From a virus, in IMG/VR virus record IMGVR_UViG_3300049827_000256, positions 1 to 38,453 of that record: 38,453 nucleotides of DNA. One strand, written 5' to 3'. A program made the translations under genes and the position numbers. Within the stretch, counting starts at the first letter, position 1. Each line of letters begins with the position of its first letter. Below, piece after piece: positions 1 through 38,453 of the stretch. A model generated the notes under the pieces. It was not told the origin of the DNA. It did no database searches and was given only the letters and a program-made list of their open reading frames with translations.

Positions 1-90
1 GACCGCCTGCTTGACCACCTGGTAATGGGTCCCGCTCACGTCATCGGTTGCGATGCTCGTCCCGGATCCTGCTGTAATCGAAACATTGTC
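1..90. repeat. 90-bp direct repeat, left copy
   Basis: These bases are identical to 37234-37323. They encode the first codons of the same tail-associated protein in both places. Immediately outside the repeat (from base 91, and from 37324) the sequences differ while keeping the same gene order. This suggests that the contig overlaps itself around a circular genome and then runs into a different allele. A real duplication is the alternative. Confidence 0.9.
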
Positions 91-96
91 GGCCAT
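1..96 (-). CDS. Tail-associated protein, N-terminal fragment (cut by window edge)
   Basis: The ATG at 96-94 directly follows the TAA of the small terminase gene at 97. The visible residues begin MADNVSITAG and match the start of the complete gene at 36592-37329 (MSDNVSITAG) codon for codon, apart from the first two codons. The rest lies off the left edge. If the genome is circular, the gene continues at 37233 and this is simply the version-A start of the same gene. Function is as for the full-length copy: a predicted beta-rich virion component. Confidence 0.75.
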   Translation of the reverse strand, partial: MADNVSITAGSGTSIATDDVSGTHYQVVKQAV

Positions 97-522
97 TTAT
101 TCCTTCTTTTCCGGCGGATTGACCGCCCCTTCCGGGAGGTGGTAGTTGATCTGGAGGTTCATCCCTCCCGTAAGTTCCCCCTGGAACCGGTCCGCATACT
201 TGTGCGGCTTGGCGCCCTTCAGCAGGAAGATGAGGAGCGTGTCCGAGAACTCATGTACCGACCCGACATACTCCCCTTTGTACCAAATCGGCTTCGCTAT
301 CCCGTCCACGGCCCGGCGCCGGGCCTCCTGTTCAAGGGCATCGCCGGCGTCATTCTTAGCCTCTTCCCACTCGACTGCGAATTCCTCGTCCTCCTCTTTC
401 CAGCGGTAAGCAATCCGGCGTGGAACGTCGGTTGCCCTGCACGCCTGAGACACGTTCCCGTGCTTCCGGAACTCATCGAGGAACATCTCCTTGCGCTTGG
501 GGGCGAGTATTGCCGTAGACAT
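97..522 (-). CDS. Terminase small subunit, version A
   Basis: The 141-aa product is predicted to bind phage DNA at the packaging site and hand it to the large subunit encoded at 29847-31262. The N-terminal half has a helix-turn-helix pattern (FLDEFRKHGNVSQACRATDV, about residues 14-33), as in phage TerS proteins related to the phBC6A51-type HTH family. Residues 60-110 contain a charged helical region and an FLLKGAKPHKYADRF segment, common in these TerS proteins. The C-terminus ends in a basic/acidic tail after INYHLPEG. It lies between the Fn3-like gene and the tail-associated gene that begins at 96. A second, unrelated-looking TerS (version B) occupies the same slot at 37326-37685 and shares only the YxLPxG-type C-terminal motif. 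Confidence 0.8.
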   Translation of the reverse strand: MSTAILAPKRKEMFLDEFRKHGNVSQACRATDVPRRIAYRWKEEDEEFAVEWEEAKNDAGDALEQEARRRAVDGIAKPIWYKGEYVGSVHEFSDTLLIFLLKGAKPHKYADRFQGELTGGMNLQINYHLPEGAVNPPEKKE

Positions 523-536
523 GGGTCACCTGATCG

Positions 537-935
537 TTATTGTGATAGTCGCGCGTTTGCCGGTGCTGGAAACGCTGACGGTCTGCTGAACGCGAAAGGG
601 AGCGAGTCTGCGCTGCACACCTCTCCCCATGTCGTGTCGGCCTTGCACGCCTTAGCCTTGACCGTGTACGGCCCGCCCGGAGGAGTAAGCCCAAGGTCCA
701 GCTTGAACCCGTAGGTCCCTGAGGCATCAACTGCCACGTGAGACCCGTCCACCTGGGAGGGAAGCCCTGTGACCACGTACCACTGAACTCCTTGGCCGGG
801 CTGCGGGTCACACACCAGGAATGGCGCCGCGTGAGCTGCGTATCCAAATCCTTTGGGGAAAATCCGCTTGTGCCAGTTGAACGGATGGATGCAGGCCAGA
901 GCCAGCAGCAAAATCAAGGTCGTTTTTTTCATCAT
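537..935 (-). CDS. Membrane-anchored Fn3/Ig-like surface protein, version A
   Basis: The 132-aa product begins with a hydrophobic segment (TLILLLALACIHPFNW), a signal or membrane anchor, followed by a basic patch. After it comes a beta-rich domain with FLVCDPQPG near residue 39 and paired cysteines in the KACKAD..WGEVC stretch. This resembles small phage fibronectin-III/Ig-like proteins. The start ATG overlaps the TGA of the lipoprotein gene (ATGA), and a second ATG follows directly. The N-terminal motif ALACIHPFNWxKRIF is conserved in the version-B protein at 37685-38333, although the two genes differ strongly at the DNA level. Role unknown; a decoration or host-surface function is inferred only from the fold. 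Confidence 0.7.
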   Translation of the reverse strand: MMKKTTLILLLALACIHPFNWHKRIFPKGFGYAAHAAPFLVCDPQPGQGVQWYVVTGLPSQVDGSHVAVDASGTYGFKLDLGLTPPGGPYTVKAKACKADTTWGEVCSADSLPFAFSRPSAFPAPANARLSQ

Positions 936-1240
936 TTCCCCTTCCTCGTTGCCCTGATCTTTCGGTACTCCTCGACGGCCGTCTTGATGGCCTCGATGTC
1001 GATCGGGTTCCCGTAGCCGGCAGCCTTGAGTGCTTCACCGATCGCCTCACCCGTGGTGCTGATCCCGGCCCGGATCGGCTTGTCCATGGTCACCGTGGAC
1101 CCGATGATGATGCTGTCCTGGATGGTGACAGTCATGCACCCGCCCAGGGCGGTCAGGAGGACAACAGCCATCGCAGCAATCGCCAGTGCAGAACGACCAG
1201 AAGATGCAGCACCGCTGGAACGAACACGGTTCGCGAACAT
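932..1240 (-). CDS. Small lipoprotein, possible outer spanin
   Basis: The 102-aa product has a charged N-terminus, a hydrophobic stretch (LAIAAMAVVLLTALGGC) ending in a lipobox-like LGGC at residues 32-35, and a mature part of about 67 aa rich in charged helix near the C-terminus. It sits directly downstream of a holin-like gene and is coupled to the next gene by an ATGA overlap. A lipoprotein in this position fits an outer-membrane spanin subunit, but no inner spanin partner is seen, so this remains an inference. In version B the equivalent slot at the right edge holds a different membrane protein. Confidence 0.6.
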   Translation of the reverse strand: MFANRVRSSGAASSGRSALAIAAMAVVLLTALGGCMTVTIQDSIIIGSTVTMDKPIRAGISTTGEAIGEALKAAGYGNPIDIEAIKTAVEEYRKIRATRKGK

Positions 1241-1252
1241 GGAAACCTCCCA

Positions 1253-1588
1253 TCACTTCTTGAGCATGAATTGAATCAGCACCTGGACCATCGGCCACAA
1301 GATAAAAGCCGCGCCGAGAATCCAGTTGAGCTTGGTCGAAATCCCGTCGATCTTCTTGAAAACCGTCTCGTTGATCTTGCCTTGGGATTCGAGATCCCTA
1401 TCGTGCTGCTGCTTACGCTCCTCGCACCGCTCATCTCTCCGCTTCATCGCCTCGTCGTGGACGGCGCACCTCTCCATATCGTCTTGCCTCCTGCCTACCG
1501 AGCGCCGCCTATCCGCTGCGGTGCGCCGCTCGTCGAGAGTTGCGTTGTCCACAGTGTTGAAAAGTTCAGGAACGAAGCGTTGCGACAT
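1253..1588 (-). CDS. XhlA-like coiled-coil membrane protein, putative holin
   Basis: The 111-aa protein has a long, highly charged N-terminal region (about residues 20-85, rich in R, E, D and K, predicted coiled coil) and a single C-terminal transmembrane segment (LNWILGAAFILWPMVQVLI, about residues 88-106) ending in FMLKK. This architecture is typical of the XhlA/haemolysin family of phage lysis-associated membrane proteins. It is the first gene after the leftward terminator at 1611-1636, so it probably opens the late transcript. The following gene is 12 bases away. No separate endolysin is adjacent. Confidence 0.6.
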   Translation of the reverse strand: MSQRFVPELFNTVDNATLDERRTAADRRRSVGRRQDDMERCAVHDEAMKRRDERCEERKQQHDRDLESQGKINETVFKKIDGISTKLNWILGAAFILWPMVQVLIQFMLKK

Positions 1589-1610
1589 GCCGACCCTCCA
1601 TGAAATAGAA

Positions 1611-1636
1611 AAGCCACGGGGATGATCCCGTGGCTT
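1611..1636 (-). terminator. Rho-independent terminator of the leftward early operon
   Basis: A perfect 10-bp stem (AAGCCACGGG / CCCGTGGCTT) encloses a 6-base loop. Reading leftwards it is followed by a T-rich run, TTTTCTATTTC. It lies between the Lar-like gene (end of the early operon) and the holin-like gene. It should stop early transcripts before the late genes, or be the site of antitermination if late transcription begins upstream of it. Coordinates may be off by one base. Confidence 0.8.
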
Positions 1637-1725
1637 AGCTCGGCTGTTTTGATTTGCTTCTCATGACACCCATCGATAAGAGTTCGGAGTCATGTTGGAG
1701 AATAACTTCCTGAATGTCCAGAAAA

Positions 1726-1920
1726 TTATTTCGAACTCCTCGCGTTCCATGCTTCCAAGATCAATCCCTCGCGCTCATCCCAATGGACCGGGACATAATC
1801 GCGCTCGGTCGCTACCACGTCCGGTCCCAGACAACGGCAATCCAGGCACTCGACATAAAGCTGGTCGGTGAACGGACCGGACAGCCTGGTTGACCCGCAG
1901 AAAGGACAAGGGAGCAACAT
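1726..1920 (-). CDS. Lar-like small zinc-ribbon protein (restriction alleviation family)
   Basis: The 64-aa product starts MLLPCPFCGS, has a second CxxC pair (CLDC) at about residues 25-28, and ends in EAWNAR. This is the classic layout of Lar-type proteins: a CPFCG knuckle, a second CxxC, a GP motif, then AWNxR. Family members include Lar of Rac prophage, which modulates host type I restriction, but most phage copies are uncharacterised, so an anti-restriction role is inference. It is the last gene of the early operon, six bases after the preceding stop, and is followed by the terminator. Confidence 0.75.
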   Translation of the reverse strand: MLLPCPFCGSTRLSGPFTDQLYVECLDCRCLGPDVVATERDYVPVHWDEREGLILEAWNARSSK

Positions 1921-1926
1921 GAGGGG

Positions 1927-2211
1927 TTACTCTCCTCCTTCAACGAACGAGAGCGCCCCGGGATCCCCGTAAACCGGTAGGTTGATGCCTCCGTCATCTT
2001 CCTGATCGCTCGGTTGGTAGCGACCCAGCACGGCAGGCTTCCTCGAGATCCTGCCGGAAACACGCTCGCAGAGATCGTACAGCCTTGGCTGAACCACTCC
2101 GAACACGCTCATCTTCCCCGAGTAATCCGAAAGGTCCGGGAGCTCAGCGCGCACGGTCTCCTGCTTGCGCTCGTGGTCCAACGAGACAGTGATTTCAACC
2201 CAGTTCTTCAT
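1927..2211 (-). CDS. Hypothetical early protein
   Basis: The 94-aa product starts MKNWVEITVSLDHERKQETV. The start at 2211 is chosen because AAGGAG sits four to five bases upstream; a longer reading from a TTG at 2241 has no such site. The sequence is mixed alpha/beta with no motif I recognise. It sits in the early operon between the ERCC4-type nuclease and the Lar-like gene. Confidence 0.6.
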   Translation of the reverse strand: MKNWVEITVSLDHERKQETVRAELPDLSDYSGKMSVFGVVQPRLYDLCERVSGRISRKPAVLGRYQPSDQEDDGGINLPVYGDPGALSFVEGGE

Positions 2212-2237
2212 GCTTCTCCTTTCCAACCCGCGCGGCG

Positions 2238-2726
2238 TCAAACCGCGATCGGCTGCCCTCTGTCCAGGTGCCTCATGCGGATCCGCACCTCATCCGCGTA
2301 CTTAGCCAGCAGTGAGAACGTCCAGTACTCCGCCAGGGCGCGCGTGCCGCAGCAATAAAACGGCACCTGATACCTCACCTGGTACGCGGCAATGGACTGC
2401 AAGACGCTCTCGCTCTTGATCTCACTCCGGTACCGGCCGAGGCGCAGGTCCTGAAAGCTTCCCTCAATAACGACGGCGAACAGCTCGTAGGTCCTGCCGC
2501 GCGCCAGCTCCCGCTCGAACCGGTCGCGCTGGTCACCCTTGAGGCACCCCACCAGGTCGTCCAGGCTCTTGCGCTCGATAGCCACGCGGTCCTCGAACCC
2601 CGGAAGGCTGTAATCACCGGTCGGCAAGGTCCCGACGACCACGTCCGCCAGGTAGCGCGCGAACGGGAACGGGTGCTGCTCCCGCGTGTCCACAACGATC
2701 ATCGTTCGTTGCCCCTTCGCAGCCAT
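2238..2726 (-). CDS. ERCC4-type structure-specific nuclease
   Basis: The 162-aa product has the XPF/ERCC4 nuclease core: VVDTREQ with Asp13, GDYS with Asp38, and VAIERKSLDDL with Glu51-Arg52-Lys53 and Asp56. Together these form the GDXnERKX3D active-site signature. The length fits a stand-alone nuclease domain without the HhH region of XPF. It probably cleaves branched DNA (resolution of recombination or replication intermediates before packaging), matching its place in the replication/recombination operon. Its start overlaps the stop of the upstream gene (TGATG). Confidence 0.85.
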   Translation of the reverse strand: MAAKGQRTMIVVDTREQHPFPFARYLADVVVGTLPTGDYSLPGFEDRVAIERKSLDDLVGCLKGDQRDRFERELARGRTYELFAVVIEGSFQDLRLGRYRSEIKSESVLQSIAAYQVRYQVPFYCCGTRALAEYWTFSLLAKYADEVRIRMRHLDRGQPIAV

Positions 2727-2968
2727 CAGCCCCGCGCTCCCCTGATGTGCATCGGGTTTTTCCCGGGAGAACAGATCCCGCCGGATTTGCCGAGCAGCAA
2801 AGGGGCTTCGTCCTGAATGCTCATCTCTCTCTTCTCACCGGCCTTCAGCCCATGGTGGAGTTGAGGCTCCCAATCTCCGCGCGCGTCCGGCGGGACGGAA
2901 TGCCGATGACATTTCCCGGTTCGGTTGCACTCCGAAAGCTCGCTCCCGCACTGTTTGCACTTAGCCAT
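2726..2968 (-). CDS. Small zinc-knuckle protein
   Basis: The 80-aa product starts MAKCKQCGSELSECNRTGKC, giving four cysteines in a C-x2-C-x6-C-x5-C layout at residues 4-20, then a polar C-terminal region with one further cysteine. The start at 2968 is supported by GAGGAG/GGAG just upstream; the open frame extends further but without a ribosome site. It likely binds zinc; the function is unknown. It overlaps the ERCC4 nuclease start by one base (TGATG), implying coupled translation. Confidence 0.7.
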   Translation of the reverse strand: MAKCKQCGSELSECNRTGKCHRHSVPPDARGDWEPQLHHGLKAGEKREMSIQDEAPLLLGKSGGICSPGKNPMHIRGARG

Positions 2969-2979
2969 AACCTCACTCC

Positions 2980-3096
2980 TCAGAAAGGAAGACAATCCCG
3001 ATAACGGCCCACGTGCCAAATTCTGTGGAATCTGCGCGTCGTGATCCGAATCCACCAGCAACCGCAGTCGATGCACCTCCAGGCGTTGATCTTCAC
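2980..3096 (-). CDS. 38-aa Cys/Trp-rich small protein
   Basis: The frame starts at a GTG at 3096 preceded by AAAGGAG with eight bases spacing, and stops at TGA 2982-2980, eleven bases before the next start. The product begins MKINAWRCIDCGCWWIR, with cysteines at 8, 11, 13 and 35. This is a half zinc-knuckle followed by a basic/aromatic tail. It fills the otherwise empty space between the ATPase and the next zinc-knuckle gene, which with the strong ribosome site makes it credible. Function unknown. Confidence 0.55.
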   Translation of the reverse strand: MKINAWRCIDCGCWWIRITTRRFHRIWHVGRYRDCLPF

Positions 3097-3131
3097 GTTC
3101 CAGCTCCTTTTATGGTGTGATGTTTTGACAC

Positions 3132-4925
3132 TCAATTCGCCCTTTCGCGCTCAAAATGAGGACAATCCTTGCCGTCCGTTGGGAGCTTAGAAAACCGCCC
3201 ATCAAAGGGCCTACCCTTGCAAACTCCCGTCCCGCGCGGATTTATGGTACTTTCGTTGAACCAGATACAGGATGAACAATGTGCAGATACAGCAGAAAGT
3301 AGGGTTCCATTCCCCCTTATATGTAAAGTGTCATTCTGACAGTTTCCGTATGGACGGGGGGGCATTTGTACTTTCTGCGCTTTCTGCACGTTCAAATCGG
3401 CGGCCCAGGTCTTCGCCCTCCCGGTCGAATCGACACATGAAAATCTCAAATTATCAATGATTCTTCCCTCATGCCTATCGATCCACCTTGAAAGCCGTCT
3501 CGGGTTGATAACTCCACGCTCCCCGGCAACCTCATCTAAAATCGCGTACAAATCACCGTTCTTATCACTCGTCGCTTCGCGGATTGCTTTACTCACCGGC
3601 GCGCCAGATGGTCCGTAATACTCTGCCCACACACTCAGAAGAGTCCCGAGCCGGTTTGTCTCCGGATCCCGTTCGTATCCGGCATCAATCGATCCGACCG
3701 GATCCTGGACGTCGAGCCACCCGTTTTCCCCGACCCAGATCACCGCGTTACGGATGAACTCCCACGATTCGAACGAGGCGAAGCCGCCGGCCTGGTGGGT
3801 GAACCCGCTCGCGATGGAGGCCTTTAAAATGATGATGGCAGAGCGAACGAGGGGCATAAGGTTGCTGGTCACATGCGTGAGTGGGTTTATCTCGAACTGC
3901 CGGTTGAATGGTTTTTCAATGCCGGGATCGATCTTGATTCGGATGAGCCTCCGATTGAGATCACCCTCGACAATGGGGTTGTTTCCGGTCGCGATGATGG
4001 TGCTTGACGTCCTTGTTGAGATCATCTCCGAGGCCCCGAGGACTCGGTCTGTTAGACGTTCGCTTGTCAGGAAGGCACACAAGGAGTCGCTTTTGAACAA
4101 CCCGGAGATGTTGTCGAGGCAAATGATCGCCGCGCAGATCCGCGATAGTGAAACGAGTCGCTTGCGCATTTCCTCGTCGTCGTCCACCTTGGGAAGGACC
4201 TCGATGGGCTGGTTTGCCAAGGCGGAGAGACATTTAGCGAGCAACGTCTTCCCGCTCCCGGCGGTTGGGGACGAAATCAGAAAACCGGGGGCCGACGGCA
4301 AGAGCGGCCGAGTGATAACGGTGAGCAGCGCGGCCAAGTATCCTCCGCGATCCGTTGCCCCGCCGAAAGGAAATTCCTTGAACGGATACCACAGATCCTC
4401 GACGGCCTGCGCCGCGTCCTCGATGGTTGGGGGCTCCGGGATGTCATCCATCCGGAATCCGTTGTCCATGTGCAGAAACAAGCGGGAATCTCGGTCATAC
4501 CCTGCAGAGTCAATTACCCTCCCGCCCGGAGTGACGGTGGGCGTCATCACCACCCCGTCCAGGAGAGGAAACCGCCATAAACCGTCCATGGCCATAACCG
4601 TCTTGGCGATGTCCGGTGGGCAGTTGATAGACCGCCAATCTTCGGAGCGGCCGTCCCATTTCACGAAATCCACAAGGGCGGAGAGGTAGTTCACAAGCCA
4701 TTCGGCCTTGACGTGATAGATCCGCCCCTCCGCTATCCTGATGAGTTCGCCCGCCCGGTCGTAGACCGCCCCGTCAGAGCGCATAACCTCAAGGAGTTGG
4801 TCGATAATGCGCGGGAGTTCGCCCCCAACAACCTGGACCGTCGGCCGCATCGCGCAAACATTCGACCCGTCCGAGGGTCTTTTTTTGCGCTCACGCTTCG
4901 GCTTTTCTTCCTTCGGCATTGGCAT
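3132..4925 (-). CDS. P-loop ATPase, replicative primase-helicase-like
   Basis: The 597-aa protein has a basic, charged N-terminus, then a region containing the LLDGVVMTPTVTP / GYDRDSRL motifs found in phage and plasmid primase-helicase proteins (about residues 120-150). Next comes an ATPase core: Walker A SSPTAGSGKT (218-227), Walker B IICLDN (267-272), a sensor-like ATGNN (312-316) and an arginine-finger candidate DLNRRLIRI. The C-terminus carries a four-cysteine tail (CSSC ... GVCKG ... DCPHF) as in related phage proteins. It probably unwinds DNA at the phage origin. No primase catalytic motif was recognised. The start follows GGAG and overlaps the upstream gene by 35 bases. Confidence 0.75.
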   Translation of the reverse strand: MPMPKEEKPKRERKKRPSDGSNVCAMRPTVQVVGGELPRIIDQLLEVMRSDGAVYDRAGELIRIAEGRIYHVKAEWLVNYLSALVDFVKWDGRSEDWRSINCPPDIAKTVMAMDGLWRFPLLDGVVMTPTVTPGGRVIDSAGYDRDSRLFLHMDNGFRMDDIPEPPTIEDAAQAVEDLWYPFKEFPFGGATDRGGYLAALLTVITRPLLPSAPGFLISSPTAGSGKTLLAKCLSALANQPIEVLPKVDDDEEMRKRLVSLSRICAAIICLDNISGLFKSDSLCAFLTSERLTDRVLGASEMISTRTSSTIIATGNNPIVEGDLNRRLIRIKIDPGIEKPFNRQFEINPLTHVTSNLMPLVRSAIIILKASIASGFTHQAGGFASFESWEFIRNAVIWVGENGWLDVQDPVGSIDAGYERDPETNRLGTLLSVWAEYYGPSGAPVSKAIREATSDKNGDLYAILDEVAGERGVINPRRLSRWIDRHEGRIIDNLRFSCVDSTGRAKTWAADLNVQKAQKVQMPPRPYGNCQNDTLHIRGNGTLLSAVSAHCSSCIWFNESTINPRGTGVCKGRPFDGRFSKLPTDGKDCPHFERERAN

Positions 4926-5406
4926 CGCGAGTAGCTCCAGCGGACGTCCTGCGCGTGAATTTCACAATCGATGCAACCTGCCGATCGGGCAGAGCAGGCA
5001 ACCCGAGGTGAGCCACGTACTCCTTGAGGAGATCGAAGATGTCATCCTCGAGATACCCGTCCTCATGCAACTGAGTTGCACGCACCACGAGCGCGGCCTG
5101 CAGTTTCTTCCCGTGGTCCGGAGGGCGCCAAAACCAGATAGGCAGACGCAGACGCGCCCGCTCGCGCTCGGCCCGGTCGATTCGTTCGCTGATCCAGGAG
5201 CGCTCGGCGGTCTTGTCCGTGAGCTCCATGTACAGGTCGGCGTACACTTTGAGGATTTGCACCTGTTCGTCCAGGAGTCGATTAGCCTGGTCAACGAGGT
5301 CCTTCACCTCCTCCACCGCGAGCTGCAGCTGCGTGACGCACGAGGCCATGACAACCGCGCCGGGAAGGTCTTCGTCTGCTATTGGGACTATGCGACATTC
5401 TGACAT
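4891..5406 (-). CDS. Hypothetical replication-operon protein
   Basis: The 171-aa product (MSECRIVPIADEDL...) has a central heptad-like helical region around VEEVKDLVDQANRLLDEQV, a basic Arg-rich stretch with WFWRPPDHGKK, and a C-terminal helical part containing LEDDIFDLLKEYV. I recognise no family. The start at 5406 is chosen for a GGAGG about eleven bases upstream; the frame could be extended to 5502. It overlaps the P-loop ATPase start by 35 bases, which suggests a helicase partner or loader, but this is context only. Confidence 0.65.
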   Translation of the reverse strand: MSECRIVPIADEDLPGAVVMASCVTQLQLAVEEVKDLVDQANRLLDEQVQILKVYADLYMELTDKTAERSWISERIDRAERERARLRLPIWFWRPPDHGKKLQAALVVRATQLHEDGYLEDDIFDLLKEYVAHLGLPALPDRQVASIVKFTRRTSAGATRDANAEGRKAEA

Positions 5407-5516
5407 CGTGGACACTGCCTCCAATCCCTGTTTATCCCGCACGCCGGGCCGGTCCGTTTTCCGAACCTGTACGCGGCGCACGAGAGGGTTTTCCACACGC
5501 AATCGTGAGATTTCAT
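5388..5516 (-). CDS. Small Cys/Trp-rich ORF in frame after the nuclease stop
   Basis: The frame is open from directly after the TGA of the nuclease gene (5574) to a TAG at 5390-5388, 61 codons in the nuclease frame. The composition looks protein-like: WQSGNWVAAWMKSHDC, then GPACG and QCPRCQNV, a possible zinc knuckle. The only ATG is at 5516 (42 aa) and it lacks a good ribosome site; an ATT at 5555 is another option. It overlaps the next gene start by 19 bases. It may be a small protein with an unusual start, a readthrough extension of the nuclease, or a chance frame. Confidence 0.35.
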   Translation of the reverse strand: MKSHDCVWKTLSCAAYRFGKRTGPACGINRDWRQCPRCQNVA

Positions 5517-5573
5517 CCAGGCGGCAACCCAGTTACCGGACTGCCAACTGGCAATCGTCTCCGGGGGGATGGA

Positions 5574-6749
5574 TCAATAATCGTCTTCCTTGGCGTTGTA
5601 GAGGCCGAATTTTGGCTTGTAGGTCTTGCGCTCACCCAGGGACAGCAGCATTGGCAGGCGATTGGGCATTTTGAATTTCTTCAGGAGTTTCTCGAGCGCG
5701 GCCTCCGAGAGCGACAGCGCGCCCAGGGCGTCCGACTTCGGGACCCCGTAAGCGACGAGGACTTTCAGTATCCGCTCGACGTCGCCGGCCGTCCACGAGT
5801 TGTTCGCGCGCAGCTCGGCACGCTTCCCTCCGGCAGCCACGGGTCCGTTTTTCTCCACCCAGTCGCGCAGGAGATCCTTGACCTGGTCGACCACGCCCCC
5901 CGCGAATTGAATGAACAACAGGGCTTGCTCGGCCTCCTGGATAAAGAATATCTCCTTGGGGATCTGAGAGACGGGAGAGGCCTTGTGCTCAACTAGGGCG
6001 GTCGTTTTCCCGTCCCGAACGGGGCACCCGGGGACGCGACACCACTTGCACTGATCGCACGCGATCGCGGGGAACTCCTTCCAGGCGTTGACCTCCTCAA
6101 TCTTGGCGACAATCTTTTGGTGCATGGGGGTCGGGTCCGCGGCGATGTCAAACTCTCCGACGACGCTCATGCGGCCCTTGGCGATTTCGCCGAAAATGCA
6201 GGACACGCGGTTGATCCGATTGGCCCTCGTCACCATATCTGGGATGAGCTTGGGAATCAGATGGGCATAGAGGGCAACCTGGAAGGGATCGGCCTCGCCG
6301 CGGCCGGTCTTCCAATCCACGATATAGAGGCAATCGCCGTACACGTAGGCGAAGTCCACGACGGCTCGGAACGCGGCCTGCTTCGAAAACCATCCGTCGT
6401 CACCGGGGAGCGGCAGCAGGAAGTCGTTGAACGCGGCTTTGCCTTCGATCTGGTACCAGGGCGCGCCGATGGGAACCTGGAAGCCCATGCGGTCCTTGAA
6501 TTTGGAGATCATTGCGTTGCATTGTTCAGCGATATCCTCCGGGAACGCGTACTTGTCGAACCACGAGAGATCCGATGCCATGGACGCGGCGAAGCAATGC
6601 TCCAGGTATTTTTCCATGCACTCGTGCACGGCGCTCCCGATTCTCATCGGGTCGGATTCTGGTTCCTGAAATGTCTTCGAAACGTACAATGCATCAAACC
6701 TAAACGGGCATTGCGCCGACTGCCAGCGGGTATAAGAGAGCGCGATCAC
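5574..6749 (-). CDS. Cas4/RecB-family PD-(D/E)XK exonuclease
   Basis: The 391-aa protein shows the RecB-nuclease series: a conserved His in GSAVHE (His42), Asp132 in AVVDFAY, the catalytic DWK (Asp145-Lys147) in VDWKTG, and the downstream Gln157 in DPFQVALYA. Cys14 (SAQCPFRF) together with Cys234, Cys237 and Cys242 (CKWCRVPGC) could bind an iron-sulphur cluster, as in Cas4 and AddB. It probably resects DNA ends for homologous recombination or circularisation with the neighbouring Gp3-like protein. The C-terminal third (about residues 250-391) is helical and unrecognised. Its start overlaps the preceding stop (ATGA). Confidence 0.85.
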   Translation of the reverse strand: MIALSYTRWQSAQCPFRFDALYVSKTFQEPESDPMRIGSAVHECMEKYLEHCFAASMASDLSWFDKYAFPEDIAEQCNAMISKFKDRMGFQVPIGAPWYQIEGKAAFNDFLLPLPGDDGWFSKQAAFRAVVDFAYVYGDCLYIVDWKTGRGEADPFQVALYAHLIPKLIPDMVTRANRINRVSCIFGEIAKGRMSVVGEFDIAADPTPMHQKIVAKIEEVNAWKEFPAIACDQCKWCRVPGCPVRDGKTTALVEHKASPVSQIPKEIFFIQEAEQALLFIQFAGGVVDQVKDLLRDWVEKNGPVAAGGKRAELRANNSWTAGDVERILKVLVAYGVPKSDALGALSLSEAALEKLLKKFKMPNRLPMLLSLGERKTYKPKFGLYNAKEDDY

Positions 6750-6967
6750 GGGGTCACCTCCTCAAGCATCACTTTGGTTCCGAGAAACCCATAACCGAGC
6801 GCCTCGGCTATCCGTTGGGCCGCTTCCTCGCTGAGCGATTCACACACGAAATGCCAACCGCAGTAGAATTTCGCAACGGAGGGCTCCAGCTCGCGCGTCA
6901 GGCCGGGGACGGCGTCACTCAGCATCAACGCCCCGGTGTTCGAATACCACGCCTTGTTTTTTTGCAT
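6746..6967 (-). CDS. Small hypothetical protein
   Basis: The 73-aa product starts MQKNKAWYSNTGALML and contains a helical EEAAQRIAEALGYGFL segment. The start at 6967 is supported by a near-perfect AGGAGGTGATCTG ribosome site and overlaps the upstream stop as TGATG. Its own stop overlaps the nuclease start (ATGA). This gives a tight three-gene chain of Gp3-like protein, this protein and nuclease, so all three probably act together. No family recognised. Confidence 0.7.
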   Translation of the reverse strand: MQKNKAWYSNTGALMLSDAVPGLTRELEPSVAKFYCGWHFVCESLSEEAAQRIAEALGYGFLGTKVMLEEVTP

Positions 6968-8502
6968 CAGATCACCTCCTGCTCGCCCAGGTCGTCCACG
7001 ATCGGGCAAAATCCATCCGCTTCGCGCGTCGAGCATCCATTGAGGCAGTGGGCCCCCACGTTGACGTTCTCACCCTGTATTGGACAAAATACGTTTTGCT
7101 GCACGAGCTCGTCGCCCTGTCCCTGTGGGAGCTGTCCCGCCGGCGATAGCGGATCCTCGGTCGCGCGGACGTTGCCGCCCCTGGGGGAAAAATGTGCAAG
7201 CTGCCCGAGCAATTCGGTGGCCTCCTCCTCGGTCAGGTACGATAGCTGATCGTATCCGATGTTCTTCTTGAGGTAGGTGCGCACGACTTCCTTGGCCGCG
7301 TCACCCGCGGCGGTCGCCTCTCGGATCTGCTCGAGCTGATCGGGGGTCGACCCGCACGTCACAAGCTCGGCCACCCCTCCCCATTTCTCCCGGTCCACCT
7401 GGTGCTTGTTCCTCCGGCTGCGGCGCTTGGTGGGGTCGTGCTTCAGCGGCTCCTGAGCTTGGGCAGGCGGCTGGCTTTCTGGTGCGGGCGTCACCGCTTG
7501 GCTGCCGGGCTGCGGCGCGTTGTCCTCTTTAGGTGGTCCATTCGAAACGATTCCATTACCTCCAGTCCCCACGACCTGACTGTCATCCCCGAGTACTCCC
7601 TGTGAGGGTTGGGTTCGCTGCTGCTGCCCGGCGGCTTTAAGCTCGGCATCGATTTGCTCCGGGAAAAATTCCTCCACGATCTCCGTCGCGTCCGTTTCAA
7701 CGTCAACCACGCTCGCTGCGGCAATGAGCTTGCGGGCCTCAGTTTCGATCTGCTCGATCTTGACGGCATAGGCGGCCTGGCGACTCGCCTGCTGGTAGGC
7801 AATCTCCTGGAGCTTTTCGACGCGGCCGGCGAACTCGATCCCGACCACCCACACCTGTGACGTCTGGCCCGTTGTCGGTACGATGGCGGTTTTCGGGTTT
7901 AGCGTGAGGTTGAGCGGGAGCCCGGCGAGCGGACCTCCGGTGAGGCGCTTGATGAGGGCGAGCGAGGATAGAATGCCAATCGTGCTATTGAAGCTGGTCG
8001 TTCGCAGCTTGGCCACGCCTCCGACAGTTTCCACACCGTCAATCATCACGGACAGGCAGCTGTTGATTTTGCATTTTTCGTTGCCGGTGTAGGTGGGTTC
8101 CTGGCGTCCGCACGGACATGCAACCGAGTTGCGTAATCCGTCGTTGCCGTTCAGATTTGCGAGGCGTTCGGCGTGTTCCCCATCCCCGTAGCACCACAAT
8201 TTTTTTCCGAGAAAACAGGTGTAGCGGCTCTGGAAGTTCAGCTCGATGTCGTCGTACGGCAAGCGCACAGGGAGCTTACGCGGCTTCTCTCCGTAGAGAT
8301 TATGCACCACCAGGTCCGGGAGATAGTTGTTGTCCGGCCCGCGCTGGAGGGTGGTGACGCGGAAGTGATCCAGCTTCACGGGCGGCTGGAATTGCTTGCC
8401 CTGGGCGCTGTTGATCATGCGCCCCTTCTCGCCGATTTTGATCTTTGAAACTTCAGTCAGGCCCGGCGTCAGGCCCTTGATGATGAGACTCATGGCTTGC
8501 AT
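6967..8502 (-). CDS. Gp3-like (recombination directionality factor-like) protein with Cys clusters
   Basis: The 511-aa protein has an N-terminal half (about residues 1-260) with the pattern of the phage Gp3-like / RDF-like family: IGEKGRM, a LDHFRVTT motif near 44-51, a LPVRLPYDDIELNFQSRY region, and a four-cysteine knuckle at C129, C131, C144 and C149. A helical part (260-310) leads into a Pro/Gln-rich disordered linker (about 310-370), a basic patch (KRRSRRNK), another helical part, and a C-terminal cysteine set (C473, C486, C490, C499). In phages, members of this family lie beside RecB-like nucleases, so a role in strand annealing or recombination is as likely as excision control. AGGAG precedes the ATG at 8502. 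Confidence 0.65.
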   Translation of the reverse strand: MQAMSLIIKGLTPGLTEVSKIKIGEKGRMINSAQGKQFQPPVKLDHFRVTTLQRGPDNNYLPDLVVHNLYGEKPRKLPVRLPYDDIELNFQSRYTCFLGKKLWCYGDGEHAERLANLNGNDGLRNSVACPCGRQEPTYTGNEKCKINSCLSVMIDGVETVGGVAKLRTTSFNSTIGILSSLALIKRLTGGPLAGLPLNLTLNPKTAIVPTTGQTSQVWVVGIEFAGRVEKLQEIAYQQASRQAAYAVKIEQIETEARKLIAAASVVDVETDATEIVEEFFPEQIDAELKAAGQQQRTQPSQGVLGDDSQVVGTGGNGIVSNGPPKEDNAPQPGSQAVTPAPESQPPAQAQEPLKHDPTKRRSRRNKHQVDREKWGGVAELVTCGSTPDQLEQIREATAAGDAAKEVVRTYLKKNIGYDQLSYLTEEEATELLGQLAHFSPRGGNVRATEDPLSPAGQLPQGQGDELVQQNVFCPIQGENVNVGAHCLNGCSTREADGFCPIVDDLGEQEVI

Positions 8503-8626
8503 CTGGTTTGCTCCTCGGTTAGATTGTGGGGGTGCTTGTTCTTGGTTGTGGCCCTTGCGTGAGTGTCCGCTCAGCAGGGGCCTTCTAATTCATCGTGCTC
8601 GCCACAACCGGCGAACCATCGTCGAA

Positions 8627-8932
8627 TCAAACCACGGCCAGAATCGCAGGCTCGAGCACGGCGCTCCGGATCAGATCGGAGCCATCCTGCGTGATTTCAG
8701 TCTCGCACCTGGTGCAACGCCACCGACCCCGCGTGACCTGGATCACCGGGATTATCCCGTGATGCAGACACTCCGGGATCACGGACACAACCGACCGCCG
8801 CCCGCCATCGAGGAGCATTCCGCTGATCTTCATCGCGCCGCAGCTGCAGCAGCCATAAACTCCTGAGTACCAGTTCCGGCCTGAGTGCTCCCACGCCATG
8901 ACCATCGCCTTACCACAGATCGGGCAGTTCAT
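8627..8932 (-). CDS. Zinc-ribbon protein
   Basis: The 101-aa product starts MNCPICGKAM and has a CCSCGAMK pair near residues 28-34 and a third pair, RCTRCE, near residue 75, giving at least two potential zinc knuckles. It resembles small phage zinc-finger proteins of unknown function. The start overlaps the upstream zinc-ribbon gene as ATGA. About 125 bases without a recognisable gene separate its stop from the Gp3-like gene. Confidence 0.65.
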   Translation of the reverse strand: MNCPICGKAMVMAWEHSGRNWYSGVYGCCSCGAMKISGMLLDGGRRSVVSVIPECLHHGIIPVIQVTRGRWRCTRCETEITQDGSDLIRSAVLEPAILAVV

Positions 8933-9591
8933 TTTTCCCCTCCAAGCAACAGCCCCTCGAGCAGATAGAGCGCCTGGTTGTTTCGATCCCTCCGTTCCTT
9001 CCGAGCGGACTCACCAAGCGCCGCGAACAGTTCCGGTTCTTCGCGCATGTCCAGGACCAATTTATCTTTGGCAGGACACGTAACTTCCCTCAGCGTGTCG
9101 TTCGAGCACTTCTCGCATTTCGTCCGGATCCACACGCTCCCACGCTTGTAGGTCTCGAACTCGGCCCCGCAGGTGTCGCACGTGCAGCGCTCCGCGGGTA
9201 ACCAGTGACGCTCCTCGGATAGCATGATCGGGATCGCCAGGCCGTCCGCCTCCATGATCGGTTCATACTTGGGTGACCCGGCGCTTTTGACCCGGTTCGC
9301 GGCCTTGATGCACTTCTTGCAGCGGTCTTTTCTGGATGAGTAAAATGGGGTCTCGTCGGGCGGCTTGCCGCATGACCGACATGCCCCGGGTCTCTGGACC
9401 TTCCTTTCTTCACTCCTCGCCTTAGCCTCTGCGGCTGGATCGTAGTTGGTCACTCCCTCCTCCACCGAGTCCGCTTCTCCTCCCGCCGGCAATCCCAGGC
9501 AGGTCGAGCACAGCTTCATTCCCTCGTGGCGCGGGGGGAATTTCCCGCACAGCTCGCACATCTTCAAACTCGTCGCTGGTTGCATTTCCAT
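8929..9591 (-). CDS. Multi-zinc-knuckle protein
   Basis: The 220-aa product contains at least four CxxC-type pairs in series: CELCGK, CSTC, CRSCGK...CKKC and CDTC...CEKC. This layout suggests two or more zinc ribbons, as in phage HNH-like or transcription-associated proteins, but no HNH catalytic histidines are visible. The start MEMQPATS at 9591 is chosen because AGAGGAGGAAG lies just upstream; the longer frame to 9666 has no site. It heads a run of Cys-rich early proteins. Confidence 0.65.
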   Translation of the reverse strand: MEMQPATSLKMCELCGKFPPRHEGMKLCSTCLGLPAGGEADSVEEGVTNYDPAAEAKARSEERKVQRPGACRSCGKPPDETPFYSSRKDRCKKCIKAANRVKSAGSPKYEPIMEADGLAIPIMLSEERHWLPAERCTCDTCGAEFETYKRGSVWIRTKCEKCSNDTLREVTCPAKDKLVLDMREEPELFAALGESARKERRDRNNQALYLLEGLLLGGEK

Positions 9592-9700
9592 CTTCCTCCT
9601 CTCGTTCCAGTTCAACACAGTGGGCATACTCAGAGACCCTCCCCGGAGCCGCCCGGCACTCGCCATGGAAGTTTTCGTGCAGGCATCTGCTGTAGCACAC
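9422..9700 (-). CDS. Possible small Cys-containing early protein
   Basis: The GTG start at 9700 lies seven bases after the stop of the small membrane protein, with GGAGGGAG nearby. The first half (CYSRCLHENFHGEC, then an acidic LEREEEDGN stretch) looks like a genuine protein. The last 170 bases overlap the zinc-knuckle gene and look less natural. It could be real with a large overlap, or only the first part may matter. Confidence 0.35.
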   Translation of the reverse strand: MCYSRCLHENFHGECRAAPGRVSEYAHCVELEREEEDGNATSDEFEDVRAVREIPPAPRGNEAVLDLPGIAGGRRSGLGGGGSDQLRSSRRG

Positions 9701-9706
9701 GGCTCG

Positions 9707-9850
9707 TCACTCCCTCCCCCAGAGCGCCCGATAACGCCGCTCCTGCCTCCGCTCGCTCCTGGTAATCAGCAGTACCCACACCGCCACGACCACGGCAACG
9801 CTGATCGTCCACAACCCCACGCACCAGACCACCCAATCAATCCATCCCAT
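9707..9850 (-). CDS. 47-aa single-pass membrane protein
   Basis: The ATG at 9850 is preceded by AAAGGGGGTGTG, and the TGA is at 9709-9707. The product has a Trp-rich start (MGWIDWVVWC), one strongly hydrophobic helix (about residues 7-29, including TISVAVVVAVWVLLI), and a basic tail (RSERRQERRYR). This positive-inside pattern predicts an N-out, C-in inner-membrane protein. The location early in the operon would suit a superinfection-exclusion or host-modulating peptide, but that is a guess. Confidence 0.55.
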   Translation of the reverse strand: MGWIDWVVWCVGLWTISVAVVVAVWVLLITRSERRQERRYRALWGRE

Positions 9851-10113
9851 CACACCCCCTTTCATAAGGTAGAGCTGGCGGGCGGCCGGTCCCCCCGGCC
9901 ACTTCGAGCGTGCAAATGCGGTTTTTCACTCACTCATCGAGCTTACCTGGACCATCCAGGCTTACACAGGCTGCCGCTGAAAAGAACAAAACCCGCCCGC
10001 TCCAGGATACGCACCCGAGCCCGAATCGGATGCGCACCGTGCAACGGTTCCGGCCCTTCTCAACCGCTTTGGCGGCGATACTTTACGCGCACGGCCGGAT
10101 GTGCCAGGAGGGA

Positions 10114-10365
10114 TCACCCGCTTTCAGATCCGGCGGCGGGACGCCCGGCAGGGACTGTCGGTTTCGGTCGTTTCTTGGTCGTCCTGGCGATCAACGTCCG
10201 CTTTCCGTTAGGGCTCACGATCTCGCGCACGGGCGGCATGGGAGCGACGGCACCGGCGGACACCGCCAGGGCGCGATCGACTGACCTTAGGGCCGTGTCG
10301 ATCTCTTCCCGGAGGGCGGCGAGCTTGGCGCGTGTTTCCATGATGAGGGCGCGTGAGTCGGTCAT
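10114..10365 (-). CDS. Hypothetical protein with coiled-coil N-terminus
   Basis: The 83-aa product has a helical N-terminal half (METRAKLAALREEIDTALRS) and a Pro/Lys/Arg-rich, probably disordered tail (TTKKRPKPTVPAGRPAAG). It starts six bases after the stop of the Cro-like gene and is therefore the second early gene. No family recognised. About 260 bases with no convincing gene separate it from the small membrane protein downstream. Confidence 0.55.
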   Translation of the reverse strand: MTDSRALIMETRAKLAALREEIDTALRSVDRALAVSAGAVAPMPPVREIVSPNGKRTLIARTTKKRPKPTVPAGRPAAGSESG

Positions 10366-10371
10366 GATTGG

Positions 10372-10590
10372 TCAGTTCTCGTTATTCGTGGCAGCTTCCA
10401 GCTTGTCGAGGATCGCGCGAGTCAGTACACCGCGCACTTCGATATCGTCGCGCCCGTAATGGCGGCGGACCACGTCCCGCACTGTAACGGGAGAGAATTC
10501 GTTCGCTCGAGCGAATCCGGCCAAGGTCATCCCCTTGCGGAGCAAGGACGACCGCAACACATAAATCTTCTTCTTTTGGTTTGAATTCAT
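10372..10590 (-). CDS. Cro-like helix-turn-helix regulator
   Basis: The 72-aa protein (MNSNQKKKIYVLRSSLL...) contains an HTH of the type KGMTLAGFARANEFSPVTVR, similar to small phage regulators such as the BcepMu gp16 family. It is transcribed away from the CI-like repressor with 62 bases between the two starts, the classical cro position at the head of the early operon. The start at 10590 is preferred because AGAGG lies nine bases upstream; the in-frame ATG at 10599 would be adjacent to that site. It probably represses the lysogeny promoter and its own. Confidence 0.7.
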   Translation of the reverse strand: MNSNQKKKIYVLRSSLLRKGMTLAGFARANEFSPVTVRDVVRRHYGRDDIEVRGVLTRAILDKLEAATNNEN

Positions 10591-10652
10591 TCCGATCATC
10601 CTCTATCATTGTTGTGCATCGTTTGGTCGGACAATATCAGGGAGTGTTATTT
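10591..10652. promoter_or_regulatory. Divergent repressor/cro control region with candidate operator
   Basis: These 62 bases separate the Cro-like and CI-like starts. ATTGT at 10608-10612 and ACAAT at 10631-10635 form an inverted pair with 18 bases between. TTGTGC...TATCAG (rightward) and TTGTCC...AATGAT (leftward) are weak promoter-like pairs, but each would place the transcript start very close to its start codon. The exact promoters are therefore unresolved. Confidence 0.45.
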
Positions 10653-11198
10653 ATGTCAAGCGAAAAATCAGTGCATGATATTGGGAGGCGCATAAAGGAG
10701 TTCAGGAAGTTTTCTCGGCTCACCCAGAAAGAATTCGCGAAGAAATTTGATATTGGCCAGAGTCACGTCAGCATGGTCGAGCGTGGGGAATCAGGAATTT
10801 CACGAACACTCCTTGAGCACATTTGTTCAAAATTACCGGCGAACAAGGATTGGTTGCTGACTGGGAAGGGCCCCATGATCCTCCCTGAAATGGAAACCAG
10901 ATTGACCTCTGAACCATCAAGAGCATTCGGCTTGCGCGATATGCTTTCAACCTTCACAGGAAAACCACCGAGCCCTTACGCGGCGAGAGGGTTCATTGAC
11001 GATGCTCCAGAAGACCAAGACTTCGAGGTTCTTGCTGAGGGGGGCAGTCAGGTGATGGAGGTTGACGCTAAGGTTCTGGATCTGGACCGGAGAGTCACAA
11101 AGTTGGAGGGAGCCGTGAGTTTCTTGGCACAAGCGCTGAAGGTAAGTATTCCGTGCTTCGCTCTTCTCTTGACCGTGGCGTCGCTGGTGGATGCCTAA
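10653..11198 (+). CDS. CI-like repressor
   Basis: The 181-aa protein has an N-terminal HTH_3 DNA-binding domain (IGRRIKEFRKFSRLTQKEFA, then GQSHVSMVERGESGIS; about residues 9-60), typical of phage repressors. The remainder lacks the S24 protease Ser-Lys signature of LexA-type repressors. It ends in a leucine-heptad helix (LDLDRRVTKLEGAVSFLAQAL) and a hydrophobic C-terminal segment (IPCFALLLTVASLV) that could mediate oligomerisation or membrane contact. Induction by RecA-stimulated self-cleavage is therefore not supported. The start has AGGGAG upstream. It is divergent from the Cro-like gene. Confidence 0.75.
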   Translation: MSSEKSVHDIGRRIKEFRKFSRLTQKEFAKKFDIGQSHVSMVERGESGISRTLLEHICSKLPANKDWLLTGKGPMILPEMETRLTSEPSRAFGLRDMLSTFTGKPPSPYAARGFIDDAPEDQDFEVLAEGGSQVMEVDAKVLDLDRRVTKLEGAVSFLAQALKVSIPCFALLLTVASLVDA

Positions 11199-11269
11199 AC
11201 CATCAACGGGTGCATCAACAACAAAACGGGAGCACTCCGAATTGCCACGTGTTGATGGTTGGTTATCTT
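11198..11269 (+). promoter_or_regulatory. Candidate autoregulated promoter of the toxin-antitoxin-integrase operon
   Basis: A perfect 10-bp inverted repeat, AACCATCAAC (11198-11207) and GTTGATGGTT (11251-11260), with a further CATCAAC direct copy at 11213-11219, flanks this stretch. TTGCCA (11242-11247) and TATCTT (11264-11269) form a promoter-like pair with 16-base spacing, and the right arm of the repeat lies inside it. This is what a toxin-antitoxin operator would look like. The 144 bases from here to the antitoxin start hold no other gene. Confidence 0.5.
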
Positions 11270-11413
11270 ATCGACCCCATCCAGTAATTGGAGCACGCGC
11301 TGGAACACCAACCCATACACCGGGCAGCAGGGCTACACCGACCCCTCCCGCCAGAGCGACCCAGGGTCAGGTATGTTCAACAACCCCAACCAGCATCAGC
11401 GCAGGTGGTAGCC

Positions 11414-11632
11414 ATGAAGACGAAGCGATCATCTTTTTCCGATCTGCTAGATCAAATCGGTCGCATGACCGAGGACGACCAGACCGCCCTGGTCGAGATT
11501 GTCAGACGTCGACTCATCGAGCAGCGCCGCTCCGACATCGCTCGCGACATTTCCGAAGCCAACGCCGACTTCAAGGCAGGAAGGTGCCGCGTCGGGACCC
11601 CGGATGAGATCATGCGCGAGATCCTGTCTTGA
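11414..11632 (+). CDS. RelB-type antitoxin
   Basis: The 72-aa protein (MKTKRSSFSDLLDQIGRMTE...) is helical and charged, with an N-terminal part suited to dimerisation and DNA binding and a C-terminal part (ADFKAGRCRVGTPDEIMREIL) like the toxin-wrapping tail of RelB/ParD-type antitoxins. AGGTGG precedes the ATG. The stop overlaps the toxin start as TTGA. Identity rests mainly on size, gene order and the adjacent RelE toxin. Confidence 0.7.
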   Translation: MKTKRSSFSDLLDQIGRMTEDDQTALVEIVRRRLIEQRRSDIARDISEANADFKAGRCRVGTPDEIMREILS

Positions 11633-11904
11633 AGCTGATCTATTCCGACACCTTCCTCAGAGCATCGAAGAAGATCATTGCCAGACACCAGGGCGCGGCG
11701 GCAGATATTCGTCAATCACTGGTAGACCTTTCCGAAGATCCCTTCCTTCCTCACCTCCGAAGCCATAAGCTCAAAGGAAAGCTCAAGCACTCCTGGGCGT
11801 GCAGCGCCGGATACGATCTGCGGATCGTGTTCAGATTCGTGACCCACGAAGGAGAGAAATCCATCCTCCTCGAATCGATCGGGACGCACGAGGAAGTCTA
11901 TTGA
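11629..11904 (+). CDS. RelE/YafQ-family mRNA interferase toxin
   Basis: The 91-aa protein fits the RelE/ParE fold: an N-terminal beta strand and helices (LIYSDTFLRASKKIIARH), then SHKLKGKLKHSWACSAGYDL, RIVFRFV and the terminal ESIGTHEEVY. The KLKGKLKxxWxCxxGYDLRI and IGTHEEVY motifs are typical of RelE/YafQ-like ribosome-dependent endoribonucleases. The start is TTG, overlapping the antitoxin stop (TTGA), and the stop overlaps the integrase start in the same way. In a temperate phage this pair could stabilise the prophage or act against other phages. Confidence 0.8.
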   Translation: MKLIYSDTFLRASKKIIARHQGAAADIRQSLVDLSEDPFLPHLRSHKLKGKLKHSWACSAGYDLRIVFRFVTHEGEKSILLESIGTHEEVY

Positions 11905-12968
11905 GTACCCACCAGACCAAGGACGGCCGATGGTTCGCGGTCTGGTACGAGGCTGGCAAGCAGAAGCGCAAGGTCTTCGGGCGTGGTGACACCGCTCACG
12001 CTCTGGCCCGCCAATTCGACCACCAGAAGAAGATCGAGCGCAGGCCGGATGTCCCGGGTGTTTCCGTTGCCCACGTCTGTCTGGAATACCACCAACGTCA
12101 CCAGGTCGCGGCATCCACGTCAGTGGTCGACCACAACCGACTCGCACACACAATCCTCCCGGCTCTTGGGGAGCTGGAGGCCGAAACCCTCAGCACGAAG
12201 GACCTGGACCGCTACGTCTCGGAGAGGCTTGCCGCGGGAGTCGCCCATACGACAATCGCCAGGGAGCTCCGGTTACTGAAAGCCGCATTCGCCTGGGCCA
12301 GCGACCAGGACCCGCCCCTAATCGCCCGAAACCCCATCACGAAATACAAGCTCAAGGCCGGTTCCGGAGGTGAAACAGTAGCGCCACCCACGCCCGGAGA
12401 GGTCGCGAGGCTTATCGCGTGTGCGGCTCCCCACCTGAAGCGGGCGATTCTCTTGGCATGGCATTGCGGAACGAGACCCGGGAAAGAGGTTTTCGGAATC
12501 ACCTGGGGGGATGTCGACATGGATCGGCGCGAGGTCCGGGTGTTATCCGCCCGCAAAGGAGGCTCTCTCGTGCGCTACGTGCCCCTTCACGACGACTTGA
12601 TGGAGGCGATGGGCCGATGGATGGTTGAAGACGAAGAATCGTTCCCAGGGGGGATTTTGTCCCTTCCAGTCGTCCATTATAAGGGGAGACGTATCAGCAA
12701 GGTTGTGATGGCCTGGGAGCATGCCAAGCGGGCTGCCGGGATCACGCGCAAACTCAGACCCTACGATTTGCGGCATGCGTTTGCAACCTATGCCCTGCGG
12801 TCTGGATCCGATCTCCACGCCGTGAGTCAGGTAATGGGCCACTCCAGCCCATCGATCACGATGCGAGTTTATCAGCACGTATCACGAGACCAGCACGTGA
12901 CGGCCGTCAAATCCATCCCTTCCCTGGACAACATGGACAATACCTGGAAGCCGAACAAAAAGCTGTAG
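11901..12968 (+). CDS. int: Tyrosine-family integrase
   Basis: The 355-aa protein has an N-terminal arm-binding-like domain (KDGRWFAVWYEAGKQKRKVF), a core-binding SAM-like domain (about residues 55-150) and a catalytic domain with Arg192 (CGTRPGKE), Lys219 (SARKGG), Arg291 (YDLRH), His314 (MGHSS) and the nucleophile Tyr324 (MRVYQHV). The usual box-II His is Tyr288, a known variation. It performs site-specific integration and excision with attP. The TTG start at 11901 overlaps the toxin stop (TTGA); a longer frame exists but lies within the toxin gene. It converges with the last structural gene, with a 130-bp gap that may hold attP. Confidence 0.9.
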   Translation: MSTHQTKDGRWFAVWYEAGKQKRKVFGRGDTAHALARQFDHQKKIERRPDVPGVSVAHVCLEYHQRHQVAASTSVVDHNRLAHTILPALGELEAETLSTKDLDRYVSERLAAGVAHTTIARELRLLKAAFAWASDQDPPLIARNPITKYKLKAGSGGETVAPPTPGEVARLIACAAPHLKRAILLAWHCGTRPGKEVFGITWGDVDMDRREVRVLSARKGGSLVRYVPLHDDLMEAMGRWMVEDEESFPGGILSLPVVHYKGRRISKVVMAWEHAKRAAGITRKLRPYDLRHAFATYALRSGSDLHAVSQVMGHSSPSITMRVYQHVSRDQHVTAVKSIPSLDNMDNTWKPNKKL

Positions 12969-13098
12969 ATTCTCATTATAGGCCATTGTGTGGTTTCATC
13001 TCTGCCCATGGAAGGCAAACCCATTTGCATGCAAAGTCTTACCCACTAAAGATTCATGGCAGACAATGTGAAGATTATGACAATAAACATTGTCCGTC
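12969..13098. other. Integrase-distal intergenic region, candidate attP/control sites
   Basis: This gap between two convergent genes contains a 12-bp palindrome TTTGCATGCAAA (13024-13035). It also holds a GACAAT cluster: GACAAT at 13062 and 13079 and ATTGTC at 13089, forming GACAAT-AAAC-ATTGTC at 13079-13094. The same half-site occurs in the repressor control region. These could be integrase arm or core sites or repressor operators. No tRNA-like segment and no T-rich terminator are visible. Confidence 0.35.
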
Positions 13099-15720
13099 CT
13101 ACCGGAATCCTCCTCCGACTCGAATGTGCCTCGATGGCGGAAGGATGTACTCCTGGTTGTACTCTTCCTTCATGCGGCGCTCGGTGCGCTGGAGCGTTCC
13201 GGGGCTCAGCATCTCGCGGACGTGGTAGAGGACGGCCCAATCCAGGGCGGCGCGGCTGTACCACATGTTGATGAACGGGGTGTTGTCCATCGCCGTTCTA
13301 AAAAAATTTCCCTTGTCGAACTCTCCGCGCAAGAGGTCAGAAGGGATTTTTCCGATTTTATCGACCACGTTTGCGGTTGGACCGGTGAGCGCCTGAACCA
13401 AGCTGCCACCCATCCGATCGTACTTGCTAAAAAGAAAATCCCCGTAGATTCCAGCCCCTCCGGATTGCAGTGCCGCAGCCGCCCATGTTTCCAGTTTAGC
13501 CGGATCGCGCGGAGCTTTCCCTTTCAGGAGATCCTTGGCCGTCATTGCAGCGTAACCGAGCACCAGAGAGCCTGCCACCAGGTGGGTGATCCCCGGCAAG
13601 TCGAAATTCCAGTCAGGGCGCCCCCACCGCCCACCCCCTGAAAGATTGCGCTGAAAGTAGGCAATGGGGAAGCTCTTGAATTGGGTGACGAAGCGAATGA
13701 GCTCTCCCAGGACTGTCCCCGGGCGTGTGCCGCGCACCATGGACATGCGCGTCCGGTCGTCGGGCTCGATCACGGCGTACTTGGTCTGATCGCTGTAGAA
13801 GGTCATGAGATCGGTTTCGAGCTGCTTGCGCGTCTCGGCCCGCATCCGGTCCATGCGCCCGTCGAAGTCGGCCTGACGCTTGGCGTTCACTTCGGCGTCT
13901 TTGGATTTGCCGAGCTTCATGCTCTCCCGGATCTTGGCGATCTTCTCGGCGTTCATGGCGTCGATCACGGCGCTGTCCAGCTTCCGGGCGTTTTCCGGAA
14001 ACACATAGGCCCGACCGTCTTCGAGCTTGGACGTCATCAACCGCAACGCCTCCAATTGCTCGCCCGTGAACCCCATCCCCTCGAGGGACTGCCGCAGCCC
14101 GGCGTCGAGCGTTCCCCATGTCGCATGCTTCCCGACCTGGTCGGCCAGGTGGGTGGACATCATCCGCGAGTACCCGCTCTTCATGGCGTCGGTCCAGTAA
14201 TTGAGACCGGAGTACTTGAAAAACGTGTTCATCAGGTCGCCGATCTTGCCCTTGACGGAGTCCTGAGCGTTCCACCTGGAGGCGATATCCTGAAGCATCC
14301 CATCGTACAGGGTGCCGAGCAGATAACTGGCCTCGCGGACTTCTCTCTTGCTCTTGCCTTCCAGGAGGGCCGTGAACGCGGATCCATACGCCTCGAACAG
14401 ATTGACCCCGTTGTGTCTGGCGTTCATGGCGTAGGTCATCAAGTCGTTGATGGCTGAAATGGGAGCCATGCCGAGCTTGGCCATGGATTGGATTGCGCGG
14501 AACCCGGAGGCCCACTGAGCGGCTTTGACGTTCCCGGGGATGAGCGTTTCCCCCATGACCTCAGAGAAGGCCATCCCGATGGCGCCTTGCCGCTGCGCCA
14601 GGTTGTCCGAGATGGACTTGATGCGCTTCTCTTTGATTGCTGGATCCAAGGTGGAGTCCTCCCGGATCCGGCGCTTGGCGCTTTCGATGAGAGCCCCGAG
14701 CATGGTTTCCGGGTTGGGGCCCAGCTTCTCCATGACCGCCAGCTTGCGCGCCGACCGGTCCATGTGGCCCATGATCGTGGTCACCAGGTTGCCGTGGCTG
14801 AACTCGGCTTGATACTTGAGCCACGAATCCGCATCCATGAAATGCAGCACCCGCGAGTGCTCCATGCTGCGGGCCAGGTTGCGCGGTCCTACGAACTCGC
14901 CGCGCTCGGCAGCGGTCAAGCCGTGGTCCTTCCCCGTGACGATGGTCTCAAACGTGTCTCCCAGGATCCGCGTGACCTCCTCGAGGGACTTATCCGGAAA
15001 CGAGCGCTCGAGGTCCAGGAGGCCCGTGATCTTCCCGACCCACTTGTCCTTTCCGGCCGCCAACAGTTTAGCCGCGTCGTGACTTTGCGGAACCCACCCG
15101 CCCAGCTTTCGGATAAACGTTCCGGCCTGGTTCAGGCGGATCCTGGAGGCCTCGGCGTACCGGGCGAAGATATCGGCCACGAACCTTGCGTCAGCGTTTC
15201 CGGTGAGCCCGGGTCTCCCGTTCTCCTTGAGCTCGAACATCTCCCGGACAACCTGGTCCACGAAGGTCTTGTCCTTGGCCAGGAGGCGCTCGACGTGCGG
15301 CCGCTCGTGCAGCTCGCGCACCATGCCGCCGACCCAGGAATGAGCGATCCCGACGCGGGCGGCCCCGATCGAATCTCGGGCTCCGGGCGCTTTCTTGTAG
15401 GAGCCTACCAGAATGGACATGAACGCCTCTTCGATGTCGCCCTTGGTGGCCTTTACGAATCCCTCGATGTGAGCGTCCAGGGACTCGCGTCGGACGATGT
15501 TGAGCGCGGCCTGTTTCTTCTTGAGCGCCGCGTAAATCTTCGCCTGGTCGGCCGATCCCTTCGCCCATCCGGCAAGCTCCCGGTCCGCGGCACCGAGTTT
15601 TCCGAGAGCCCCGAGGCGCTTCTTTTCCTTGAGGGTCATCTCAAGGGCTTCCTCGGCTTCGGCCTTGGAGATGCCTGCCGCGTCCATCACGGTTTTTACG
15701 CACTCGTCTTTGGTGGGCAT
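13099..15720 (-). CDS. Large internal virion (DNA-ejection) protein
   Basis: The 873-aa protein is helical throughout, with an N-terminal charged region (KAEAEEALEMTLKEKKRLG), a long predominantly alpha-helical body, and a C-terminal part with one hydrophobic stretch (GITHLVAGSLVLGYAAM). Size, helical character and position as the last gene after gp14-like and other internal proteins match the largest ejected core proteins of podoviruses (T7 gp16 / Bcep22-like). It presumably passes into the cell envelope with the DNA. No enzymatic motif was recognised. The stop faces the integrase gene. Confidence 0.7.
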   Translation of the reverse strand: MPTKDECVKTVMDAAGISKAEAEEALEMTLKEKKRLGALGKLGAADRELAGWAKGSADQAKIYAALKKKQAALNIVRRESLDAHIEGFVKATKGDIEEAFMSILVGSYKKAPGARDSIGAARVGIAHSWVGGMVRELHERPHVERLLAKDKTFVDQVVREMFELKENGRPGLTGNADARFVADIFARYAEASRIRLNQAGTFIRKLGGWVPQSHDAAKLLAAGKDKWVGKITGLLDLERSFPDKSLEEVTRILGDTFETIVTGKDHGLTAAERGEFVGPRNLARSMEHSRVLHFMDADSWLKYQAEFSHGNLVTTIMGHMDRSARKLAVMEKLGPNPETMLGALIESAKRRIREDSTLDPAIKEKRIKSISDNLAQRQGAIGMAFSEVMGETLIPGNVKAAQWASGFRAIQSMAKLGMAPISAINDLMTYAMNARHNGVNLFEAYGSAFTALLEGKSKREVREASYLLGTLYDGMLQDIASRWNAQDSVKGKIGDLMNTFFKYSGLNYWTDAMKSGYSRMMSTHLADQVGKHATWGTLDAGLRQSLEGMGFTGEQLEALRLMTSKLEDGRAYVFPENARKLDSAVIDAMNAEKIAKIRESMKLGKSKDAEVNAKRQADFDGRMDRMRAETRKQLETDLMTFYSDQTKYAVIEPDDRTRMSMVRGTRPGTVLGELIRFVTQFKSFPIAYFQRNLSGGGRWGRPDWNFDLPGITHLVAGSLVLGYAAMTAKDLLKGKAPRDPAKLETWAAAALQSGGAGIYGDFLFSKYDRMGGSLVQALTGPTANVVDKIGKIPSDLLRGEFDKGNFFRTAMDNTPFINMWYSRAALDWAVLYHVREMLSPGTLQRTERRMKEEYNQEYILPPSRHIRVGGGFR

Positions 15721-15723
15721 GGA

Positions 15724-17388
15724 TTACCTCAAACAGGAAATGGAAGCCAGCAGGGCCTCCTCGTATTTGGACGCTTTCTCCGTGATCTCGTCGGCGCGGG
15801 CGAGCATGTCCCGCTCGACGTCGGTCATTGTCCCGGATTCCTTGGCGCGGCTGATGGCTTCCAGTTCTTCCGGGTGGATCTCGAAATGTTCAGGCGTGAG
15901 ATTTTCTGTGGTGGCCGGGCTGGCGTGGTGCGCTTCGTTCGGAATTTCGTGCGGGCGCTCGGTCCTGAAATCGGGGTTGCTCAGCCGCTCCTCTGGTGTT
16001 ACCTTATTGGTGACCGCAGCTTCCCGTCCCTGGTGATGACGATAGGAAGTCTCATCAGGCGTACCTTCCTGGGAGGGGTGCAATCTTCCAGGTGTGGGCT
16101 CGGTGGTTGCGGTTTGTTTTTGGGAAAGGGGCGCCTTGTCGGGTCGCTTGGGGTCCTCGATGTAGATGGTCACAAGATGATTTTTCTCATCAGTCCCAAA
16201 CTTAGAGAGCACATAGACCACCTTATTCCCGTCTCCCCTGTTCACTGCGAAAGTATTGTACTTCCCGTCACCATCTACTTTTGGCGCATACGTCGAGAGC
16301 ACGTGGGGCAACGCCAACACATCATCTTTGGCAACGCGAAGGTCAAGATCGCTCATCTCCCCGTGCTTCCAGATCACTTTAACCAGCCCAAATCCGAGCC
16401 CCGTTATTTCAACTTCCCCGTCCTGGTTAAAATAAGCCGGTCCTCGTTCCACAATCACACTATTGAGCTGTTCGCCAAATTCAGGGGACCTCAATTCAAC
16501 AAAGGGATGGTGGGGATCTCCGACCGGGTTTTCCAGCGTGCTCCGGTAGATATCTGACAGGACTTCGACCATCGAGGCCTTCCGGCCCCATGATCCGAGG
16601 ACGTGAGAAACGTCAACCGCCTCCCCTGCAGCCTGGTCCGCCAGGGCCTTCTCCATCGCCAGGCCGAACTCCTCGCGCATGGGCATGGGAAGCCGCCGCC
16701 GCACGGATTCGACGTTCCGCTTGTGGAGAACACCGCCGCCCGCTCCGAAAAGGCCACCAACCGCCGCACCGAAGGTGATATCGAGCGCCGCATCCAACCA
16801 ACCGAGGTCCTCTCCCTGCTGGTTGAGCCGGTGGAAGACGGCAAGGTCCGTGAGCCCGGTTTGAGTGGCCGCCTCGGCAGCCGACAGAGCCGCGCGCCCT
16901 CCGATCTCTCCCAACTTCATGATGGCCTTCGCCTTGGCAACGGGACCGAACACTGACAAATAATTGACGGGATCGAGAGCCGTCGCGACCATCCCGGCGC
17001 CGAAGCCGAGAACCGACCGAAAGCCAGTGGGAGATCGTTCGATGAGGCTTTTCCGGTACTGGCGCGCGTCGTAATCTTCCGCGTAGACCTGAGCTCGGGC
17101 GGGGGTGAATTCGTCGTTCCAGACGATTCCTTCCCGGTGCCACGGACCGGCCTCCCAATCCTCGCGAGACATCTGCTTTTCGTATCCGGGGCGCGGGTCG
17201 TCCAGCTCCTTCGCGAGAATCCGCGTCTCCTGGGACATGACGCCGGGAGTCGACATCTCGAAGCCTTCACCCGACTTCGCGCCCAGGTACTCCCCAAGAG
17301 GAGTCACGCGCAGCTGCTGCCCGGCGATGATGTCTTGCGGGGTTTCCACGTCGATGTCGGGGAGGATCATTCCAAGGGTTTCGTTCAC
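15724..17388 (-). CDS. Internal virion protein with candidate PBECR-type nuclease/toxin domain
   Basis: The protein is 554 aa from a GTG at 17388; longer starts to 17481 lie inside the upstream gene and lack ribosome sites. Two Gly/Ala-rich hydrophobic stretches (about residues 126-154 and 200-221) could insert in membrane. Residues 324-419 (VEITGLGFGLVKVIWKHGE ... VLALPHVLS ... VVYVLSKFGTD ... LVTIYIEDPKRP) resemble the PBECR domains (phage Barnase-EndoU-ColicinE5/D-RelE-like nucleases) of polyvalent phage proteins, with His as a possible catalytic residue. The coding segment at 16130-16500 is clearly poorer in GC than its flanks, suggesting separate acquisition. The C-terminal 120 residues are polar and disordered-looking. 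Confidence 0.6.
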   Translation of the reverse strand: MNETLGMILPDIDVETPQDIIAGQQLRVTPLGEYLGAKSGEGFEMSTPGVMSQETRILAKELDDPRPGYEKQMSREDWEAGPWHREGIVWNDEFTPARAQVYAEDYDARQYRKSLIERSPTGFRSVLGFGAGMVATALDPVNYLSVFGPVAKAKAIMKLGEIGGRAALSAAEAATQTGLTDLAVFHRLNQQGEDLGWLDAALDITFGAAVGGLFGAGGGVLHKRNVESVRRRLPMPMREEFGLAMEKALADQAAGEAVDVSHVLGSWGRKASMVEVLSDIYRSTLENPVGDPHHPFVELRSPEFGEQLNSVIVERGPAYFNQDGEVEITGLGFGLVKVIWKHGEMSDLDLRVAKDDVLALPHVLSTYAPKVDGDGKYNTFAVNRGDGNKVVYVLSKFGTDEKNHLVTIYIEDPKRPDKAPLSQKQTATTEPTPGRLHPSQEGTPDETSYRHHQGREAAVTNKVTPEERLSNPDFRTERPHEIPNEAHHASPATTENLTPEHFEIHPEELEAISRAKESGTMTDVERDMLARADEITEKASKYEEALLASISCLR

Positions 17389-17392
17389 GCTG

Positions 17393-20122
17393 TCATCCCA
17401 TGAGGTTGGCGACGGCCAGGGCTGACTCCTGATCGTAGCGCTTCTGAACGGACTTTCTGACGGCCTCCGTGGAAGATCCATACTTGGTCTTGCGGATGTC
17501 GTAAATGGCCTGCAGCAGCTTCACCGGGTCCTTGGTCCCAACCTTGGCGATGGCTTCCCCGAAAATCTTGGCCGCTCCAGCCGGGCCGTGCCCCGCCGCC
17601 GTGCTCCACAGGACTTGCTTCACCGCGTCGGGCTGGTCGTTCACGTTGTATCCGGTCTGCTTCAGGACCGCCTCTGCCGCCGGGGTGTAGTGGGACTTGT
17701 CCATGAAATCGTGCTGGAGCTGGTCGAACTTGTCGGGCTGCTCCTTGGCGATTCGCTGCCATTCTTTGGGAACTGATCCGGACGTGCCTCCCGTGTTGGC
17801 CTGGCCGGCCGCCGAGAGTCGTTGATGGATATCCGGGGCCTGGTCCTTCAGGTACCCCATGAAGTTGTCGTATGTACCAGTTTTCGAGGCGATCTGATAA
17901 CGCCCGTAGGACGTTCCGCCCACTTCGTCATATCCGACCGCGGCCGGCCCTTTGTCGCCTGATTCGAACCGGGCCGAGAGAGCCCCGAGCTTCATGGATT
18001 CGCTGATGGGCCGCCTCATGCTGCGCTTGTCGTCAACAGGGAGGTCCATCTGGTATCCCTTGCCGCGCGGCTCGAAATACTCCTTCTTCAGGGAGTCGAT
18101 ATCGATCTTGTAGGGTTTTCCTGTACTGTCAGCTACAGCCAAACCCGTAGTGGGGTGTAGGAGAACAAAGCCATTCCCGTCGGGGGAGTTGACCCACACG
18201 CCGCGCTGTTGGAGATCACGGACGCGCTCATCGAGGATCTTGCCCTGCAGGAGGGGCTCACCCGACTTCACCCACTCCGCCGCCTTCGATTTTCGAATGG
18301 TGTCGAGCGCGCTTTCGATCTGCGCAGGTTTAAGGCCGGAGCTTTTAGGGTAGAAGATCTGCGCCAGGTTGTCTTGGCTCACGGCGTCATAGGTGTTGTT
18401 CAGGATTTCGATTGCTTTCTTAGAGTCTCCGGACGCCAGAGCGGTATTGACGAGACCCTTTTGAAGCTCGGAAACAAACGCCAGGTGAGAGGAGTTCTGT
18501 GGTTGATACCGGCCGACCGTTATCAACGCCTTCATCACGTCGTTGGTTTCGAGCGCCGCGTTGGTGGATTTCTTGATCGCATCTTTCTCCGCTGGAGTGC
18601 CTGGGATGTCGGATTCCTTCATATCCGCCGCCTGGATCAGCGTGCGAGCGAGGATGATGTTCTTTACGTCCGCCCCGTGGGCTGCAACGGCGAACTGAGC
18701 GCCAGCCCCAAGCCCGAGCTCGGCGATGGCCTGCCCCTTGTAACGACCAAGACCGTTCAAGCTCTCCGTGAAACCAAGACGCTCATCCGGCTTCATGGTC
18801 GCCCACGATTCCCCGAAATTCTTGGCCTGGTCGGTTCCGAAAATCTTGGGAGCGAAACCCGGAACACCCTTCGCCATCTCCTGCTGAATCGAGAAACTGA
18901 CGGCCGTACGTTCTTCCTGGGACGCCCCTGGCATCTGGATTGCCTCGACCATCGGCTGGACGTAGGCCACAGGATCGGCCGAGAAGCGCTTGATTCGCTC
19001 GTTGACCACCCGCTCAGCCATGTCCCCCGCGTGGATCCGCTCCTTGGCTCCGGACTCGCCGGGCGAGACGGTGAACATCCGTTTCACCTCGTCGGCCTGG
19101 TCCATCAAGGGCATGTGATCGAAACCCTTGACCACCTTGAAGGTATCCATCGCCACGCGCTTCTGATCGCGGTACTTGTCGGCCAGGTCGAGCGCCTGCT
19201 CGGTGCCGAGCCCACGAAGCCGCCCCTCGATATCAAGGGGCCCCTCCTCCCCAATCTCGGCCATGGTGGCAATGGAGTCGTCTGCCTTGGATGCCAGAAG
19301 ACGCGCCGTCCGGTTCTGCTCGGCCTCGTATTTGCGCTGATCCGCTTCGGCCTGGGCGGCGAGCCTGTCCTTCCGCTGTTCGGCCTTGTCCAGCATGCGG
19401 CCGCGTTGGGTCTCGTCGAGGTTGGTGTATCCCCCGGAATTCAACTTCCCGATGGCAACATCCGGCCCGGAGTCTCTCATGTCCTTCTCGAAGAGCCCCT
19501 CGTTGAGCTTCAGCCCGAACGCCTGCTTGAGCTTGGGCGCGTGGTCCGCCCGGATCGCTCCCGTCGAAACATACTGGTCCACCATGTTATCGTAGTCGTC
19601 CCGGATCTGCTGAATCCCAAGGTCCGAATTCGATCGGAGCGCGTTGTTCAACATGTCCTGCTCGGCAGTCCCGAACGTTCCAAGGGAATTCAAAATGGTC
19701 TGTTGTCGCGTGGTGTGGGCGATGTGCAAGCTATGCGTAAGCGCGTGGTTCTCGAATGTCTGCTGGAACCTGGCTTCGAACGCTCCGTTGACCTGTTGGC
19801 CACGGTATTGCTCGCGCAGGGAGCCCATTGCCTCCTGGTACTTGGCCTTGCCGGCTTCAGGGTCCGCGATGAACTCAGGGCTGTTGATGGTCTGGTCGTA
19901 AAGGTCCGCCATGGCCTTCTGTGATTCCACCAGGCTCTTGATGTATTGTTCGGTTCCTTTGATCTCCTGGTATTGCTTGGCGAGGCCCTGGACGGTATTC
20001 CCGACCGTTTCGGCAAACTGCCCCATCGCGGCGAATTCCGCGCCGGCAGCGGCCGGATTCATCCGAGGGGACTGCATGGCCGGAAGGCCGATACTCGCTT
20101 CATACATCGGAATCTTAGGCAC
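17393..20122 (-). CDS. Internal virion protein with C-terminal muramidase-like domain
   Basis: The 909-aa protein starts at GTG (GAGGGGGAAGC upstream). The first 650 residues are helical, with repeated Gln/Glu/Arg-rich segments such as RKYEAEQNRTARLL, resembling podovirus core proteins (T7 gp15/16 class). Residues about 710-909 form a lysozyme-like domain: SARFESG (Glu720 candidate catalytic), GYDEVGGTSYGRYQIAS and VLWSTAAGHGPAGA, the pattern seen in VgrG3-type and phage muramidases. It should locally open peptidoglycan during DNA entry. As no stand-alone endolysin is seen, it might also contribute to lysis. Confidence 0.75.
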   Translation of the reverse strand: MPKIPMYEASIGLPAMQSPRMNPAAAGAEFAAMGQFAETVGNTVQGLAKQYQEIKGTEQYIKSLVESQKAMADLYDQTINSPEFIADPEAGKAKYQEAMGSLREQYRGQQVNGAFEARFQQTFENHALTHSLHIAHTTRQQTILNSLGTFGTAEQDMLNNALRSNSDLGIQQIRDDYDNMVDQYVSTGAIRADHAPKLKQAFGLKLNEGLFEKDMRDSGPDVAIGKLNSGGYTNLDETQRGRMLDKAEQRKDRLAAQAEADQRKYEAEQNRTARLLASKADDSIATMAEIGEEGPLDIEGRLRGLGTEQALDLADKYRDQKRVAMDTFKVVKGFDHMPLMDQADEVKRMFTVSPGESGAKERIHAGDMAERVVNERIKRFSADPVAYVQPMVEAIQMPGASQEERTAVSFSIQQEMAKGVPGFAPKIFGTDQAKNFGESWATMKPDERLGFTESLNGLGRYKGQAIAELGLGAGAQFAVAAHGADVKNIILARTLIQAADMKESDIPGTPAEKDAIKKSTNAALETNDVMKALITVGRYQPQNSSHLAFVSELQKGLVNTALASGDSKKAIEILNNTYDAVSQDNLAQIFYPKSSGLKPAQIESALDTIRKSKAAEWVKSGEPLLQGKILDERVRDLQQRGVWVNSPDGNGFVLLHPTTGLAVADSTGKPYKIDIDSLKKEYFEPRGKGYQMDLPVDDKRSMRRPISESMKLGALSARFESGDKGPAAVGYDEVGGTSYGRYQIASKTGTYDNFMGYLKDQAPDIHQRLSAAGQANTGGTSGSVPKEWQRIAKEQPDKFDQLQHDFMDKSHYTPAAEAVLKQTGYNVNDQPDAVKQVLWSTAAGHGPAGAAKIFGEAIAKVGTKDPVKLLQAIYDIRKTKYGSSTEAVRKSVQKRYDQESALAVANLMG

Positions 20123-20132
20123 GCTTCCCCCT

Positions 20133-20660
20133 CTACCCTTGATTGCTCATCATGCTCATGAGTCCGCCTCCGGAGCTTCCCATCCCGCCACCCATCATCC
20201 CACCGGCTGCACTGCCGATCCCCTTGACGAGAGCCGAGGCCATCGCCCAATTGCCGGCGCGCTTGTAAACCCCGGCCTGCCATGTGTCGAGATTGGACTG
20301 CGCCTGGTGGGCGTACGCTCCCATCTTGCCCTTGTACATGATGGCGGCCTGGTCCATTTCGGCCTGGGCTGCGCTTTCCGACATGGTGAGAAGCGGGCTT
20401 CCCTCGACGGCGAGCCCGGCCGCACCGTAGTCCGCGCGCGCCGTCGCCAGCATCCGGTTGGATTTCTGGTTGACGAGGTTCGCTTCATACGCTGCCGCGC
20501 TCATGGCCTGGGCGGCCTGCTGTTGCTCAATCTCGGCGTTGTACTCGGCGGCCTGCGCCTGGGCTTTGGCCTGCTGTCTGGCGGCCATCATACTCACCGC
20601 TGTCGAGGCAACAGACGCCACAACGGCGATGATCGCAGGTATTGCTGCTGCCATGGGCAT
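20133..20660 (-). CDS. gp14-like small internal virion protein
   Basis: The 175-aa protein begins with a hydrophobic helix (PAIIAVVASVASTAVSMMA), continues with a long Ala/Gln-rich helix (ARQQAKAQAQAAEYNAEIEQQQAAQAMSA, broken here as 16+13 residues), and ends in a Gly/Met/Ser-rich tail (GGMMGGGMGSSGG). This matches T7 gp14-like core proteins, which embed in the outer membrane on DNA ejection. It lies between the GNAT gene and the two large core proteins, the standard order in this phage group. Confidence 0.75.
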   Translation of the reverse strand: MPMAAAIPAIIAVVASVASTAVSMMAARQQAKAQAQAAEYNAEIEQQQAAQAMSAAAYEANLVNQKSNRMLATARADYGAAGLAVEGSPLLTMSESAAQAEMDQAAIMYKGKMGAYAHQAQSNLDTWQAGVYKRAGNWAMASALVKGIGSAAGGMMGGGMGSSGGGLMSMMSNQG

Positions 20661-20661
20661 T

Positions 20662-21138
20662 TCAGTAAACCTTTGCGTAGAGGTGACAGGTTTCTCCGTC
20701 CATCGCGAACTTTCTCATCCCATCGTCTTTGGTCTCTCTGACAAATCCCATCTTTTCGACAAACCGACGACTGAAGGTTTCTCCACCATCAGGGATGAAA
20801 ACCTGGATGCGCATCAGGTTATGACGAGCAGCCACCTTTTCGAAATCTCGCAACAGAGCCCGAATGATTCGCACCCTGGCGAGCGGAGCCTGATCCGAGA
20901 CGACCAGCCAAAGCTCTCCGACTCCTGGCCAGTACTGCATGATGCCACAGCACCCGACCACTTCCCCGTCGATGATGCCGGTGAAGGCCGGTCCGAGTTG
21001 AGCCTGCGCTCTCACCCGGTCGAGATACGTCAGCCACGGGAATTCCTTGACGGTCCACCGCTTGTCCTCGTCCGAAAGCGTCCCCAGCGCGTCGATGTGC
21101 CACGGCTCGAACGGGGTCACAATGAGCTTGTCTCCCAC
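20662..21138 (-). CDS. GNAT-like acetyltransferase-fold protein
   Basis: The 158-aa protein has a GNAT-like course: VTPFEPWHIDAL at the start, AFTGIIDGEVVGCCGI (beta strands 2-4), GVGELWLVVSD, then a helical segment and RIQVFIPDGGE...FVEKMGFVRE, where VEKMGF is the typical strand-5 region. The acetyl-CoA P-loop (Q/RxxGxG/A) is poorly preserved (PLARVRIIRALL), so it may be inactive. Such proteins are common between tail and core genes in podoviruses. The GTG start overlaps the upstream stop (TAGTG). Confidence 0.7.
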   Translation of the reverse strand: MGDKLIVTPFEPWHIDALGTLSDEDKRWTVKEFPWLTYLDRVRAQAQLGPAFTGIIDGEVVGCCGIMQYWPGVGELWLVVSDQAPLARVRIIRALLRDFEKVAARHNLMRIQVFIPDGGETFSRRFVEKMGFVRETKDDGMRKFAMDGETCHLYAKVY

Positions 21139-24100
21139 TACTTCTCCCCCACTGTGAGGTTCGGATAAAGCCCCTGGATGGTCGCCGGGTACGGGCTGCT
21201 CTGTCGAACGATGATCCGGGGGACCCGGTCGTAGTCGCCCTTGAACTCGACCTCAACGTTCCCGCTGGTGAGCTCGCCTTCCGGGAGCTTTCGAAACGGC
21301 ATGAGCTTACCTTCCACCGCCCCTGCCAGGAGCCCCGGTCCCGTATCGTACACCTTCGCCGTCAACTGGATCACGCGCTTGGTCTTGGTCTGGGTGGTTC
21401 CGCCCTGCTGAATCCCGAAGTCCGGCATGAGCGGGATGAGGGTGGCCTCGTAGGGCAGCCCGGCGTTGACCTTGGAGGCGGCTGAAGGGAGATTGAATCC
21501 GAATCCGTTGGCCTTGAGATTGTTGATATACACTTCGGCACCGGCCACGTAGACGAGCTCGTTCGAATAATCCCCGCCCGAAAGCGTGAAAGACAATTCG
21601 GACACGGGAGTCCCTCCAGCTCCGACGCTATACGTCACCTGGCCGAAGGGGACATCATCCACCAGCAACTGCACAATCTCCGTCGATTTGGTCCAGATCA
21701 TTGTGAACTTCTTGGGTGTCGCCCCTGAAGGAAGTGCTCCGATATTGGTATACCCTGGCGCTCCTCCATAAAGCCGAACCCCTTCACTGCTGAGTCTTAC
21801 TTCATAAGGACGACTCCCGGGCAAATTGAACTTGAACGCAAAGTATTGACTTAGAGTGTAACTGCCAAGACCGGAATAAGATCTAAACCACACGTCGAGT
21901 TGAAAAGAGTCCGGGACGGTCGTCACCCCTGAGAAGACTACCTTTTTGGCCGTGATGATGGTGAATCCGGAGGCATTGGACTTGAACTTGAAGGAAACAT
22001 CGCCGGATGAATCCACGGAAACCGCGTCCCCTGGGCCGACGAGTGAAGTCGTCCACGTCGCCAGAGAGGAACAATCATCGTCATAGTGGGCACCCTGCTT
22101 CACCGTCCTCGTCCCGATATTCTTTCCGTCCGCCAGGACGGCAACCTTTTCTCCGAGAAGGTGATCAAAGCCCGTGATCGTGGTAGCAGGAGCCCCATCA
22201 TACGAAAGCCCGGAATCCACCATAAACGCATCCGCCAGGGTCTCCGGGTTTCCGTAGCTCATGCGTTCGATGTAGCGCTTCGTGGTGCCTCCAATGGTCC
22301 GGTTGACGATGAAATAAACCTCGTCCCGGTCCGCCCCTGGAATGCAGCACACGTCCTCGAACAGCCCCATGGTTTCCCACCGGTACCAGGCTATCACCTT
22401 CTCCTGGGGGTAGTAGGTGCAACCGATGAGGCCGCCATCCTCGGTAACCGCCCACAGAGCTTTGTGAGGGAACTGCTGCCAAGACCACGCGACGATTCCG
22501 GCCCCGGTGATGTGCTCGGCAAGCTCGGTGATGTCCATGGCGACCAGGCTGTCTTTCTGAATGTCGTACTGAACCTCGTAGACAACCTTCCCCTCGATGC
22601 CGGCCATCAGAATGGCGTTCTGAGCGCGCACCGGCATCAGGTCCGGGTGGGTTCCCGGCATGTTGTGCGGCGTGGCCTTTGGGTTCGTCGGGGTCAGCGC
22701 CTCGTTCGGGTTGGTCGGCGCCAGCGTGTGAACCGCGTCGGACGTCCCAATGAGGAGCTTGTCCGTCGGGAGCATCCACCGGATCGCGTTGACCTGCTCT
22801 CCCAGCAGGGAGAACGACAGGGCGGCGTCATCCAGGGGGATCGGGACCATGTTCTCGTAGTCGTTGGTCTTGGAGCTCCACACCATCTGCGGGTTGTGGC
22901 GCGTTCCCCCGTGGAAGAGCCGGTCCCAACAGAAGGTGGTCGACCGCGGGAACCCCCTGTAATCCGACCACGCCCCTTCACTCCATTCCGTGGTCTGCAA
23001 GGTCTTTGTGAGAAGGAAGTCTTCCCCCATCTTGATCCAGTCCACGTAGGCCAGGCGGTCCGTGGTGCCCTTCCCGAATTGCGCGATCGTGACAAGCCCC
23101 TGGGTGAACGTCCCGGTCCTGGCGCACGCCACGTTTTGAGACACCGGGACCTTGTCCTTCCAAATGTCGAGCATGGCGATCCCGGCCTCTTCCATCACGA
23201 TATCGAGCGTCCACTCGATCCATTTTCCGGTCTCGACCGTGGACGCCCCTACCACCTTCCGGTACTCCGTCCCGTCGTGAACAAAAATCCCATCCGTTGC
23301 CCAAATAACAGCCGCCTGCATGTCGGACCGCTCGAGGGTGAAGAGAAAGTAATCCATGCTCCCGATCGTCCCGAGCGCAGAGAACCAGGAAGAGAACGTC
23401 ACCACGAACCTGGTGTAGTCGGTCGCCCCGAGGTCGATGGTGCGCTTGGCTTCCCCGTCAAACCCTGTCCCTGCGTTGAGGACCATGCAGGACTTTGTGT
23501 CGAAAGTTCCCTGCGTGCTGGCCGCGCTCCCCACATCCGCGTCGGTCCAGTCCGTGATAACGGAGCAGTTTTCATCCTTGAGGTTGGCGCTCGACACGTT
23601 GGAAGGGTCGCGTGCGTAGTCCGCCCCGCCGAACGTCTCAAGAACCGTCCCTGTAACAACGGTGTCGCTGGTGTACCCCGTCAGCCTGACGACCCCCCAC
23701 CGGGCGGACTGGCTTATCGTGACCGTGCACGCAACCGTCCCGGCCTCCGAGTCGGACGGCAGGATCGCTGCCCGATAGCGAACATTGGGCTTGTCCTCGT
23801 ACTCGGTTTTCGCGGTTACCCCTGTCAGAACCATCCAGTTGTACCAGGAGCTTCCGTTGTCGTAAGACTTCTGGATGGTCACCTTGTTGGGATACCCTGT
23901 GGTGACGTGTTGAAGCTGGATGGTGAACGACCCCTTGAGGCGGATGGATGGCCCGTATGACGGTGCAATCCCCGAGCTGTAAGCGCCGGCCGCGAATTTC
24001 TTGACGACTTTCGCCCCATTGTGGCGCAGCCTGAAAAGGCCTCCGACCTGGGCGGCATGGAAAAGGGACTTCGACGCCGTAAGGGTCACGGTTCCGGATT

Positions 24101-24626
24101 GCGCGCTCGGAGTGATCGATATCGTGGTGTCTGCATTGTCCGATAGGTAGGGACCGTCATTCCACTCCATCTCGGAGATGGTCCAATCCGTGTGGCCCGA
24201 CCTGGTCAATTTGTGCTGAATGTAGTCCTCGTGCACCATGTAGAGGACGTCGGCCGACTGGGTGAACTTCACCGCCCGGATATCCTCCTCGGCGAAAGGG
24301 GAAACGATCTCGTACGGATCCTGGCCGTCAACGATCTGCCCGCCGTTCATCAGAAACCGGAAGTACTCGTCGCCTGCTTCAATGACGTAGGCTTGTTCCG
24401 TGTTGAACTTGAACGGGAAGAGGCGCGACAGCTTGGAGGAATCCTTTGTCTCAGCCACGAAGATGAGACCGGGGCGCATGATCGCCGGTCCGATCGGGCT
24501 CACGATCCAGTTTTCGAGCAGCTCGCACCCATTGTTGTGGCGCGCGATGTCGAACCGGCCGCGCATCTGAGGGGAAAGCTCTCCGCTCGTGAAGTTGGTA
24601 ATGGCTGGATCGGCCTTCATCGGCAT
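21138..24626 (-). CDS. Tail tubular protein B-like nozzle protein
   Basis: The 1162-aa protein starts with the family motif FTSGELSPQMRGRFDIARH, then LLENWIVSPIGPAIMRPGL and LFPFKFNTEQAYVIEAG, as in T7 gp12-type tail nozzle / stabilisation proteins of podoviruses. The C-terminus ends with RIIVRQSSPYPATIQGLYPNL, another conserved feature. Between them lie beta-rich insertions, including two lectin-like modules (about residues 335-560 and 860-1040) with WFSALGT/WFRSYSG patterns. It is larger than T7 gp12 (about 800 aa), so the insertions may serve host-surface binding. Confidence 0.85.
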   Translation of the reverse strand: MPMKADPAITNFTSGELSPQMRGRFDIARHNNGCELLENWIVSPIGPAIMRPGLIFVAETKDSSKLSRLFPFKFNTEQAYVIEAGDEYFRFLMNGGQIVDGQDPYEIVSPFAEEDIRAVKFTQSADVLYMVHEDYIQHKLTRSGHTDWTISEMEWNDGPYLSDNADTTISITPSAQSGTVTLTASKSLFHAAQVGGLFRLRHNGAKVVKKFAAGAYSSGIAPSYGPSIRLKGSFTIQLQHVTTGYPNKVTIQKSYDNGSSWYNWMVLTGVTAKTEYEDKPNVRYRAAILPSDSEAGTVACTVTISQSARWGVVRLTGYTSDTVVTGTVLETFGGADYARDPSNVSSANLKDENCSVITDWTDADVGSAASTQGTFDTKSCMVLNAGTGFDGEAKRTIDLGATDYTRFVVTFSSWFSALGTIGSMDYFLFTLERSDMQAAVIWATDGIFVHDGTEYRKVVGASTVETGKWIEWTLDIVMEEAGIAMLDIWKDKVPVSQNVACARTGTFTQGLVTIAQFGKGTTDRLAYVDWIKMGEDFLLTKTLQTTEWSEGAWSDYRGFPRSTTFCWDRLFHGGTRHNPQMVWSSKTNDYENMVPIPLDDAALSFSLLGEQVNAIRWMLPTDKLLIGTSDAVHTLAPTNPNEALTPTNPKATPHNMPGTHPDLMPVRAQNAILMAGIEGKVVYEVQYDIQKDSLVAMDITELAEHITGAGIVAWSWQQFPHKALWAVTEDGGLIGCTYYPQEKVIAWYRWETMGLFEDVCCIPGADRDEVYFIVNRTIGGTTKRYIERMSYGNPETLADAFMVDSGLSYDGAPATTITGFDHLLGEKVAVLADGKNIGTRTVKQGAHYDDDCSSLATWTTSLVGPGDAVSVDSSGDVSFKFKSNASGFTIITAKKVVFSGVTTVPDSFQLDVWFRSYSGLGSYTLSQYFAFKFNLPGSRPYEVRLSSEGVRLYGGAPGYTNIGALPSGATPKKFTMIWTKSTEIVQLLVDDVPFGQVTYSVGAGGTPVSELSFTLSGGDYSNELVYVAGAEVYINNLKANGFGFNLPSAASKVNAGLPYEATLIPLMPDFGIQQGGTTQTKTKRVIQLTAKVYDTGPGLLAGAVEGKLMPFRKLPEGELTSGNVEVEFKGDYDRVPRIIVRQSSPYPATIQGLYPNLTVGEK

Positions 24627-24641
24627 GGTGTGTGCTCCGTG

Positions 24642-25199
24642 TTAGAGTCTCGCGAGCGTCCACTCGCTAATGCCCTCGTCGACCTGGTGAAAACTCTCGC
24701 GCGCGTTGGCCAGGCGTGCCTCGTGCAGGGCGTCCTGGTACGCGGCCCAGCACTCCTGGACCTTGGTGCCGGAACCCGTGACGGCGAACGCGATGTGAAA
24801 CCCCATGCGCGCGGCGAAGGCCTGAACAAACAGGTCGTCATAAGCCGAAGGGTCGGTCTGGAGAAACGTGTACAGGATGTACGGATCCAACGTGTTGGTG
24901 AGGAGCTGCCCCCCCTCCACCTGATAATCGTCCCCGCCTTCGAGCTCAAGAATCCTGACGCAATCCGTCGGGAGCGCATAGGCGTTGTCCCACCCGTAAA
25001 CCGGGGTGGTGGCCTCCGTCGTGAGCTGCGCCCGCTTCCGCGCGAAGTTGTACGGGTAAGACCGCAGAACCTCGCGGAGGCAGCGGTCATAGTCGAAGTC
25101 GAGGAGCTCAACGAGCTTCCGGTCCTCATCGATCGACTCGATATAATCGGACCCGAGAAGCGCTGCCACCTTGTTATAGATTTCAAGACGGGTTGCCAT
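24642..25199 (-). CDS. Tail tubular protein A-like adaptor (gp11-like)
   Basis: The 185-aa protein (MATRLEIYNKVAALLG...) shows the gp11/gatekeeper pattern: an N-terminal helix, then DRCLREVLRSYPYNFARKRA, YGWDNAYALPTDCVRIL, FVQAFAARMGFHIAF, and a C-terminal helix pair. In T7-like tails this dodecameric ring connects the portal to the nozzle encoded next (gap 15 bases). The start at 25199 follows GGAGG with nine-base spacing; a TTG two codons earlier is possible. Confidence 0.85.
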   Translation of the reverse strand: MATRLEIYNKVAALLGSDYIESIDEDRKLVELLDFDYDRCLREVLRSYPYNFARKRAQLTTEATTPVYGWDNAYALPTDCVRILELEGGDDYQVEGGQLLTNTLDPYILYTFLQTDPSAYDDLFVQAFAARMGFHIAFAVTGSGTKVQECWAAYQDALHEARLANARESFHQVDEGISEWTLARL

Positions 25200-25260
25200 T
25201 ACCAATCCCCTCCGGGAGGTAGTGGGGCCGGAGATCCGAGAACCGCCGACCCCTGTTTTC

Positions 25261-25704
25261 TTACGGCATCATGTAGACAACCACGGTTTTGACGACCGGC
25301 GTGGTGGCCGCATTGTTTGCGCCGGCGAGCTTGAGCTGGATGTCGGTCTCGGCCGGGTACTCATAGCCCTGGCCGGCGGCGTTGTAGGTGTTGGCCACTC
25401 GCCCGGTTGACGTGGATGCGGCGGCTACCAGGATCCGGTCATCATCACCCGCATCCCCGAGAGACAGCGTGGTGGACGCGGTGAGCCCGGCCGTTTGAAT
25501 CACGATCGAGCACAGCTCCGGGATGATCACCGCCCCCTTGGGAATGCGCGCCACGGAGATGGTGGACCCGATATCAGCGGCGACGGCGGTCCATGTATCG
25601 ACCACAGCCCGAAGCTTCCCTTGATTCAGGTTGCTGGGAACCAGCACCGGAGGGGTCGCGGCGTACTTCGCGAAATTGACACCTTGAACAGCAACAACAG
25701 CCAT
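25261..25704 (-). CDS. Structural protein downstream of the capsid, possible head decoration
   Basis: The 147-aa product is rich in Ala, Val and Thr with alternating hydrophobic residues (predicted beta), e.g. ISVARIPKGAVIIPELCSIV, TASTTLSLGDAGDDDR and TPVVKTVVVYMM. Proteins of this shape, with the GDAGDDDR-type loop, regularly follow the capsid gene in podoviruses of this group. Whether it decorates the head or belongs to the neck is not clear from sequence. Confidence 0.6.
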   Translation of the reverse strand: MAVVAVQGVNFAKYAATPPVLVPSNLNQGKLRAVVDTWTAVAADIGSTISVARIPKGAVIIPELCSIVIQTAGLTASTTLSLGDAGDDDRILVAAASTSTGRVANTYNAAGQGYEYPAETDIQLKLAGANNAATTPVVKTVVVYMMP

Positions 25705-25753
25705 TGGATGGCCTCCTTATCGTGGTGGCCCGGTTTGACCCGGGCCGTTGAGA

Positions 25754-26629
25754 TTACGCCTCGGTGCATTGAACCTCGACCACCTTGGCCTCTTCCATCC
25801 GCGTGGCCCCGATGCTCATCCCGTAGTAGACCTGCGTCGCGTAGTTCTTGTCGGGCCTGGTGTCGATGGCCCCGCGGGGCTCGGCACCGACGCCCAGGAG
25901 CATCCCCCCTTGAGCCCAGCACAGACACGAACGGGTCGTGCTGGCCTTGGCGAGCCGGTTGGACATGATGAACTTGAAGCCCATGAACGTGTCGATTTCT
26001 CCGCGCACGAGGGCCTTGATGGTGTTGTAGTCGGCGGACACGAACTTCGCGGAGTCCGAAGCGTTGTCGAGAAGGTTGCGAAGCTGCTGAGCCCCGAGAA
26101 CAAAGAACCGCGGCTCTTCGGGATCGACATCCGCCGTGTCGAGAATCTGCTTTGCGTTAGCCAGCTTGCCAACGGTTAGGCCAACACCGCCGTGGGCGAT
26201 CTGGTTGGTTCCGGTCGGGAACGTCACGCCCGTGGACCCGTCCTCACCGGTGTAGGCGGTCGCGAGCGCGGAAGCGATGATTTCGTCATCTATGGCGCGC
26301 CCCATCGCAAACGCCGCCGTCATGGCGTAATCACTGGTGGGGTCGTTCAGCATCTTGACCTTGTCCAGGTTGTCGATGAGATCGGCCCAGTCGTAGTCGA
26401 CCAGGGTGAGCCGCCTCCGGCTGTGGGGGGTGTTGACCATCGGGGTGTCACCGTGGCGCGTCTGACGTTTCACGGCAGCAGCGGACCCGATTTGATCGAA
26501 GAAGGCGTTCTTGCCGACAACGGACTCTTGCCTTACGGCCGAACGGAGCTTGCTCCCCTTTTGCTGGGAGAGCAGGTCGACGTTGGCTCGGTACTGCTGC
26601 ACAAAGGCAGTCGTGACTTGGAAAGACAT
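25754..26629 (-). CDS. Major capsid protein
   Basis: The 291-aa protein has the features of the Phage_capsid_3-type HK97-fold coat proteins: AFVQQYRANVDLLSQQ, FFDQIGSAAAVKRQTRHGDT, RRRLTLVDYDWADLIDNLDK, YAMTAAFAMGRAIDDEI, and the C-terminal CWAQGGMLLGVG...IGATRM. It self-assembles around the scaffold encoded upstream. The length lacks any obvious delta-domain protease-processed extension. It is followed by the decoration-like gene, 49 bases further on. Confidence 0.85.
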   Translation of the reverse strand: MSFQVTTAFVQQYRANVDLLSQQKGSKLRSAVRQESVVGKNAFFDQIGSAAAVKRQTRHGDTPMVNTPHSRRRLTLVDYDWADLIDNLDKVKMLNDPTSDYAMTAAFAMGRAIDDEIIASALATAYTGEDGSTGVTFPTGTNQIAHGGVGLTVGKLANAKQILDTADVDPEEPRFFVLGAQQLRNLLDNASDSAKFVSADYNTIKALVRGEIDTFMGFKFIMSNRLAKASTTRSCLCWAQGGMLLGVGAEPRGAIDTRPDKNYATQVYYGMSIGATRMEEAKVVEVQCTEA

Positions 26630-26829
26630 ACGTTCTCCTCGTAAGAATCGAGAAGGTCAGGGTTCGGCGGGTTGTCCTTGCGGATCCGTCCTTCGCTTAA
26701 CGGCCGATCGCCGGTCCCGAGTCAAGCGGCTGGGTGCTCGCCGTAGGATCTCCCCGGAGGGAGGTTGTCCTATTCGCTTGGTGGACCGTCCGGAAGGATC
26801 CTTGCGGGTTGTCCCTCCGAGCGCTCCGG
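26630..26829. other. Intergenic region between scaffold and capsid with short repeats
   Basis: These 200 bases hold no convincing gene. GGTTGTCC occurs three times (26670, 26763, 26807), twice within the longer GCGGGTTGTCC (26667, 26804). Palindromes AAGGATCCTT (26794-26803) and CGGATCCG (26681-26688) are also present. In an otherwise densely overlapping operon this gap may carry RNA structure, a processing site or an internal promoter that raises capsid expression. Confidence 0.4.
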
Positions 26830-27708
26830 CTATTCCGCTCCGGATTGCTCCGGGTGGAGATACTGATACAGTTCCGACATCCGCGCGACGGCGGCCTGGT
26901 GGCCCGGGTCCCTCTTGTCGAAATACGCCTTGTTCAGCGGGTTGTTCGTGTCTCCCGTGATGGCGGCGATTTCGGCTTTAGCCTGGCCAGGGGTCATGGC
27001 CTCGCCCCCGGCAGCGGGCCTTCCGCGCAGAGAATCCTCGCTCATCTTCTCCCCGATCCGCGCGAACATGCGCATGAGAGCCGGGGCCCCGATCGCCTCG
27101 CGGAGCTTTTCGATGGTCTCCGTGTCGGCGAATTTGTCAGCCACCAGGCGCCCGCGCTCAAGCTGCTGATCGTAGGCCGCGCCCCACTCACGACGCATGA
27201 GGGCTTCCACTTCCTTGCCCTTCTTCTCGTGGGCGGCCTTGATGGTCTCGTTGGCCTCGGCAAGAAGCTTCTGGTCCAGCTGGACGTACTCCTCGAGGAG
27301 GGACTTCGCTGCCTGCTGAGAGAGCCCGTGCTTGAACGCGGTCTGCCTCCACCAGTCGATCACGGTGTCCGGGTACGGGGACTGCTCGTTTTCCCTGACC
27401 AGGTGGTACTTGTCCGGGGATTCAGGGCGTCCGACCTGGGTGTAGAAATAATCCCACTCGGCCTGACTCGCGCCTTCCTTGGGGAGCAATACCCCCTTTC
27501 GGCCGGCGAGCTCCTGAGCGTTGACATAGCCCTTCGCAAGGGACTCCATGTCCTTGATGTTCGCAAGCGAAGCATGCCCGCGCAGGTCCTCCGGGAGCTG
27601 CTGCAGGAACTCGTTCTGAACCCCGCCGCTGCCGTCTCCGGATCCACCTTCACCCACGCCGCTCTCACCCGTTCCGCCTTGCCCTTGCCCTTGCCCTTCG
27701 TCAGCCAT
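26830..27708 (-). CDS. Capsid scaffolding protein
   Basis: The 292-aa protein has a Gly/Gln-rich disordered start (GQGQGQGGTGESGVGEG), a region with YFYTQVGRPESPDKY, long charged helices (LLAEANETIKAAHEKKGKEV), and a polar C-terminus. This is the usual make-up of podovirus scaffolds, which guide capsid assembly and then leave. It lies directly upstream of the capsid gene, and its start overlaps the Bbp19-like stop (TAATG). Confidence 0.8.
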   Translation of the reverse strand: MADEGQGQGQGGTGESGVGEGGSGDGSGGVQNEFLQQLPEDLRGHASLANIKDMESLAKGYVNAQELAGRKGVLLPKEGASQAEWDYFYTQVGRPESPDKYHLVRENEQSPYPDTVIDWWRQTAFKHGLSQQAAKSLLEEYVQLDQKLLAEANETIKAAHEKKGKEVEALMRREWGAAYDQQLERGRLVADKFADTETIEKLREAIGAPALMRMFARIGEKMSEDSLRGRPAAGGEAMTPGQAKAEIAAITGDTNNPLNKAYFDKRDPGHQAAVARMSELYQYLHPEQSGAE

Positions 27709-27959
27709 TACGCTTCCTCTTCTGTTGCCGTGAGTGGTTTCTTCGACTCCATGGGAGCCGACATCATCCTGACTATATGGTGAAACACGCTTCGCCTCCC
27801 CTCTCGGAAGGCAATGTCGGCGTGCGTTCCGCCATGAACGAACGAAATTTCATTGAACCCTGTGAAGGCCATGAGATCGGCCAGCACCATTTCCGGGTGC
27901 TCCCCGGAAAACGCGATCCGATACGAAATCATGAGCTGCTTGAGGTCTTCGTCCGTCAC
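27708..27959 (-). CDS. Bbp19-like small protein
   Basis: The 83-aa protein (MTDEDLKQLMISYRIAFSGE...) has the YRIAF, VLADLMAFTGF and ADIAFREGRRSVFHHIV elements of the phage domain named after BPP-1 Bbp19, normally encoded between portal and scaffold as here. The function is not established; a head-assembly or internal-head role is presumed. Its start overlaps the portal stop by ATGA, its stop overlaps the scaffold start. Confidence 0.75.
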   Translation of the reverse strand: MTDEDLKQLMISYRIAFSGEHPEMVLADLMAFTGFNEISFVHGGTHADIAFREGRRSVFHHIVRMMSAPMESKKPLTATEEEA

Positions 27960-29629
27960 TGCTGCATCCCCATCTGTTGCATGATGTCGGCTGGTTTGAT
28001 CCCACCGGCGCTCTTATCAATAAGCCCGGCATCAGCGGCAGTTTTAGCCCCGGCCACCAATCGCTCGGCGCTGGCCGCGTCCGCCGCTTCCTTCATGACC
28101 TCGGCCTTGGCCTGCCGAATGGCGTCGCGCTGCTTGGGATCCTTGAGCCACGACTGCGGAACCCCGGAAGACTCGCAGATATCCAGGAAGACCGCGTCCG
28201 TGTCCACATTGTCGAGCACTTCCGGGACGGCCTGCACCAGGGGCCCGGCGTTCGAGAACGCACGCATCAACGCTCCGGCCCTCTGGAGCTTCTGGCCCAT
28301 CATGAGCGGGCTCTCATACTGGACTTCGATCTTCGATCCAGGGTTCTCTTCGGCCCACTTCATCAACAAATCAGGGATGGGTGGGAGCTTCCCGGCCCGG
28401 TAGCAGATCCCGAAAATGCGGTCCACCATCGGGTCGAAGAACTCATAAAAGAGGCGCCCCCCGACCGGACCCAGGATCCGCGCCTGGTCCTGGTAGCGCT
28501 GAACGACCTCGGTCGCCGTCATGTTCGGGTTGATCGGGAGCTGCAGCAGGTCCCCGTGAAACGCGTTCGTGATCGCCGATCGCTTGTCCTGCTCGAGCTC
28601 CATCACGAACGGGAGCTGCGACGGGACGGGCATGGCCTCAATCCGCGCCTGCATCTGCTTGTTATAGAAGTTGATGGCGTTCGGCCCGATCCGGATCGGC
28701 ATCATGTACCCATCGTCAGGGACCTGAAGCGGGGGTTTGGCGATCCGTTCCCCGGCCTTCCGGTTGGTCTCCACCATCTTGTTGAGCTGCTTGGTGTCGG
28801 CCAGGGCAACCATCCCGTTGGAGCGCCCGTAAAGTTCTCCGGTTTGCTTGCTGAGGCGAGGGACGCACCAGGGGAACTCGTAGTATCCGCTCTCCTTGAT
28901 GATGTGGTGGCCGGCGTGCTCGATCGTCACGGAAGCCCACGGGAGGTTCCGGTTGTCCTCCTTTCCGGGGTCGTAGTCGTGCCTCGGATAGACGCAGTGG
29001 AGGATTGTGATTTTCCCGTCCGGCTTGTCGACCGAGTTCTGCTTCACTGCCGAGGATACCGCGTCCCCATACTCCTGCACGGCCTGCCGGTTCGTCATCG
29101 GGACCTTACGGAAAACCGTGTCCACCGACCCGTCCGAAGCCTCGGCGACCACGCAATCGGTTACGGAATACGTCGAGAACCGGAACATCGTGACAGGGTG
29201 CTCGTCCACATAGATCGGGCTCGTCCCGAAAAGCCCGAGATCGTAGCACGCCTGGTTGAACTCCATGTGAAAGTTGGAGCTGTTGAGGTACGAATGAAGA
29301 ACCTCCGAGCTCTCCTCGAGGAACCGGGAAATCTCCTTGTCCTTCATCATCCGCTTGTCCGGGACGTGCAGCGAGAACATCGTCGCGCCCGGGTTGGCTA
29401 GCAGGGAGTGGATCGCATTGGCGAACTTCCCGAGCTGATACGTGGGATGGCTGTCGAAGATGTACTCCGTGCCCTTGGCGCCCTGCATCTGGGACGTAAC
29501 CTCGGCCTTCCATTGCCGCCAGGGCATGAAGTATTGCGCTAGCTCCCGCCACTGGGACACGAACGCGGATCGCTCGCTCTCTAGGGCGTCGAATCGTCTG
29601 ATCAGATCTCCGGCCTTGTCCGTACTCAT
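27956..29629 (-). CDS. Portal / head-tail connector protein
   Basis: The 557-aa protein matches podovirus head-tail connectors: WRELAQYFMPWR near the start, FDSHPTYQLGKFANAIHSLL, YDLGLFGTSPIYVDE, PMTNRQAVQEYGD, and the long stem/crown helices with TATEVVQRYQDQARILGP and RLFYEFFDPMVDRIF. Twelve copies form the portal through which TerL packages DNA and to which the gp11-like adaptor binds. The C-terminal helical tail (residues 500-557) is typical. Confidence 0.9.
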   Translation of the reverse strand: MSTDKAGDLIRRFDALESERSAFVSQWRELAQYFMPWRQWKAEVTSQMQGAKGTEYIFDSHPTYQLGKFANAIHSLLANPGATMFSLHVPDKRMMKDKEISRFLEESSEVLHSYLNSSNFHMEFNQACYDLGLFGTSPIYVDEHPVTMFRFSTYSVTDCVVAEASDGSVDTVFRKVPMTNRQAVQEYGDAVSSAVKQNSVDKPDGKITILHCVYPRHDYDPGKEDNRNLPWASVTIEHAGHHIIKESGYYEFPWCVPRLSKQTGELYGRSNGMVALADTKQLNKMVETNRKAGERIAKPPLQVPDDGYMMPIRIGPNAINFYNKQMQARIEAMPVPSQLPFVMELEQDKRSAITNAFHGDLLQLPINPNMTATEVVQRYQDQARILGPVGGRLFYEFFDPMVDRIFGICYRAGKLPPIPDLLMKWAEENPGSKIEVQYESPLMMGQKLQRAGALMRAFSNAGPLVQAVPEVLDNVDTDAVFLDICESSGVPQSWLKDPKQRDAIRQAKAEVMKEAADAASAERLVAGAKTAADAGLIDKSAGGIKPADIMQQMGMQQ

Positions 29630-29633
29630 CGAG

Positions 29634-29834
29634 CTATTCTCCCAGAGCCGCTTTCATCTTCACCGGTGCGCTTCCGGCATCGTAGCCGGCGCCGAAGTTG
29701 GTCATTGTGTCCTTGCGCCCGGCGCTCTTGATGGCCATGATCCGGACCCGTTCGCGAGCCTGGTCGATTTCCTTGTCCTCCGGAAGCGGAGCCTTCGGAG
29801 GAGGAGGGGGACTCGGTGCACCGCCGCCGCCCAT
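29634..29834 (-). CDS. Small Gly/Pro-rich protein between TerL and portal
   Basis: The 66-aa product begins MGGGGAPSPPPPPKAP, then has a charged helix (EDKEIDQARERVRIMAIKSA) and a short tail containing MTNFGAGYD. AAGGAG precedes the ATG. Small proteins with a Gly/Pro-rich start in exactly this slot are common in related podoviruses; the role is unknown. The position suggests a head or packaging accessory. Confidence 0.7.
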   Translation of the reverse strand: MGGGGAPSPPPPPKAPLPEDKEIDQARERVRIMAIKSAGRKDTMTNFGAGYDAGSAPVKMKAALGE

Positions 29835-29846
29835 AAGCCGGTCTCC

Positions 29847-31262
29847 TTATTCGGTTGCGTCCCGGTAATGCCGCAGCTGGGACTGGTTTGTGCGTTGCTT
29901 GGCGCCATGCTTCCCGAGAATGACAGCCATCCCGTACCCGAAAGCGTCCCCCGGGTGCGAGTGCATGTCCTTCACAGCCTGGTCGCGAATCACCTTCCCG
30001 GACGCGTCCTTCCTGTAGTGCCAGCCGCCGCGCAGCGCCCGGTTGAGCTTCCCCTCGTGCGGAGAGACGAGAACCATCGGACCGCCGTCGATGAGCCTGC
30101 TGAGGGCGTCCTTGCACCCCTCCCGACGCGGCCACCAGTCGATGGGGCCCGGCTCGAACGTCCCGCCAAGCTCGGTCTCGATCACCCTGGCGCCGGTCTG
30201 ATCTGAGTCGCTCTGCTCCCGGTTGCGCAGCGCAGGATCCCCGATGTCCCTCCACCTGGGGATGCGGCTCTCGGCATAACGCGGGCTCTCGAGCGTCGGC
30301 TTCACGTGGTTTTTGAGCAGCTGCCGGAGCCCCATGTTCTCACCCACCCACGTGTCCAGGACGTGGACTCTCCCCCGCGGCGTGACCTGGGCAACGATGC
30401 AGGTGGGGTTTAGCCCGCCGTCCCAGAACCGGTAGCCGTCCGCGCCGGGAATCGGATCCAATTTGACCTTGGCTCTATGGATCTCCTCGTTGTACTCCGG
30501 CGTCACCTTCTCCCCGATCTGGACGAAGGCGAACCGTCCGTCCACGTAGCGCATGTACAGGCCCTGGTCGTTCATAAACGCGGCCTTCGTGGCCTGGCGC
30601 GTCATATCGGCCTGATAAGTGTTGTCCCCGTAGGGAATGTTGAACACCTTGAGACTGAGATCCGGGAAGTCACGCGACGGGAACCGCGGATTCTCCAGAA
30701 ACTCGTGATACGTCCAGTGCTCCTCGTCCGCCGGGTTCATCGTCACCTGAAGGCGAGGGAGAAGCCCGGCCTCGGCGTGCTCGACGTTGATGGCCCTGGA
30801 AACGCGGCTGATGCAGGCATCGAACACCTCGACGCTCATCCCTGCGTTGGCCTGCTCGATCATCGGCGCCGGCTCCTCCATCCAGATGAACGCATATTCC
30901 GCTCCCTGGATCCGGGTGAGACTTCCGAGATCGTCCATCCCGAAAAGGTCGATATCCATGGACCCGTCGATGGACGTGAGCTTGTGGTAGTCCGACTTCC
31001 ACCGGATCAGCGTGCCGACGCCCTTGGCGTTCATCGCCTTGTTGATCGACCCGACCGTCATGCGCTTGATGTTGGCGTGCGTGTCTCGTACGATAGCCCC
31101 CGGCATGGGCTTTCCTGTCACAGCCTTCCACCTCTGGCCAGCCAAAAACATGGCGATTGCCCCGGCCCACGTCTTCCCTTCGCCCTGCGGCCCGATGAGA
31201 CAGGCCACCGTCGCCGGCGAGCGGATGAAAGCGTCCTGGATGGGAGAGGGGCGAATATCCAT
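29847..31262 (-). CDS. terL: Terminase large subunit
   Basis: The 471-aa packaging motor has Walker A GPQGEGKT (residues 24-31), Walker B with catalytic glutamate YAFIWMEE (123-130), and a C-terminal RNase H-like nuclease with Asp281 (FWDGG), Asp339/Asp342 (RDIGDP) and Asp439 (HPGDAFGYG). It cuts and translocates DNA into the capsid with the small subunit (97-522, or version B at 37326-37685). TerS and TerL are separated by the tail-fibre block. The packaging mechanism (headful or cohesive) cannot be told from sequence alone, though a circularly permuted map would favour headful. Confidence 0.92.
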   Translation of the reverse strand: MDIRPSPIQDAFIRSPATVACLIGPQGEGKTWAGAIAMFLAGQRWKAVTGKPMPGAIVRDTHANIKRMTVGSINKAMNAKGVGTLIRWKSDYHKLTSIDGSMDIDLFGMDDLGSLTRIQGAEYAFIWMEEPAPMIEQANAGMSVEVFDACISRVSRAINVEHAEAGLLPRLQVTMNPADEEHWTYHEFLENPRFPSRDFPDLSLKVFNIPYGDNTYQADMTRQATKAAFMNDQGLYMRYVDGRFAFVQIGEKVTPEYNEEIHRAKVKLDPIPGADGYRFWDGGLNPTCIVAQVTPRGRVHVLDTWVGENMGLRQLLKNHVKPTLESPRYAESRIPRWRDIGDPALRNREQSDSDQTGARVIETELGGTFEPGPIDWWPRREGCKDALSRLIDGGPMVLVSPHEGKLNRALRGGWHYRKDASGKVIRDQAVKDMHSHPGDAFGYGMAVILGKHGAKQRTNQSQLRHYRDATE

Positions 31263-31269
31263 GTGTCCA

Positions 31270-31584
31270 TCAAACCTGTGAGAGGTTCACGACCTTGTAA
31301 CGATACTCCGAATTGAGCGGCAAGCTCCCTGGAAGCGTGGCCTCGACGGTAACAAGCCGCGTCTCCGTAGCGTTCCCGGAATCAATGATGGCGTTGTCGC
31401 TCGCCGCTAAAACGATGCTCACCGTGGCGGCCGGAGTGACGCTCGTATCCCCTCGGATACTTTGCCCGTTGGTCTCGCAATAAATCGAGTACGTAACGGC
31501 AGAAGGAACGACCACGACCCCGGCCGAATCCCTGAACTCTACCGTCAGCGTCCCAGTCGAACCCTCGTGGATTTTTCTCATCAC
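31270..31584 (-). CDS. Small beta-sandwich structural protein
   Basis: The 104-aa product begins MMRKIHEGSTGTLTVEFRD and continues with alternating beta strands (SAVTYSIYCETNG, TVSIVLAASDNAI, EYRYKVVNL). This is an Ig-like pattern often found in phage neck or fibre accessory proteins. It starts within the fibre gene stop (ATGA overlap) and ends seven bases before TerL. Exact role unknown. Confidence 0.6.
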   Translation of the reverse strand: MMRKIHEGSTGTLTVEFRDSAGVVVVPSAVTYSIYCETNGQSIRGDTSVTPAATVSIVLAASDNAIIDSGNATETRLVTVEATLPGSLPLNSEYRYKVVNLSQV

Positions 31585-33608
31585 GCATCTTCCGTAAGGG
31601 TGAAGATCATGGACGGCTTTGAAATACCGACGAGATTCTGACTCACACTGATCCCTCCCTCGGCGCCACCGGTGCCTGATGCCATCATCTGCATCTGTCC
31701 CGTTCTCATGTCGATGGTCATGCTGAACGCGATGATGTCGGCCATCGAGATAGCGACAGCCTCCTGGATCGAGCAGGAGTCGACCACTCCAGGGACGTCC
31801 AGGTCGGAAACGGATGACGTTGACGCTGTGACCTGCTCGGAGGCGGCAAGTGATTCGAGCGCCACGATGTCGGCCAGGGATGCCACCCCTGAAACAGACT
31901 CACCAGTCGCCGCCTGGTCGGATGTCGAGGCCTGAAGGTCGGACAGCGCAACGGAGATCGATTCCGAGACCGCCGTTGAATCTATGGGAGCAGAGATATC
32001 GACGTCAGGGATCGACGTGAGCGCGGCGCCAACCTGCTCCGCACCGGAGACGGAATCGAAGATGGAGATATCCGAAAGTGACGACACCCCACCCGTAAGC
32101 TCGTCCGACGAAACCTGATCGACCGTTGAAACCCGCAAATCATCAAGGGCAAGACCGATCTGTTCAGCGGATGCGACCGACTCAATTGGTGCGGAAACGT
32201 CCAGGTCGGGAACCGAAGAAAGCGAGGTCGCAACCTGTTCGGCAATCGCCACCGAGTCGAATTGAGAAATGTCCGCCAGGCTCGCGATGGCCGACAAAGA
32301 CTCGTCGATAGATGCCTGGTCGGAACACAGAACCGGCAGGTCCGAGAATCCCGAGGAGAGTTCCCCCGCGGTGACAGAATCGACAGCGGAGATGTCGCCT
32401 AGCGAAGATGCCCCAGAAATAGTCTCGTCGACAGAGGCTTGGTCGACGGCGTTGGCCTGCAAATCGTCCAGTGAAATTATGACGGATTCGGATGCAGCAA
32501 CGTCTTCCGTCTCGGCAATTGTCAGATCGCCAGCACTGCCCAGATTAACGGTGACGTTTTCCGACGCCGCTATATCTTCGTTTTCAAAAACGTCCCCAAT
32601 GGAAGCATCTACAGCAACAAACTCTGAGATCGAGCCACTGTCATTGACGGACAGGGAAACCCCACCCGAGATTCCCTTGATTTCAACCGCAGCAATCACC
32701 CAAGTCTGAGTGCTTGGAGCGGTCATCCCTACCGTTTTCGTACCAGAGGCCCCAGCGTCGGGATGAAATCCACCGTGGACCCCATAACGGGCATTGTCGG
32801 CATAGTATGATTGTTCGGAAAACGACCCGGCCCCTGAACGCCATGTCCGCGCACCGGATACCGCCGACCAGTCCCCGACTATTACAACAATCGCGCTATT
32901 GTCTTGAGTCGTCGTAATGTCGAGCGTTGGCTGTCCCGAGCCATTGTTTTTGGCGCTTGCCCCAACTCCATCCGAGCCACTGAAAAGAAGGACGTTGCCG
33001 CCAAAATACACTCTTGTTCCATCAATACATGTAAAGGCGACATTCTTCCCGCTCTGGTTACTGCCAACTGTCCCCGACCAAATAGCCAGCTCGCAGTTGT
33101 CGGCCAGTTGGTGGGATTGTTTGAGGGACCATGTAATCGAGAGCGTGCCGGCAGGCGGATACCCAAGTGGACCTTGGCTCGCGGACGGTTCGTAGTTTTC
33201 GGACACCGAGTACGCGACCAGCACATCCCCGGTTAGGACGTCAAAATTAGCCGTGGTTTTAGGACTGGTTGTGCTGTTCCAGGCTGTTTGATAAAATAGA
33301 GGAATTGACGCGCCGACCTGTTCATCGACCGAAGCGGAATCATTAACCGAGACGGATAACCCAAGTTCCGCGAGGTAGGCCTGAGCATAGTCGACCGTCG
33401 ATACCTGCTCATAGGCGGATATCGAGGCGTCTGAGATCGCAACTTGGGCAATTTCCGAGGCTGAAACGGATTCATCGGCAGGGAAGAGGGGAAGACCGGC
33501 GGCAATGACCGCAACGGTAACAAGCTCCAGGCAGGACAATCCCTCGTTGACGCTCACCGAGAGGTCGCTCAGTCCTACCGATACTTGTTCGTTTACAATC
33601 GCACCCAT
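31581..33608 (-). CDS. Ser-rich repeat fibre with inserted lectin-like domain
   Basis: The 675-aa protein has two repeat regions around a globular domain. Residues 1-100 and 316-629 contain degenerate units of about 21 residues with the pattern DxxSxxExVxxxLxDLxxS; residues 105-315 form a beta-rich, Cys- and Trp-containing domain (SLKQSHQLADNCELAIWSG ... TWVIAAVEIKG) like carbohydrate-binding jelly rolls. From residue 450 the units run as a 25+21+21 super-repeat of 67 residues. The C-terminal 45 residues are unique (MRTGQMQMMASG). Probably a beta-solenoid-like shaft with a receptor-binding domain. Ser is the dominant residue and a glycosyltransferase gene lies six bases upstream. Confidence 0.7.
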   Translation of the reverse strand: MGAIVNEQVSVGLSDLSVSVNEGLSCLELVTVAVIAAGLPLFPADESVSASEIAQVAISDASISAYEQVSTVDYAQAYLAELGLSVSVNDSASVDEQVGASIPLFYQTAWNSTTSPKTTANFDVLTGDVLVAYSVSENYEPSASQGPLGYPPAGTLSITWSLKQSHQLADNCELAIWSGTVGSNQSGKNVAFTCIDGTRVYFGGNVLLFSGSDGVGASAKNNGSGQPTLDITTTQDNSAIVVIVGDWSAVSGARTWRSGAGSFSEQSYYADNARYGVHGGFHPDAGASGTKTVGMTAPSTQTWVIAAVEIKGISGGVSLSVNDSGSISEFVAVDASIGDVFENEDIAASENVTVNLGSAGDLTIAETEDVAASESVIISLDDLQANAVDQASVDETISGASSLGDISAVDSVTAGELSSGFSDLPVLCSDQASIDESLSAIASLADISQFDSVAIAEQVATSLSSVPDLDVSAPIESVASAEQIGLALDDLRVSTVDQVSSDELTGGVSSLSDISIFDSVSGAEQVGAALTSIPDVDISAPIDSTAVSESISVALSDLQASTSDQAATGESVSGVASLADIVALESLAASEQVTASTSSVSDLDVPGVVDSCSIQEAVAISMADIIAFSMTIDMRTGQMQMMASGTGGAEGGISVSQNLVGISKPSMIFTLTEDA
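31722..32663 (-). repeat. In-gene tandem repeats of the fibre shaft
   Basis: This is the coding stretch for residues 316-629 of the fibre. About fourteen units of 20-25 codons are visible. At 31722-32261 they are grouped with a period of 201 bp (67 codons): 450-516, 517-583 and 584-629 (partial). Units are diverged in DNA but keep Asp-Ser, Glu-Gln-Val and Asp-Leu/Ile positions. Such a region can expand or shrink by recombination. Confidence 0.7.
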
Positions 33609-33614
33609 GAATCG

Positions 33615-34466
33615 TTATCCTGCTTGCTTGAACTCTTCGGGGAGAAATTCAGCCTCTTCACGGTGCGCCGGATATTGAGTCCCGTCCCAATCGATATGAC
33701 GGCAGAAGATCGAAGTATCCATCAGGAAGGGGTATTCCTTGCCCTCGAAATCTTTCCAACCGGCTTTCTCGAAAATCTTGTTCGTCATGACCCGGGTGCA
33801 CCACTCGAGGTCCTCCGTCCCGCAGCTGTTGAACCACGACCGCGTCTCAGGGTCGAACCAGGTGCGGCTGGGAGTTTCGAAGATGCGGCGCACGGTCTTG
33901 CCGGCGACGACCTGGTAGGCTTCGCTTTCCTCGTAGAGCGCCTTGAGAATGGAGGAGTGAATGAGCGTGCAGCCCATCGGGATCCCGTCCACCCAGACTT
34001 TCTCCCCGAGGTGCCAGTCCGCGAAATAGCTGTTGCCACGGCCCCTGTAGATGAGCGGCTCGGAGGGGACGGATTTGGTGAAGTAGAGCCCAGAGACGAC
34101 CGGTGTGTCGGCTTTGAGCATGTACTCGTTGATCTTGAGGAGCGCCATAGGAGGCAGGATCGTGTCGTGGTCGATGAAAAACAGCCACTCGAAGCCCTCC
34201 TCGACAGCCGAGGTGGCGATGATGTTGCGCGCATCGGCCACGGAGAAATTGAGCGGGCTGTACTGATCGATCCAGCTCAGGCAGTCCACCTGAGACCAGT
34301 TGCACGGGATGACCTGGCCGTAGCGTGCCAGCACCCACTCTGACCGAAGCAGGCCGGTCATGGGGATCCCGACCATGATGCGGTTTTGAGCCGCGCTTTT
34401 CTTGGCGAATATCTTTCCGGTGTAGCCGTCCGCAAGAACATCCTTCACAACATCATCAGCTTTCAT
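33615..34466 (-). CDS. GT-A-type glycosyltransferase
   Basis: The 283-aa product shows a GT2/GT-A fold: IMVGIPMTGLLRSEWVLA at the first strand, NFSVADARNIIATSAVEEG, then FFIDHDTILPP with a DxD-type Asp99-His100-Asp101, and a downstream GCTLIHSSILKAL and CGTEDLEWC region with an ED pair. It should transfer a sugar from a nucleotide-sugar donor; the acceptor is unknown. It lies between a methyltransferase gene (11-base overlap) and the Ser-rich fibre, in the late operon. Modification of virion proteins is therefore more likely than of replicating DNA. Confidence 0.75.
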   Translation of the reverse strand: MKADDVVKDVLADGYTGKIFAKKSAAQNRIMVGIPMTGLLRSEWVLARYGQVIPCNWSQVDCLSWIDQYSPLNFSVADARNIIATSAVEEGFEWLFFIDHDTILPPMALLKINEYMLKADTPVVSGLYFTKSVPSEPLIYRGRGNSYFADWHLGEKVWVDGIPMGCTLIHSSILKALYEESEAYQVVAGKTVRRIFETPSRTWFDPETRSWFNSCGTEDLEWCTRVMTNKIFEKAGWKDFEGKEYPFLMDTSIFCRHIDWDGTQYPAHREEAEFLPEEFKQAG

Positions 34467-34935
34467 CGGCCACCACCTTTTCCATGAGCACTTCCATGTT
34501 GCCGGTCACCTGCCACACGGGGAAACCCTCCAGGATCTTCCACGGCTTTGGGTGGTAGATGCTATAGAGAACCTCGTACTTGGGATCGAAATACTTCCAG
34601 GTGTTCTCGTTGCACGGGTTGCAGTGGGTCGGGTCCTGGATGAACCCGGGCGACACCCCGTAGGGCATGGAGAGCGCCAGCCTGCCGCCCGGCTTCATGA
34701 TGCGCCAAAGCTCGTTCATGAGGTCGAGCATCAGCCAGGGCTTGACGTGCTCGACGATGTGGCTGCCCACGATCGTGATGCACGATTCGTCCTCGAGCGG
34801 GTACGGGAAGACCTCCAGGTCATGAACGATGTCCACCCCTGGAAGAGAGCGCTTGTCCATCCCCGTGAACCCGTGCTGCTTGTTGCCACCGCACCCGATG
34901 TCCAGGCAATAGCCCTTGAGCTTGTCCAGATCCAT
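34456..34935 (-). CDS. SAM-dependent methyltransferase (class I)
   Basis: The 159-aa product has the SAM-binding motif YCLDIGCGGNKQHGFTGMD (motif I and acidic strand 2), a motif-II-like DESCITIVGSHIVEHV, and WRIMKPGGRLALSMPYG, as in Methyltransf_11/25 small-molecule or sugar methyltransferases. There is no DNA-methylase catalytic motif (N/DPPY). Overlap with the glycosyltransferase suggests they act in sequence, for example methylating a transferred sugar. Confidence 0.8.
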   Translation of the reverse strand: MDLDKLKGYCLDIGCGGNKQHGFTGMDKRSLPGVDIVHDLEVFPYPLEDESCITIVGSHIVEHVKPWLMLDLMNELWRIMKPGGRLALSMPYGVSPGFIQDPTHCNPCNENTWKYFDPKYEVLYSIYHPKPWKILEGFPVWQVTGNMEVLMEKVVADES

Positions 34936-34944
34936 AACCCTCCT

Positions 34945-35430
34945 TTACCCGAGCCGGATTTGATAGCTGACGTTGACGTTCTGGTTCGTGTTGCACGAAC
35001 TGCTCGCGTAAGTGTTGCCCGCGAACAGCGTGTTGGCTGCCGTGGTCCCGTTGTAGAGACCGATGTTCGAGAGATTGCTGGCGCCGGCCAGGAAGTTGTC
35101 GGTGCTCCCGAACGTCGCCGTAAATTGAACGGTGCAGGACCCGCCGTTGATCGTGCGAGAACTGAAGTTGGTCGTCACCGCCTTGCGCTTCGTGCTGGCG
35201 CTGATTTCTCCGGGGAGGGTGACGGCATCAGATGCCGGAGCGCCACCCGTTCCAAGCGCCACATACCCGACCTGAAGCGACCCGGCCTGACCCATCAGGC
35301 AGCGCGCCAGGTAGTATTCCAGCCCCAGGTTGGTGACCATGTTCTTCTTCCACCCGGAGTCCCCGACGATCTTCCCACCTTCTTCAATTTGGACCCGAAA
35401 GAACCCCTTGGCTTTGATTCCATCTCTCAT
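34945..35430 (-). CDS. Beta-rich tail-associated protein
   Basis: The 161-aa product (MRDGIKAKGFFRVQIEEGG...) has the phage tail pattern NMVTNLGLEYYLARCL, VGYVALGTGGAPASDAVT, KRKAVTTNFSS and a Ser/Asn-rich C-terminal half ending VSYQIRLG. It resembles the small distal-fibre or collar-like proteins that begin with a structured strand and the VALGTGG loop. The start at 35430 follows AAAGGAG with nine bases spacing; the longer frame to 35526 has no site. Confidence 0.65.
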   Translation of the reverse strand: MRDGIKAKGFFRVQIEEGGKIVGDSGWKKNMVTNLGLEYYLARCLMGQAGSLQVGYVALGTGGAPASDAVTLPGEISASTKRKAVTTNFSSRTINGGSCTVQFTATFGSTDNFLAGASNLSNIGLYNGTTAANTLFAGNTYASSSCNTNQNVNVSYQIRLG

Positions 35431-35551
35431 CGTGCACTTCTCCTTTCTTGAATTCATGAGGCATGCAGGCCACCGCCTGATTGCAATCCGCGACACTGAT
35501 ATTGAGGTCCGCGACCCCGCCAGCACTCTGTAATAAAATCAGCAGGCTCAT
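35384..35551 (-). CDS. Short protein related to fibre repeat units
   Basis: The 55-aa frame starts at an ATG overlapping the stop of the upstream tail gene (ATGA) and ends at 35384, overlapping the next gene by 47 bases. It begins MSLLILLQSAGGVADLNIS, and VADLNISVADCNQ resembles the repeat units of the fibre at 31581-33608. It may be a remnant or a small coupled protein. The second half lies inside the next gene and is less convincing. Confidence 0.4.
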   Translation of the reverse strand: MSLLILLQSAGGVADLNISVADCNQAVACMPHEFKKGEVHDERWNQSQGVLSGPN

Positions 35552-36285
35552 CCGAGCAGCCTCCTGTTGCCCTGCATACGACCCCGGAGAAGCGTATTGC
35601 CAACGATCGGGATCATGGCACGCACACCGGAACGCATGGTCTTGGCTACCGCCAGAGCAGAGGTGACGCTGGGACATTGGACCGCCCCGGTGATGGCCGC
35701 AGTTCGGTCGTTTAGAACTACACCCATCCCCGGATTGGTTTGTCCGGTATCAAACCGTTCCGTAAAATTTGTTACAGTTCCGACTGTCGTGGTGGTTCCA
35801 CTGTTGTAATATCCTCGGCCAATCACGTCCAAAACCTGTTGACCCGGTGGGCAGATAAGTGGAGCGTCCAAAGCCGTAGCAGACGCAGAATCGAAGAACC
35901 ACCCATTGCTACCTTTAGCTCCACCTAAATCAAAGCTCCCTGGTCTGCTCAGCCTAAAAGTCTGTGTCTGAGCGGTGTAATATGTGCTCGACGAAGCAAC
36001 ACACCCAGCCCACCCGGAACCACCGGATCGCGGTGAGATAGCTGCCAAAAGAGCAATAAAAATTATATTCGTGGCATCATATCCATGATCCAGGACCTTC
36101 CACCCGTCCCCGGCATCTCCGATGTAGATGGGACCGGCAGAGCTGTTACCATAAACCACGATCACCACCAGGTCTCCTGGGAGCGTGCTCGCGTTGGGAG
36201 CAGCCGCGATAGCAGTTACAAGCGAGGCATTGGCTTGCAGTGTCCCAGTCCCAACACTTGTATATGCGGGGAGCCCCATGCTCAT
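35548..36285 (-). CDS. Beta-rich tail-associated protein
   Basis: The 245-aa product (MSMGLPAYTSVGTGTLQAN...) is rich in Gly, Ser, Thr and Ala with alternating hydrophobic strands (PGDLVVIVVYGNSS, NIIFIALLAAISP, VLDVIGRGYYNSG). The layout is like the fibre's inserted domain: a strand, an exposed loop with a YxxxG motif, then TFRLSRPGSF. It probably forms part of the tail fibre complex. No enzymatic motif. Base composition is less GC-rich than in the neighbours. Confidence 0.55.
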   Translation of the reverse strand: MSMGLPAYTSVGTGTLQANASLVTAIAAAPNASTLPGDLVVIVVYGNSSAGPIYIGDAGDGWKVLDHGYDATNIIFIALLAAISPRSGGSGWAGCVASSSTYYTAQTQTFRLSRPGSFDLGGAKGSNGWFFDSASATALDAPLICPPGQQVLDVIGRGYYNSGTTTTVGTVTNFTERFDTGQTNPGMGVVLNDRTAAITGAVQCPSVTSALAVAKTMRSGVRAMIPIVGNTLLRGRMQGNRRLLG

Positions 36286-36289
36286 GGTA

Positions 36290-36577
36290 CTACCCTCTCA
36301 TCTGCACGATGGTGTTGAGCTTCGCGTTGCTTCCGGCCTCGAGATCTGCCACGTACTCGGAGATCCGGTTGACCACGTTGAGCACGTCATTTCCGGTCAG
36401 GTTCTGGTCCGCGATCGGGCACGGCCACTCCACTCCGACGATGCTCCCGATGTTGCGCCCGTACCACTGCTGGGAGATTCGCTTCCCCAGGTAATACAGC
36501 TCCAGGGCTTTGTCGGCGTAATCCTTGACTTCGTTCCGGACAAACTCTTGAGCAGCCGCTTCCGTGATTTCAGCCAT
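36290..36577 (-). CDS. Small helical structural protein
   Basis: The 95-aa product (MAEITEAAAQEFVRNEVKDYADKA..., N-terminus helical) contains ELYYLGKRISQQWYGRNIG and a second helix VLNVVNRISEYVADLEAG. It lies four bases before the tail-associated gene and 14 bases after the upstream structural gene. Such small helical proteins accompany tail-associated proteins in related phages. Function unknown. Confidence 0.6.
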   Translation of the reverse strand: MAEITEAAAQEFVRNEVKDYADKALELYYLGKRISQQWYGRNIGSIVGVEWPCPIADQNLTGNDVLNVVNRISEYVADLEAGSNAKLNTIVQMRG

Positions 36578-36591
36578 CTGTCAAAGCTCCT

Positions 36592-37329
36592 TTAATCCTG
36601 CAAAATCCCAAGGGTGAACACCAAGTCCGTCGAGGCCACGTAAGTGGGTGTCGCCCGAACAACCGCCTGCACGAACAGATCCGTCCCATTGAGAACGAAC
36701 GGAAGCCCGACGTTGATGAGCGTCGAAATCGAGTTGGCGGGCGTCCCCGGCCACGCGGTGTTGTACGGACCGATCGGGACCACGCCCAGGCAGTAGGCCA
36801 TGTCCGCGTCACTCATCGCGACGGCCGCGTTGTCGCCGGCAACCGTCACGCTCCGGTCGAAAAATAAAAGATCCATCGCCGCCCGCTGCGCCTGGGTCTT
36901 ATCGAGCACCAGGATACTTTGGATGATCCCGGACCCGCCGGAGATCCGCGCGGCGTTGGCAAACGTCATGAGACCGCCGATGCAGTCTCCGGACGTGTAG
37001 GCCGAGGTTGATATTGTCGGTGTAACCTGGATCCGCATCTGCACCGGAGCCGGCCGGACCCACTGGCGGCCCTGGGCATCCACGAGCAACGGGGCATAGT
37101 CTCCGTCGGTACTGACCAGGCCGCCCGCGGCCAAAGCGTCGTCTCTGACCACAAGGGCAACGATGCCTCCGTCTCCGGAGTTGTGCGCGTCGTCTTCCTT
37201 GTGCCCGATCCGCGTTGCGTCGTCTGCTACCCCGACCGCCTGCTTGACCACCTGGTAATGGGTCCCGCTCACGTCATCGGTTGCGATGCTCGTCCCGGAT
37301 CCTGCTGTAATCGAAACATTGTCACTCAA
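36592..37329 (-). CDS. Beta-rich tail/fibre-associated protein
   Basis: The 245-aa product (MSDNVSITAGSGTSIATDDV...) has a first part common in phage tail proteins (VSGTHYQVVKQAVGVADD, then AQGRQWVR) and a second part of beta strands (IIQSILVLDKTQAQRAAM, LLFFDRSVTVAGDNAAV, LPFVLNGTDLFVQAVVRA). The pattern of cleft and strands is that of phage carbohydrate-binding or distal-fibre parts. The start is TTG, overlapping the TerS-B stop (TTGA); the equivalent start at base 96 in version A is ATG. In the version-A map this gene would cross the numbering origin. Confidence 0.65.
   Translation of the reverse strand: MSDNVSITAGSGTSIATDDVSGTHYQVVKQAVGVADDATRIGHKEDDAHNSGDGGIVALVVRDDALAAGGLVSTDGDYAPLLVDAQGRQWVRPAPVQMRIQVTPTISTSAYTSGDCIGGLMTFANAARISGGSGIIQSILVLDKTQAQRAAMDLLFFDRSVTVAGDNAAVAMSDADMAYCLGVVPIGPYNTAWPGTPANSISTLINVGLPFVLNGTDLFVQAVVRATPTYVASTDLVFTLGILQD
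37234..37323. repeat. 90-bp direct repeat, right copy
   Basis: This stretch is identical to bases 1-90 and lies inside the first codons of the tail-associated gene. If it marks the junction of a circular genome, the unit is 37,233 bp and everything beyond 37323 is an alternative allele of 91-1240. Its length, 90, would equal k-1 for an assembly k-mer of 91, compatible with a graph junction. Confidence 0.9.
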
Positions 37330-37685
37330 TTTTTATCCTTTGCTTGCATGGATTCCTTCTCCGTTCCATCCGGAAGGTAGTATCGGATTCCCAAGGGAGC
37401 CGCCTCGTCTCCTGAGACCTCCGTCTTGTCGCGCTGCCCAAGGTACTGCTTGCCGAGCCAGATCAACATTGTGGTGTTTCCAGCCAATGCCTGCTGGACC
37501 TGCTTGCGCCTCAAGGACATCTTCATCTTCGCTCGGCCTTCGTCCAGGTTCTCCTGGTAGTTGCGAGTCAGGGTGTCCGCGCTGCACCTGAGCAGTTCGG
37601 CAATCTCCTCGTTGATGCACCCAAGAGACGCCAGTATCACAACCTGTTCCTCGCAGAGTTGCAGCCTTGGTCTTCCAGCAGCCAT
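37326..37685 (-). CDS. Terminase small subunit-like protein, version B
   Basis: The 119-aa protein begins MAAGRPRLQLCEEQVVILA, followed by LGCINEEIAELLRCSADTLT, an HTH with the GxNxxEIAxLLxCS pattern used by short TerS proteins. LRRKQVQQALAGNTTMLIWL and GKQYLGQRD follow, and IRYYLPDGTE lies near the C-terminus. It replaces version-A TerS at the same place in gene order; the two share little except the YxLPxG-like C-terminal motif. It could pair with the same TerL. The ATG shares one base with the upstream stop (TAATG). Confidence 0.75.
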   Translation of the reverse strand: MAAGRPRLQLCEEQVVILASLGCINEEIAELLRCSADTLTRNYQENLDEGRAKMKMSLRRKQVQQALAGNTTMLIWLGKQYLGQRDKTEVSGDEAAPLGIRYYLPDGTEKESMQAKDKN

Positions 37686-38333
37686 TACTTGAGCCTCATC
37701 GCCCCGACCTCAGGTCTCGGTTGCACCATCGTCGCAAGCCTTGAGTCTATCCGATCGAGCGTGGCCACTATCTGCTGCGCGAGCTGAAGCATCGTTGGAG
37801 CTCCATGAGGTGGAATCGCCTCAAACGTCGCGACAACCACGGACCGCGCCTTGACACTTGCCAGCGTGTAACTGGTCACGGCAACCCCGTTGACCGTAAC
37901 GGACTTGATCCGTGAGTTTTGATCCGGCGTCACAGTGAACGCCACCGGCTTCCCGTCCTGTCGGCAGGATGGAGCCTCCGGAAGAAGCCGACACAAGCAC
38001 CGGGTGGCAGAGGATCTCGTTGGAAAAAGCGCTCTCCCTGGAGCCGGCGTCGTAAGACGTCGCGGCGACGTATCGAGATGCTGACGGGTCGAGGTCCATG
38101 GATCCGGTGGTTCCAGTTCCTGCAATCGTGACGTTCGTCGTATAGGTCCCGCTGACAGTCCCCTGATAGAGCTTGTACCAGGAAACCGCTCCGGTGCTTG
38201 CGTTCCACTGGAAGTTGACTTGGGTGGCGTAGGCGATCCCTGCGAGCATGACGCGAGTGAAAATCCTCTTGTACCAGTTGAACGGGTGGATGCAGGCCAG
38301 GGCAACCAGCACAATCAGGAGAGTCTTCTTCAT
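37685..38333 (-). CDS. Membrane-anchored Fn3 surface protein, version B (frameshifted)
   Basis: The start at 38333 (MKKTLLIVLVALACIHPFNW) gives a hydrophobic anchor, the conserved ALACIHPFNWxKRIF motif also seen in version A, then a clear fibronectin-III domain (VNFQWNASTGAVSWYKLYQG ... SYDAGSRESAFSNEI). Near 37957-37964 the frame breaks: GGSILP is read in one frame and DGKPVAFTVTPDQNS, IKSVTVNGVAVTSYTLASV in another. Together they rebuild a known repeat-type domain (GGSIxP ... VTPDxxxxIKSVTVNGV). One base skipped (an extra G) would restore a roughly 215-aa protein ending in EVGAMRLK. It is either a sequencing/assembly error, a pseudogene or a programmed shift. Without correction the frame runs on to 37821. 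Confidence 0.6.
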
Positions 38334-38453
38334 CGGCTTTCGTCCTTCCCTATTTTCTGGCTCGTGCACCAGGTCCGGATGATCATCACCAGCATTCCGC
38401 AAAGTGAAATCAGTTTCCCGCTCAGCACTTCCGGGACCCATTCCCCGAGATAC
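38330..38453 (-). CDS. C-terminal end of a membrane protein, version B (cut by window edge)
   Basis: The reading frame enters from the right edge and ends at TGA 38332-38330, overlapping the Fn3 start (ATGA). The visible 40 residues include KLISLCGMLVMIIRTW, a probable transmembrane segment, followed by a basic tail (CTSQKIGKDESR). Gene order equates it with the version-A lipoprotein/holin slot, so a lysis-associated membrane protein is plausible. Only the end is visible. Confidence 0.55.
   Translation of the reverse strand, partial: YLGEWVPEVLSGKLISLCGMLVMIIRTWCTSQKIGKDESR

Follow-up and report, generated by a model that had tools for sequence, protein, structure and literature searches.

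Virion glycosylation has been documented in few systems of tailed phages. In 2023, Freeman et al. reportedly described it in mycobacteriophage Che8 and its relatives, with the glycans located at the C-termini of capsid and tail tube proteins. Two articles likewise describe such glycans in mycobacteriophages, on capsid and tail tube proteins (PMC12619734; PMC11256854). Two other systems bear on the locus considered here. In STIV, the essential viral glycosyltransferase A197 is suggested (PMC10551542) to glycosylate the major coat protein, and the Gram-positive SRRP system (PMC6973325) has a Ser/Thr repeat protein beside its own glycosyltransferase.

The window analysed here is the entire IMG/VR virus record IMGVR_UViG_3300049827_000256 (38,453 bp). 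On its minus strand, the order of transcription is a gp80-like gene, a methyltransferase (MT), a glycosyltransferase (GT), a repeat protein, a 104-residue ORF, the large terminase and the portal:

34945..35430, minus strand: gp80-like, putative small fibre-type protein, 161 aa; start at the conserved ATG at 35430
34456..34935, minus strand: class I SAM-dependent methyltransferase (MT), 159 aa; Pfam Methyltransf_11, motif LDIGCG
33615..34466, minus strand: glycosyltransferase (GT) of predicted GT-A fold, 283 aa; D-H-D at 99-101, GTED at 216, H257
31581..33608, minus strand: Asp/Glu-anchored, Ser/Thr-faced repeat protein, 675 aa, by composition, periodicity and repeat profile (A5, E 1.4e-12)
33294..33608, minus strand: N-terminal repeat block of the repeat protein, residues 1-105; three Glu-anchored units
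31689..32672, minus strand: main repeat block of the repeat protein, residues 313-640; 14 Glu-anchored units at a spacing of 20-25 residues
31270-31584, minus strand: 104-residue ORF between the repeat protein and the large terminase
29847-31262, same strand as the cassette: large terminase; Pfam Terminase_3, 2.6e-6
27956-29629, same strand as the cassette: portal; Pfam Head-tail_con, 1.9e-122

A sequence-only reading of this DNA had described MT, GT and the Ser-rich gene as a head-to-tail trio, with correct coordinates and strand: MT overlaps GT by 11 bp, and 6 bp separate GT from the repeat protein. The three genes are real, but treating them as the unit overlooked a fourth gene, the gp80-like one, which lies 9 bp upstream of MT and is the closest partner of the enzymes. 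The locus resembles the mycobacteriophage systems in that the glycosyltransferase is encoded by the phage, although the action of such enzymes on virion structural proteins, reported there, is a proposal here. A further difference is that a single GT-A enzyme is accompanied here by a dedicated methyltransferase, both being locked beside a fibre-type gene and the repeat protein.

Conservation of the gene order

A single scan of IMG/VR found 157 relatives of GT, 80 of which were fetched, and loci from scans with MT and gp80 were added. In 99 of the 100 distinct GT loci with usable upstream DNA, the same strand carries gp80, then MT, then GT, and the median gap is 38 bp between gp80 and MT and -7 bp between MT and GT; a phage-encoded glycosyltransferase is therefore linked to a structural-type gene, the structural role being assigned by PHROG and Pfam similarity. 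The lone exception (L060) has all three genes and an over-extended ORF call, and is thus an artefact of detection. Every locus found with MT (at least 45% identity) has a gp80-like gene upstream of it, and those on long enough contigs also have GT downstream. Additionally, a separate scan seeded with gp80 returned only one locus (L129) that lacks both enzymes among those with enough downstream DNA. Sequence distances are correlated between the three proteins GT, MT and gp80 (pairwise, r 0.47-0.59, Mantel p 0.001), and GT identity drops to about 45%. Such near-absolute synteny over wide divergence disfavours linkage without function. The invariant partner of MT and GT is the upstream gp80-like gene, rather than the repeat protein.

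The cassette is spread over unrelated phage backbones. In fact, of 48 cassette contigs, just 1 has a portal that passes the cut-off for the family found in this window (Head-tail_con), and 16 contain portals of PF04860. Some copies contain insertions, namely NAD-epimerases, sulfotransferases, extra methyltransferases and homing-type endonucleases. A scan of genome contigs returned four metagenome-assembled contigs only, and no host range is claimed.

The two enzymes and the gp80-like protein

MT scores above the curated threshold of Pfam Methyltransf_11 (22.1 bits against 21.2) and, in the family alignment, has glycine motif I as LDIGCG; it thus shows the features of a class I SAM methyltransferase. 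GT does not reach any curated Pfam score (Glycos_transf_2, 15.5 against 23.3 bits, E 0.016; Anp1, 14.5 against 28.8), and a weak Anp1 match was observed in 6 of 19 relatives. A model built from these 19 relatives (pLDDT 80, pTM 0.79) has STIV A197 (PDB 2c0n) as its best Foldseek match in the PDB, at E 2.7e-8, followed by the human collagen galactosyltransferase COLGALT1 at 1.9e-5; further neighbours are the lysyl hydroxylase LH3, B4GALNT1, Mnn9, KfiA and heparosan synthase. A197 was also the sole return when PDB sequences were searched with the GT profile (E 0.025), and a single-sequence search yielded antibody and kinase noise, with nothing useful. The likeness to A197 has its limits, as the two proteins share 17% identity, STIV is an archaeal non-tailed virus and its coat protein is likewise a suggested acceptor.

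The motifs of GT are DHD at 99, GTED at 216 and FCRHID at 254, and D101, D219 and H257 are invariant across the 19 relatives. By its predicted fold and these motifs, GT is a GT-A fold glycosyltransferase, and it is probably active, because it retains D-H-D, the acid D219 further along the chain and H257 in the C-terminal part. The fold does not indicate the class of acceptor, as its neighbours include polysaccharide enzymes (KfiA and heparosan synthase). Both GT and MT are predicted to be soluble, since no transmembrane stretch was found in either.

The gp80-like protein matches phrog_5417 (E 2.2e-10) and phrog_4176, a tail fiber family (E 5e-6). Its likeness to the fibre I protein gp80 of podophage GP4 is weak, with a Pfam PF23140 score below the cut-off (18.9 against 27 bits, E 0.0019). 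PHROG 5417 describes the family better, as it is matched by 13 of 20 members, compared with 1 of 20 for PF23140. These similarities point to a structural protein which, like the repeat protein, would be located in the virion. The family alignment begins with MRDGIKAKGFF and has conserved Ser/Thr positions, for instance in the C-terminal TYASSS region. The listed ORF starts earlier, at GTG 35526, than the conserved ATG.

The repeat protein and its co-occurrence with the enzymes

The Ser-rich protein had been taken for a fibre whose Ser residues recur in regularly spaced repeats. It does contain Ser-rich repeats (Ser makes up 16.6% of the protein and 19.8% of residues 313-640), but the fibre label was inferred: Pfam gives the protein no match, and its one PHROG match is weak (E 0.15). 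Nor did Pfam return anything credible for five repeat proteins, the matches to TPR_XPO7 and DUF1699 being below their cut-offs. The regular spacing does not belong to Ser, whose autocorrelation in residues 313-640 is indistinguishable from that of shuffles (p=0.89); it sits on Glu (p=0.001) and Asp (p=0.0005), both periodic at 21/25 residues when compared with shuffles.

Across related loci, 391 distinct units give a consensus of approximately I-S-V-S-D-S-V-T-V-T-E-S-V-T, in which Glu is fixed by the search pattern and Asp occupies position -6 in 77% of units. Even positions are mostly hydrophobic, and odd positions are most often Ser or Thr (78% at -3). The repeat is thus defined by Asp...Glu, with Ser and Thr interchangeable on one strand face; as the fold model of the protein has a pLDDT of 33, nothing is claimed about its structure, and “strand face” refers to residue alternation alone. 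Lys and Arg are nearly absent from the presumed exposed face. When tested with a pattern that does not require Ser or Thr, odd positions held Ser+Thr at 63% in repeat contigs bearing GT and at 62% in those where GT was not detected, whereas matched sites of other ORFs had 18%; in this window, the value is 46%, chiefly Ser. The richness of the face does not differ with the presence of GT (0.62 vs 0.63, p=1.0, many of the GT-less contigs being fragments), and a tuning of the repeat as acceptor is consequently not favoured. A hydroxyl-rich face, independent of GT in its richness, nevertheless fits an acceptor of O-glycosylation.

The parallel with bacterial Ser-rich adhesins, also drawn in the sequence-only reading, did not hold. 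The locus shares with the SRRP system the idea of a Ser/Thr repeat protein that adjoins its glycosyltransferase, but here the repeat is Asp/Glu-anchored, of about 21 residues. GT has no Pfam match to the priming pair GtfA/GtfB (DUF1975), and neither such a gene nor the accessory export components SecA2/SecY2 was found among the scanned window proteins. In view of these absences, and of the irregular placement of Ser, a Ser-rich-repeat adhesin system was rejected.

The expectation that the enzymes and the repeats would occur together in other phages was borne out in both directions. A repeat profile (two units, whole contigs) matches 42 of 48 cassette contigs and 0 of 17 viral contigs drawn by a random 16-mer (Fisher p 5e-11). 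Reciprocally, among 35 contigs with real repeats that were found without reference to the cassette, GT is present in 22, gp80 in 23 and MT in 21, and GT is present in 0 of 31 contigs that match the same repeat pattern but have fewer than four repeats. Because profile and pattern were derived from repeats of cassette loci, and IMG/VR includes near-duplicate contigs, the exact percentages should not be read as independent estimates; cassette and random contigs nevertheless differ strongly enough for the contrast to stand. A first control set for the profile, with 3 matches in 30, was biased upwards, 22 of the 30 having been preselected by the repeat pattern. A scan started from the single repeat protein recovered only itself, and an initial repeat pattern produced 4 matches. 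At the level of gene order the association is looser: among the 77 distinct GT loci that extend 2.5 kb or more beyond GT, a regular expression found a repeat ORF in 45, and in 10 of these it comes directly after GT.

Proposed function and alternative explanations

We consider that there is about an even chance that these genes form a mobile late-gene cassette which attaches a methylated sugar to a structural protein of the phage. In this proposal, GT would transfer an activated, host-derived sugar onto Ser/Thr hydroxyls of a protein that the cassette itself encodes. The acceptor would be the repeat protein, through its exposed Ser/Thr face, the gp80-like protein, through its conserved Ser/Thr-rich end, or the two together. 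The small SAM-dependent MT would then O-methylate the added sugar, which in some phages may be varied further by sulfotransferases or additional methyltransferases, and the decoration might serve to protect or mask the exposed fibre. On the best-supported reading, the enzymes modify a product of their own cassette; gp80 is their more intimate partner, and the repeat protein the more obvious acceptor by composition. A more specific version, tentative and rather doubtful, envisages a widespread, self-contained glycoprotein cassette of uncultured tailed phages, with the repeat protein as acceptor, gp80 as its partner or anchor and a methylated sugar added by GT and MT, the whole moving between unrelated phages as an interchangeable sugar-coated fibre. 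O-glycosylation of the fibre followed by methylation, as originally suggested, therefore keeps the backing of the enzyme families, the linkage and the co-occurrence, but not its choice of partner, as this is mainly the gp80-like protein and the repeat protein seldom follows GT directly.

The main rival, although unlikely, supposes that GT and MT change a surface glycan of the host (lipopolysaccharide, capsule or teichoic acid) late in infection and thereby block readsorption or superinfection, while the gp80-like and repeat proteins would be the receptor-binding fibre that accompanies the matching enzymes. Receptor-binding genes and receptor-modifying enzymes could well be co-selected, and both the polysaccharide glycosyltransferases among the fold neighbours of GT and the NAD-epimerases and sulfotransferases of some cassette copies are in line with this idea. 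By contrast, the scanned window proteins revealed neither a flippase nor a membrane-bound Gtr-like partner of the serotype-conversion type, the two enzymes are predicted to be soluble, and they adjoin a fibre-type gene almost always, in unrelated phages.

That constancy also weighs against a still less probable explanation, in which the four genes are a mobile adsorption cassette held together by joint spread alone and the enzymes act on an unrelated small molecule. The crossing of backbones and the homing endonucleases inserted in some copies do indicate a mobile unit, but unlinked functions would be expected to separate, and gp80, MT and GT almost never do, even as GT identity falls to its lowest values. 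Finally, DNA-glycosylating phage glycosyltransferases are well known (discussed in PMC12619734), and GT and MT might accordingly hypermodify phage DNA. This is very improbable given that the genes are placed between fibre-type and terminase genes, that MT is of the Methyltransf_11 type, and that no base-hydroxylation or nucleotide-modifying enzyme was found among the scanned window proteins; it would, moreover, leave the linkage to gp80 and the repeat unexplained.

No relative of GT, the gp80-like protein or the repeat protein was found in 50,697 deposited phage records, in which MT has nine distant matches, and no paper describing such a cassette was found in the open-licence literature. With no match to those three proteins among deposited phages, the cassette would have escaped study. 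Phage-encoded virion glycosylation itself is already known; should the chemistry be confirmed, the conserved combination of these four genes would look new. The cassette appears to be common in environmental viruses, as one scan sufficed to find the 157 GT relatives. A gp80-MT-GT block that is nearly always accompanied by a Ser/Thr-faced repeat protein suggests that many uncultured phages may coat part of their particle with sugar. If true, a unit kept across unrelated phages would provide a gene-level signature for virion glycosylation, together with a testable acceptor.

Insertions in cassette copies

Eight IMG/VR copies of the cassette, in which the gene for the gp80-like small fibre-type protein is followed by a methyltransferase and a glycosyltransferase gene, carry added enzyme genes inside or directly upstream of it (loci L044, L083, L106, L157, L012, L006, L024 and L082). 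These code for an NAD-epimerase/GDP-mannose dehydratase, a sulfotransferase or an extra methyltransferase, and such additions of sugar and methyl enzymes are possibly a trace of glycan diversification. In two copies, homing-type endonucleases (NUMOD3, HNH_3) are found between the gp80-like gene and the glycosyltransferase gene (L111, 5832-6701; L055, 5649-6368).

Other genes of the window

Between tail-type genes is an ORF (20662-21138) that by eye resembles a GNAT acetyltransferase. The last part of a virion-type protein of 909 residues (17393-20122) matches Pfam PF21277 (E 3.9e-31), the T6SS VgrG3-like C-terminal domain. Close to opposite ends of the record, ORFs 537-935 and 37821-38441 have in common an N-terminal stretch, approximately KKT-LI-L-ALACIHPFNW-KRIF, and this similarity gives them the look of exported paralogues.

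Fibre-type and repeat genes without the enzymes

Among loci with the gp80-like gene and enough downstream DNA, L129 is the only one with neither enzyme gene. On four contigs longer than 35 kb (L200, L215, L222 and L239), the Asp/Glu-anchored, Ser/Thr-faced repeat protein is present and the glycosyltransferase was not detected; these contigs provide material for the question of what role the repeat protein has without the enzymes.
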